From: Heliocybe sulcata
Lineage: Eukaryota > Basidiomycota > Agaricomycetes > Gloeophyllales > Gloeophyllaceae
Direction: 5' to 3'
Assembly (NCBI GenBank): GCA_004369045.1
Contig: ML213534.1
Coordinates: forward strand, 166,157-230,156
Length of the DNA stretch: 64,000 nucleotides
The notes beneath the pieces were generated by a model. The model had not been told where the DNA came from. It did no database searches and saw nothing but the letters and a program-made list of their open reading frames with translations. This document shows positions 1-64,000 of the stretch, piece after piece. The stretch's first letter is position 1, and the number at the start of each line of letters is the position of its first letter. The translations under genes and the position numbers were made by a program.

Positions 1-670
1 CTAGCCGGGAGTCGTCTTCGGACTTGGCACCGGTGACGACCATCTTGCCCGACGCGAAGATCAAGGCGGTAGTCTTGGGGTCACGTATACGCATGATAAC
101 AGCGGCGAAACGCTATGTGATGACGAACAACCAGAAGTTCGGCATGCACGCAGCGAATGTAAGATCAGTAATACTAACCTTAGGATTATACTCCGCATTC
201 CTAGCGTGAAGCGCAATGGTCTTCAGATCCAGACGGCAGTCTAAGTTGACGGTGGCAACAATGTTCTGCAGCGTAGGCACGATGCCCTCGACCGCGGTGA
301 TATGCTGCTGCTCGAGGGTGAGCGCCACAGGGGTGGCAGGCACAGCAGATGTCGACGGGCCAGCAACGGCATTGTTCTGGGTCGACGTTGCCGCCTGAGA
401 ATCGGTAGGGGAGAACTGCGATCGCAAGGGCGACGGCTGACGGGGTTGATGGGGCTGAGGAGGGATGGTGGGTGTTGGGCCCGGCAGCGCCAAGTTCGGT
501 GCAGGGAGATGCGGAGCAGCAGAAGGCAGCGCTAACGAGAAGCCATTCTGCTGCTGCTGATTTTGTTGCACCTGCTGCTGTTGCTGCGCGAACTGCTGCT
601 GGCTGTTGAACTGATGCGGGGCGACGTTCGAGCGCCCGAACGTGACCTGACGTGTAGGCAAGAACGACAT
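1..670 (-). CDS. TBP: TATA-box-binding protein (TBP), 5' part
   Basis: General transcription factor that binds the TATA box as part of TFIID and also serves RNA polymerases I and III in the nucleus. Two exons are visible, 670-179 and 112 to beyond the window start, with a 66-nt GT-AG intron. Residues 1 to about 120 form a variable Gln/Pro-rich leader with a long poly-Gln tract. The conserved saddle domain then begins with [20 protein letters not shown] and NAEYNPK, and exon 2 continues [19 protein letters not shown] and [16 protein letters not shown]. This is the first of the two TBP repeats; the second repeat lies outside the window. The start at 670 is the first ATG in frame, and a TATA-like box lies 150 bp upstream. 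Identity is very firm; only the C-terminal half is missing. Confidence 0.96.
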
Positions 671-1508
671 ATTGTCTGACCGAGAGTATGTGTGATGATG
701 TTGAGAGCGATGCGGGGAACGTGCGACGCGTCGGTCAAGGCGGAAAAATTGAACGCGTGAGAGGCGTGGGAAATGTCTGCGGCGGGGGAAGGGAAATGCA
801 AGAGCAAGGGCAGAGGGCCTTCTTATATACGTGGGTGTTCAGACTCCGACGATCGAGTCAGAGACAAACACACGCAAACTCGCCGCCACACTCGTCTTAT
901 CAATCAACCACCACGTCAAGCTGTCGGTTCCGCTTCGTGCCTCGTCGCGCCTCCTAGAATTCTTGGAATTTCGTCGTCGTCGCGAGCACTCACTCACCAA
1001 GCTCTCTGCATCTCCGGCGCTGTTCTGCACACTCACGAATTATCCTGGCTCTGTTCTCTGTTCAGACAGGCCTCACGAGCGCCTAACGGCGCCCACAAGT
1101 GTTATCCGGTTCCCACCTGCTATTACAAATCCCGCTTGCGCTAGAACGTCCTCAATCGATTCTCAATCAAAATGCTCTGCATTCTTGGAGATTGATGCTC
1201 CTCCTTTCACGCCGCGATTGTATGGTTCTTTGTTCTATCCTGTGAGACTTGCCTTTTGGTCGCGAGCAACGGGCGCTACGACACAATCACGAGTTTCCCG
1301 GGTGGACTTCGCGTGCACCGCTCCTTTCACGTTCTTGTCTGCTGGTCAACCTTATCATGATCAAACGCCCTTCCAAACCGGTATAGGACGATATCCGCGG
1401 GTATGAACTAACATGAAGGCGCGTAGTTGTGGAGATGGAGCTTTCCGGGACATGTCCAAACTGCCATTTGACGATGTCCGTCATATGTGATATCTGAGTC
1501 ATATTATG
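671..1508. other. Intergenic: TBP promoter and 3' flank of the hydrolase gene
   Basis: Holds the TBP 5' region (TATA-like box at 821-828) and the downstream side of the minus-strand hydrolase. Several open frames cross it, the longest on the plus strand at 831-1406, but none has a recognisable domain, repeat pattern or convincing composition. I see no gene here. Confidence 0.5.
821..828 (-). promoter_or_regulatory. TATA box of the TBP gene
   Basis: Read on the minus strand this is TATATAAG, 150 bp upstream of the TBP start codon. It is a good match to the core promoter element that TBP itself binds, so autoregulation is possible (inference). Confidence 0.5.
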
Positions 1509-3269
1509 CTACCACCACAAACGATGCGTACGGGATGCCCCTGAAGTGTGTTGCGTGGTTGGTGGTGATGACGGCGCGGGGCTTGTCGAGCTAGAATTGG
1601 AACAGTTGGCCAGTCCCATCGAGATAAGTTGGTTACCTGCTTCGATGAAGTAGTGATCTCCTGTGTATGCCATCAGTTACAGCTCGATACCGATACTGGA
1701 TATCGCAATGGAGCATACCGTATATGATCCCTGTGAGGTTATTCGGCGGGGAAGCAGGATTGTTTACTGTACCATTGGACAGTAGACTCTGCCATTCAGG
1801 TTTCCACGCAAACGCGGTGTTATCACTCAACAACTATCACATCATTGATAGGACAGCTCATATCAGTTCATTCATCTCAGAATACGGGTATAAACTGACC
1901 TTGATGGCCGCATCACTCCAGTATTGCGCTCCGGAGGTGTTTGAAGGAGATAAAGACGCCTCCTGCTGAGACAGCATGAGGAGACCGACAGTGGCGATCA
2001 TCGCAGCGGAGCTATCCGCCGGGCGGGGTGGGTCAAGAGGTGCGTTGAAGTCCCTATCAACGAGACAATAAGGACCAGCAGAAAGCTAAAGAGACTACCA
2101 GATACTCACCATGGCACAATCCCGTCAGAGGGCACTTGGGAGATGTAGTAGGATGCCATCTGCCGAGCTGTGTCCAGATACCGCGTCTGCTGCGTATTGC
2201 GATACACTGCGATAATCACACTTTGATCAGTCTCATTCAGAACCGATTCCGATGTTCCTTGTGTACGAACTATTGGCGAATCCGTAGACTCCCCAGGCCT
2301 GTCCACGGGTCCAGGTGCTGCGTTGATCAGGCTATCTTCTCCCGGTATAGAGTGCTAAAGGAGACACACCTATTGTCAGCGTATCCTTGTGCAGTCCTCC
2401 GTCGGATAACGTCTCCCGTTGTCGAGTTGTACTCCACGACGTGGTAGGATGACCCGTCGGGCCGAACATGATTCTGCATTGTCTTGTCTGCATGAGACAT
2501 GGCGATGTCGCGTAAGGTGGTGTTACCCGTCAGGGCCTCAGAATCGAAGAGGACCTTCACGAGTCACAAAGATGTTAGAAGCGGCTTAACAGAATAAATT
2601 GGCTCTGATCACCTGCAGATTCATCATATTGTCAATGATCACCTATCCGTAGTCATCAGACACTCTGTAGAGCTGCTCTGGGCCAGCAGAACGCACTTGG
2701 AAGTCGGTAGGATCCGACGTGTCCCAGCTCCGGGTGCAGCCCACAATCGCATTGAAACGATCAGCAAGAAGCGTTGCGAAGGTGTTCACGGCAGTTACAG
2801 CAGTTTGGTTGGACTTGTCTCTGGAAGCTCGTCAGTGTCATCTTTGTACGATGAGTACCGGAGTTTCATACATAGCCACCTCGTCCACGAATGGGAAACT
2901 CAGAAATCCCACATCGTGCCCGACCGTTGTATGCGCCTCCAGTGGTACCTCTCCCGTACTCAAGCCCCGGCCAAGCTCCAGGAACTGATTAGCGGCGGTG
3001 GAGTTCGGGCAAAGTGAGTTGAATCGGGTGTACAGAGCATAGCACGCAGCCGGGAGGAAGCCAGTCGTCCAGTAGTCAGCCGGAAAGTACTGCCATTGGC
3101 CATTGTCGCGTGATGTGTATTGAGGGTATTGAATCGGATTGTTAGGCACAGACTGAGCACTTGTGAGGAGTTTCTGGGCGACCAGAGGATCATAGAGCTG
3201 CGACGGCGGTGAAGCTTCCCGGGAAAACCCGACAAGCGTTGCCAAGCATACCAGAGAGACAAGGTGCAT
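1509..3269 (-). CDS. Secreted GH88/GH105-like unsaturated glucuronyl hydrolase
   Basis: Predicted (alpha/alpha)6-barrel enzyme of the unsaturated glucuronyl/rhamnogalacturonyl hydrolase clan, which hydrates 4,5-unsaturated uronic acids left by polysaccharide lyases. Nine exons: 3269-2872, 2820-2697, 2642-2613, 2554-2370, 2317-2271, 2206-2110, 2053-1900, 1833-1719, 1660-1509, giving 433 residues. Residues 1-19 (MHLVSLVCLATLVGFSREA) are a signal peptide. Family landmarks are GHDVGFLSFPF (Asp119) and IIDNMMNL (Asp178), matching the two catalytic aspartates of the GH88 family, then STWTRGQAWGVYGFA and YFIEAGNQL near the C-terminus. The last 30 or so residues are a Ser/Thr/Pro tail. Exon 3 is only 30 nt and carries one catalytic Asp. 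A TATATATA box lies about 50 bp upstream. The substrate cannot be read from sequence; GH88 versus GH105 is uncertain. Confidence 0.85.
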
Positions 3270-4182
3270 GGCGGTCGTTGAAGAGAGAACGTAGATCGGA
3301 GAGTGCGAGCTGTCGCGTATATATAGTGTCGGCGACGACGCAGATGGGCGCCTGCAGGCAAATACGTCCCCATGATCTTTTTATACCCCATGTCGTGACT
3401 ATCGTGATGATGTCACGGGCCGGAGAGCGGCTTTGAAGACCTTGGAAGTGAAGGTGAAGCATAGAGGACGTCCGGATTCATAGAGCATTTGCCCTCCTCT
3501 GGCAGGACACGAGTACTGCTAGGTATTGCAAGAGCTGATCCGGTATTGTGAGATCGCGGTAAATGAAAGGACGGATGCGCGACGCCACTGGTACTGCGTA
3601 CGCATTGGAAGGCCACACGGCGGAAGCAGGCCATGGCATCAATCGCCGGTCCACATGTAGTCAGACAAGGCTGATATCATGAGACGTTTGAATCAAGTGC
3701 GAGGGCAAAGCGAAGAGCGTCTGAGACGTCAGAGCACGTACACGCAAAGGAACTCAAATAGATTGCTCAACCGCGATGTCTGTAGAAAACACAAATCCAA
3801 GGGCCAAATGAGCGTGTTGATCCCACACTTGTAGAACGATAACAGACAAGCACACTGCTCTGGTCCCTTGGAAGCCATCCGTGTCTTGCACAAAACCCAA
3901 TGTGGCAGCAAGAACAATGGTAGACCAGTAGACCGGTAGAGATAAATTCGCAACACAGCCCGGTTGGTATTTCAGTAATCCACGGCTGCCCTTCCAGCCC
4001 GAGCTGCGCAACGACGAAAGCAGTGGAGAAGAAAGGCGTAGAGAGTTCCGAGACTGCGGCGGAGTTGCTATTTCGGATCCCCCCAGGACGCGTCGCAGTC
4101 GCCTGGCCTGCGTCACACTTGGCTCACTGCATTCTCTTTGCTCCTTTCCTCCTCTATACCCTCTATAAGACTATAAAGCAAG
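3270..4182. other. Divergent intergenic region, hydrolase and VPS1 promoters
   Basis: About 0.9 kb between head-to-head genes. Apart from the TATA box at 3318-3325 and a CTATAAAG sequence directly before the VPS1 start, I see no gene, repeat or known element. Short open frames on both strands look like chance. Confidence 0.5.
3318..3325 (-). promoter_or_regulatory. TATA box of the GH88-like hydrolase gene
   Basis: TATATATA, 49-56 bp upstream of the start codon at 3269. The short leader and clear TATA fit an inducible secreted-enzyme gene. Confidence 0.5.
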
Positions 4183-6882
4183 ATGGCAAACCTAGGAACG
4201 GAAGTTGTATCCGTCATCAACAAGCTGCAAGATGTCTTCACGGCGGTGGGCTCGTCGGCGTCCTCGATAGACTTGCCGCAAATATGTGTGCTGGGTAGTC
4301 AGAGCAGTGGCAAAAGTAGTGTGCTGGAGGTGCGTAGATGACCAGAGTCCGCCTCGGGACATTGTCCTGACGAAATGTGGGCTGCCAGAACATCGTCGGT
4401 CGGGACTTCTTGCCTCGTGGAACGGGTATCGTGACACGGCGACCCCTCGTACGTGTATCCGATACGCAGTTGCCCTCTTCCATTGACGAAAATGTAGGTC
4501 CTACAACTCATCAACAGACCAGCGACAGGAGGGGCAAATGGTGCTGCCAGTAGGTCTCTTATTCATGGATGTAACCCCTCAATACCTATCATTCGTAGAG
4601 GAAGTAGCAAACGGCACCGACGGCGACAAGGCCGCCAACGCTGACGAGTGGGGCGAGTTTCTCCACCTCCCCGGCGAGAAATTCTACGACTTCAACAAGA
4701 TCCGCGCCGAGATTGTGCGCGACACCGAGGCCAAGACGGGCAAGAATGCAGGCATCTCCCCTCTCCCCATCAACCTGCGCATCTTCTCACCCAATGTGCT
4801 CACGCTGACGCTCGTCGATCTTCCTGGGCTGACGAAGGTGCCAGTGGGTGACCAGCCGCGCGACATCGAGAAGCAGATCAAGGACATGCTGCTGAAGTAC
4901 ATCTCGAAGCCAAGTTGTATCATCCTTGCGGTCACAGCTGCGAACACCGATTTGGCAAACTCCGATGGGTTGAAGCTTGCAAGAGAGGTGGATCCGGAGG
5001 GGACAAGGACGATCGGTGTGCTGACGAAGGTCGACTTGATGTGCGCCGTCTCCGATTCTACTTCACCAGCCCTCTGACTCTTTTGTGCAGGGACACAGGA
5101 ACAGACGTCGTGGACATTCTCGCTGGTCGAGTGATTCCCCTCCGCCTGGGCTATGTCCCGGTCGTCAACCGTGGTCAGCGAGACATCGAGACCAACAAGC
5201 CCATCCAGGCCGCCCTCGAGTACGAGCGCCAGTTCTTCGAGAACCATGCGTCCTACAAGGGCAAGGCACAATACTGCGGCACGCCGTTCCTCGCGCGCAA
5301 GCTCAACATGATCCTGATGCACCATATCCGCGCGACACTGCCTGACATCAAGGCTCGCATCTCCTCGCAGCTCTCCAAGTATAATGCGGAGCTGCAATCG
5401 CTCGGTGGCCCGACTGGCGACGGTAACTCGGGCAATATCGTGCTTTCTGTGATTACGGAATTTACGTCTGAATTCCGAAGTGCGATTGATGGGAACACGA
5501 ATGATCTCTCCTTGAATGAGCTGTCGGGTGGTGCACGGATCAGCTTTGTGTTCCACGAGCTGTTCAATAACGGGGTAAAGAGCATCGATCCTTTCGATCA
5601 GGTCAAGGATGGAGATATCAGGACAATTCTGTACAATTCTTCAGTAAGTTTGCGGAGGTTGCAGCCCTACCGACGATCTGACGCAGCATATAGGGGTCAA
5701 CACCAGCGCTGTTTGTTGGTACGACGGCGTTTGAAGTCATTGTGAAGCAGCAGATCAAGCGGCTTGAGGATCCTGGCTTGAAGTGTAGCCAGCTCGTGTA
5801 TGACGAGCTGATTCGGATATTAGGCCAGCTTCTTGGCAAAATCGTACGTGGCTTTCTTTCTAGATCTTCGTCTTGAGTGTTCATTCGGCGCATTGTATGC
5901 AGCAAGCGTTCAGGAGGTACCCTGCCCTTCGAGAACGCTTCAACTCGGTTGTTGTGAGCTTCTTCAAGAAGGCCATGACGCCTACGACGAAATTAGTCTC
6001 TGACATGGTTGCGTACGTGCAGTGGTAAGGCATCATAGTCAGAGGTTAACTGGTTACGGGATATAGGATGCAAGCATGCTACATCAACACCACACACCCC
6101 GATTTCCTCAACGGCCACAAGGTACGTCCTCACCTCCCTTCCCCATATGTAACCATTTATTCCTCGTTTACCAGGCCATGGCCATCGTCACCGATCGCCT
6201 GAATGCGAACAAGCCCCCACCACCACAAGCCGACCCGAAAAGCGGGAAGCTGGGACCGGGACAGATCAACAATAACCGGGACCTGGATGTCGAGAGCAAG
6301 AAGGAGGAGCCGAGCTTCTTTGGGTCGTTTTTTGCGAACAAGAACCAGACTGTGAAGAAGAAGGGCGGCGCAGCCATGGAAGCGGTGGGTGATCTTGATA
6401 TGACGCTGAATGAGTACTGTTCAGCTGATGGTATCTTTCTTTTGCGTTGGGTAGCCGCCGCCGGTTATTCGCCCGCAGTCGGCATTGAATGATAGGGAGG
6501 TTATGGAGACGGAGGTTATCAGTGCGTGTCGGTCTACCCTTCTCACCACTACCGCCTCTGATAATGCGCGTCTGCAGAGCTGCTCATCCACTCGTATTAC
6601 AACATCGTCAAGCGGGAGATGATCGACATGGTGCCGAAAGCGATCTCGCTGACGCTGGTGAACTTTGCCAAGGAGAACCTGCAGCGGGAGCTGTTGCAGG
6701 AGCTGTACAAGCCCGATGTGCTGGATGAGTTACTGAAGGAGAGCGAGTTTGTTGTTAGCAGGAGGAAGGAGGTTCTTTCTATGGTCGAGGCCTTGAATAA
6801 GGCGGAGGAGTGAGTGTCTTCTGGAATGTTGTTCAGGCATGTCGACTGACTGATTTGATGCAGGATTGTTGCGGGTGTCTGA
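4183..6882 (+). CDS. VPS1: Dynamin-related GTPase VPS1 (vacuolar sorting, peroxisome fission)
   Basis: Large GTPase that pinches membranes in vacuolar protein sorting, endosomal recycling and peroxisome division. Twelve exons: 4183-4329, 4389-4448, 4498-4549, 4599-5040, 5091-5643, 5694-5843, 5903-6012, 6067-6121, 6175-6384, 6455-6521, 6578-6809, 6864-6882; 698 residues. G1 motif [12 protein letters not shown], switch regions [11 protein letters not shown] and [14 protein letters not shown], and G4 TKVDLM are intact. Middle-domain stretches such as [25 protein letters not shown] and the C-terminal GED ([19 protein letters not shown]) match the Vps1 group rather than Dnm1; there is no PH domain. 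The variable B insert contains [12 protein letters not shown], as in yeast Vps1. The third intron (4550-4598) was placed by frame and is the least certain; the last exon is only 19 nt. Confidence 0.95.
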
Positions 6883-7241
6883 GCTTGAGGGCGTTGTAGC
6901 TTGGGTGTTCTAGATCGTGTGCTGTACCTGATATGTGCATAGTACCATTGTAATCATTTCTTTCTTATGGAACTCTCAGTCGCTTTTTTCGTCAGCCCTA
7001 GCAGATGTGGAGTAAGTACTGATCCTATGTGGTTGAGTGTTGAAGGGCCGATTTATCACGCTTGTATCGACTGCGATAGCAAAGGGGAGTGAGTCTGGAT
7101 GGCAGTTCCCGTTTCACAGCACCCAAGAAATACAAGTTTGGCTTTCCGACATTACACAGCACGCACACTCAGCAGCAGACTTGGAATACCTGTCGTGCCG
7201 CTCCATCTAATTTCTCCTGCTAATAAATCACTGATCACTGA
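6883..7241. other. Convergent intergenic region
   Basis: About 360 bp between the 3' ends of VPS1 (+) and NTF2 (-). No gene or repeat is seen; it should hold both 3' UTRs and polyadenylation signals. Confidence 0.5.
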
Positions 7242-7865
7242 TCATGCACCGTAATTGAGGCGGAATATATCATTCAAGCTGTGGACACGGGTCAAACAGG
7301 CATTCATCACGCCTCGGGGATCACTCACACGTAGTAGCTTCCACCCTCAGGTATCAGCTGGAAAACCTGACTGAACTGTAATGGGTTCTCGCCATCGTCG
7401 ACCTATGAACGCGTGGATCGCAGGGTGTCAACGTGCGGGTACGTTGTCCATAAACAAAACTGGCTACGCACTAGCAGGAGGCCGGTGACGCTCACGATCA
7501 GACTCGCGACAGATGGGGACGATGGCTGAGCGTCGAGAGTAGTGATCTTGTGCTGCACGCGCTGGAAAGGCAGGGCCTGCGAATCCCAAAATTTGAGCTG
7601 CAACCCGGCTTCCTAAAGCCCACACTCACAGTCAACTTCTCGGCAATCCCTGCGGCGCCTTGAGTGGGCTGGCCCTCGAAAGACAGCATGGAGGTGTCTC
7701 GCTAGCAGTAGCCGAATGTGATTGTCAGGCAACCGATCCCTCAAGATCGCAGCGGGGAACGCTGGGCGGACGCACATAGAGACTCTGTAGACCTGCTCTG
7801 TTCGAGTCGAACGTGGAGTAGTAGAACTCGGTGAACTGCTTTGCGATGTTGTTAATGTCGGCCAT
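7242..7865 (-). CDS. NTF2: Nuclear transport factor 2 (Ran-GDP importer)
   Basis: Small dimeric protein that carries Ran-GDP back into the nucleus through the pore. Five exons: 7865-7776, 7701-7630, 7576-7472, 7402-7329, 7278-7242, giving 125 residues, the usual family length. The whole cone-fold domain is readable: MADINNIAKQFTEFYYSTFD at the N-terminus, LSFEGQPTQGAAGIAEKL, PFQRVQHKITTLDAQPS, VTGLLLVDDGENPLQFSQVF, and the C-terminal NDIFRLNYGA. The last exon (37 nt) is easy to miss because translation reads into a stop three bases after the fourth donor. It is transcribed away from the next gene; the two starts are only 161 bp apart, so they share a promoter region. Confidence 0.95.
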
Positions 7866-8026
7866 CGTCGTCGTCGGTAGCAGCGTCGAGCAGAGAGAGG
7901 AAAGAAAGAATAGAGCAGGACGCGCAGAAGATAATCGGGGAGAGATGTGCGCGCCACAACTGCGAAACACGGTTCTGCTTTACCGAATTGAGGGCGTGTC
8001 GTGCTTCGCTTTCTACATAAATACGG

Positions 8027-9544
8027 ATGGCTGCCTTCGCTGCACCGGGCATGTCCATGGCTCCCTCCGATGTATTGAACCGCCCGTCGATGCGCAGGAA
8101 GTCGTCGGCGCAGAATCTCTTGTCGTCGTTCAAGCCAAGCGCTGGCGGCGCAGGCTCGCCGAATCCGCCTCCACCGCCCAACCCAATTTCCATCTCTACC
8201 AACACTATGCCGCCTGTGAATCACTCATATGCGTCCGGAACACCGACGATTTCGACGCCTGTCAGCAGAGAGTGGGACGTTCAGTCGTTGACGTCCGACG
8301 GGCTGCCATCAACAGTGTCAGGACCGAGCACGATAAACGGGAGCCCAGCGTTAGGGACGGGGACATCAGTGGAATACTTAAGGGATCTTATACAGAAAAG
8401 AATCATTACCCTCACTTATATGCGGAATGTTCATGACGGGTACGTCCATTTTGTCACTTAGAAGTCTGCACGGCGCCGAATGCGAGACAGCCGAAGCCAT
8501 TGGTTTCACACTATCATGATGCCGCGGCCAGAGCTGGACAGAGTGTTCAATAACACCGCTATGAAGAAGCGGTAAGTGTGAGTCTCCAGCAAATCTAGAT
8601 GCAGGATTTAAGCAGCCCAGGTGATCAGAACATATCGCTTTGCTGTCCTCGGCATGTCGCTATCGACGTTATTCGATATCCAACAACCACAGGACCTTCT
8701 GAAGGGTCTGCTGAATACCTTAAATGAGTACGAGAACATGAAGGAGGGCGACGAGAGGCCGAGGGTAGGAGTGGTAAGTGACTGGCTTAATATCGCTCCG
8801 AACATAAACGTAATCTACGATTTGGTTCCTCAGAAACTATTTAGCAGATCGAAACTATCGAAACGACAAGCAGGCGCAATTAATGACTACGCGATCTCAT
8901 ACTCCGACACCGCAGACACGTCCTACCTGATGATGCCGCATATGGTGCGTATCTGCCTTTACCGTCGCGTACATGAACCAATCAACGAATTTCAGCCCTT
9001 CGCTCTTGATTACCACCAAACCCTGCTCTCCCTCCTCGACGTTCTCTCCGAGCTTTACAACAAGATTCTTCGCTTCTTCGGTCCCTCGCCTTTCCCCAAT
9101 GCCCAGCACATGCTCGGCCCCTTAGGCCTATTGTCCCCGCACCCCGGTGTATCCTACCTGTTCTCACAACAACAGGAGGGCGAGGGCGAAAATGGCCTGT
9201 GGGGCATAGCGCACGCGCATGGGACACCTCAGCCGCAAGGCCCGTTCGGCGGTGCACCGACTTTGGGTGGAATGGGCAGTCCGCCGCCTGCGTGGACGCC
9301 AGCTCTGGGTGAAAGTGTGCTCAAAATAGATGGGAAACTTAAGGTTCGTTTATCCCTATCTCGTAATGGGAAGAGACACTCAACAAACTCACAGAAAATC
9401 ACGTCGATGCTGTTGAAAGAATTAGACACGTTTGCGCGCAATAGTATCAAAGACGAACTGGCGTCTCTCGACCCGCTCTTGCGCAACGTGGCTGTCACGG
9501 AGGATAGCCGCGAGCAGTACGACTTCGAGGGCAGTGTCGAGTAG
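8027..9544 (+). CDS. Conserved protein of unknown function
   Basis: Six exons are proposed: 8027-8439, 8491-8571, 8629-8773, 8834-8944, 8996-9343, 9395-9544, giving 415 residues. The first 100 residues are Ser/Pro-rich and look disordered. The rest is compact and conserved in style: EYLRDLIQKRIITLTYMRNV, RSHWFHTIMMPRPELDRVF, TYRFAVLGMSLSTLFDIQQP, a basic KLSKRQAG stretch, YHQTLLSLLDVLSELYNKIL, and the C-terminal LLKELDTFARNSIKDELASL. I believe this family is widespread in fungi but cannot name it or its function. No signal peptide, membrane span or catalytic motif is visible. Introns 3 and 4 (60 and 51 nt) are multiples of three without stops, so retention would add residues rather than truncate. 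Head-to-head with NTF2. Confidence 0.8.
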
Positions 9545-10979
9545 GCCGTTGGGTATTTCATTCTCAATCTGTGTTTGTATCTTTATTCATGCTTTGGATT
9601 ACCGAGTAATACTCGTTGACTGGCTCTAGTGTAGATTATACCTGTACAGCTCATCTGAGTCTGATATAGGCTTCAAGCTCCATCGTGCCTGTTGCCGTTT
9701 GCTCTACTACGTGCACCAGCTCGCGGTTCTGACCCTTCTCGCTACTGGAAACATCGAGCAGTTACCAGTGTCAGGCGGTGGATGCACTAACTATCTCACA
9801 TCGCATAGATTTGGTGAGAAAAGTCAGGTCGCTCGCTTCAGAGGCGGTTCAGGCCCTGCTCCTGAAAGGCTTTGCATGTCCTTCCATCGTAAAGCGGCAA
9901 GCCATAGTCAAGATACTTGACTAGTCGACTACCAGATCGATGATATCGAGAACTTGGAAGCCCAAATGCAGGTTATCTTCTATGCTGCGGAGGCTCGCAA
10001 GAATGCTTTCGAAGGGTATCAGTCCGTCCCGCCCGATCAAACACCCGGTATATCCCGAACCACCCTGCAGGCCTCATTTCGCCATGGATACATCACTGCC
10101 AGAATGCACATAAGCATTATTGATCTCGAGGCGTGTATGAGCCAAATAAAGCGGAGACGAGCCCCTTTGAAGGACGTACCGGTCGAGCGTCCCACTCAAC
10201 GCGGTCCAGTACTTGTACTTGCACAGCAGGATGATCCAAGGTATGAATTTGTTTTACCCTTTCCCTGACTCTGGATCTTGTCCCATGGTACCCAACCGGT
10301 CTGGGTGAAGCAATCGCACGTCTGGGTGTACGTATAAAACCTGATCTGCACAACGGTATTTCTTAGCGCACTCACTCAGATCAGAAAGACCTTCTTCCTG
10401 TGCCTCCTTCCTCTTGCGCGCACGTCGCTCCTTGTGCTGCTCTTCTTTGCGTGCATTTTCGTTAAAGGAGGCACCTGCCTGAGTGACCTCTCCTAACCGG
10501 GTCTCTGTAGGTGTAGTAGTGTATGAATCTCCTCGGGTGGCCATGTCGGTGCCCGCAGGAGTGATTTCCAAGTTTTCATTCAGGATATCCGGCGAATCCT
10601 TTGACGGCTGCGATAGGGTCTAACAAGGTGAACTCACATGAGATTGGAGATATTGCAGAGAACGCAAAGTCACCAGATGAGAGGGTCTGTTGTTGCGCCT
10701 GGTAAACGGAGCAGGCGCGCACCTGACAGTCTATAAGAAAGCTTGCAGAACGCGTCGCGTCCAAACGCGTTACTCAGTTACTTAGGATCTCGCGTCGATC
10801 TGGGATAATCGCGATACTTGATGTATTGATGGATGAGTCAAATTATCTGGCGGTTGTGGCTGCACGCTGCTAAGCTCTTCTGCTGCTATCGGTCGTTTGA
10901 GGCGTTCTGCAGGGCTTGTTTTAGGGCATATCGTGGAATCAAAGCAGAGAACATCTGAATTTCCTCGCATTTACGACTC
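9545..10979. other. Gene-free stretch with weak coding signals
   Basis: 1.4 kb between the unknown gene and tryptophanyl-tRNA synthetase. A plus-strand frame around 9951-10268 (including DDIENLEAQMQVIFYAAEAR) and a minus-strand frame at 10254-10571 (with a charged KEEQHKERRARKRKEAQEEG stretch) look slightly protein-like. Neither has splice-consistent extensions or a domain I recognise. It could be a decayed gene or chance; I make no gene call. Confidence 0.35.
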
Positions 10980-12777
10980 ATGAGCACTGTTCCACCGACT
11001 GCCGTACCAGACGAGCTATCAGGCGACTCGATGGCGCCTACCACGGCCGAGACTATTACTCAGAAATTGGGAGATGCAAGCTTAGACGAGTGAGTGCCGT
11101 GATCTCTGTCTAGTAGCGTGTGATCACCTCGGTACGGTGCAGGACGAAAGAAACCACCCCAGACCCCATCGCCGCGCCCGACGACTCCAGCTCCGTCGCA
11201 CCCGCCATCAAACCCGCCGATCCTGCCTCAGCACACGAGCAAGTCGTCACGCCCTGGGATGTCCAAGGCTCAGTCTCCGCCGACGGGCAGCAGCTCGCCA
11301 TTGACTACGACAAGCTGATCGACCAGTTCGGGACGAAGCGGATAGATCAGGCGTTGCTGGACCGCTTTGAGAAGCTTACAGGACACAGACCGCATCTCTT
11401 GTTGAGGCGCGGGATGTTCTTCAGTCACCGGTGAGTTACCCTGAATACCTTGGGCCAAGTCAAACGTATTCAAGAGCTATGGGGTAGCGAGTTCGACAAG
11501 ATCCTGGATCGCTATGAGCAGGGAAAGCCCTTTTTCCTGTATACTGGGCGTGGGCCGAGTAGTGGTAGCATGCACATGGGGCACATGATACCCTTCATGT
11601 TCACCAAGTAGGTCGTTGCTACTGCCAGAAACGCCAGCCAAGGGCCTAACCTGGTCGGAGATGGTTGCAGGAGGTCTTTGACGTCCCTCTCGTCGTTCAG
11701 TTGACAGGTCAGTTGACATGACTCATAATTGGTACTGTTCTCATGCCGTTGTCCGCAGACGACGAGAAGTTCCTGTTTAAGCACGAGCTCAAGCCAGAAC
11801 AGACCTACAAATTCGCCAGGGAAAACGCAAAAGACATTATCGCCGTCGGCGTCAACCTCGAAAAGACCTTCATCTTCAGCGACTACGAGTATGTCGGTGG
11901 GGCTTTCTACAGGAACGTCTCCAAGATCTCTCGACAAATCACGTTCAACCAAGCACGCGCCACATTTGGCTTCACCGAGTCGTAAGAGATCCCCTTCTTC
12001 ACCTCTTCAGCCTCGGTAATTGCGTTCACAGCGACAACATCGGCAAGATCCATTTCGCCTCTATTCAAGCAGCCCCTTCCTTCTCCAACTCCTTCCCCCA
12101 GATCTTCGGCACGACCTCCAACATCCCGTGCCTCATCCCTTGCGCGATCGACCAGGACCCGTACTTCCGCCTCACGCGCGACGTCGCCGTCAAGCTCAAG
12201 TACCCCAAACCTACCCTCCTTCACTCCAAATTCTTCCCCGCGCTGCAAGGCCCGCAGACGAAGATGAGCGCGTCGGATCCCAACTCGGGTATCTTTATGA
12301 GTGACACGTTGAATAATATCAAGAATAAAATCAACCGGCATGGGTTCTCCGGAGGTGGGGAGACGGAGGAGATTCATCGTGCGCAGGGGGGAGATACGGA
12401 TGTGGATGTTAGTTATCAGTATTTAAGTTTCTTCTTGGATGATGACGAGGAGCTGGAGGAAATTGGGAGAGTGAGTGCATAGTTCTTGCTGTGCTCCTAC
12501 GTCTGGTGTCTAACTGGGGTGCAGGAATATCGTGCTGGCCAGTTGCTTACTGGTCAGCTTAAAGCCAAGTGCATCTCGGTAATCCAAGGGTTCGTCAAGG
12601 ACTTCCAAGAGGTGCGTCTCGTCAATAAACTCATCTGAATCAATGATCTCATCTGTGTACTCGCCCATGCAGCGGAGAGCAAAGGTCACTGAACAGGACG
12701 TCGACCGCTTCATGGATGCTACAAGAAAGATCGTCCCGACCATGGGGAAGAGCAAAGTCGCAGCGGCTGGGAACTGA
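10980..12777 (+). CDS. WRS1: Cytosolic tryptophanyl-tRNA synthetase
   Basis: Class I aminoacyl-tRNA synthetase that charges tRNA-Trp with tryptophan in the cytosol. Eight exons: 10980-11089, 11143-11430, 11488-11607, 11661-11707, 11759-11981, 12032-12470, 12525-12611, 12673-12777; 472 residues. The HIGH-type signature is [11 protein letters not shown] and the KMSKS-type loop is KMSAS. Other landmarks are [30 protein letters not shown]-like [37 protein letters not shown], and the C-terminal SKVAAAGN. The eukaryotic/archaeal type rules out the mitochondrial, bacterial-type enzyme, and no targeting peptide is seen. The N-terminal 50 residues are an acidic Ala/Pro/Ser extension of the kind seen in fungi. 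Start chosen as the first ATG of the open frame that splices to exon 2. Confidence 0.96.
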
Positions 12778-15361
12778 CTAGGCCGCGGGTATCGAGTCCC
12801 TCTCGGCCGTGGATGTCTAGGGTATTCTGGCAATAGAGTTTGGCATGCTTGCCCTGCATCGTGGAGTCCTCGGCGGATTTGGAAGAAAGAATATCAAATA
12901 GCGACCGTCAAGACTTTCAAAGGTAGGGTTAGGGCTCAACTGCGGGGCTGCTGCTCGGCAGGACAACCTATGCCAGCCTTCTGCCAACAGGGCAGGAGAC
13001 GGCCACCTACTTGAGAGGAGGTCCGTACTCCCTGAATGTCCGGAGCTATGTTAACGGCCGGTGCTGATATGGGACTTGTTGTGGCAAACGCCTAGCCTGT
13101 CGCCCATCATGACGTGCACTGTGATGGTGATGGTATCTGGCGGCGTCTAACTGGAAAGCGGCTGATGCAGATGTGCCGTTGTGCCTGTGCCAGCTGCCAT
13201 TTAGTCCTTTAGTGGGGAGCTCGGCCCTGACAGCGGGGAACACACGCCGCCACCCGCCTCAATGGGCGGTCACTGTGCAAGGCGGTAAATCGATGCCGTC
13301 ACTGCGTCGGCTTTGCGAGACTGGTGGCTCTGCAGTGGGCAACCCGTGTCAGCTATCCCCATCCTGCCCCTTGTGACGCAGAGTCTCCCACCTCCATTCA
13401 ATGCAAATCTAGCTGTTGATCGCCGCAGCACTAAAATTGAAATGCTAAAGGACATTTCCCTCACTGGATATTTTTGCGGGCATGGGAAGCTAAACGTTAA
13501 CTTTCCGGCTTCGGGTTGTGGGAGTGGCACTTGGAAGTCCAATCAATGACCATGCGAATACCGAGTCTTTCTGTAACAATAGAGCGCTTCACTCCAGCCA
13601 GCATCCTAGATAAACAGGAATAATAGATACTGTGCACTGGTGGTCCGAGTCAGCGCGTAACAAGAAGATGGTGGAACCTCGCCGTTGTGGGTGAGATCTG
13701 GAGAGGCCGTACGCGGGACAGGTCTCAGCGGCTAAGTAGCAGCTGAAAACTCAAGGTTGCCGCAAACCGGAGTCTCCTGGCTATTCTGCAGGGCAACAAC
13801 CTACGTGAATCATTGGGTCGTCCCATAATTCCACATGGATCAGAGACCTACGAAAGAGCACCACGTCGGCATGCACATGAGCCCTGCATAGCACTGGGGG
13901 GCCGCGGCCAATCCTATCGCACACTCTCCAAACTGATCACCCGCTTTGCCTCACTCCCGGATTGGGAGTAACTGCCTTTGCCGTCGCCGGTATGCCTCCT
14001 AAGCCTTTACCCGTGAGGGAGGCGACCGGACAGGCTGGGAATGGGATGTAACTCCAAAGGATGATCGTGTTTCGCTGAGAACGAGCATGCCAGCAGTCGG
14101 CCTTCGTGGCGTCCTCGAACCACCTTCATGATATCAACTGTCACTGGTTAATCCCAGGCACGGAAGCTTCAGGTAACGTTCTGTCAAGCCGCTCGTGGAA
14201 GGCTTGTATTAGATAGCATTGACAATTCTCTCCTGCCATAGCGAAACAATCATCCTAGGGGGCCAGCTGCAATTACGGAGCGCAATAAGGTGCTGGATGC
14301 AGTACGCCAGAGAATGAATGGTGCGATGTGATACATTCACTGCCCCAAAGACTTGAAAGAATTGGACAGGTCGCGGCGTTTTATCAGTTGAGCAGAGGTC
14401 GAAGGATGAGACTCATGGGAGGCTCTAGGTCGCACTACGCTGAGGACAGCTTTCAGCAGCTAAATGCCCCTTCCTACCGATGATATCAGTGATGTCCAGC
14501 GCCAATAGACAGAAATGCCACTTCCCATATTTTAGTTTGCCCGGTACCCGATATTATACAACTTCGTTTTGATTCCACCAAATTGCCAGGGTACATCGGC
14601 TGATGCTCCATATTCGTGCTTGGTACCCATCTTCAGAGGCTCTATGGCGCGACCCGGTCGTAACAAGGCAAGGTAGGGCAGCGCCATTGAGAATCATCAC
14701 CGTTACAGATGGCATTTGATATAGTAAGTAATATCTAAAGACCTTTGATAACGGCGATCACGTAGGACGCAACCTTGATTTGCACAGTTTTGGTCTGTTG
14801 CGTCGTACCGACCTAGGGAGCGTACTGGTTAGCGACAGCTTGGTAGGTATCGTGAGGTCATACGCTAGACGTCTACATTGAGCTCTTTGATATCGCCTTT
14901 GTGAGCGTCAATGACCCAAGATAATAGGAATCATACCATTGAATACCTCCGTGGATACAACATGGCTTGAAACTGAAAGCAGCACCGCAACTGTCCCGGA
15001 AGAAAACGTTCTCTTCCTTGTTGAGACTTGTGCAATCGAGCGCAAGCCTAAGTTGCGGTGATATCTTGGAGAGGCGGATGAAAGAGGGGCCTGAATCAAA
15101 ACAGGCATTAATCAAGAACGGTGCCCACTCCAGCAGCGTCTCTGAGAAATGGGAAATCAGTGACAGTACCATAGGCGGATGACAGTCAACACTCAATAAT
15201 TTGCATCAGGATAGCCGCTGACATAGCTCGGGGGTTAGAGAACTATCACACCCGAGTTACCGTGCATCGCCGTATCCGCCTACGAGGTATATAAGCCAGG
15301 CAACCAAAGACTGTCGCCATAATTTAACTCTCCCCTAGAAACCTGCAAATCAAGCTAAGCA
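12778..15361. other. Long gene-poor intergenic region
   Basis: 2.6 kb with no recognisable gene. The longest frames (minus 14873-15196, 107 codons; minus 13270-13542) show no domain, splice pattern or biased composition. A short inverted repeat, ACTCCC/GGGAGT, lies near 13950. No tandem repeats, LTR ends or transposase motifs could be made out by eye. The last 75 bp form the promoter of the precursor gene at 15362. Confidence 0.5.
15288..15295 (+). promoter_or_regulatory. TATA box of precursor gene 1
   Basis: TATATAAG, 67-74 bp upstream of the ATG at 15362. A strong core promoter, typical of highly or conditionally expressed small secreted protein genes. Confidence 0.55.
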
Positions 15362-16020
15362 ATGCAGAAGCTCATCTCTCTCGTCCTCTTGAGCGGCTTA
15401 GTCACAGTCCTAGCTGCTGCCGCTCCTCTGGCCAGTGGTACGCATGTTCGGGCCAGACATCCTTCCACCCGTTGCTAAAAATCGTCCCATGTAGCCACGA
15501 CTAGCTCTGTCGAGTCTGGTGAGTGCCTCAACAAATCTCCTTTACGCCGCGAGAGATTGAGATCGCCTTCGTCTCCAGACTCAGCGGCATGGTGGGGTAA
15601 AAGACAAACCAACACTTCATCGGTCGCAGAGACTTCTACCACCCTGGGTATGCTACGTCTTCACGGCCGACCTTCTGAGCCAAGTTATTGACATAACGTA
15701 GATCCTGAGTGGTGGGGCAAAAGGGACACCACCGTGTCAACCCAGCTCGCGGTCACGACAGTCACCCCAGGTAGGTAACGTGCAGATTGTCCGCATAGCT
15801 TATATTGAACATTTGGCAAAGACCCAGAATGGTGGGGGAAAAGGGCCGAAGCCACTATAGCTCCCACCTCGTCCCCCGCGAGCGTTACCTCCTCGGTCAC
15901 TGTCGGTAAGTAATAGTTCATCATTAAACGGGAGAGTACTGACAAGACATGAATACTGCTACAGGAAATCCCAGGTGGGGCAAGAGAATCACAAGCTCCC
16001 CGCTGCCGGACCCCTACTAA
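15362..16020 (+). CDS. Secreted multi-peptide precursor with WWGKR repeats (Kex2-processed type)
   Basis: No known named family. Six exons: 15362-15437, 15495-15518, 15579-15647, 15702-15770, 15822-15905, 15965-16020; 125 residues. All five introns are phase 1, so each inner exon is a symmetric module. Residues 1-21 (MQKLISLVLLSGLVTVLAAAA) are a signal peptide. Four exons then each open with a copy of the repeat: SDSAAWWGKR, LDPEWWGKR, PDPEWWGKR and GNPRWGKR, separated by Ser/Thr/Val-rich spacers of about 11-17 residues. The last segment ends in PLPDPY and stop. Lys-Arg after each Trp-Gly is a classic Kex2 cleavage site; cutting would release four peptides ending in Trp-Gly and one ending in DPY. 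The design fits the Kex2-processed repeat protein class of fungi. Function is unknown; a hormone-like signal or a RiPP precursor are both possible. It lies in a gene-poor island, 4.1 kb from a related gene. Confidence 0.8.
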
Positions 16021-16221
16021 AAATCAACGACGTCGACAGACAGGACTAGCATGGGATACGAACATACTAGAGGCTCTAGTGATTTGACTGCTACAGGATT
16101 CACTGCAGTGGACCAGATATGGTACCGTATAGAAAACAGGTGTTGAATGTTGAAGGACAATAGAATGAGGAGTTCGTCAATTCCATGCTACAGAAAGGGG
16201 ACTGAGGAACGAACATACGGA

Positions 16222-17844
16222 CTATTCATTGCTAACTACAACTTCGGTTCCAGGAGATGACCAACTCAGATACTCGGCGACTTGAGCGATGACGTCGCCG
16301 CCGTACATGATCCGCTCCTTCGTGCATGCTGCAAATTCCAGTCGTTGGAGATTTCTCAGGGACGGCCACGCCTTGAGGAACTTCATCAAGCTTGAACTGA
16401 CAACGCAGCTCCTGAACCTAATCTCCCTCAGCTCCGGAAAAACCGGAGAGTCCCTGCTGCGACAATGACGGGCAAAGATGTCCCAGAGTTTTCGGAAGGA
16501 GTCTGACATGGAGCGCAGAGTCAGAATCTGCAATGCGGAGAGATGTCTCAAGCACTTGATCAGAGCGTCCATGTCCTCTGATTCTAGCCGCATACCAAAT
16601 CCACCGAGCTCGCCCCATAACTCCAGTCTGCGCAGAGCTGACATCGCATAAGCCCGAAGGATGGAGTCGGCAATAGTGGTGGGGAATGAATTACTGGAAA
16701 ACGGAGCAGAGAGGGCGAAAGTGACAGGTTGCCCATGGATTGTATGCCCTTCCAAGTAAAATAACCTAGCCTCCGTCCCCGTGACACTGGGATCGGATTG
16801 GACGCGAAGTATGGCTTCTTCCAAACATCCAACGGGAGGTAGTTGAGAAGGGAGATCTCTCAGGGCACCGGAGAAGTTTCGAAAGTCCCAGGCTCCGATC
16901 CTCGCCGCGCACGTACAAGGTACTATAAGGCGATGCATGATGTAGATGAGGAGATGGTCCGGCAGATGCAAGATAATCCGCTGCAGTCGCAGCATGCGGA
17001 CAGGCGTTAGCTGTTCAGAAAGGTCCGACTGCGGGGCCTGCAACTCTTCTACCTCCAATCTCAGTTCTGCCATGTTGGGGCAGTCGCGCAAGACTTGTAT
17101 GATATTCACGCCAATATCATCCCTTGCGGCATGTCCATGTCCGCTTGTGAGAAAATGCAGCTTAGTTAGGTCTCTGTATAACCCGGGACGCATTGCAGGG
17201 GGATAGTCGACAAGGGTCATGGCATTGAGGACAGGAAGCTGGCCTCCAAAAAAAGCTGGTGAATCCGTATGTCCGGTACGCCACAATACATCGTAGCTGC
17301 TCCAGACAAGCTTCAAATCCTTCAAATGCGGCGCGGCAATCGAGATGAGCGTTATGAAGAATTCCGAATTCGCATTTGCTTTAGGACATATCACTTCTAG
17401 CCACCGTGCCCGTGGGATGACCGATGAACAGACGCGGTGTAAATAATGGGATTCATGTCGCTGGAGAGCCTGGCCACCGATCCGTACGTAGAGATGGCTG
17501 CTACCGGTGCGGGAGATAAGTTCTGATATGAGTTCAGGTCCCATCTTGTTGAAACAGATGTGATCCCATAAGGACGCATACAATAGACTGATCTGTCGCC
17601 AGAGGGAGCAAACCTGCGACAGAGACATTATCGATAGAGCCCAAGGATCACCGTCTTCTTTAACAGCCAGAAATATGTCGCAAAGCAGTTCCGTCGGCAG
17701 ACAAGTAACAGATAGTTGCTCATTGCAGGACGACCGAGACTGGTTGATTCCAACGTCCCGTGGAGAAGCGAAAATAATTGAGGACGTCCCAGCACTCGAA
17801 TTGATAGCGCATTCTGTAACTTCAGCAGCTGTAGGATTCAGCAT
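16222..17844 (-). CDS. F-box domain protein, intronless
   Basis: Single open frame of 540 residues, unusual here where nearly all genes have introns. An F-box is readable near residues 46-95: SVTCLPTELLCDIFLAVKED, then SLSQVCSLWRQISLLYASLW. The rest has the Leu-rich, weakly repetitive look of the degenerate leucine-rich repeats common in Agaricomycete F-box proteins (for example PNMAELRLEVEELQ, SALQILTLRSMSD, PSLRNLQRLEFAAC). By family knowledge it would bind Skp1 in an SCF ubiquitin ligase and present a substrate; the target is unknown. Such genes are greatly expanded and fast-evolving in mushrooms. The region just upstream of its start may derive from an old LTR, which could supply the promoter (inference). 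Confidence 0.85.
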   Translation of the reverse strand: MLNPTAAEVTECAINSSAGTSSIIFASPRDVGINQSRSSCNEQLSVTCLPTELLCDIFLAVKEDGDPWALSIMSLSQVCSLWRQISLLYASLWDHICFNKMGPELISELISRTGSSHLYVRIGGQALQRHESHYLHRVCSSVIPRARWLEVICPKANANSEFFITLISIAAPHLKDLKLVWSSYDVLWRTGHTDSPAFFGGQLPVLNAMTLVDYPPAMRPGLYRDLTKLHFLTSGHGHAARDDIGVNIIQVLRDCPNMAELRLEVEELQAPQSDLSEQLTPVRMLRLQRIILHLPDHLLIYIMHRLIVPCTCAARIGAWDFRNFSGALRDLPSQLPPVGCLEEAILRVQSDPSVTGTEARLFYLEGHTIHGQPVTFALSAPFSSNSFPTTIADSILRAYAMSALRRLELWGELGGFGMRLESEDMDALIKCLRHLSALQILTLRSMSDSFRKLWDIFARHCRSRDSPVFPELREIRFRSCVVSSSLMKFLKAWPSLRNLQRLEFAACTKERIMYGGDVIAQVAEYLSWSSPGTEVVVSNE

Positions 17845-18290
17845 GTATGGCGACGAGCTTTGGCTTCCTCGTAATCGAGCAGTATTATCAAGGCATCCAG
17901 AGCAGAGTGTTCAGGTTGTGCTCGGATAGTGCTCACCAGCAGCAGGAGAGAGAGTCGGGAAAGCCGTTGCTTGGATGTTCGGTGAAGCCGGCTTATTCCG
18001 TCCCCTCGCGGCCTATGAGAATCAATATTGAATATTGAAATGCTAACCCGTCGACCGCCCGTGGCTATTACAATTGCTTATTGCTGCTTAAGCTTGTCGA
18101 CCGAATCTTCTAGTACAATATTGACATGTTCTACGCGATTCCGAGAGATTTTTCACTCGGGAGCCATATCAGCTATAAGTGAGATATCGTGCTTCCTAGG
18201 CATGAAATTTTGCACGACTCTTCAAATTAGCTTCATCTCCGCTGAAGCTAAGTCAAGGGGTAATAGGCGCTCCGGTGTCACATCCTCCCA
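17845..18290 (-). repeat. Possible LTR remnant (Ty3/Gypsy type), fossil
   Basis: Read on the minus strand, a purine-rich run (GTGGGAGGA) at about 18284-18292 is followed directly by TGTGACACCGGAGCGCC and about 430 bp of non-coding sequence up to CATACA just before the F-box start. A polypurine tract followed by TG is the layout at the 3' LTR of Gypsy-family elements. No partner LTR, internal genes or target duplication were found, so this would be an old, incomplete fossil. Evidence is pattern-only and weak. Confidence 0.3.
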
Positions 18291-20131
18291 CTTCCGTCAT
18301 TCAATGGTGCCGCAACTAGTAAACTGAGTCCTGAGGCCGGAGGCCTGAGTATGGAGAACGGACCGCGCATATAACCAATGCGTGAAGCAGCTCGGCAAAG
18401 CCCGACAGACAGCGCAGAGACGGGACTGGGCGCGACTTGGAATATTCCATAGCATCTGATCTATATTCAGACACAGTACCGACGCATGCGTCCGGCGCAT
18501 TCCGCGGTAGCCAGGTGCATCGCCTCTGTACATTGGATCTGCCTGCCGTCACAAGCAACGTTAGCACCTATAAGAACTTCAGAGCATGTGGATAATGGCC
18601 GTCATTTAGAATAGGGACGAGTACTCAGCGAAGACATGCCCTCTAACTCAGAAGACTTGTGAATGTTCATGCAGACTGCTGTAAGTGGTATCTGCTCGGT
18701 CGGTGAGATAATCACGAACAAAGGCAGAGCCTACCCAGGAGCTTGGGTATGTCGGCGATATAGAAGACACCACACTAGCACCTTCAAGGGAACTCCATAG
18801 AACTAGCGGCGATGGAGGCGCACCGCAAGCTGAAACGTCTGTAATATGAATTACTGGGTCTGGATGACTTCTCACCTTGTGACACCCTACCACTGTCGTT
18901 CCGCAGACGGGTATTGTTAGAGTCTGACCCTAATATCAAGATGCTATGCAGTGGGCAGCAAGCATAATTATAGAGCGCGGAAAGACAGATGAGATGCATT
19001 CACAGGGTCGGAAACGCCACCGTGTATATGGAAATGACCTAAATCGCATGAGTACAGCTAGGCGATGGGCGTCGACGGCAAAGGCTGCAATGCCACTACA
19101 GTGACGCTTCACTGCTGGGATGGCTTCCGCTTGACAGCCAGCGCTTGGACTGGGCCGAATATCCCTCGAGCTCGTACAGGATTTCCGATGTATTCCACGT
19201 CACTCGGTACCGTCCTAAATGAGTCAGGACGTACACGACCTCGTCAACGGGCCCTATAGGATGGATCAGTGGCATATATCACCTACCCAGCCACCAAATG
19301 GCGCATCTCTGATCCGCTGATCCGTCGCGGTACCGGCATGTCAACGATCTAAAGCATGATGGCTGTTAGTGCATAGAAAATAGAGTACGGGTCAGCCCGT
19401 GTAACGCAGCAGATTCAAATCTTGCGCGCTCACCTGTGGCAGAGCTGGTTCCGGGTCCGGATTCATTATGCACTGTTTATCTGCCTAGCGGAGCTATGCT
19501 TCGTGAAACTCCCGACGGAGGCCGATTCGAGACTGACTACGGCGAGACCATTCCGGAGGCAAATGTCTCGAGTATGTGACTTAAGAGACTGGTTCGACCC
19601 ACCTCATCCCTGCGGATGATTTTGAGCACCTTACTACAGATCAGATGAGGTAGACGACCCGAATAAGAGATATGCTACGAACATGATTCCTGAGCCATTC
19701 CGGCAGCCTGGGTTTAAGGGAGATATCCCCGCGAAAGCGGAGCGTAGATGACAGGCTCTGCCACCAACGACCTGCGAATTAGCGGCCTGCGGCCTAGATC
19801 AGATCTGTTAAGCTGAGCGCCTGCCGCTGGCTTGAGTGGCTGAAGCAACATCACCCGGACACACGGTTGTCAAACACCACAACCTGATAGCACAGTGCCG
19901 GATGATACAGTGCACTTGTCCAGGACCTGGAGTAGATGCATCTGCGCCACGATGACTCGTACGTGTGCTAGTGCATCGCTCTTGAAGGCTCTGGGATATA
20001 TAAAGAGGTCAGATATCGGTGTAGCCGTCCAGTCAACAACTTTCAATACCTCTTCTCGCTGAAGACCACCCCTTACCTTCAACCACTAGTTCTCTCTCAC
20101 TTTAGAATTAATTACCTCAACTCTCACCATA
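18291..20131. other. Gene-poor intergenic region
   Basis: 1.8 kb between the F-box gene side and precursor gene 2. Open frames here are short (none above 85 codons) and show no domain. Only the TATA box at 19997-20004 could be assigned. Confidence 0.5.
19997..20004 (+). promoter_or_regulatory. TATA box of precursor gene 2
   Basis: TATATAAA, about 130 bp upstream of the ATG at 20132. The leader between them is CT-rich, as is common before well-expressed fungal genes. Confidence 0.55.
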
Positions 20132-20776
20132 ATGCGCCACTTCTTCTCCCTCGTAATCATCTTCGCCCTCTTCGCCTTCGCGAAATTTCATGCCACCGCT
20201 GCGCCTGTGGAAGTAAGAGGTAAGTCTAAACGACTACTACGCCGCAGGACGCCAGCTCTGACAAGTTCCGCGATAGCTCCTCTCAGCGATGGGCCCGATC
20301 CGGAATGGTGGGGACGCCTCCAAGACATAGACAAGCTCGGTAAGGGGAAGCCCATGCATGATACCGCAATACGTACTCACAGTGCTGTGAACTCATGTTC
20401 AGGTCCGCATGCAAAGGGACCGGCGGCCGCCACTACGACCTCGACCACTGCTTCGGCATTCACGCCTGGGGTGATAAGAGACCCCTACAAGCGCCACGAC
20501 GGCCATGAGGGACGCGCAGCTGATACCGGCGCGGCCTCAGTCACTATCGCCTCTGTCCCATCGGTGGTAATAAGGGATCCCTACAAGCGACACGACGGCC
20601 ATAAGGGACACGTAGCTGATACCTCGGCTTCATCCACTACCTTGGCGTCCGCGTCTGTGGTGATATACGAGCCCTACAAGCGCGACCCTCGCGTTACTCG
20701 TGAGTACCAACCAGTACACTGAATCCGGAATACCATACTGACCCGCCTTACAGCGCAACCCATGGAGCCCTACTAA
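20132..20776 (+). CDS. Secreted multi-peptide precursor with DPYKR repeats (Kex2-processed type)
   Basis: Related in design to the gene at 15362. Proposed exons 20132-20219, 20277-20339, 20403-20699, 20754-20776, all joined by phase-1 introns; 156 residues. Residues 1-24 (MRHFFSLVIIFALFAFAKFH plus ATAA) are a signal peptide. A single DPEWWGR, the hallmark of gene 1, occurs near residue 37, here without the Lys. Two near-identical repeats follow, VIRDPYKRHDGHEG and VIRDPYKRHDGHKG, then VIYEPYKRDP, with Ala/Ser/Thr spacers. After the last intron the protein ends QPMEPY and stop. Thus every repeat presents an acidic-Pro-Tyr end before Lys-Arg, and the terminal copy presents it at the natural C-terminus. 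The first two introns are 57 and 63 nt, in frame and stop-free, so an unspliced reading is also open. Function unknown. Confidence 0.72.
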
Positions 20777-21371
20777 AGCGTGAATACCAATCGAAACATT
20801 ATTTATGTTCAAGTCTCTTCAAACTTCATTCCTTACCTGTCGATCAGAGAACCATTGTATCAAACTTCCCGAGGGCATTCTCATGTTTGTCTGTAATGAG
20901 GCCTGCGTCGAGCAGCAGTCCTAAAGCTTATGGTGTCTATAATCATTTATCAGCACAGTCTTAGTCATTCTAGGAGACCTTACATTTTCTACCGCGATTC
21001 TCGCTAACTAAACCTTCGTTCTTCGTCTGTATAATTCAGGTTCAGTATTTGTAGTCAGTGTAGTAGTAGTACTTACCTATTATTTATCGCTCCGTGTTAT
21101 TGTGTTAGTAGCTGTGTATTCTCCTCAGCAGCGCTGAGCGTGTAATTTATAGTGTAGCTGGAAAACAGTGCGGGAAACCACGTACCTGGACATGGCCGCG
21201 TTTTGAGAGAACAGACCTTGTCAGTAGAGGAGCATCGTCCGCATGTGCTACTCACCAAGAGCACCGCCCTCTTGGTGAGTAGCACATGCGGACGATGGGA
21301 ATAGACCCGACGCAGAGTTCATAATACTTTGTCTTTCGCATTATAGTCGATTACTAACAACACCCATACCT
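20777..21371. other. Convergent intergenic region with hairpin
   Basis: About 600 bp between the 3' ends of precursor gene 2 (+) and the LOG-family gene (-). AT-rich in its first half. It contains the perfect inverted repeat listed separately; otherwise no gene was seen. Confidence 0.5.
21233..21297. repeat. Perfect 29-bp inverted repeat with 7-nt spacer
   Basis: Left arm 21233-21261 and right arm 21269-21297 are exact reverse complements over 29 bases (left arm begins CATCGTCCGCATGTGCTACT), with spacer CACCGCC. The match stops abruptly on the outside. RNA from either strand would fold into a very stable stem-loop. Its place between two convergent genes suits a bidirectional terminator or 3'-UTR structure; a small mobile-element footprint or an assembly artefact are alternatives. 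Confidence 0.9.
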
Positions 21372-22392
21372 CTATGCAATCTCTAGTGTGTCGCCTTTGT
21401 CGTCCACTGTTCGACTCCAATCGTACGTAGCCTCATCGTCTCTCTTCCAGTTGTCTAATACTTCTAATGCGGCCTTGCCCCAGTCGAAGGTGGCATGTTC
21501 CTCCGGACTAGCCGGACCGTCAACGAAGAGGATCAGTGATTCGTTTTTCTCCTGGATAAAGCCTTCCCGGACTCCATTCTTCACTAGGGTGCGTAGTGAA
21601 TCGTAATAGGACAGCACATTTAGACATATGACGGCTTGGTTGCAGACGCCATAAGTGTCTCGGAAGACGGATTTGAAGAAGTGACATACGTTTGTTGTGG
21701 ATGCCCAACTGCGTCCACGTTGTGACTTCCGCAATCTGAGGCCACAATGCTTTATCAGAATTGCTAGTGCATGCATCGGCACCATCTAGTCATACCTCCT
21801 CGAATGTACCGTAGCCGCCCGGTAGGGCAATAAAGGCCGCCGACCGTCTCGCCATCTCTACCTTCCGCTCATGCATTGAATTCACGATCACCTTCACAGG
21901 AAACAAGTTTAGCCTCTTTCGCGGAGCAGACAAGTCCAACACGGAGCTCACAGTATCAACCTGGGTGACAGCACAGGATCCCGCGTCCATCAGTTATTCC
22001 ATCTCGACAAAGCTGATACAACGCACCTTCTCTCTGCCCCTCTCGTTTAATATTATATGCACTGCCTGGTCTCTCGCCTCTCCCTTCCCAGTCTTTTCCC
22101 CTTCGCCTCCTGCCGCGACCATCGCCCATGGGACTACCCCGGTAACCTGTCCTCCGGCTTGTAGGACTGCACCAGACACGACGCCCATGATTCCCTTGGA
22201 GCCACCGCCATAGACCAGTGGCCGTTCTGCTGCAGCCAAAGCACGTCCTAAGGCTATTCCATCAATCAGTATTGATACCTGCGAAACATGGAATGAAGTA
22301 CAGATGGCGGCCTCCTGATATGCCTTCTGCGTCCCCAAAGACGACGCACAGTACACAGCTACCGCTCTCTTCTCGCTATCGGAGGGAGACAT
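21372..22392 (-). CDS. LOG-family protein (cytokinin riboside monophosphate phosphoribohydrolase-like)
   Basis: Rossmann-type enzyme of the LONELY GUY family, often mislabelled lysine decarboxylase; characterised members split ribose-5-phosphate from nucleoside monophosphates such as cytokinin ribotides. Six exons: 22392-22302, 22253-22027, 21960-21952, 21891-21796, 21735-21690, 21634-21372; 243 residues. The signature PGGYGTFEE and the upstream [20 protein letters not shown] are intact, as are VYCASSLG near the N-terminus and [18 protein letters not shown]. Exon 3 is only 9 nt (Val-Asp-Thr); it restores the family pattern [13 protein letters not shown]. The first intron (48 nt) is in frame and stop-free. 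Divergent from the PLC-like gene, with 339 bp between starts. The fungal substrate is unknown. Confidence 0.9.
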
Positions 22393-22731
22393 GGCGGACG
22401 TCGACGAGTATCCTCAGTACTAGAGAGATCGATATATGCCTCTCGCATCCTTATAATATCGCAGCACAAATCCGAGTCGCCGGAATGAGCTTGATGACAT
22501 CGATAAAGCCGCCGAGAGTCCTCGCCGCGTCGACCAATGACGAAGACATTGCGTACTACATTTGCGAAGCTTCGATGGATTTCATTGTGGTCACTGGTAA
22601 CCGGTAACTTAGCGCGGAAGTGAATTGGAAAGGCGGGAGGAGGATGCCGGCGGCGGCAATAGCTTTGACGCAGTGTGGCGCAATATTGGGACTTTCCTGC
22701 TTCCATCTACCAACCCGCCGACGACCGCGAC
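22393..22731. promoter_or_regulatory. Divergent promoter region, LOG gene and PLC-like gene
   Basis: 339 bp between two head-to-head start codons. No obvious TATA box or repeated operator-like motif; listed because both genes must be driven from it. Confidence 0.4.
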
Positions 22732-24263
22732 ATGCCTGATACAATCACGAACTTAACTGATGATACTATATTCTATGACGATGGGAATGGCGACAATAAT
22801 GGTCGCGAATTGACAGTCGAGCCTTCATCATCGCGGACTGTAACGAAGATAGGCCGCAAGTTCAGGCTTCATCTCGGTTCGCCCGAATCGAAAGTCTGGG
22901 AGGATACGCATGCCTCGAACGAAGGCACTAGGCTGCTTCACACATCTGTGTTCCATGTTAAGGCGAAACGGAACCTCGGGAGATCCTGGAAGGTTCTTAA
23001 ACTGCCTGAAGAGTGTCCATGGCGCATTTATCAGACCAGGGTTAGTGATCTCTGTCTCAGGGCTACATGTCATTCTTAAGCCACCCCTTGATAGATTTTC
23101 AGACGGCAGAAACAGATTTTGATTCTTCCCAAGCGTAACTTATCATCATTTCTATCGGAGTTGCCCGACTCCCTTGCCCTGTCATCCCTGCTACTTCCCG
23201 GTACCCATGATACGTAGGTACATTCTTAACCGTTTCGCTTGTAATGACACGCTGATATCTTGACACAGGATGGCTTTCTATGGTTGGCCAGTCTCGCAAT
23301 GTCAATTCTTGGAAACTCCCCTACCCGTCCAACTGCAGTCTGGCATTCGCGTATTGGATATCCGTCTCTCAGTGATCAAAGGCCGACTGATCGCATACCA
23401 CGGCCTCTCACCCCAACGAGCACCATTTCAACACATCTTGTCCATCGTTCACGCCTTTCTCACCGCTCCGACAACGCGCCGTGAGACGCTGGTCATGTCC
23501 ATTAAGCAAGAAGACTTCCACATCACCTCACCTGCAGTCTTCTCCCAGTGCGTTCATGATGAGGTTATGAATGGCCCCGGTGGACGGGATATGTGGTTTC
23601 TAGAAAACCGCGTGCCTAGCTTGGGTGAGGTCAGAGGTAGGGTAGTGATGTTCAGCCGGTTCGGCGACGACGGCAATGGTTGGGAGGGCGGGACTGAAGG
23701 ACTTGGTATGCATCCGACCAATTGGCCGGACAGTGAGAAGTTGGGCTTCACCTGGCCATGCAAGAATACCATTGTTAGAACGCACGATTGGTGAGATCTT
23801 CATAATTCTCGGTATTTGCTGCGATTGACGGTCCTGCAGGTATGCGATACCGTCGTTCTTGTCTATACCAGAGAAGGTGGAACTGTCCACCAATATCCTC
23901 TTACCACCCGAGGATAACCCGCCAGTACCGACGCTCTCGATCACGTACTTCTCAGCTGCTTCCTTCCCTCTCGGTCTACCACCCACCATTGCTCGGGGAT
24001 TCGGTTGGCCAGGGGTAGGTCTTGGCACCGAAGGCGTGAACTCTAGAGTTGGGAAGTGGCTGCTCGATACGCTCGGTCAAGATCCAAGAGAGCAGACTAG
24101 CGGTGATCTGGAGAAAGGGCAGCACCGACGCATAATGGACGGTCCGAGGCTTAGAGGATGGGCTTTCTTGGATTTCTATACGGATCCTGTCGAACACGGG
24201 GTTATTCCCTTGCTTGTAGAGTGTAATTATCGAGGGAGGAAGAGAGGGGAGGAAGGTTGGTAG
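22732..24263 (+). CDS. PLC-like phosphodiesterase (PI-PLC X-type TIM barrel)
   Basis: Four exons: 22732-23040, 23110-23213, 23269-23790, 23840-24263; 452 residues. After about 135 residues of a beta-rich, lectin-like or uncharacterised N-terminal domain, the X-type barrel begins with the signature LLLPGTHDTMAFYGW, holding the first catalytic His. LQSGIRVLDIRLSVIKGRL gives the second strand with metal-binding acidic residues, followed by AYHG (second His candidate), RRETLVMSIKQE and RGRVVMFSRFG. The C-terminal part has AFLDFYTDPVEHGVIPLLVE. There is no signal peptide, so it is probably cytosolic, unlike many secreted bacterial PI-PLCs. By family it would cleave phosphodiesters of inositol lipids; the real substrate in this fungal group is unknown. 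The second acceptor was chosen by frame. Confidence 0.85.
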
Positions 24264-24562
24264 GAGCATCTATACCTTGTAGCATATTTATTTTCTGTCT
24301 ATCTCGCTCTTGTATATTTCCGATGAGCTGAGCAGACACGAGATAGCACCTTCAAATATTTTCGTCGGCAACTGCGACATATTTTCATTGCGAACATTTG
24401 TAGAGGATCCAGATCTAGAGGAGGAATCCGAATGCTGACGATATATGGCTGAGAGACCTGTACCAACGGCCGGCTGAGGCGCGGGAAAGTTGCCTCAACA
24501 GGCTTAGTTATGGCCTTTGCGGCGGATGCTCAGAGACCTGTCCCACCAACCGTGCTCTCACC

Positions 24563-26032
24563 ATGGGTCTCTTTCGTCGCGGTGGCAGTAAATCGGATAA
24601 CAATGGAGAGCAGAAGAAGGAGAAGGGCAGCTGGAGACGGCCAGCTAGTGAGTGCCAGCAGTGACTGACCCGTAATTGCGCTCACACCCAGTCGTTTCCG
24701 ATAGACACTGCCTTCAAGCAGCAGCGGCTGAAGGCGTGGCAGCCGATCCTTACGCCCAAGACAGTGCTGCCGACGTTATTCATTATTGGAGTCATATTCG
24801 CACCTATTGGTGCCCTCTTGATTTGGGGAAGTAGTCTGGTGAGTATGCAACGTCTTTCATCAGTCCGCGAAGGTGTTCACGCCTGCGGGTAACTAGGTAT
24901 CTGAGATAACCATTGACTACACGGATTGTGCCAACCTGAATGCTCAAGACACCCTCAACGCTGACACTACATACACCGACATCCCCTCCTCGAAATACCA
25001 GTACTCTCTCCGCTCATCCGAATCCTCTACTCCGAGTAGCTCGCCGAGATACGCTTTAATCAACAACTCCTCGAGCTCCGACCCATCCCTCAAGACTGTT
25101 TGCGTTGTACAGTTCAATGTGCCAGCCAACCTCGACTCCACCGTCCTCCTTTATTATAAGCTTACAAACTTCTACCAAAACCATCGGCGCTATGTGAAGA
25201 GCTACGACGCGAACCAGCTGAAGGGGCAGTATGTCAGTACTAGTACCCTGAGCGGCGGAGACTGCAAGCCCGTCGATGTAATCAGCAACGAAACCGGCAC
25301 CTATGCCATCTACCCGTGCGGTCTCATCGCCAATTCGGTCTTCAATGGTACGTCCATCTCGCCCGCAACTCCTGTGACTGCTCCAACCTTTTCCGTAGAT
25401 ACTTTCTCCAGTCTGACTAACCTCGGCGGGAACGGGGACTATGTTTTCTCGGAAACGGGCATCGCCTGGCCGGGCGAGGCCAAGAAGTACGCCGCGACTC
25501 CGGGTTACAGCGCAAGCGAGATTGTGCCCCCGCCTAACTGGATGGCGCGTTACCCAAACGGGTACACCGACGATAACCTACCCAATCTGCACAACGATGA
25601 GCACTTCCAGAACTGGATGCGCACGGCGGGGTTGCCGACGTTCTCGAAACTGTACGGGCGCAATGATCATGATACCTTGGTGTCTGGGACGTATCAGATC
25701 TCGATTGGCATGAGTGAGTATAGGCTTTGCTGCGTGTTGCGGAACAGGGCGCTGACGTGTGACGTCCTTTTCAGACTTCCCCGTCCAGACGTATCATGGC
25801 ACTAAGTCAATAGTGATTTCAACGGTGTCGTGGATAGGTGGCAAGAACAACTTCCTGGGGTGGGCGTACATCGCCTCGTCAGGCCTGTTTGTCTTCCTCG
25901 CTATCGCTGGTACCATTCGGCATCTGCTCAAGCCGAGGTGTGTCCTTTCCTTCTAAGCGTATCTTCAGTGCTGATCGGTTATCGGCTTATAGGAGAGTGG
26001 GTGACATGTCCCTGTTATCGTGGAACCGATGA
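24563..26032 (+). CDS. CDC50/LEM3-family subunit of phospholipid flippase
   Basis: Non-catalytic beta subunit that P4-ATPases need for ER exit and lipid flipping. Six exons: 24563-24647, 24705-24838, 24897-25347, 25399-25713, 25775-25937, 25993-26032; 395 residues. Two membrane spans flank a large glycosylated loop: [20 protein letters not shown] (about residues 50-70) and [20 protein letters not shown] near 350-370. Family hallmarks are [19 protein letters not shown], the YTDC motif, [19 protein letters not shown], the Cys pair in GGDCKP and [10 protein letters not shown], and [10 protein letters not shown]. Four of the expected loop cysteines are visible. The tail after TM2 ([13 protein letters not shown]) is short. 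Whether it is Cdc50, Lem3 or Crf1 cannot be decided. Convergent with RAD1. Confidence 0.93.
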
Positions 26033-26244
26033 GAGCGGGCGGTTAGTGTGTATTTTTCCATTTTTGAATAGGTATCGTAATACATGTATATGGACACTCT
26101 TTCCGCTCACTACTGTATAGTTCGTCTTCTCGGTATTGATATATTTATTCGACGAGGGACGTTAGGATTTGAGATACATCAAGGACGCAGGGGTAAATTG
26201 CACTGATAGTTGCAGCACCAGGCATTGCCCAACATAGTCAGGAT

Positions 26245-27729
26245 TACAACCGGTCATCCAAGGGTATACACTGCTAATATATGGATATTTAGCAATTATC
26301 CGGGATGAGTGGTGACCTACCCGGAACTCGACAAAGAGAGTACCATCATCTTCCTTTGCTTGTCCGGAGGGCATTAAGAACTGCATACCCAATGCACCTT
26401 TGCTGTCTATCCGTAGGGATGTCTTGATTGATACTTGGAGGGCTTTCAGAGTCTTGCTGATATGCGAGAACCGGTACCTGCAAGACCAAGAATGCTCGAG
26501 AACGCTTTTCCGCAACGGATATTACGGGAGACGACATACGAGAATCTGGCTGGCTCCTGACAGATAAATGTCTCCACGACCTCGCGATCGTTGGGGTAGT
26601 CCATCTAATCATGCGAGGCTCATATCGGTGAACGCTGGAAGCTTTTCGCATGCGAAGTTACCTCGGTACTGCCAAACATCCCTTCAGCTAGGATGCGGAA
26701 GAGGGGAGAGGGCGTGCTTCGGGAAGTATTGTTCGATTGCGAGGGAGGGTTGCCGAAGAAAGTGAGCTTCTCGCATGAGGGGTCCAGTTCAGAGAGGGCG
26801 TCTCGAAGCCAGGAGGACTAAAGAGGTAAACTCAGAGGATGTAAGTACCAGAGTAGCAACAGCATACTTGCCTTCAGGATAACTTTCAGCGCGCTTGGGC
26901 CAATCGTAAGTGAAGCCGGATGTGCGTTCGAGAGTACAGGCATTACACGTACATGTCCTCATTGTCAATCTCCACCTCCAACCGATCTTCCGGGTCCGAG
27001 TCAAAGGTTGTGATCTCGCATGTCGCGGTTGGTCCAGAAGAGCTCTCCGCCAGGATCAGCGTAAGAGGGTACCCCGCTCCGGCGTAGGACATCCTCATAC
27101 CCGTGCCCTTAGTATTTCCCTGGAAGAACTTGTCGAGTGGGCCGTCGCGATCACTATCATCATCATCGTCACCAATATTATTTCTAGGCTTCTTATGTTG
27201 TTGTTTCGAGCCGGAGGAAAGCCCTGCGGTGCCGAAGATATTGAGACACTCGATGAGCGTGTTCAGGCGGATCTCGAACGGGACCACGGTGGCTTGGCTG
27301 GACTGGGTTTGCGATTGGGATTGTGTGAAATCTGGGTCGTTATACTCGTATTCATCAAAGATCCAGCTGTGCACATATGAATCGCCTGTCTCGGTGCACT
27401 TGCATTCGCCTTGAGCCTCGACGGTGTGACACAGCGGTATCGCCCACCTGTCATCGTCCTTGCTTCTTCTACAGAGAACCGCAAGCCACCTTCATGTGCC
27501 ATGACAGTAGCTCTCTGAAGACTTATGAATATCGTCGAAGACTGGACTTTACCTCGACTCACATTCGAGAAGCTGATGCCGCGCAGGAGCGCGGTCAAGT
27601 AGCGGACGTCGTGACATGATGCTGTGAAGACCTATATCCACATCTCACGACTCTGTAGTACATCGCAGCGAGACATCCTGGACTCACAGGTTTGGCCGGC
27701 TCTGCGGATGCGTTGGTTGCGGAAGGCAT
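26245..27729 (-). CDS. RAD1: DNA-damage checkpoint clamp subunit Rad1 (9-1-1 complex)
   Basis: PCNA-like ring subunit of the Rad9-Rad1-Hus1 clamp that signals DNA damage. Nine exons: 27729-27688, 27631-27563, 27514-27448, 27385-26953, 26893-26872, 26817-26662, 26604-26540, 26477-26321, 26271-26245; 345 residues. Landmarks are VFTASCHDVRYLTALLRGIS, MAHEGGLRFSVEEARTMTG, SWIFDEYEY, KVILKSSWLRDALSELDPSC, LTFFG, PARFSYRFSHISKTLKALQ, and the C-terminal QFLMPSGQ with FVEFRCIPLDD. The intron after exon 5 has a GC donor (AAG|GCAAGT), which keeps the family motif in frame where the nearby GT would not. Exon 5 is 22 nt. An acidic low-complexity insert lies in exon 4. Confidence 0.88.
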
Positions 27730-27905
27730 GAACACGGTAGGCCAGTACGCGTTCTACTTTACGCGTCACGTCACACATCACAAGGAGATCGTGATGCGTG
27801 ATGGGCAGATTTTCGCATGGTGGCAAGGAAACCTAATTGCAAAGAGTATATATGTGCAGGGTGCATACGATATTTACCAAGATATCAGAGGTTAAGCGAG
27901 CAAGC

Positions 27906-29900
27906 TCATTCCCGGTACGCCCTTGAGAAAGCAGTAACGAACGCCAAGAACACCAACGCGAACGCATAGAAGACTCGTCCTTCCTGCTCAGGGTTTCCAC
28001 CTGACAGAAGATTTCTCAGAGGCAGGAAGACGAGACCGACGGCAAAGTTAGTGATCCCTACCAAATGGTATGGTCAGAGTTAATTTGAGACGCAGATAAA
28101 CGAAGTAACGCAACGTACAATTCAAAGATAATGCCACGGATGAGATTGCTGAGACGGCCTGGAGTATCATCTGTCAGTCTGTCGCCGGGAAGACGGCCGA
28201 AAATCCGGAACGTACGTGGGGTGGTGACACATCTGAAATAATAATGAAGGGCACCGGGCCCATGCCAACCGCAAACGACCTGCATGATACCCGTCTAGCA
28301 GACGTAACGTATACGAACTGACGTGAACCCACATTATAAATGTCATAATCGCCACACTCGACAGAGCAACAACTCCGTAATCTAGTCCTACGCCGACTAG
28401 TACAAGCGAAGCTATGGCACCGGACGAGGATATGGTCATTAATTGCTTCCTACCCATGCGCTGCAAGCATTATAGTCTATAACTAGAACGATTGGATTGC
28501 CAAGAGATTGGGTGCGTACCTCAATTAGGAAGACAGGCGGGAACGTCATGATGGCATTGACAACTGTGATGCCGAGGGAGACATAGGGGCCGAAGTCAGG
28601 TAGGGATTTGGAGAGGATGGCATTGCTGTAGTACAGGACTATGCAATATGAGTGCCAAAGAACAAAGCAGACTTCCGAGAGGCATACCAGCATTGACACC
28701 TAAAGCAACACAACGTGAGAGGTCTCGCTGACACATTAAAATAGGTAAGGAGCAAACCCGATATCTGCTGGGATATCATCGCCAGACACACAATAGTAAG
28801 GGGCTTCCGGAGGTCTGGTGCGACGAGGAGACGAGGAATTGTAACAGTTGATTCATGTCTGTCATCGGGGGACCGGCTGCGATGGTTGTCCTCAGGAAGC
28901 AAAGGGTCCTCAGCATCTCCATCTGTTACATGGAAATCAGGCTCTGTATTGTGATGTGAATATTCCACGATGCTCACCAGTAGCCTTGCCTGTACCCCAG
29001 AGTCTCCGCGTCACATTCTTCACCTCAGGGACGCGTCCCGACCGACTAAGCCAGATAGGCGACTCAATCATGAGGGGACTAGCCAATAAGTCTGCGATAG
29101 ACAGAGCGCATGACAGGAGGAATACCATGCGCCATTCTGTCGATGTTGCGAGGCGGAAGCCAGCAGATTGGGTGAACAGGATGCCAAAGACAATAGCGAG
29201 CTGAGTAAGGACACCTGAATGCAGAAGCGGCAGGCGTCAGGGAATGACCGGCTCTCGCTGAGACGGCGTACCAACGTTGCCCTTGATCTTAGCCGGACTG
29301 ATTTCACCGAGGAATACAGGACCGACGCAGATACCGATACCAGCACCAATGCCTACAAGAATTCTTTAACCATGATAAGGGTCTTTCTGGTGCAAGAATG
29401 ATATGGTGCGTACCTTCCGAAAGCTAAAGGATACACGGAAGATGATAGCGCCATGATACTCGTCCCTGCAGCCGTCATGAGGGAGCTGGCTCTCACAGCA
29501 TCCTTCCTGCCTCTCTTATCCATGATTATATTTGCACCCATGCTGCCTAAGAGACCTCCAACTGTGAATACGGATGTCACGACTGAGAATGTCGCATCGG
29601 TCATGGGTATGCATGTGGGCATGCCGTAGTGGCGATCGACGCCGTCAGTCTTGCGACATGTCAGGACGGCTTGAATCTGGTTGAGTGCAGAGATGTGGTA
29701 TCCGTACTATTCATGATCTATGAGTAAACCGGAGTTATTGAAGCTAATCACAGTCAAGGAGTTTACCTAGACCAGCCGTTAAGTGATGATGCACGCGAGA
29801 GAGGTAACAAGGGCCTCACCTGGAAAGATACTACCAATATCCAAATGCATGCTATCCACCCATAGAATGTGAACCGCTGCGAGTCTCTTAGCTCCGCCAT
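27906..29900 (-). CDS. MFS sugar transporter
   Basis: Twelve-span major facilitator of the hexose transporter family in the plasma membrane or vacuole, moving sugars with or without protons. Multi-exon; the first exons are 29900-29820, 29706-29414 and one starting at 29363, the last codon before 27906 ends SRAYRE. Family motifs: DKRGRKDAVRASSLM in the loop between TM2 and TM3, GIGAGIGICVGPVFLGEISP in TM4, IESPIWLSRSGRVPE in place of the usual PESPRWL, and ERMGRKQLMTISSSG in the second half. Start chosen at MAELRDSQRFTFYGW, 28 residues before TM1. The substituted PESPRW motif and short N-terminus recall fungal Vps73-like transporters more than classical HXT. Sugar specificity cannot be read. 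Divergent from HOOK, 233 bp between starts. Confidence 0.88.
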
Positions 29901-30133
29901 GCGAGTAATGGAGGCGTCTTGGGGTAAGAGACGCCGCAGCAGCCACACTGTGACACTCCGCCACAACCTCGGAAGCAATTGCACCCAATCCGGCAAGTAC
30001 GCTGTATACGACTTCGCTAGTCGGACGCGTTCGACGACCGCGACTGCTTCACAGCTGGTTCTGTACGGCGACAGTTAGCCCACCTTATCATAAACTCGAT
30101 TCTGGCTCGCTGCAATTTTAGCCAGCCTACGCC

Positions 30134-33100
30134 ATGGCGGACGATGCGCAGAGGAAGGAGACCGATGCGTTCCTCTCGTTCTTCAGTACTTTCGAGCTCA
30201 CCAGACCGGTAACGACGGTCTCGGACTTGAGCGATGGGGCCGCTCTATTCGAGATTTTATCCCTCATGTACGTTCTTCTCCACAATTTTGCCACGTATGA
30301 TGTCTGAACTTCACCACGCATCCTAGTGATGATGACTACTTCCGCCAGCCTTCCCGCCCCTCAGCCCAGCCCTCCGACAACTGGGTCCTCCGCTTTAGTG
30401 CGCTAAAGCGCATATATCGACTTATGACACAATATTTTGCCGACGTCCTACACCAACCGCCTAGCTCAATGGAGGTGCCGGACCTGCAGGCCATGGCCAA
30501 GGACCACAGTCTCGCGGATACCCTGGTGATGTGTCGGCTTACGATTGCGATTGCGGTGCAATGCGAGAAAAATCAGGAGTTTATTGCGAAGATACAGGGA
30601 CTGGGTGAGACGGACCAGCATTATCTCATGAGGGCTATCGAACAGGTAGGTGATATGTCCGGGCCTCGCAACGGTAACGGTAACGTTAAGAACAGATTAT
30701 GGCGAGAGCCGATACTTCGGGGGATAGAAGCGTAGGAGAGGTCAGCATGACAGAGTGAGTAGTCTCCTTCAATTGTCGTATGACTGTCAAGTGAAGTGCT
30801 CAACTGTCCCCAGCGACGACCATTACTACCATATCCAGTCGGAAAGAAGTCGAATAGCAACCGAGAAAGAGACACTAGAGAAAGTCTATCAGGCACTCTT
30901 AGAAGAACACCGGCAGCTTCAGACCAACATGGATGATGTGGCCTCCGAGAAGGAAGATGCCCTTGCACGATTACGCGAAATGCGACGAGAGGTGGACAAC
31001 CGAAGAAATGACAAGGCAGACGTCATGATGCGTGCTGAGATCGACCGTCTTCGAGGGGAGCTGTAAGCTGTTCTGTTATAGCCGAGGCACCTATTGAGAT
31101 GAACTAATTTGGGGAGGATAATAGCCAGAAAAGCGAAGATAACCTAGCGGTTGTGGAAGGCGAGCTTGATAAACAGACACATCTCGTAACCGACTTGACG
31201 CGGAAAGTGGATGAGTTGCAAGCAACGGCTGATCAAGCGGCCAAGCTGAAGGACCAGCTTGATGAGTGCGTGAAATGCTGTGCAGCATAGCTATGTTCTA
31301 CTGACGCTCAGTCAGGTACCGTCACGCCGCAGATAAATTGCAGAAGACGGAAAACGTCATGGAAAAGTACAAGAAGAAGCTGCAAGAAGGCGCTGACCTG
31401 AGACAGCAAGTCAAGGTTCGTATGTCCAGAGTATCAATTATATGTAATGCTCACCGGAACCGCGCCACAGGCTCTGGAAAAGCAAAATGCCGACCTTGTC
31501 GACAAGACCGCTTCCTTAGAAGAAGAATATCGCAAAGTCGCCGGCTTCAAGCCCTTAATGGAGTCCTATAAGGCCCAAATAGGCGAACTCGAGACTAAGG
31601 CCTCTTCGCGGAACAAGGAGCTTGATACACTGAGGTTTGAACTTGACCAGACACGTACAAAGCTCAAGATAGCGAACGAGGAGCGCGCGAAAGACTCGGA
31701 GACGCTCGAGCTGTATCAGGAGCGGGTGCGAGAACTTGAACTTTCCTCACATCGGCCTATGCGCACGACCAAGGCCGGGGGTGAGGATGGCGCAGCACAG
31801 GGACAGGAGGAGTATGCCGAGGGCGAGTCTTTGGGTGATGTCGGCGAGATTAGCCAGGACCTTGGCGAGGAGATGCAGGACGCCATCAGCGGGACGACGA
31901 TGACAGACTTGAAGCTCCAGGTGAAGCGGCTCACTCGGGAGCTCGAGGCCGTCAAGACGAATCAGGCAGACGCGAGCAGGGTCCTAGTGCTCGAGAACCT
32001 GCTTGAGGATGCGAATCGCATGAAGGCTCGATACGAGGCGGATTACCTGGCGGCGCATAGGGAGCAGCTGAAGCTACAGAGTGATTTGGAAGAGATTAGG
32101 AGTGGGAAAGCGTTGGGCGATGGCGCGGAGGCTGCGATTGCGCTGAGGCAGCGGTTGAATGAGACTGTTGACCAGCTGGATGCGCTGAAGAGGGAGCATG
32201 CGGAGCTTGAGGTTAAGTTTGAGAGTATGAATAAGGAGTTGACGATTGCCAAATCCGACCGTAAGCAGTCTCTTGTGTTTGTCTCCGTGTCCTCATTACT
32301 GTGTTTTAGTCAACCTTGTCAACAAGGACCAGCTCGAAATCCTTGCCACTCTCCGCGAGTCTGTCAACGAGGATAAGGTCGGGCTGGAAGCCGAGACGCA
32401 GAAACTGCAAGATAAGATCAAGGAGCTCTCCGATAAGAACCGGATGCAGCTTGAGCAAATCAATGGGCTGCTGATGGAAAAGGTCAACTTGCAGAGTGAA
32501 GGCATTGGCCAGCGCGAGAGGATGTTGGCGCGGGAGCGTGACTTCGGGTGGGTGTAATTCTACGGGGCAAAGCCAGGGCATGAGGCTGACGTGGGCGTCT
32601 GCAGGGACCTCCGAGCGGCTCTGTCAGGTAAGGACGTGCCCGAGGATATTAAGAACCGCTTGTTGGGTCTCCATGAGGAGAGTATTACGCTTAAAGAGCA
32701 GCTAAAGACGTCTCAGGAGAAGCTCGTCAAAGCTAAACAGGTACGTTCTACTGCATACTGGTCACTCACCGAGACGGATGCTTGAGGCTAACTACTTTGG
32801 GATTGCAGTTTATCAAAAATCAAGATAAGCTGTTCAAGGAGGAGCACGCGAAGACGCTAAGTGCTGCCGGCAACGTAAGTGCTATGAGCTTATCTTGTGA
32901 GACTGAATATTGAATAACGTTGCGCTTCCGATCCAGGGCACCTTTGAGGAAGCGGAAGTCAGTTTCCGATCGCAAATTAAGATCCTCGAGGAGGAGGTGG
33001 CGCGGCACAAGGTCGGCAGTTTGACCTCATGCCTTTCGTTTCACGGCTGACTTCTGGGATTCTCTAGCGCCTCATGATGGACTCGACGAAACGGTACCGA

Positions 33101-33303
33101 AGGGAGCAGGAGCTGATGCTCAGCGCGATCCACTCACTAGGGATGAAGACCGCACGAGACTACCTCGGGAATAGCTCGCAGAATACGAGGCCCGGGCCGA
33201 CGAGCTGGTTGGGGCAGCAGAGGAAAAATGTGCGTGCTCGTCTTTGTGTTTCCGGGCTCTATGGCTGATTCCCTCGTAGATGGGCACGACATTGCGTCGG
33301 TGA
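30134..33303 (+). CDS. HOOK-family dynein adaptor
   Basis: Links early endosomes to cytoplasmic dynein for long-range transport in hyphae. Thirteen exons (30134-30267, 30327-30645, 30696-30754, 30814-31062, 31125-31265, 31316-31415, 31471-32260, 32310-32547, 32605-32740, 32809-32874, 32937-33011, 33068-33229, 33280-33303); 830 residues. The N-terminal Hook domain (about 1-170) shows DAFLSFFSTFELTRPVTTVS, LSDGAALFEILSLIDDDYF and YLMRAIEQIM, which fits the calponin-homology-like fold that contacts dynein light intermediate chain. From about residue 190 to 720 the protein is almost unbroken coiled coil (for example RIATEKETLEKVYQALLEEH). The C-terminal region (MMDSTKRYRREQELMLSAIH, LGNSSQNTRPGPTSWLGQQR) matches the cargo-binding end seen in fungal HookA. 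The last exon is 24 nt. Confidence 0.92.
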
Positions 33304-34970
33304 CCCGCCCGTCTGTGCTTCGTACACGTTTCTGCTGGCCGCGAGCCGCCTAGATGATTATGATACCACTGCGGATGCTAATATATGATGTACTGTAGGT
33401 ATAGGACGTGCACGAGCTCATGTATTTGTACGCTCTTTTCTTTCTCGAGATCTGGTTTTGTGTGGATATCAACTCTGATATCGGACGTCTCTGCTTCCGA
33501 CGTCCGCCTGCGAAGGCCGTTGTGCGTCGTTGCTGAGGCTGCTTAGTGCACCGCTGTTGCTGCGTCTAGCTCCATCAGCAAGTCGTCCTGTTGAAGAGCT
33601 CAGCTTTCTGAAGACCATATGTGGCTTTGTACAGTGCATGAGCGGTCACATGTTATTACCTTACATAGCTGTCGAGCCGCTTATACGCTCAGCGAGGAAC
33701 AGAATGCGTAGTTGCAGGGTGATTTTCCGAATTAGCACTGAGTACGCGCTGAAATAGTGGAATGCGCTACATGTCGCATCAGTTTGCCATAGCAGTCATG
33801 TTATCTAGGGTACGATTCTGTGGCGATTATATGCTGTAATATAGACTGGGCTTATCGGATAATTCTGAGGAAAGGACCACTCAGTTTGCATATACCCACC
33901 TCAGACTTGTATATTAAGAGTCGCGGAGTCTTTCCTGATGTGCATAGAATTTCAGAACTGCCCTTTGCTGACTGCTACGTACGCTGGCATGTATGTAGCA
34001 CCGTCCCTTCGACTATTAAGGTATTCATTTGCGACATGCTTTCGAGGGCTGTGATTGGCTCATCAGACACTCTTACGTTGTGGCGTTCCTGTGACGGTCT
34101 TACATCGCCGGCGGCAACACGTATGTGGCGCTTCGTCCCATAGTACCCCATTCGAATGGAATTCTTGCAAGACCTTCTGAAGTTTCATTGAGTTCAGTTG
34201 GGAATTTTAGTCTCGAAACGAAGCTTTTATGAAGCTCAGGAGGGGCAAAATTCGTCACGAGGGTGTGCTCGTGTGACTTTGTCGGCAACGGTGGCGCCGG
34301 GATGCCGTGCCTTGGCGGGCGTCTACGGCACAGCTCGGACGCTAAAGCTGTGGGCGTTTGTTTGAGTTGGACTTAGCTTGATCTGACATGGAGACTTGGA
34401 GGTATGACAGCAGGCGCTTGCAGCTCAAATTCAGTCTTACCGTGAGCACTCAGCGACGTCCCGTATACTCGAAACTGGGATGCTTTCTACGGAGTGGCAT
34501 GATGCGACACAACTGGGTCACTAAGCGACGGTCGGGAGGTGTTGATCCGGCATTCGCATCCGGCGCGTGATCATGAAGATTCACTCCGAGTCTCACAAAC
34601 TTCTGGGTAAGAGGACGGTCGACGGCGCAGAAGATAGAATTTCGAGTGCCTAGTGAAGCCATATAGTGATTTGCATTTGAATATGTTAAATGAGGCTGTG
34701 ATGCGGGGCAGGGCGAGTGCGGGGAAAGCAACGGAGGCAGAAGGGCGCACGTGGCGGAGATGCTTCGCGTCACTGCCGAGGAGGAAGAGCAGATGTCTGC
34801 GTTTTCGCGCACCGCTCTGCTTCACATACCCACCATCGCTATTTAGCAGGCCTCCCCTTAGCTGGCATAGGGCTCGACGCCGGCTCATAGCCTCTGGCTG
34901 CAGTCTCTCCTTACACCACCACACTCTTTTGCAACCGCGCCTGCGCCTCTCGATACCCAACCCGACCGTC
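33304..34970. other. Intergenic region, HOOK 3' flank and amylase promoter
   Basis: 1.7 kb. Open frames on both strands are short and unrecognisable. The last 100 bp before the amylase start are pyrimidine-rich (CTCTCC, ACACCACCACACTC), a common leader type of secreted-enzyme genes. No repeat or element was identified. Confidence 0.5.
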
Positions 34971-37280
34971 ATGGCCTTAATTCGCCTTTTCTTTCTTTTG
35001 AGCATCTTGCGAGTCGCCTTTGCCGCGACCGCTGAGCAGTGGAGGGGGCGCTCAATCTACCAGTGAGTCCGCCGGCGTCGATCCCGCCGTCGCGCACCGC
35101 TTCTTATGCGTCATAGGATCATCGTGGATCGCTTCGCGCTTCCGGACGGTGCTGATCCCACTGCCTGCGACGCCGGCAAGCAGACCTGGTGCGGCGGTAC
35201 CTGGAACACCATCAAGGACAACCTTGACTACATCCAGAGTGCTGGCTTCACAGCAAGTGGGTCGTAAAGTGCTGTTTGGCCCGCTCGCATGCTTATATTA
35301 CGTTCTAGTCTGGATTAGCCCGGTGAGCCAAAACTACGTTGGCGAGCGGACTCCCTACGGCGACCCCTACCATGGCTACTGGATTCAGGACATCTCTAAG
35401 CTAAACGATCGCTTTGGTACCGCCGATGACCTCAAGGCCCTCTCAGACGAGGTCCACCGGCGCGGCATGTGAGCATATATACTGCCCTTGCACGTAACAT
35501 CCCTAATCTGTCTGTAGGTACCTCATGGTCGACGTTGTCGTAAACAATGTCATGGCTCTGTCTAATACGACTGATTTGTCCAAGTTCTTCTTCAAGCAGC
35601 AGGTGCGCATACAGCTCCTCTGTGTTACTCATGATGTCATGTGAATAAATGCGTTGCTTAGGAACAATACCACCCGTATTGCCCCGTGGATTACAGCAAC
35701 CTCACTAGCGAGCAGAACTGCTGGCTCGGTGATACCAATGTCTACCTGCCTGATGTGAATACTCAGGACGAGACCGTCGTCAGCGAGTACACAAGCTGGG
35801 TCAAGGACTTGGTCCAGACCTACAACATCGATGGTCTTCGTATTGATGGTATGGCATTAGACTGTACTATATGAACACCCTAGCTGACGTCTCATGGTTA
35901 CAGCCGCCAAGTAATTATTTCATGCGCATATACGGCCCCCTTGAGACTAACGCCCGATTCTAGGCACGTCAACACTGACTTCTGGCCTAAATTCTGTGGT
36001 GCCGCTGGTGTCTTCTGTATTGGTGAAGTCTATGAGACAGAGGTCGAGTATGTGATCCCTTCCCTGGCCCATACCCGCCGCTCTAACTAATCAATTGTGT
36101 TTGGCACTTATAGCAACTGCTCTCCCTACCAAGGCCCGGAGGCGCTCGACTCCGTTTTGAACTACCCAATGTATGCGGCTCTCACGAACGGCTTCGCCAT
36201 CCCCGGCCAGCTCAACTTATCCGCGATCGCGGATACGATGGCCCAGTCCAAGAAGAAGTTCAAGGTACTTAGTTTAGGAACTCCAGGAAGTGACTAGCTA
36301 ACCTTAGTAAAAGGACGTCGGCCTCCTGGGCAATTTCTTGGAGAATCACGATGTATCGCGGTGGGCCAACGTGTCGGTTGACCCGCAGAGTCTCTAGTGA
36401 GTGCTTGAATAGTATGGTTTGAGGACTAGGTCTAAACGTGTCCCATTTAGCAATGCGATGACTTTCACGTTCATGTCCGATGGGTGAGTCGCAGATCATG
36501 CCTCTTTCAACTATATCAGCTTATTCGCACGCAGTATTCCTATCGTATACTATGGCCAGGAGCAGTACTTCCACGGCGCCAGTGACCCTGTAAGTGGTTT
36601 GCCTAGACAGCCTAGACCTGCTTCTAAGCTACTATCTAGTACAACCGTGAGCCTTTGTGGCCGTCGAAATACACCAACACCACGGCGTACCAGATTATAA
36701 CCACCTTGAACAAGCTCCGGAACTTCCTTGTTAACGGCACTGATGACTGGCTTCACTCAGAAGCGCAACTGCTTACGACCGCTCCGCACGGGATATCGGT
36801 CATGAAAGGAAATGTCGTTTCCATCTTGACGAACATCGGGTCTCCTGTGCGTTGCACTTTTAGCAGACTTTTTGGAGGATGGCTGATGACGGTGGTTCCC
36901 TTTCAGCCCGCTAACACTAGTGTTGCTGTTTACACACCCTGGGAGAATAACTACGCTACGACTGAGTGAGTGCGAGTTTCTATTTGTTCTGGCATCAGCC
37001 GCTGACCAGTTAATCATTAAGCGTCCTCTCTTGCCGTCAATGGGCAGTGGGAAGCAACGGTACAGTCGATGTCGAGTACACGAAGGGTGGGCAGCCTGTC
37101 GTCCTGGTTCCCAGCGACCAACTCAAAGGCTCCGGCCTTTGCGGCTACGAGGCTGCCAACAGCACAAAATCCACTGCCAGCATGGCGTCCGGGGCCACCT
37201 CGGGCCTGTCACGATTTGACGCTATGATGACGTCCGCTCTTTTGGTTCTTCTCAGTCTAGGGTCTTTCGTCTTCAACTAG
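34971..37280 (+). CDS. GPI-anchored alpha-amylase (GH13)
   Basis: Cleaves internal alpha-1,4-glucan bonds, at the cell surface. Fourteen exons (34971-35062, 35117-35256, 35309-35468, 35518-35602, 35662-35848, 35904-35910, 35964-36047, 36114-36264, 36314-36396, 36451-36483, 36535-36589, 36640-36846, 36907-36965, 37022-37280); 533 residues. Signal peptide 1-18. GH13 regions are intact: DVVVNNV (region I), GLRIDAAKH with nucleophile Asp221, GEVYE with acid/base Glu245, and FLENHDVSR with Asp315. Exon 6 is a 7-nt micro-exon right after the nucleophile codon. The C-terminus has a Ser/Thr/Ala linker and a hydrophobic tail (SALLVLLSLGSFVFN), the pattern of a GPI-anchor signal, as in fungal amylases linked to cell-wall alpha-glucan formation. 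A starch- or glycogen-degrading role is the alternative. Confidence 0.95.
35904..35910 (+). other. 7-nt micro-exon of the alpha-amylase gene
   Basis: CCGCCAA, preceded by TTACAG and followed by GTAATT. It completes the codons between GAT-G and AA-G so that the catalytic segment reads RIDAAKH. Skipping it would shift the frame just after the nucleophile. Confidence 0.85.
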
Positions 37281-37732
37281 TTTCGGGTTCAATTTCCTTC
37301 TTGCCGGTGTTTGATTAGCCCCCCACCTACCACACTCCTCTTCGGATTTCTGTTTCATTGGCATGGTCGTAATCTTTATCATTCGTGTAGGGAGTAGCAG
37401 TACCGGCATCATTTGTTCAAGGGCATCGTCCATGTACCACTTAATCGCAATATTGTGCCAAGGAGACCTGTACCACAGACGCGTACGTGAAACAGCAGCC
37501 ACTGGTTCCAGAAGTGAAGCAGGAGGACCTTGTTTGGGATGAGTGTGACGATTTGAGGCGGAGCCCGAAACTGCGTTCGCACACGACAGGGCCGCCACTC
37601 GTCCTCGCCGTGCAGCCGTGGTCTCTACTGTCTGTATACCTCTTCCGTCGCTTCCAACAAAAGTATTTCAAAACGGCTTCCGGTGCTGGTGGCGTCCCTC
37701 GCCGCACGGAGGCTGCGACACGGTCTCCTGCA
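37281..37732. other. Intergenic region, amylase to NOT1
   Basis: 450 bp with the amylase 3' UTR and the NOT1 5' region. The NOT1 frame stays open upstream to 37487, but the first well-placed ATG is at 37733. Nothing else seen. Confidence 0.5.
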
Positions 37733-40700
37733 ATGGACTCCCCATCGTCGAACAGCAATATACACACTATAGTCAAGGCACAGATCGTGTTCCTCCTCTC
37801 GACCTTGACCGAGGACAATTTTGAGCGGAATCAGATTGAGATTCGGTCGGTGAGTGTTGCGTTGGAGTTTGGGCTGATGGGGTGGGCTGCGGGTGGTGTT
37901 GGAACGAGAATACTGATGAGAACGCGTACGCGTCTGGTTTGCACAGCTGTCCGAGCAACATGGCACGGATACCTACCTCCACTTCATCCGGCGCCTCATC
38001 GTGCACTCGCAAGCGCGCCTGTCAGCGAATGCCCCGCCGTCCGCGTTTGATACCTCCACTGCGCTCACCTTCCGCCTCTTGATCCAGGAGACGCAGCGCC
38101 TCGCGCGCGACCCCAACCTCGCGGACCGTTTCCGTGACGGCATTGACAAGGGCGAGGGTGATGTCTTCAGGAACTTTGACCTCATCCGGTTCGTGGACCG
38201 TGTCGGGCTGCGTCCGCTGGAGCGCCTCGTGCTGGCCGCACCTATTGTTGCGGGCCCGACGCGCAGGGAGCTCGCAAGCCAGGCGCAGGCGATCATACGC
38301 ATGGACTTTGACAGCGCAGCCCTTGCGTTGTGCCAGCACCCCTCGTTCGACCACGCCGACTTGTCCCCGCCGCAGCTCGGCAAACTCATGCAGAACTTGC
38401 TGCAGGATCCGCCGGATGATTCTCCCGCGCTTGATGCGACGCAGCGGCAGGCGTTGATTCTGGCTGCGCAGACCAAGTATGGCTCGGAGATTGTGTCGCC
38501 CATACTTCACCGGATCCTGCCAAATCTAACGTACGTGGCGATCTTGCATGTGCTGTTTGCGGTGTATAAATGAGTCTTGCAGCTTACCGCCTGGCACGAC
38601 GGTTGTGCAAGCACTTCAACAGCTCGGCCCAGATATCACGGAGGACCCCGAGCTTGTGCTGGCCATATTCCTAAGGTTCGGTCTGTCAAAGGCCAATCCT
38701 CCCACAGAAGCGCAAGTCATCGAAGTTGTCGCCACATTCGCGAGGTTGGCTACGGAGGGTGCTCTTACGTGCGATGTCTCCTCTGTGATTAGAGCTATCA
38801 ATAGCTTCGTGAGTCGTTTCCGCTCGATCATCGTCGGTCTTATCTGACTCTGTATAGAACCTCGATCTGGACTGGCCTGCAGTCATTAAATCCTTTGATC
38901 GGCCGGAGAGAGCAGTGGACACAGCCACACTTAAGCTCCTGATCACCATTCTGCTGAGCGCTCCGCGACACCTGGAACCGCATGCTGTGGCTGGCTTCTG
39001 GAGTACCTGGGAGAACCCGATGTACCAACTGCGTCTTTTGGACGCTCTGCTGTCTTTGCCCGGGGACACGTTCAATTTTGTCTCCTTGCCTGGTCGGAGG
39101 ATCGTCACTGTGGACGATGTGGCGAACGCTAGCCCTACGATCAAATCTCTGGCTGCCAATGTTCAAGGCCAGACGTGGAATTCCTTGGATCTCTTCGAAG
39201 TCTTAGTTGCCCATGCTGGTTCTGAATCTGCAGAGATCCGAAACTATGTTCGAGAGATGCTGGATAAGGCGGTCAAAATCAGTGCTGAGCTTGTACATAT
39301 GGGTTTGTTGCAAGTACCTGTAAGTCTATACACAGATTTGGCGGGAAAAGTGCTGAACGATAGGTTCAGCAAGCAGCTTGGAACGAGATACGACTGGAAT
39401 ACACCCGAAAACTTCTGGCGATGTTTCTTGCAGGTCACCCGAACCATCAGCTTGTCTTCATGCGCATCTGGCAGATCGATCCGCCATACCTCACTAACGC
39501 CTTCCGCGACTTCTACAACGAGAGTCCTCTAAATATTACTAGAATACTGGACGTCGCGCAAGATCTCAAAGTAAGTCTGGACTCATCCAGATCGTCCTAC
39601 GCATACTGAATCGCCGTGGCCGCCCAGATATTAGACTCTCTTCTTGAAGTCCGACCTTTCACTTTCGCACTGGATGTGGCTGCACTCGCGTCGCGCAGAG
39701 AGTACTTGAATCTTGACAAGTGGCTTGCAGACAATGTCAATAACCATGGTGCTGAGTTCTTGCACTCCGTCATCGAGTTCTTGGATATCAAGATGGAGAG
39801 CGAAAAGGCCACCAGGGTTACTGACCCTGCTGTCGATCATCGCACGATGCCACTCAACCCTCAGACCATCGCTGTCTTCCTACGAGTCCTACGGAACAGG
39901 TGAGGATAATGACGGTCCTTAATGAGTGTAGCTAATTGTGGCATCACAGCTCTGGTATCATGCATGAGAGCGACGTCGACTATTGCCTTGAAGTCCGCAA
40001 TGCATGCCTGCAGATCCATCCGCGATTGATGGTGCTGACACCTGGGTCGGACACGGAGCCAGGCTTCACTGTGGTTGCCTATCCTCCTGAGATCGAGGCC
40101 GAGGTGGATGCGATCTACAAGCAGATGTACGACGAGCAGATTACGATCGACGAGGTGATTGCTATGCTGCAGAGGAACAAGACTTCTTCGAACCCGCGGG
40201 ACCACGAGATCTTCTCTTGCATGCTGCACTTCCTCTTCGACGAGTACAAGTTCTTCCAGGCGTTCTATCCGCCTCGCGAACTGGCCATGACAGGGTATCT
40301 GTTCGGCTCCATCATTCAGTATGAGTTGGTTGACTACATCCCTCTTGGTATCGCCATTCGCTATGTCCTCGATGCCTTGAACTGCACTCCGGACACCAAC
40401 TTGTTCAAGTTCGGTATTCAAGCGCTGGGACGATTCCAGTCCAGACTATCTGAGTGGCAGCCCTTATGTCAAGCTCTCTTGAAAATACCTCATCTCCTGG
40501 AAGCGCAGCCAGACTTAGCAGCTGTCCTGCAGCACGCCATCGCCAACGCTCCTGAAGGAGTGCCCCCTGGCCCGGAATTCCGGATGCTGCCGCCATCAGA
40601 GCCTGCACCTGTCTTCACCGCAATTCAGCCCGACAGGGTCGATGGTGAAGTCGTGGAACCAACCGAGGAGGTATCGGACAAGATCCTCTTCATTGTCAAC

Positions 40701-43700
40701 AATCTTGCGCCCAATAACTTCGACTCAAAGATTGCAGAGATGAAGGAGTACTTCAAGGACGAATACGCTCGGTGGTTTGCTAACTACCTCGTTGACCAAC
40801 GTATCAGCACTGAGCCGAACAACCATCCGCTGTACTTGCGCGTCCTTGATGCTCTGGACGGGCCCACGCTTCCCAGGTTCATCCTGCATGAGACCTTCGT
40901 GAAGTCAGCATCGCTGTTGAACTCGGAGAAGACTGCTCAATCCAGCTCGGAGAGAGCCATCCTGAAGAACGTGGGCGTGTGGCTTGGTACTATCACCTTG
41001 GCACGAGACAAGCCCATCAAGCACAAGAACCTTTCCTTCAAAGACCTGCTGATCGAAGGCTATGATAACAATCGTCTCATTGTCGTGATTCCCTTCGTCT
41101 GCAGAACCCTCGAACCCGCTGCCAAGTCGACAGTGTTCAAACCACCGAACCCGTGGATGATGGCTATCATAAGTCTCTTGGCAGAGTTGTACCACTTTGC
41201 CGAGCTGAAGCTGAATCTCAAGTTCGAGATCGAGATGCTCTGCAAAGCACTTGACATTGATTTGGATGTCATCGAAGCCACGAGCGTCCTGAGGAATAGG
41301 CCCTTGTCCGACACCTTGGCGGGTCCACCACTGCCTGATTATGTCCCAGATATCGATGCGTTGCCTATTGGCGGATACGATCCAACTTCTCATATGCCCG
41401 AGGCCCAAGTGCTTGGTCTCGGACCCACCAGCCCGTCAGACGCACAGCGTGCAGTCGGAGCGCATATAGAGTCAATCCTGTCTAGCTTGGCGCAGCACGT
41501 TGTCATCAACTCTCAGCTGGGTTCGCTTGGGTCCAATCAGCTCTTCAAGCGCTCTGTGCAACTTGCTGTGGACCGTTCCGTCCGAGAGGTAAGCATGTCT
41601 CGCTCTCTCCCTCGAACTATCTCAATTTTTTTGTCCCGCAGATCATCCTGCCGGTCGTTGAAAGGTCAGTGACCATAGCCGGCATATCGACGAGAGAGCT
41701 GGTAGCCAAGGACTTTGTCACCGAGGCTAACGAGGAGAAGCTCCGCAAAGCTGGGCATCTGATGGCGCAGAGACTTGCCGGGAGTTTGGCTCTTGTGACC
41801 TGCAAGGAGCCATTGAAGAGCAACTTGGCGACGCATATGCGCCAGTACCTCCTCGAACAAGGCTTCACTGAGGTAATCCCCGCAGTTATTACGTGCTGAT
41901 GAAGTGAACTGATGCGCTCATAGCAGATAGTCACGGAGAACGTCATCTTACTCTTAGTTCAGGACAATTTGGACGTTGCATGCGCTGCTATTGAGAAGGC
42001 TGCCATGGACCGGGCTGTAATCGATGTGGACGAAGGGTTCGCGACGGCATATGAATTGCGCCGTCGACACCGCGAGGTTAGTCTCTGCTTCTGCATAACG
42101 TCTCGATCACCTGCTTAATCCTGCCGACTTGTAGCAACGCGGTGCCCACCACTTCTGGGACCATACCTCTGGCGCATCCAACTTTACGTCCCAACTTCCC
42201 GATCCTCTTCGTATTCGCCAGGCCGGAGTTCAATCCACCCAGCTTTTGGTCTATGAGGATTTCGGTAAGGATAATGTGTCGTTCCCTTACGACCCATATT
42301 CAGCTCGGACAGCCGCGGATGCCAAACGTCGACTTGTCACGGCCAGTCGCCCCAGTTCTGCGGTATCCTATTCTCGGACGGACCTTTCGAGTATGGCATA
42401 TCCTCCCACCCCGGTGCAGGACTCCTTGGCTGCCGCGCAGAGGATTGTCACACATCAAGACGCAATGCAGCGCTTTGCCGTGGGTTAATCTGCTGCGATC
42501 ATATTGTAGCATGGCTGACTCTCATTTTAGTTGCTCGTCCAGGACCTGGAGGGAATTCTCACGCAGATACCGGTGCAATCCTTGGCCTCATTACCTCCCA
42601 ATCATGAGATACGTGAAATTCTCCGCGCCATACTCTTCGTTACGAGGGAATCGGTCGATCGTGATCGAACCCCTCTCCTCGCTTCGCAAAAGATTGTGCA
42701 ACTCCTGTACAAGGCGAATTCGCAACTAGGTCGGGAAGTATACGTCACTCTCTTGGACCAGCTTTGTCGTTCCTTTGACGATGTCGCGAGAGAGGCCATC
42801 ACATGGTTGATCTACGCCAAAGACGACGTAAGATCCTTCCTATGACCTTTCTTACCATGCTCATGATATCTCTAGCGGAAGTTCGACGTGCCGGTCACGG
42901 CCACCTTGTTGCGCAGCGGTCTGGTCAGCATAACGTCTCAAGATGAACAGCTAGCCAAAGCCTTGCACAACGATGGGAGACCTGCCGTTCTGGAGTTTGC
43001 CGCTGGTCTAATACGTGAATGCCTGTCCAGCGACCCTCCGGTTGGTTCTCAGTCCACCTGGTTGTTAACAATAGACGCGATGGACCAACTATCACGATCC
43101 GGTAAAGCAAGTGCAGAGTACGTGTCTTTCCAGGTTCTTTGTGTCGCCCTGCTAACAGGCCGACAGAATGAACGCCTTGTTGGACGACTTGCGTGGTGTA
43201 CGTCGAGGCCCTGCGCTATCTGGGCCCGATGGTCTTAGTTTACTCGAGGGTCCCGCAAAGACGGAAACAGACCAGCTGCGCGAGAAGCTCTATGGCTCGT
43301 TCCAACAATGGGTCTCTATTTATCAACGGTCGCCATCTCCAGAGAAGGCGTTTGTTCCCTTCATCACACAGCTCACGAAGCAGGGCATCTTGAAGGTCGA
43401 AGATGTTTCTTCGTTCTTCTTCCGCGTATGTGCCGAGGCTAGTGTCAGCTTCTATCTCAAATGTGGCTCAACGGGCGAGTTCGCCAACGCTTTCCACGGC
43501 CTGGATGCTATGGCCCGGCTTATAGTATACATAATCAAGTATCACGGTGATGCTTCGGGGATGAACAACGACCAAGCCAAGGTGCACTACCTCACTAAGA
43601 TCCTGTCCATCTTCGTGCTAGTCCTAGCCAATATGCACGAAGAGCAGGGCCAAAGTTTCCATCAGAAACCCTTCTTCCGTTTCTTCTCCAGCCTTATCAA

Positions 43701-45002
43701 TGACCTTCATGCTATTGAGGCACAGCTGGGTACTGCTTACTTCCAGCTCCTGATTGCCATAAGGTACCGATTTCTGTCCACGGTCATATATCATACTCAT
43801 TGTTATTCTCGCTTCTTCAGTGACACCTTCAGTTCTTTGCAACCCACATATTTCCCTGGCTTTGCGTTCGCGTGGATGTCCCTCATATCCCACCGCCTCT
43901 TCATGCCGAAATTGTTGTCTCACGAGAACCGAGAGGTATGATTGCAGCGTGACTCTCTGCTTAACCTACTGATGTTGCGTGTAGGGGTGGTCGGCTTTCC
44001 ATAAGCTATTGCTGTCCCTCTTCAAGTTCCTGACACCTTTCCTGAAAACCGCGGATTTCAATATGCCATCTAGAGACTTGTATAGAGGAACACTGCGGCT
44101 TCTCCTGGTCCTCCTGCACGACTTCCCTGAATTCCTCAGTGAATACTACTTCACTCTTTGCGATGCCATACCTCCCCGATGCATTCAGCTGCGAAACATC
44201 ATCCTCAGCGCGTTCCCTGCTTCTCTGGTGCTGCCAGATCCCCAGTTGCGAGATGTCAAGAACAGTCTCCCTGAAATGCGAACTATTCCTCCCATCTTGT
44301 CGGACTTCGCGGCGGGCTTGAAGAACGGTGACCTTCGTGATCTTCTTGATCAGCATCTCCTCGGCCGTGGCACGCCATCCACCCTTCCGTCCCTGAAGGA
44401 ACGGCTCCGCCTTCCCAGTGTTCCGGAGGGTCTTCCTGATGCGTATAACCTATCGTTGGTGAATTCCGTTGTAATGTACATCGGAGTATCTTCGGTGGCG
44501 CAAAGCAAAGCAAAAAATGGGTCTTCTCTGTTCTTGCCCAATGAGCCTGGCGTTGTCCTTCTTCGATACTTGGTTGAAAACCTTGACGTCGAAGGTCTGT
44601 AATCTTTCATGTGTGTCGCATCGGTATCTGACGTACTTTTCAGGTCAACACCATATACTGGGCTCCGTCGTTCTGCATCTTCGCTACCCCAACGCTCATA
44701 CGCACTGGTTCAGTCAGCTTCTGCTGCATCTCTTTGCTGAGATCAAGGAATCCCGCTTCAAAGAGATTGTAACCAAAGTCCTTCTTGAACGGTTTATCGT
44801 ACACAGGCCGCACCCATGGGGGGCGCTTGCCACCTTCATCGAGTTGCTCAGTAACCCAAAGTATGCGTTCTGGAACGAGGAGTTCGTCCGTGTCACACCC
44901 GAAGTGACACTCCTTCTGGAAAGTGTAAGGTCGCCTCTCCACACATTGCTCACCCGACCACTGACAATACATTTATAGGTCTCAAGGTCGTTAGCTCTCT
45001 AG
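37733..45002 (+). CDS. NOT1: CCR4-NOT complex scaffold subunit NOT1
   Basis: Giant scaffold on which the CCR4-NOT deadenylase assembles to shorten poly(A) tails. Seventeen exons: 37733-37849, 37947-38530, 38583-38808, 38858-39319, 39370-39570, 39628-39899, 39950-41588, 41642-41872, 41927-42076, 42135-42479, 42531-42827, 42876-43117, 43167-43763, 43821-43935, 43985-44594, 44644-44924, 44979-45002; 2130 residues, as expected for the family. The N-terminal HEAT region is readable from LSEQHGTDTYLHFIRRLIVH. The MIF4G-like CAF1-binding domain spans about KILFIVNNLAPNNFDSKIAE to EMLCKALDIDL. The CAF40-binding helices follow at RSVTIAGISTRELVAKDF. The C-terminal NOT module ends with RYPNAHTHWFSQLLLHLFAE and RPHPWGALATFIELLSNPKY, the family signature. 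Intact throughout. Confidence 0.96.
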
Positions 45003-45274
45003 AATTCGTGATCGCTGTTATCCTCTGCTATCTGTGTTCTATATCTCTCTGCCTCTTTGCTTTGGGTTTTTATTGCACCGCACATCACTGTATTGTATCA
45101 TCCCATTTCACGACACGAGGTTCAAAGGCTGGACTTTGATTACGACTACTGTTTATAACCCACAAGCGTACTTTATATCCATTTGTATCACAAGGCAATA
45201 CATCACCATCCAGTAATTATTCTTAATCCAGCCAAGACATACCCTCATTCCATTTCCAATGCTGATCCCATAAG

Positions 45275-48200
45275 CTAGAAAATCGTCGTTACTGGATAGA
45301 CCATTGTCGAAAGAGAGCGATAAACTGACCCTGCTCCATGCAAACCCGCCGCACCCCGGCTGTCAGCCAGAGTGCCAATGACCAACCAATCCGGCACCGT
45401 AACACCTGTCCGTATCGGAAACAATCTGGCCGCACGTTCTAATCCTTCGTCGTCATTAGCAAGCAGGAAGACCACGTTCGAGTTTGGGTGGCTGGGGTTG
45501 GGCTGTAAGAAAATGGCGCCTAACAATGCAATGCCTCGATGAGATCGACTTTGTTTGAGGAGAGTTGCTTTCGACATCGTACCTCTTGAGCCTTGAATGA
45601 AAGGACGCCCCTGCAATCGCAGCGAGCCGTTCTCTATTGCGAAGGGAGTGTCTCGCCGTCCCATATACCACTTTATGAAGTCCATAGACACGTCGCCGAT
45701 TACTACAAGATTTACCGCGTCGATTGTATCCCGTTCAGCGCGATCCATCATTTCGTCGTCAGTGATGATCTCTGCGTCCAGTTTATGGTAGAGATTGAGA
45801 GCATGTGCAAGGCGTGTTGCAACCGACAACGGTCGGCCGGATGTTGCATCAGGGATCACGAGGAGGAACGGTCCCCTGGACGATAACGCAATGGACATCC
45901 GACCAGAAGGTTGGATGCTGCTACGTGCACTGTCGGACGCTACAATCTATGTATTGATTGGAGTTCTTCACTGAGTTGAGTGTTCCTTCCGAAGGTTGTA
46001 CTAGGACGTACCGAGCGTTGAGGCGACTTGTTCACGGCAATTCGCACATTACCTCCCTTGTCTGCGGGTAGTGGCAAAGACATGCCGTCAACCACCAGAC
46101 GCCTTGCATGAAGGCGGTGTCTGTCAATGGTAAATATGCCGACGTTTGTGGTTCTAACCTCTATGGAGGTCTCATGTTCAGTAACTGCCAGTCGAGCTAA
46201 CCTGAGACGTGCTGAGTTGAAAGGATCCAGGTGGAACTACCGCTGGAGCGACTTGCCTGCCCGGCGACAGTAGGCTTTCTATACGCCATCCATGGTAAGA
46301 CCCAGATTCAGCGGGTATGGCCACCGTCAGAGCATAGCTGTTTAGCTTGGGACTTGGGATTGCGGATATAGCACGGTCCAAGAACGCCTGGACATCTTCG
46401 TTAGCGAGAACTGAGGGGTACCAATGGGGCATGCCAGGATCCTCCTTCAAACTGGGAAAGAGCTCAGTGAGAATGCTGCAGACAAATCACAGAAGAGACG
46501 AACCTAGCATTCGCGTCCGGGTTCCATGTCTTCAGTACACTAATGTATTCTCTGGAGTGCCAGACTGGGACGTTGTCGTCGAGCCCGCTTGCCAACGAAG
46601 TCAGCCCGGGATCTTGACATGATCATGTACTGCCCGTACCCGTGGACTGCTAGAACTGGAGTGTCTGCCAAGTTGGACAGGAACAGATCGTTATCGTCGG
46701 GTGTCAGCGAAGTCTCGAGGATTGCGCGCAATGCCGGGTCGATAAAGTGTGCAGATCTGTACCGAAGGACCAAGGCTCAATTTGAAGTCATCCTCTCGAT
46801 GACCGACACTAACCTTGACTGAGTTAATGGCACGTATGCTTGAGATTTGATGTAGCCACTCGCGGGCACGACTATCACAGAGCGTTAGTGTCCGCACACG
46901 GCATCGGCACGCGACCATGCTCACCTGCTACAACCCTGTCGGGGTATCTCGACGATACATACCAAGCACCCTGGCCACCGTTGGAATGGCCGACAACGAC
47001 GACCCGAGTGTTATCTTGCAATTTCCACGCGTGCCAAGCAGCAGTTTCCTTGAGGATGGAGCTCAGCGCATCAACGCTCTGCCATGCATCCTGTGTACTC
47101 GGCCCATGCCAGTCTAATCCCTGTATAACATGAGTACCAAGGCGCGTATGGGAGAAGGGAGGGCCCTACCCAAGAAGTTCGCCCTGTGGGAAGTATGATC
47201 CAGCTGGTCTTCTGACGCGGGATCGACTCGGCCCAGAGGGGTTGATCGAAGATATCCAGGCCGGCTCCGTCTGCCTTGTGTCAGCAGTATACAGACCTCA
47301 ATAACCAGGTGGCTCACGCAATCCCAAAATTGGAGGACGAGGCTCTCCAACGTTAGTCTCTTTGGGCGGGATAGCGAGGAACGCCGTCGGCATGGAATCC
47401 ATATAGAGGTAAGATGCCTTGAGAGGCTGAAATGTCTCGTTGGTCCAGACGGGGCGCTGTTGTATAGGCAAATCGACCTCTATTGTCATTGTATGGTATT
47501 CAGAAGAAAATTTCATAGCAATCTGGACTTTTTCTCCGTAGAAGGGTCGCGTGTGTGTCAGTCTGAGGGGTATAGTTCTTGTCTGCGCGGGCGCAAACCT
47601 TATATTGCGAAGTAAGCTGACTTTCAAGATCTGAAGCCACTTGTTGAGGATATAATGAGGCTAATAGATGGTCGACTTACGTCTGCGGGAGACAGAGCCT
47701 CGACGTGTTCCAGTATCCACCAGCCTGAGGTGGAATGGACGCCGATACCCAAGGTGTTGCCGAAAGGCACTCCATCTACAAAGTCGCAGCTGACGTCCTG
47801 AGATCGCACGTGGATTATTTCGTCAGGCGGATGAACCTCGAGGCTGAAGTCGATGCTCAAAACAGGAACATCGCTCTCGTAAGCTGAAGGGTCGCCAAAT
47901 AATCTGATCTATGGGAGTACTCAGCGTATGTCGCTGAGAGCACTATGAGGAGACGAGCACCTCGTAATCACCGCTGACGAAAATGTCGTAGACAGTCGCC
48001 TCGGTCCTCGACGGCGAGACTGGCAGTGTCACGGTCTGTGGCGGGTCACCGCCCATGGCATATATATTGCCATAATGCCATTCAGGTGTTGGTCGGGTCT
48101 CGTTGCTATTCAAGGCAGGGAGAATGGTAAAGAATGATCCTTGTTGCAACCTCGCAACGAGCTTCGGGCCTTCCGCGTCGTGCCCGAAAGTCTCAGCTGA

Positions 48201-48783
48201 TTGCGGGGGGGAGACGGTCAACGTAGTGCGAAGGACGGAGTGATGCTGTAGAGCAGCCCATCCTTCTGTCGCTCGAATAGTCGCCCAGCTGACATACACC
48301 TGGAAAATCAAGATCAAGCGAGCTTCGTATTGGCGGAGGGTACTGACCGGACTTGAGGGAAGGACACCGCGAGATGACCCTCTTCAGTAGCTCGCGCGGT
48401 GGACCAGCCAACGGAGCCGCCGTCTGCCAATGAAGACGACCATGACTGGCTGTAATCTATGGGTTCCGATACTGGCACCGAATGCAATCAGCGACGCCGA
48501 GCTCCAGTATCGAGGCTGTACCGGTTTCCTTACAGTTAATTGGGAAAGATGGCGACAGGAAATGCTGTTCCCTCGCATGGATCGGGAACGGACCCAAGAC
48601 CTGAATAACATGAGAGCGTCAGCGTAAGATTCTACTCTACGCAAATCGACGACGAACATCCCAATCTCTTGAGATCTCTGTCTTCCACTGACCAGCCGTC
48701 AGCGGTACTTGTACTGCAGGACCCATCGCACCGAGCTGCAGGAATACTGCACTAAGTAGCAGAAACGATAGGCACCGGTGCAT
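45275..48783 (-). CDS. Large secreted alpha/beta-hydrolase (prolyl oligopeptidase-like)
   Basis: About 850-900 residues in many exons; start at 48783 with signal peptide MHRCLSFLLLSAVFLQLG, end YPVTTIF at 45275. The N-terminal half is beta-rich with no named fold (for example GGDPPQTVTLPVSPSRTEAT, VYDIFVSGDYE). The hydrolase core follows: RPPILGLHGAG (oxyanion-loop region), then VVVVGHSNGGQGAWYVSSRY with the nucleophile Ser in GHSNGG, DTPVLAVHGSDDDNVPV with the acid, and the likely catalytic His in GMPHWY. The C-terminal 300 residues form another domain without a recognised motif. The layout matches an uncharacterised secreted hydrolase family common in Agaricomycetes and often labelled peptidase S9. 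Peptidase or esterase activity is open. I did not fix every exon boundary. Confidence 0.8.
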
Positions 48784-50161
48784 AGAACCTGCTATCGTCT
48801 ACCTGGGCCAACTTGCATGCAAGCACTCTCACACCAATTGTGGAGGCACTTCGCCCAGCTCGGCGAATGCCGAAGGGAGGTAATTCCTTGATATCACGTG
48901 CTTTAGACCTTTCCGGCAAGCCCTATAAATCTCGCATTTCGATTCTGAACGATGCACTCATTGTATCCTGATTCTCCCCGCTCGCACTGCGACGTCTTCT
49001 CTGCCTCCTGATCAGGATGTCAGAGCCATATTCTGTACTGCACGTTGACCGCTCCATTGCTATAACTCGGTGTTGCTGTACAGTGCAGTCCCTTGCTCTC
49101 TCACGCGGTGTTTAATCTCTGGTCCCCGTTGGCCTTGCCCGAAGTTCCCTGAGCGGCTCAAACTCCGTCGTGACTAGGCGATAAGCGGGTCAAGTCACTA
49201 TGCTATGTATTACAGCATCGGCAGGATGAGACTGTTTCTCTAGTTGATCCCGTTTTGGTGAAGTGACCACGATAAGTCTTGACTATCAGGCTGCTGACTG
49301 ACGCAGAGCAAACATGCCTAGGCTTTGAATTGATTATGACACAAAGAGCGCTCTTCTGGAAGTATTGCCAGGCTCGGCCTTCCAATGCTCTGGCCTGAGT
49401 GGTGCAAGTAAAAGGTATCATGGTCGTCTACGGGTGCAATCCGCTGCGTCACCTCGACTATGAGAGGCGCATCTATGTGCCACGTCGAACACTTCGTCCT
49501 GTCTGTTTGAACGGAGAATCTGGAATCCGCTCTGCTCAAATTCTCCAGGACGACTGCTGTTGCCAGACATTACAGTACTAGCTCAAGTTGCGATGTCGGA
49601 GAGACATCACAGCAGTTCGTGGTAGGTGCATTCGGTTTCAACCTCCTGTGATGCTAACTCTCCCCACTTCAGGGCATAGTTCCAACTCTCGTCGCTGTAC
49701 TCGACAGAACGCCGAGTCCAGCGATCAACCAAGGCGACAGCAGGATACGAAAATGCCCGCCATCTAGTCTGCCATCGGACCCGCTCGCCCACAAGAAAGC
49801 GATGGGACAGTAGAGAGCCGTGCTACCATCGAGCTGGTGCCCAGCTGAGCGAGAGCCTCGAGCGTCCCAGGAGCAGGTTGCGAACTGCATCTTGGCAGCA
49901 AATGCTTGATTATTTACGGGCTATCTTGTACAGCGGCTTGAACTCTTTGTTATGTGGCGACTGGCGCAGTCACTGTCTTATCCCCTAGACTATCTATGAC
50001 TGCTTTGTATCAGTCTTGATTACTAGACATAGCATTGCGGGCAGATCTACAACGGATCTAGAGATTCATCTGAGATTTGTCGATTCCTCCGTCGACTCGT
50101 TCTCCGCGCACCGACCTCCCACCCTCTTTAACGTACCACGCCGTCCTCAACGTACCACGCA
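48784..50161. other. Intergenic region, divergent promoters
   Basis: 1.4 kb between the secreted hydrolase (-) and PIG-X (+). Minus-strand frames at 49607-49890 are faintly protein-like (one reads WTRRSVEYSDESWNYALKWG) but have no start context or domain I know. No repeats or elements identified. Confidence 0.45.
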
Positions 50162-50868
50162 ATGGCATCCTCAAGCTCACAGCTTGACCCTCGCCAGGGT
50201 TTCCACAGCACAGTCACCACCACCGTCACGCTCGACGGCGACACGCTCGACGACCCGACCTGCTCGCTGCACGCGACGTACTCGCTCCCGCCCGACGTCT
50301 TCGTCGACCCGTACGAGCTCTCGGACCAGCACCACGATTCATATACGTTCAACCTCACGGGACTGGTCGATGTAGAACTGCCAGTTTCTGCTGCGCCGCC
50401 AGAGGGGCAGGTACTCTCCTTGCATCTCATATCTCCTGACTCTTGGAAAGCAACCTCTGAAGTCTCAGTGCAAGTCCCTATCCACGCCCGGTACGGCCTC
50501 CCTTCTGAGACAGGGTACCATGATATCCCCCTCTCGCCTCCACAAGTTGTCCGGCGCTGTCTCGGTGAGGACACTGTCATCCCTGTCTCACACCGCCGTG
50601 TCTCAATTCCTCTGCATTCTCCGCAGGTACACAACAGTCTAGCAGCACCGAGACCACTATCCCTATCCCCCTCTCCCCCGCCTCAGACCCCGACGCACTG
50701 ACACTCCGCATCCCGGTCGCCGACCCGCGCCACCTCGCGCTCGTCGAGCCCGCGACAGCCGGCGTCGTCCTCGGCGCATTCCTCCTCCTCGCGTACACAC
50801 TCGCTGTCGCCGCCGCGGCCCTGCGCAAGCCCGACCCCGTATCCAAGCCCCAGAAATACATTGACTGA
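50162..50868 (+). CDS. PBN1: GPI mannosyltransferase I subunit PIG-X/PBN1
   Basis: ER membrane partner of the GPI-mannosyltransferase I catalytic subunit (PIG-M/GPI14), needed to add the first mannose to GPI anchors. Two exons, 50162-50564 and 50627-50868; 214 residues. The family core is readable: LDPRQGFHSTVTTTVTL, LHATYSLPPDVFVDPYEL, VQVPIHARYGLPSETGYHDI and PLSPPQVVRRC. The C-terminus has one membrane span (TAGVVLGAFLLLAYTLAVAA) followed by a short basic cytosolic tail. No cleaved signal peptide is visible at the N-terminus, which is usual for short fungal forms. Convergent with the Rho gene. This is the same pathway that would anchor the amylase encoded at 35-37 kb. Confidence 0.85.
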
Positions 50869-51076
50869 TTGTGATTGTGATTGACTGCTTCCCTGGTTTG
50901 ACGTTGCCGCGTTGAGATGCCGGACGCTTCAACGTCCAGCTTTGACGACGCGCCGAGGGCGAGGACGGTAACTGCGTGAGCATGCAAAACAGAAAGAGAG
51001 ATATTACGACTATATACCAGCGTGATGCAGGAAGCGGAAAGCAGACCACTTCCTCCCCACCAACACGGATTCGCCC

Positions 51077-51882
51077 TTATAGAACCACACAACGCTTATC
51101 CTTTACTCGCCTCTTCCACCGCCCCTTCATGCTCTCCTTCAGCGCCGAAGTGAACACTTCCTGGACGCCGACCCCTGTCTTGGCGGAACACTCCATGTAT
51201 TTCGCCCCGATTTCTTTCGCGATGGCCATCCCTTGTTCGGATGTGACAGGTGTTTGGCCCTGCGCAGACAGCATACGACGCGTCCCCTCGTCCCCTCGTA
51301 GATCGATCTTGGTCCCGACGAGGATGAGGGGCGTGCCTTCGCAAAAGTGGATGACTTCGGGGTGCCACTGGACAATGGTCGACGCAGCGCACAGGTGAGT
51401 GGCACGACCAGAAAAGAACGCAGCGACACGTACCTTATCCTGTACATTGGCCAAGCTCACGGGAAAGTCTATACTGAACACGATCAAGATGACATCGCTC
51501 TCCGGATAGCTGAGCGGTCGCAGGCGGTCGTACTCCTCCTGCCCCGCCGTGTCCCACAACGCGAGCTCGACGAGCTTGCCGTCAAAGTTGACTTGTGTGA
51601 CGTAGTTCTCGAAGACGGTGGGGATGTACGCCTGCCAAAGCGTCCAGAGTAGATTAGTGAGCAGATTGGGCGATGGACGATCAGGAATGGGTGGTGGCAG
51701 GATGGTAGGATAGAACGCACCTCTGGGAAGCGATTCTCGGCGTAGACGATGAGCAGACACGTCTTGCCACACCCACCTGCCCTCGCCATCAGTCATCAGT
51801 CGAGATCACCCGACTGCAACGCACCGTCGCCTACCACGACCAGCTTCTTCTTCACGTCCGGTATCCGTACTGTTGCCGACAT
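51077..51882 (-). CDS. Rho-family small GTPase, Rho4-like
   Basis: Membrane-bound switch for cell polarity, wall and septum formation. Four exons: 51882-51825, 51776-51721, 51631-51434, 51367-51077; 200 residues. P-loop [11 protein letters not shown], effector region [19 protein letters not shown]3 [18 protein letters not shown]4 GTKIDL and G5 ECSAK are all present. A basic stretch ([12 protein letters not shown]) precedes the CVVL box, where the final Leu predicts geranylgeranylation. The GGCGKT form of the P-loop, created across the first intron, is typical of Rho4 rather than Rho1, Rho2 or Rho3 (GACGKT). Assignment to Rho4 is therefore likely but not proven. Confidence 0.92.
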
Positions 51883-52374
51883 GGTATTGCACGTAGGCTA
51901 GCGTCGTCGCGTTCGTGTTGAAGTGCAGAGAGCGGGTTATTGATAGAGAAAGGTCCCAACGTATCTGACGTGTCAAGGAGGGGAAGAACTCGCTTATGCT
52001 GACACCGATCGTGCAAGATAAAGGGTGCGCGATGAGGGAAATGAAAGGGAATGAGGAAAAGGGTACAATGTTGAGTTGGTTCAGCGGTCGCCAACGTGAC
52101 AGACGCGACGCGTTCCATCTGTCAGGACCCTGATCCCACCTCGCACAACAAATACCGAATGTCATCCTCAGCTGCAGCGTCGAGCACAAGACGTCTACAA
52201 CGTCGTTATAATTGAATGATCCGACCCGAGTCACAATTAACAACACGCGTCGCCTCCGAGACAATCGCCAATCCACCCGATCGGCATCGCACAGGTAATA
52301 TACACCATCAATACATAACCCACCAAGCCGGGCCAATCCAACCTCGCAACGACCCAACGCAATTGGCAAGTCGG
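51883..52374. other. Intergenic region, DDX41 3' side and Rho promoter
   Basis: 490 bp between two minus-strand genes. Open frames here on both strands look like chance. No element identified. Confidence 0.5.
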
Positions 52375-54702
<2,328 letters not shown>

Positions 54703-55379
54703 AGCCGTGAGTGGTGGGACTGTATGCGGACGGTGGGGGACGGTGGCAAGACTTGGCAAGAGGGGTTCGGAGTTAGCCGATGGGCGCTTGCGTCTCTACT
54801 CTCATCATATTTCAATATTCAATATCCAATATTCAGACGTCGTACTCGACGCTGCGCACGTTTCGATCGTTGAACGCTGTGAGTTGAATCTGTGTCGATA
54901 TAACTCGCCTTGCCCAAGTCACCGACCACTGCAAGTGGCAGCATCTCTATTCGGAGTCCCATAGCTGATACAATGGAATGATATCAACATACACACAGTG
55001 CGTGTATATGCATGCTTCGCAACAGGATGACGGACGATGGTATACTGACTGCTGCGCATGTGGGCGGCCAGAGTCAGATGTGCCCTTGTAGACTTACTAG
55101 TGCTCCTCGCCATTCAGGACATCGATTAGACTGCAACTTGATACTAATACATCGAGTATAGTTGATCATCTCTGCGTCGGCTCTATTGTCGAACAGACAT
55201 CCACAGGGTTCAGGCTTTCCTGAGCGCTTGGTTTAACGTGCTTGCGACGATATCTGCGCGCCTTGGACCATGAATAGACTCGGGTCAAGTCCTTCTGTCA
55301 GTTAATGTATCTTTCATTCCTTCCGCTTGTTTGTTCTGACATGAAGTGGTTTCCCAGCGAAGAGCGCTTGGAATAGGAG
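54703..55379. other. Intergenic region upstream of DDX41
   Basis: About 0.7 kb. An AT-rich run with repeated CAATATTCAATAT words lies near 54810-54835. No gene or element recognised. Confidence 0.45.
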
Positions 55380-57000
55380 CCGGGCTAAGCAAGAGCGAAG
55401 CTGAACTCGACGCCGCCATGCAAGTCTTCGAAGTGAGCTCTAAATCTACCCAGCGAACAGCATTATTGCCTCCATACTCAGGGAGGGTACCAATTAACCC
55501 CGCTATTGGTGTCTAGCCATCACAACACAAGCGAATTAGCTGCTGGTACCCCCGATCTCTGAGAACCAGCAGAAGATCCGGCAGGGTGCGCACATGCAGC
55601 CTGGCGGCGAAGGCGCTGCGGTGACCGATCACGACAGCGGGCCAGCAGCAGCTCGTGCGTTCTCCGCGTTGGCCCAGCGAGTTTCTCCGTTTCAATCTGA
55701 CTTCCATTGCATTTCATTGCAATAATAGAAGCTGCGTAGCTTCAGGTGGTCTGGCACGTACGCGAATACCAGTGGCTCTTCGGTAGACTTGGTACCACCT
55801 GGACGGGTTCTCGCGATAGGCAAAAAACCTGCAATGCGGTTTGGCGAAAGACACCGGTCTACCTCGTCCGTCGGATCGTCTACGGCAAACTTCTGAAGAC
55901 CGACGATATGCCCTTCGTGGGCGGCACCTTCACCGAAGTTCGGCACGGAATGTTACTCGGAACGGAGAAGGTGCGTCCCGTGCCCGTCCACCGGAGATTA
56001 TCGTCGAAATTAATGACGCCTGCTCTCAGGTACTGCTGCCGTACTGGTAATGCTTAAGGCCGTTCGAGACGCCACATCTTCCGACGAGGCAAAGCGTGTA
56101 AACCTGTCCCTTGTTATGCCGGTCGTCGGCATGCTTCGGCGCTAGAGCTTCTATTCCAGCTTTGCAGCCATCAAGTCAGATACTGGAATGCGGGCGCATT
56201 TCGAGCGCGGTACATATTGTCAAAATATAGCGCCCTCACTAATCCAGGCCAACATATTCACATCGTATGTACGTTCCTACCTTCCTTCTCGCAGTATCTT
56301 GACGTCTCTTCTTCCGAAGGTTACCCCATGGGAAGATAACGGCAATGCATTATAGAGTGAGCAACTCGTCATGAGAAGTTCAGCGTCTGAACGCCTACAT
56401 TCAAGGTACGTCAACGGGCGACAGAGGTTGACACGCTGGACTTCGTGAGTTCATATTGATCTTGAGCGTTCCGCAACTTACCGATGACGAACTGTTATGG
56501 GGTATTTCGAAAAGCACCCGGTACCTGCACTCGAGCAGACGCGCGTTCACCGAAGTTGTGAATATCGGACTTATCGTAACAGCAGTACCCTTCATAATCA
56601 CTGACGGAGCGCAGTGACATGTACGAGAGTCCGCCCGACTAAAATGTCGCGTGCCATGATTTATGGCATCTTTAGTCCAGATTACTCGTCTCCGCAGAGG
56701 TAAGATCATGTCTTGGCGTACACCCGCTATCCTCCCTAACGTTTACGATAGCCCTTCACATCCAGGGCAAAGCACGCATTTGCGACTTCGGCATGTCGAC
56801 AGTGGGCCAAGACCTTACCACTACACGTCTCCATAGCCCTCACCACAGGCTGTTCCGCCCGCGGAGCTCGTCGAAGGTTTGATCCCCGCCTGCTCGTTGG
56901 CGATGACCCTCCTCGAGCGCTGCATGCTTCGGGCCCTTTCGTCGACGCGATGGTCATACATGACGCAGTGATTCTGAGAGACGACTGTGGACGGCGAGCT
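55380..57000 (+). pseudogene. Decayed TKL-like protein kinase gene
   Basis: Separate frames along the plus strand carry kinase-domain pieces in the correct order. Around 55910-55970 is FVGGTFTEVRHGMLLGTEK (glycine loop region, with irregular glycines), then across an apparent intron AAVLVMLKAVRD near 56035-56070 (VAxK region). VTPWEDNGNAL occurs near 56320-56355 (hinge), KARICDFGMSTVG near 56770-56810 (DFG), PPAELVEGL near 56855-56885 (APE region), and PFVDAMVIHDAVILRDDCGR near 56935-56995. Several stop codons and frame changes separate them: the hinge piece runs into TAG at once, and the DFG and post-APE pieces are in different frames. The HRD catalytic loop was not found. The upstream limit is a guess (LDAAMQVFEVS near 55408). 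The family is one expanded in Agaricomycetes. A pseudogene is more likely than a gene with many introns. Confidence 0.5.
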
Positions 57001-57603
57001 GCCGGACAGTGTGAGAGTTCCTCTTGGCGTGATGGTCGTACAAGCCGGGGATAGGAGGGTTATGGAAGTATTGGGAGTAATTTCGCGTAATCTCTATGGT
57101 ATACTAACGGCAGGGTAGACATATGTGAGATACGCTAGAGATGTTGATGGACTCTGAGTACTTGTGATTCAGTGGTCAGTGTACCGTGAGTGCATGAACA
57201 GGATCACATCAGTTATAGATGCATTCTTCGGGGTTCGGAGGCACTCTGCGCCGATGGCGCTGAGATGCTTCGGCATTGGCAGGCGGGGCGCCGTCGCGGA
57301 CATGCTAATCGGAAGTCAGTGAGAGGCGATAGCCACACGAAATCAAAGAGGGATCTTAAGCTCACTCGGGTCGAGGTAGTCCTTAGAGTGTGTCGGCTGC
57401 AATACAGCACCACATAATATATACTAGCTAGGCAGACTAGTCCAAATACAGAATATATCCATAACAGCAGGTGAAAGCATTCACAAACCAAGCAAGACAA
57501 CAAATAGATATTCAAAAGAAAACAAACCACTGTAGCAAAAGGGAGGCAACAAAAAAGAGAAAGAAAAGAGAATTTTGGAAAAGGCAGCTCACTGTACCAA
57601 CAT
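57001..57603. other. Intergenic region with A-rich 3' flank
   Basis: About 600 bp. The part at 57490-57590 is strongly A/G-rich on the plus strand, so the minus-strand 3' UTR of the Zn2Cys6 gene is T/C-rich. No gene recognised. Confidence 0.5.
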
Positions 57604-58492
57604 TCAGTTACCTCCCTCACCTGCTCTGCTGCCAGCAGAAGACCCATCAGCCTGACCACCATGTGAGGCTGGCCTGGGGTAAATGGGAGTACCAGGGTAG
57701 GCTGCAAAAGGCCCAGCAGGCACAGGCACCTGGCCATCCATCCTAGTGGGCATCATGTAAGGCCCATAAGGGAGGATGGTGGCTGGGAAGAACTGGGGTG
57801 CCATAGGGTAGCCCTGCTCACCATCCTGGGGTTGAGGCACAGGGGCGGCAAAGTAGAAGGGGGGGAAGTAGGCAGGGGCGTCACCGGCCTTGGGGTGTAC
57901 ACCTGGGTGGCTGTAGAAGGCGGGGCTGTAGGGGAGGGGCATATAGGACATCTGGGTGGGGGGTATGCCGGGTGGGATGGTGGGTTGGATGGGGGCGGAG
58001 GTGCTGGGTGAGTCGGCCCTGTCAGATGTGGAGCTGCCTAAGGAAGGTAGAATGGGTTAGTGAGCGCTCGAGAGAAGAAAAGGAAGGGTAAAGTAGCCAG
58101 GAGACGGTGCATGGAGAGACAAAAAGTGAAAAGCACGACAGACCTTTTCCATCGCGCTTCTTGTAAGGTCCTCGCTTAATCCCTTTCTTCCTCTCCTTCC
58201 TCTGCGAGTCGATGCACTCCTCGGCAATGCCGTACTTGACGCAGCGCAGGCAGGGGCGCGCGTCGTCGCACTTCTTGCAGGCCTTCTGGCAGTTCGTACA
58301 GGCGTTCTTGACCTGGCGGCGCTTAGTGCGAAGAGGCTGGGAGGGGACCATGGAGGTTGGGAAAGGATACATGTGCATGGGCATGCCGGGGTAAGCGACG
58401 GATTGCATTGTCATCGGGGTCTGGAGATCTTGAGACGAGGGCGAGTCGTGCTGCTGTGGGTCCTCGGGTCCATCGCGGGCAGGACTGCTCAT
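57604..58492 (-). CDS. Zn2Cys6 fungal transcription factor
   Basis: Fungal-type binuclear zinc cluster regulator. Two exons, 58492-58144 and 58037-57604; 260 residues. The cluster (about residues 64-94) has six cysteines in CTNCQKACKKCDDARPCLRC and KYGIAEEC. It is followed by RKERKKGIKRGPYKKR, a highly conserved basic linker shared by one widespread basidiomycete and Mucoromycota subgroup. The C-terminal half is a Pro/Tyr/Gly/Ala-rich, low-complexity region (MPLPYSPAFYSHPGVHPKAG) that may act as an activation domain. There is no fungal-specific middle homology region, so the protein is much shorter than Gal4-type factors. The targets are unknown. A further 3' exon cannot be excluded. Divergent from the DYRK gene, about 1 kb apart. 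Confidence 0.88.
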
Positions 58493-59509
58493 ATCCGTTT
58501 GGGGTGAGCCGACGAGCCGCAGTGTTGGGGGATCGCAAGACCAGCGATGGGCGTCAAGAGATGGACAGGTATAGGTGGTATGGGAACTGAGATGGAAACC
58601 GGGGTATGACTAGACGCGAGGCGGCGAATACGGGTCTGTATTGGGCTGGCATCATGGGTCAGCGATACGAGAAGCAAGTTGTGGCAGCGTACAAGTATTC
58701 GCTGAGCTGGGCGCTGTGGGAGTGCACCGGCTGAGTTGCAAGCGAACGCGGGTCCGTCGACGCGGCGACAGAAAAGAGCAGAAACAGAAATATTCAAGGC
58801 GTATTCCAGCAACAGTGCAGGCTCCCTGGCCTTGTAAAACAGAGGTCGTCGCTGCCAACACCGTCGAGCGCCAACAGGCAGGCCGTGTTGAAGGAACTGA
58901 GAACTGTCATGGCTATTTTATGCACTTGTCATCTGATACGCGCCTGTTCCTTACACAAGCCGTTCAAGGTCCGGTCCACTTCTCCGACCCTATTTCAGTC
59001 CGCGACTACGCGAGGCATTCATAAAACATTATTAATGGACCACAGCGCAAGCTCAAGGTTTCATCGTAATGCAAACACGCAGGATTACAGATGTCAGGCT
59101 TCGCAGGCAGTCCATGCACACCGATATAGGTTTGATCCTAGACTGCCCGTCTCTGAGAGCGGCCTGCCTCTATTCTCACAGTGCTCGCGATTTTGTCACA
59201 ATCGATTCTGTCATAAAGAGCCTCGTATGTATAGAAGAGGTCCTTGCAGAGAATAGACCATGCAGCTTGAGCCACAATGTACCGCCACAGACGCCAAACA
59301 ATGGCAAATGCCGGCCTCGTGCCTCAACGTCGAGATTGGCCCGCATTAGACGACCACAACGTCCTCTGCGTTGTCAGGTCCGTGCACCTCGACATCCACG
59401 CCTATAACCACCAATCTGCGAGCACGACTGCCACGACCGCGCTGTGACATAAATATTTATCACTTCTTTTCTCCGTCTCTCGTTTCTTTCGCTCCTTGTT
59501 GTGTTCTTC
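58493..59509. other. Divergent intergenic region, Zn2Cys6 regulator and DYRK kinase
   Basis: 1 kb between two head-to-head genes. A TAAATATTTA palindrome at about 59449-59458 lies 50-60 bp before the kinase ATG and could serve as its TATA element. No other gene or repeat was recognised. Confidence 0.45.
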
Positions 59510-62500
59510 ATGTCTGGCCACCCTTCTCATTCCGCAGCTCAAGTGGCGTCTAGCAAGGGACAGTCGAAGAGAAGAGATCGCCCGCCTGCTCTGGAGCTTA
59601 CAGAGTCAAAGACCGCGAACGGTGGCGACGCCGCTGGCGCCGTTGACACCCGCAAATCACAACAACAGGTATGCCTTTCTCGTCCAACCCCGCTTTCTAA
59701 ACCTCAACGCGATCAATGCAGCCCCGATTTCACGTTTCCTCGGTGAATAATGACGGAACGATGAGTGAACCCGAACAACCTCGCTCAGCCTCTGCTACCT
59801 CCTCTCTCGACCCATACTACTTCGGCTCTCGTACCCCTGCAGAGTCACCGAGCACTCGGACACATGATCTACCTTCCCTAAGTAAAACCCCGGACTCCCA
59901 ACAGCCTCTGCCAAATGAACCATTCACCCCAGCTCGCAATCCTGCTGCCATCGATAGGAAGGGGCTGATTGGCGTCGGTGACCTCGCCACTCCTCGCTGG
60001 GCGCGTCCAGGTTATGTTATACCAGAGGAGCTGGCAAGTTCTCCCGAGCTTCCGGGGCATACCGACGAGCAGTACAGCATTCTTAATGGGTCAGGCCCGG
60101 AGCATGATGACGAGCCGGGTTCGCCGTGGACAATCGAAGCTATCGATGGCGAGGAGGATCATCACGTAGAGGTGTGTTTCTAGTCTCAGTCATGAGCCAC
60201 ACTACTTACCAGGCGTCAGCTCGAGGAGATCAAACCCGTCTCCCGCGCTATCCGTTCCCGACGGTCTATGGCGGAGGAGAGCGGTGGGGAAGAGATCCTC
60301 TACCCGCGCAATCCGCACACATCGGACAAGGATAACACGCCTCGAGCAAGTAACAAAGGAGCAGAAAATGAGGAGGCGCCTCCCCCTAGTGCGTTCCAGA
60401 GCCAGCCGCGCACGAAGAAGCGGTCGTCAGATGAGTTTGAGCTCGACCAGCATGGGGATGTGTTCTCAAAAGGCTCGCGGGCGTCGGTCTCTTCGCTGAA
60501 GGAAAAGCCGAAGGACGCGTCGATCCGTAGGCATAAGAGTTTGGGCGTGGGCTTGCCGCCCAGCAGTCCAAGGGAAAGAGAGAAAGCTACTAGAGAGCGA
60601 AGGAGGGAGAGTGCTTCGATCAGCCTGGCCAACGCTCCCAAAGCCTCTGCCGGCACTCGTGAAAGTGTCTCTTCCAAGTCGCCGAAGCACATTCGGCACA
60701 TATCCTCCAGCTCGTTGGCTTCGAATCCAGTCGAGATTCACCACATCCGGCATTCGCGTACGACGGATTTCTCGCACCTCCCGCCGTCGCCCTCGTCGTC
60801 TTCGATTCAGCAGTTCATTAAGCGGACCTCTTCCAAGGATCTCAGCGCGCACGGGTCTCCGAACGTCGCTCATGCCGTGCTGCGGGGTACTCAGGAGGGC
60901 TGGAATGGCGTAGATGATGAGGCGACTGCTGAGGCGCTTCGGAAGCTTGATGGCTTGTCAGGCAAGAGTGCCCGCGCAAGGTCGAGTGTCAGCGTAACGC
61001 GGCCGGGTAGCTCTGGCCGACCGGGCAGCTCGAGCCGGCCTGGTACGCCCGGTGCAGGGAAGAACGGTACGCAGTGGGAAGGTATCAGCAGTAGCGAGAG
61101 CACGAAGTCGGCGAGGAGGAGCAGCGTGCGGGACAGTGTGTTGAGAGAGAAGGAGAAGGACCGCTCGTCGGGCGGTCATCGTCACGCGGTCTCGCCAGCT
61201 CAAGGTGTGAGCCAGGCTGCTGCTGATGCGGGTGAAGCGTCTGCCAGCCACGATGAGAAGCTTCCGTCCTCTGCTTCGGACAAGGTGGCTAAGCGTTCGA
61301 GTGCGCGCTCTACGCTCAATTTCACTACGCCTAAGCGGGCATCGGCGTCGTCCACAACTTATACCGGCACGCCGACAACCAGTTCTAGAGACTCTGCTTC
61401 TCTATCTGCTACGACCAGTACCACCTCTGTCTCGGCCTCCTCAGGCCGGTACTCTACGAGCAAGCCCAAACGGAATAGCGCGTCCAGCGATGTGTCGAGT
61501 ATCCATTCTGGGGATGGTGTTACTCCCAATGGCGAAGCTGGAGAAGAAGAGCACGTACCGCCGGTCCCGCCACTGCCCAAGGACTTGAATCAGTTCAAGA
61601 CGCCACCGCTTTCGTCGCAGAGCATCACGTTCCCGCCGCTCGCCGGGATCGACGCGAAGCAAGAGAGTGATAATTTTGTACCTACTGATACGGAAGACGA
61701 CCAGACGACCGATAATCTCGAGATCCCGCAGGCTACTGCTATTCCTATGAAGCCTCCCCCGGTTATTCGACAGGATAGTATGACGAGTCAGGGGGGCTAC
61801 ACGTCCTCCGACTCGGCGCCTGCCCAGAAAACTCCCTCGAAGAAGTGGTCATTTTCCCATGCTCTTAATATCAGGCTCTCAGGCTCTCCCTCATCAGCGT
61901 CAGCGCAATCGCCAGCGAGAACGCATGCATTCTCTGTGAGCCCGCGATCGGCGACGTTTGGGTCGCAGCTCAAACATTCCAGCTCGAAGGATCAGCCTCT
62001 TTCGCCGTCGAAGGGCTCGGGTTCGGAAGCGTGGTCGCCGATCCAGCCTGAAGCGATGGCGTCCGCTTCGTCTTTGGCCTCGCTCTCTTCCGTTGGGTCT
62101 GTGCAGGTGGCCAACTCCCCCACGTCGTCGGTGCCGCCCTTGCTTGGGTCTGGTATGCGCGGTCCTGGTAGCCGGCCTGCAACTCCGTCAAGCGGAGGGA
62201 CGAGTCAGACCGTAACGGTCGCACAAAACGCACCTCTCAGTCCGTCGTCTTCCATTCGTCGTGGTACTTCGTCGAAACGACTGACGCCCTCTTCTATTCC
62301 TTTCTTCCGTCGCGGCTCCTCACAATCCATGCAAATCCCCAATCAACCCGGCCTGCCGTCATCCGTCTCGCCAGACGTACCCATGTCCGCGACCCTGTCA
62401 CGCAAGGGCAGTGGCTCTCCGATTGCCACGACCAAGGAGCCTTTGTTGTCGCCAACCACGCCCCATAAGAAGTCATCCATCATGAGTCTCGGTTCTTTGT

Positions 62501-64000
62501 TGAAAGGATCGTCGTCGAGAAAGAGTTTGCAGGATAAGAGCGACCCTAAGAGTGGAAAGGAGAGTGGAAAGGCATCGGACAAGGAGAAGAGTAAGAAAGA
62601 CGACAAAGACCGGAGCGAGAGCAGGATCTCTGTGTTGATGGGCAGAAAACGTGGCAAGGTGCGTGACAAGACTTGACAGGTTACATAATCTGACTTGCTT
62701 ATTAGACTCTCTCTTCGACCGAGCCAAGAAAGGCTAAACCGGTGGCCATGCCCCCCATGCAGATTTCCGCGTTGCCTGCGTCTACGGCGCAGCGGGTGGC
62801 CAACCTCAAGGCCACCTCGTCGTCGTCCTCCTCGAGCTCGGCCGGCCCTTCGCGAAGCTCTCGTGTGACGTCCCAGACCGCCAGCTCGATGCAAAAGCAG
62901 TCCGACGTGTCGCTGCGGAGCACCCGCAACCAACTGCCTACCATTGCTGGTTCACCATCCGCCGGCACTCATGCCTCCAAGGAACCTAAGGAATTCGCGT
63001 CTTCGTCATTGTCGAGCTCTATGTCTGGATTACCGAAGGATACGCCCACAAAGATACCTCGGATTGCCAGTCGCTCGTCCACTGCTGCCTCTCCTTCTCT
63101 GAAGAATGGAACTTCGACTGTGGCTAGTCGTCGAGCAAGCATACACCAGTCTGGGCTCGGCACCAACTCTGCGGACCCGTCCCCTGTTCCTGATGGATCG
63201 GTTAGTGAGTTCGGCATCGTGGACAACCCCAGTGAGTACGACCTATCCAAGTCATCCATTGCTGCGCCCAGAGCATCTGTCCGTTCATCGCCATCACGAG
63301 TCCCCCGACATGCTGCCACCACCTCGACCGTGGGTACGGCCACGAGCTCAGCCAGGAAGCCGCACCGCGAGTCCATATCTTTCTCGGGCCTGCGGAAGAC
63401 CTCGACCAATTCTGTTACCTCCGTTTCTTCTGCTGCTCCTAGTGAAAACAACGGTCATCATCGGTTCTCCGCACTTTCACCTTCCAAGGGTCTCAAGCTT
63501 CTTAGTCCCAAGATGTCCGTGAGATCGAGTAATACGGCTGCGCAGAAAGGTCATCAAGCCGCGGCATCCCCATCATCGAGCAGACTGTCGCTGTCAACGC
63601 CGTCACCCGTGCCGAGTAGTGCTGATGATGAGGAAGTGGCTGGTGACGAAGAGATGATGAACTATATCAGGCGGCAACAGGCGAAGAAAATGGCCGCAGG
63701 GGCAAGTCAGGAGGAGCTTGATCAGCTGCTCTGCTTCCCGGAGCCTATCCCTCCGACCACTCCGTCATCACCCACTTGTATGCGTTCATCTGTACTTTGA
63801 TTGATAGCCTCTAACCTTTTTTTCTAGCTCTCCTGCGAAGTAGCCAGGCTCAGTGGCTATCCGAATACGAGCGCAAGGAAGTTCTCGACTATCCATCCGT
63901 ATACTTCATCGGCGCCCGGAGTGATAAGAAGCCTGCCACTACCAGCAATTCCACGAACAACCATGGCTACGACGACGAAAGAGGCGATTACTTGGTCGTC
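59510..64000 (+). CDS. DYRK-family protein kinase (Pom1-like), N-terminal part
   Basis: Dual-specificity kinase that autophosphorylates on Tyr and then acts on Ser/Thr; fungal Pom1-type members control polarity and cell size. Exons: 59510-59668, 59722-60171, 60220-62658, 62706-63777, 63828 to beyond the window. About 1,430 residues are visible. Nearly all are Ser/Pro/Arg-rich and disordered, with SSSS and RPGSSGRPGSS tracts. The assignment rests on the last exon: the DYRK-homology box SEYERKEVLDYPSVYFIGAR followed by NNHGYDDERGDYLVV, which in DYRKs sits just before the catalytic domain. The catalytic domain itself lies off the window. The frame is open throughout a 2.4-kb exon. The length of the leader is greater than in most DYRKs. 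Confidence 0.88.

Follow-up and report, generated by a model that had tools for sequence, protein, structure and literature searches.

Genes 1 and 2 of the Heliocybe sulcata contig ML213534.1 (C32), together with a third relative lying upstream, probably form a small family of locally grouped precursors cut by KEX2 (KEX2-processed repeat proteins, KEPs), as judged from their sequences. Genes 1 and 2 were modelled in the window, the 64,000-nucleotide stretch analysed here (Table 1). All three genes begin with a hydrophobic N-terminal stretch, as measured on the Kyte-Doolittle scale (best 12-residue means of 2.6 in gene 1 and 2.9 in gene 2). Gene 1 repeats WWGKR three times, followed by WGKR, and gene 2 contains DPYKR twice and EPYKR once, while each carries one copy of the other's motif, as the preliminary description had it. 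Published criteria for KEPs require in silico cleavage at KR/RR to give four or more fragments (PMC6339444); cutting at KR yields five fragments from gene 1 and four from gene 2, with the C-terminal fragment counted, and only two from the third gene, which has a single KR and falls below this number. A later step of that method disregards the C-terminal part (PMC6339444), on which count gene 2 would be marginal. The same pipeline asks for a minimum of three near-identical repeated motifs between sites (PMC6339444), which genes 1 and 2 both contain, against one in the third gene. Since none of the three genes is assigned to a Pfam or NCBIfam family at E up to 1, the assignment as KEPs is argued from architecture, and the three precursors are new sequences of an already known kind. 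One kexin P-domain (P_proprotein) match is present in the genome. KEPs are common in fungi, and to our knowledge their functions in mushrooms remain largely unknown.

Table 1. Features of the precursor locus, with positions counted in the window
Feature	Position	Strand	Description
TATA box of gene 1 (TATATAA)	15288..15295	+	74 nt before ATG
Gene 1	15362..16020	+	6 exons, 125 aa; model from sequence, hand-fitted boundaries
Gene 1 exon 1	15362..15437	+	signal-peptide-like start
Gene 1 exon 2	15495..15518	+	24 nt, symmetric 1-1
Gene 1 exon 3	15579..15647	+	69 nt, one SAAWWGKR core, WWGKR at 15590-15604
Gene 1 exon 4	15702..15770	+	69 nt, one DPEWWGKR core, WWGKR at 15710-15724
Gene 1 exon 5	15822..15905	+	84 nt, one DPEWWGKR core, WWGKR at 15830-15844
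Gene 1 exon 6	15965..16020	+	variant core NPRWGKR, terminal PDPY
F-box gene between both precursors	16222..17910	-	562-codon open frame, PF12937 E 3.3e-6
TATA box of gene 2 (TATATAA)	19997..20004	+	135 nt before ATG
Gene 2	20132..20776	+	4 exons, 156 aa; model from sequence, hand-fitted boundaries
Gene 2 exon 1	20132..20219	+	signal-peptide-like start
Gene 2 exon 2	20277..20339	+	DPEWWG at 20297-20314, then R-L instead of KR
Gene 2 exon 3	20403..20699	+	RDPYKR, RDPYKR, YEPYKR; xPYKR at 20480, 20576, 20669
Gene 2 exon 4	20754..20776	+	terminal MEPY

The most unusual feature here is the gene 1 layout of one core per symmetric exon: each core occupies an exon of its own, and three of these exons are symmetric phase-1 exons. 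All eight hand-fitted introns of genes 1 and 2 are GT-AG, 51–63 nt long and in phase 1; across the three genes, all 11 modelled introns are GT-AG and phase 1, and the frames are open. The uniform intron phase, the TATA boxes, the presence of DPEWWG in both genes and the PDPY and MEPY ends stand as previously described. Over its full length, the window has six TATAWAR motifs on the + strand. No precedent for the one-core-per-exon layout was seen in the literature searched, an absence that is no proof of its being unpublished; the word "exon" does not occur in the main texts of PMC9769878, PMC7329392 and PMC6339444, and "intron" occurs once across them, in a method of PMC9769878.

The cores and the segments between them differ in how they vary. 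The WWGKR codons were compared pairwise between the third gene and three exons of gene 1: the six pairs show 14 differences, all synonymous, a zero non-synonymous count that is partly by construction, the rows having been picked for encoding WWGKR. Judged by these codons, the WWGKR cores did not arise as recent, identical copies of DNA. Over the 14 codons that follow KR in those gene 1 exons, three pairs give one synonymous and 38 non-synonymous differences. In gene 2, repeats 1 and 2 differ at four synonymous and five non-synonymous positions over 21 codons, and repeat 3 differs from repeats 1 and 2 over the eight codons up to K by 0:3 and 1:2 (synonymous:non-synonymous), respectively. Constraint is thus weaker on the gene 2 repeats than on the gene 1 cores. 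Exon duplication was also sought through intron homology and is not convincing: in three of 28 intron pairs, at most 15 of 300 shuffles reached the score, uncorrected for multiple comparisons, and none of these three pairs lies within gene 1.

Genes 1 and 2 are very probably paralogues. Both carry KR sites, the DPEWWG motif and [DE]PY at the C-terminus. At the DNA level, DPEWWG is matched three times in the 31.6-Mb genome, all within these two genes, against a chance expectation of 0.06 genome-wide from base composition; [DE]PY precedes three of 16,882 six-frame stops on the contig, two of which are the ends of genes 1 and 2. Local alignment of their mature parts scores 68, a value reached by none of 2000 shuffles, whereas 93 of 2000 reach the score once the WWG motif is masked. 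Because similarity outside WWG is marginal, the paralogy is drawn from motif and architecture. Four 8-mers, forming two overlapping pairs, are common to both promoters (shuffled mean 0.94, maximum 7). The common ancestry proposed earlier is supported by the genome-unique DPEWWG, the [DE]PY end, the KR sites and the uniform phase-1 introns, and less so by the remaining sequence.

Genes 1 and 2 are well-formed models of small secreted precursors, but to describe them as a pair was incomplete: a third relative (C32:164116-164557) precedes gene 1 by 17 kb and falls just beyond the edge of the window. This gene has a hydrophobic N-terminal start, three phase-1 introns and a single EPDWWGKR core. 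Its model is the least secure of the three: it contains a 9-nt exon, and at exon 3 the donor GTGAGT was chosen over GTATGT four bases earlier, as only GTGAGT keeps the WWG frame. The pattern [DE]P[DE]WWG-[KR]-R has three exact matches in the genome, one in the third gene and two in gene 1. In a tblastn search of the contig with gene 1, the third gene (E 0.009) is hardly separated from an unrelated Ser/Thr-rich stretch (E 0.017); by these sequence criteria it is singled out by motif, not by BLAST. Outside WWG its similarity to gene 1 is nil (560 of 2000 shuffles reach the score), and its alignment with gene 2 scores 41, equalled in 23 of 2000 shuffles. Its promoter shares no 8-mer with that of gene 1 and one with that of gene 2. 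Since the third relative carries the WWG core only, that core may be the ancestral one, with DPY amplified later. The core switching suggested in the preliminary description is compatible with these data, although its direction is not polarised.

Further family members were sought across the genome. A core pattern tolerating up to three mismatches finds 74 places, compared with 82 for a reversed control. Five of the 74 were translated, none of them precursor-like: DPQWLGKR on C18, DPEWHGKR on C11, EPEWWGS on C9, DPDWPAKR on C22 and DPAWWGKS on C25. In the C18 and C11 DNA, the core is not directly preceded by AG; the C11 sequence has one three bases further upstream. Of ten WWGKR-pattern sites, three are in gene 1 and one is in the third gene; the other six were rejected, three encoding WWGKR in unlike contexts and three encoding WWGKS. 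DPYKR-pattern sites number 19, three of them in gene 2, versus 34 for the control, and the gene 2 repeat region as protein matches only itself in the genome at E up to 10. By these pattern counts, there is no sign of a DPYKR family elsewhere in the genome.

The general KEP pathway comprises KEX2 processing and KEX1 trimming, as described in PMC9769878. By analogy, each spliced precursor would enter the secretory pathway, kexin would cut after each KR, and KEX1 would then trim the basic residues. The released peptides would be linear, with a variable N-terminal part (Ser/Thr-rich in gene 1) and a C-terminal motif that is fixed. Gene 1 and the third gene would yield peptides ending in -WWG; gene 2 would yield -DPY or -EPY, a type of ending that gene 1 would also supply from its free C-terminus. 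The expected products are QTNTSSVAETSTTLDPEWWG (with or without pyro-Glu), DTTVSTQLAVTTVTPDPEWWG, ITSSPLPDPY and -VVIRDPY/-VVIYEPY. The fixed end would serve as the recognition element and the remainder as a disposable spacer, in a putative outward-facing signalling or interaction role. Since no KR follows the gene 2 DPEWWG, this motif would stay in the propeptide, and the PY core would be the repeated one. Because the gene 1 cores sit in their own exons, three of them symmetric and in phase 1, exons could be gained, lost or skipped, and core number altered, with the reading frame intact. A more elaborate scheme, which we regard as rather unlikely, holds that the three genes form a two-ligand secreted system (-WWG and -DPY) derived from one ancestor with both cores, in which the symmetric cassette exons tune dose and mixture by skipping or gain and the silenced WWG of gene 2, lacking its KR, persists as propeptide. 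In suggesting that a short C-terminal motif is kept while the remainder drifts, the family points to the likely active part and provides synthetic peptides to test; it is also a case in which a switch in the repeated core may have altered what a precursor yields.

The preliminary description named dikaritin-like precursors as one possibility, beside lineage-specific secreted signals. Dikaritin precursors (ustiloxin, phomopsin and asperipin-2a) have a signal peptide and, as here, repeated Tyr-capable cores and KR sites, according to PMC9769878 and PMC7329392, and the cores released here contain Tyr or Trp, which a UstYa oxidase encoded elsewhere could cross-link. The genome contains 18 UstYa exon matches (E up to 0.001), but none is on the contig, unlike the dikaritin arrangement, and no tailoring domain was found in the 49 ORFs scanned of the 77 listed for 5–32 kb. 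Such a number is not unusual, as Pleurotus ostreatus is reported to have 16 UstYa genes (PMC8893723). At eight of the 18 UstYa loci, about 3.3 kb each, visual inspection of open frames with at least three dibasic pairs revealed no repeated core, an approach that would miss a precursor in short exons. Since just 103 of 1680 basidiomycete KEPs are located near a DUF3328 gene (PMC7329392), the modifying enzyme may be unlinked and act in trans. We consider a dikaritin-type RiPP unlikely; the search for nearby UstY-like or other tailoring enzymes, whose absence had been proposed to favour a plain secreted peptide, came out on that side.

Quite unlikely, too, is a Rep1-like role, in which the genes would encode precursors for the cell wall or surface coat, with the long spacers as functional units and KR only as a separator. 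Ustilago maydis Rep1 yields 37-residue peptides (PMC6339444) that form amyloid-like fibrils (PMC9769878), and the spacers of gene 1 are Ser/Thr-rich (S+T 0.30 of the protein; less in gene 2, 0.16). Against this, the gene 1 spacers are almost wholly different from one another (1:38) while the WWGKR ends are kept, in rows selected for WWGKR. It is very unlikely that the genes give no product and are decaying or resemble genes by chance: the single core of the third gene and the weak codon-usage signal across the locus would fit, whereas 11 of 11 GT-AG phase-1 introns, open frames and genome-unique motifs would not. Least probable are mating peptides of the alpha-pheromone type, matured by KEX2 and STE13. 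Such peptides share the precursor layout and have basidiomycete counterparts among KEPs with alpha-type signatures (PMC6339444), but no XA/XP run follows KR in the three genes, where only one (DPRVT) of the eight fragment starts after KR begins with XA/XP. STE2 gave no genome match in a search without a working positive control; STE3, by the same method, gave 14 exon matches, distributed over about five places on C11 and C16, with none on C32.

Among known products, the reading as secreted, KEX2-released peptides finds its nearest likeness in mushroom KEP peptides with aromatic C-termini, of which SGVAADW, SGTGEASAADW, GPPAPSW and pyro-Q...NIEPY have been detected (PMC9769878). The NIEPY-ended peptide of Coprinopsis cinerea KEP 497993, likewise secreted and released by KEX2, compares with the -DPY/-EPY ends of gene 2 and was found mainly in premature fruiting-body caps (PMC9769878); the 20-residue C. 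cinerea peptide has no match in the H. sulcata genome in a search without a positive control. Pleurotus precursors and KEP 490115 have repeated STE13 dipeptides (PMC9769878), which the genes here do not. KEPs with a C-terminal Trp share the aromatic end and KEX2 release (2599, 1091723 and 1439342 with -AADW; 447393 with -PSW; 490115 with -PSW in Pichia; PMC9769878). Unlike these, the cores here end in -WWG, with Gly after the Trp pair. Animal neuropeptide precursors carry GKR amidation sites, and Gly-Lys-Arg after an aromatic core resembles such a signal. According to PMC6529398, fungi as a whole lack PAM, and the PF03712 profile has no genome match in a search without a working positive control. 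WWGKR, DPEWWG, RDPYKR and EPDWW are absent from the main texts of the literature searched; DPEWW occurs there only in two unrelated papers on signalling condensates.

The gene-poor setting noted earlier is corroborated. The island at 12.5–21.3 kb has a coding-like fraction of 0.10, compared with a contig median of 0.38, and ranks 27th of 470 overlapping 8.8-kb segments, with the coding-potential threshold taken from simulated sequence. An alternative script, which called just 13% of the contig coding and was superseded by the simulated-threshold one, gave 0.015 versus a median of 0.073 and rank 137 of 470. The codon-usage signal is weak across the island. The F-box gene within it does lie flanked by the two precursors, in agreement with the preliminary description, and has seven distant matches in the genome, at 23–37% identity.

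The two putative small secreted-peptide precursors in the window, gene 1 and gene 2, retain the organization proposed in the preliminary description. Both spliced frames are open up to the stop, and all eight introns of these hand-fitted models are GT–AG, 51–63 nt long and in phase 1, which upholds the two exon sets and the claim of phase-1 introns only. Each product begins with a hydrophobic stretch, and the reported TATA box is a TATATAA located 74 nt (gene 1) and 135 nt (gene 2) 5' of the ATG. The gene 1 product (125 residues) contains SAAWWGKR, two copies of DPEWWGKR, and NPRWGKR, and terminates in PDPY. The gene 2 product (156 residues) contains DPEWWGRL, two copies of RDPYKR, and YEPYKR, and terminates in MEPY. 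Both thus carry DPEWWG and the acidic-Pro-Tyr end, as described. The gene 2 DPEWWG lacks a dibasic kexin site, because R-L replaces KR. In gene 1, every core (the short motif before KR) resides in its own exon, and exons 2–5 (24, 69, 69, and 84 nt) are all symmetric, so that exon gain, loss, or skipping preserves the frame. This layout is uncommon; a word search of the available parts of three papers on KEX2-processed repeat proteins (KEPs; PMC9769878, PMC7329392, PMC6339444) returned no mention of one core per exon.

Putative precursor genes (bare coordinates are window positions; C32 is the contig holding the window, L028 the stretch with the third gene)
Feature	Position	Strand	Exons	Remarks
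Gene 1	15362-16020	+	6	introns fitted by hand
Gene 2	20132-20776	+	4	introns fitted by hand
Third gene	C32:164116-164557 (= L028 7917-8358)	same as gene 1		17 kb upstream of gene 1

Genes 1 and 2 are very probably paralogs, as proposed. A degenerate DNA pattern encoding DPEWWG matches the 31.6-Mb genome three times (0.06 expected from base composition), twice in gene 1 and once in gene 2, and [DE]PY directly precedes only 3 of the 16,882 six-frame stops of the contig, two being the ends of these genes. Their mature parts align with a score of 68, reached by 0 of 2000 shuffles, and by 93 of 2000 when the WWG motif is masked. Common descent is therefore well supported, through a short motif and shared architecture rather than overall similarity.

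The picture of a pair is incomplete. A scan for WWGKR-coding DNA revealed an extra site 1.65 kb before the window, where a third gene, adjoining a TBP gene, could be modeled with a hydrophobic start, three GT–AG phase-1 introns of 55–64 nt, and an 86-residue product bearing a single VEPDWWGKRAE core. Exact matches to [DE]P[DE]WWG-[KR]-R number three genome-wide, one here and two in gene 1. The core region aligns with gene 1 at a score of 67 (0 of 2000 shuffles as high, rising to 560 of 2000 once the motif is masked), and gene 2 aligns with the third gene at 41 (23 of 2000). In a tblastn search of the contig from gene 1, the third gene appears only at E 0.009, close to the 0.017 of an unrelated stretch. 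Of the three gene models, this one deserves the least confidence, because it includes a 9-nt exon and a donor picked to keep the frame. The precursor set is at least a trio.

Comparing the five WWGKR codons among the third gene and three exons of gene 1 gives 14 differences over six pairs, all synonymous, a result partly built in by selecting rows that encode WWGKR. For the 14 codons that follow KR, the three pairs of gene 1 exons instead give 1 synonymous and 38 non-synonymous changes. These comparisons do show that the cores have diverged silently while the spacers drift without constraint. The pattern is less clear-cut among the gene 2 repeats. Between repeats 1 and 2, 21 codons include 4 synonymous and 5 non-synonymous changes; setting repeat 3 against each of them over 8 codons gives 0:3 and 1:2 (synonymous:non-synonymous). 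As previously noted, genes 1 and 2 each keep both motifs and have multiplied a different one, WWGKR in gene 1 and DPYKR in gene 2; the third gene has WWG only. Either the ancestor carried both motifs, as the preliminary description proposed, or WWG came first and the PY end was acquired ahead of the divergence of genes 1 and 2.

A dikaritin-like product, a cyclic peptide made with a UstYa (DUF3328) oxidase, is not supported: none of the 18 UstYa exon matches in the genome lies on this contig, and a Pfam scan covering 49 of the 77 ORFs listed between 5 and 32 kb (minimum length 90 codons) found no peptide-tailoring enzyme. Elsewhere, four UstYa exon matches fall within about 10 kb (contig C2:322072-332161), a possible dikaritin-type cluster. 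A plain secreted KEP is favored. By analogy with mushroom KEPs (PMC9769878, available parts), the precursor would be secreted and cut by KEX2 after KR, with KEX1 trimming the products. Expected from gene 1 are peptides of 20–26 residues ending in -WWG, or -RWG for the NPRWG unit, together with ITSSPLPDPY; those expected from gene 2 end in -DPY or -EPY. Aromatic ends (-AADW, -PSW, NIEPY) likewise occur in KEP peptides detected in mushrooms by mass spectrometry, according to the same parts of that paper. The Gly before KR resembles animal amidation sites; the available part of PMC6529398 reports PAM missing throughout fungi, and a free, non-amidated -WWG is therefore expected. From knockouts without phenotype, the KEP authors infer a role toward the biotic environment (PMC9769878, available parts), and the gene 1 and gene 2 peptides are, by analogy, probably directed likewise. 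All three genes are new in sequence and belong to a known kind of precursor. The genome contains a kexin P-domain match and 14 STE3 exon matches, with no STE2 match in a search run without a positive control, which fits a basidiomycete. A run of STE3 matches at C11:798177-836776, on another contig, likely marks a pheromone-receptor mating locus.

The gene-poor island with an F-box gene is borne out. The coding-like fraction of the 12.5–21.3 kb region is 0.10, compared with 0.38 for the median of the contig, and ranks 27th of 470 overlapping windows (137th with a stricter coding script). The region holds gene 1, gene 2, and the F-box gene (PF12937), which has seven distant matches elsewhere in the genome (23–37% identity). 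Among the 49 scanned ORFs, tRNA synthetase 1b, CDC50, Rad1, sugar transporter, HOOK, and dynamin exceeded the Pfam cut-offs, and SLOG/lysine decarboxylase and PI-PLC-X fell below them; the sub-threshold SLOG/lysine decarboxylase-like frames adjoin gene 2 on the minus strand (21372-22413). Downstream of gene 2, an inverted repeat of 29 bp around a 7-nt loop (21233-21297) has a minimum-energy fold of 28 pairs (-62.6 kcal/mol, z -10.1), and its 30-base arm occurs once on the contig.
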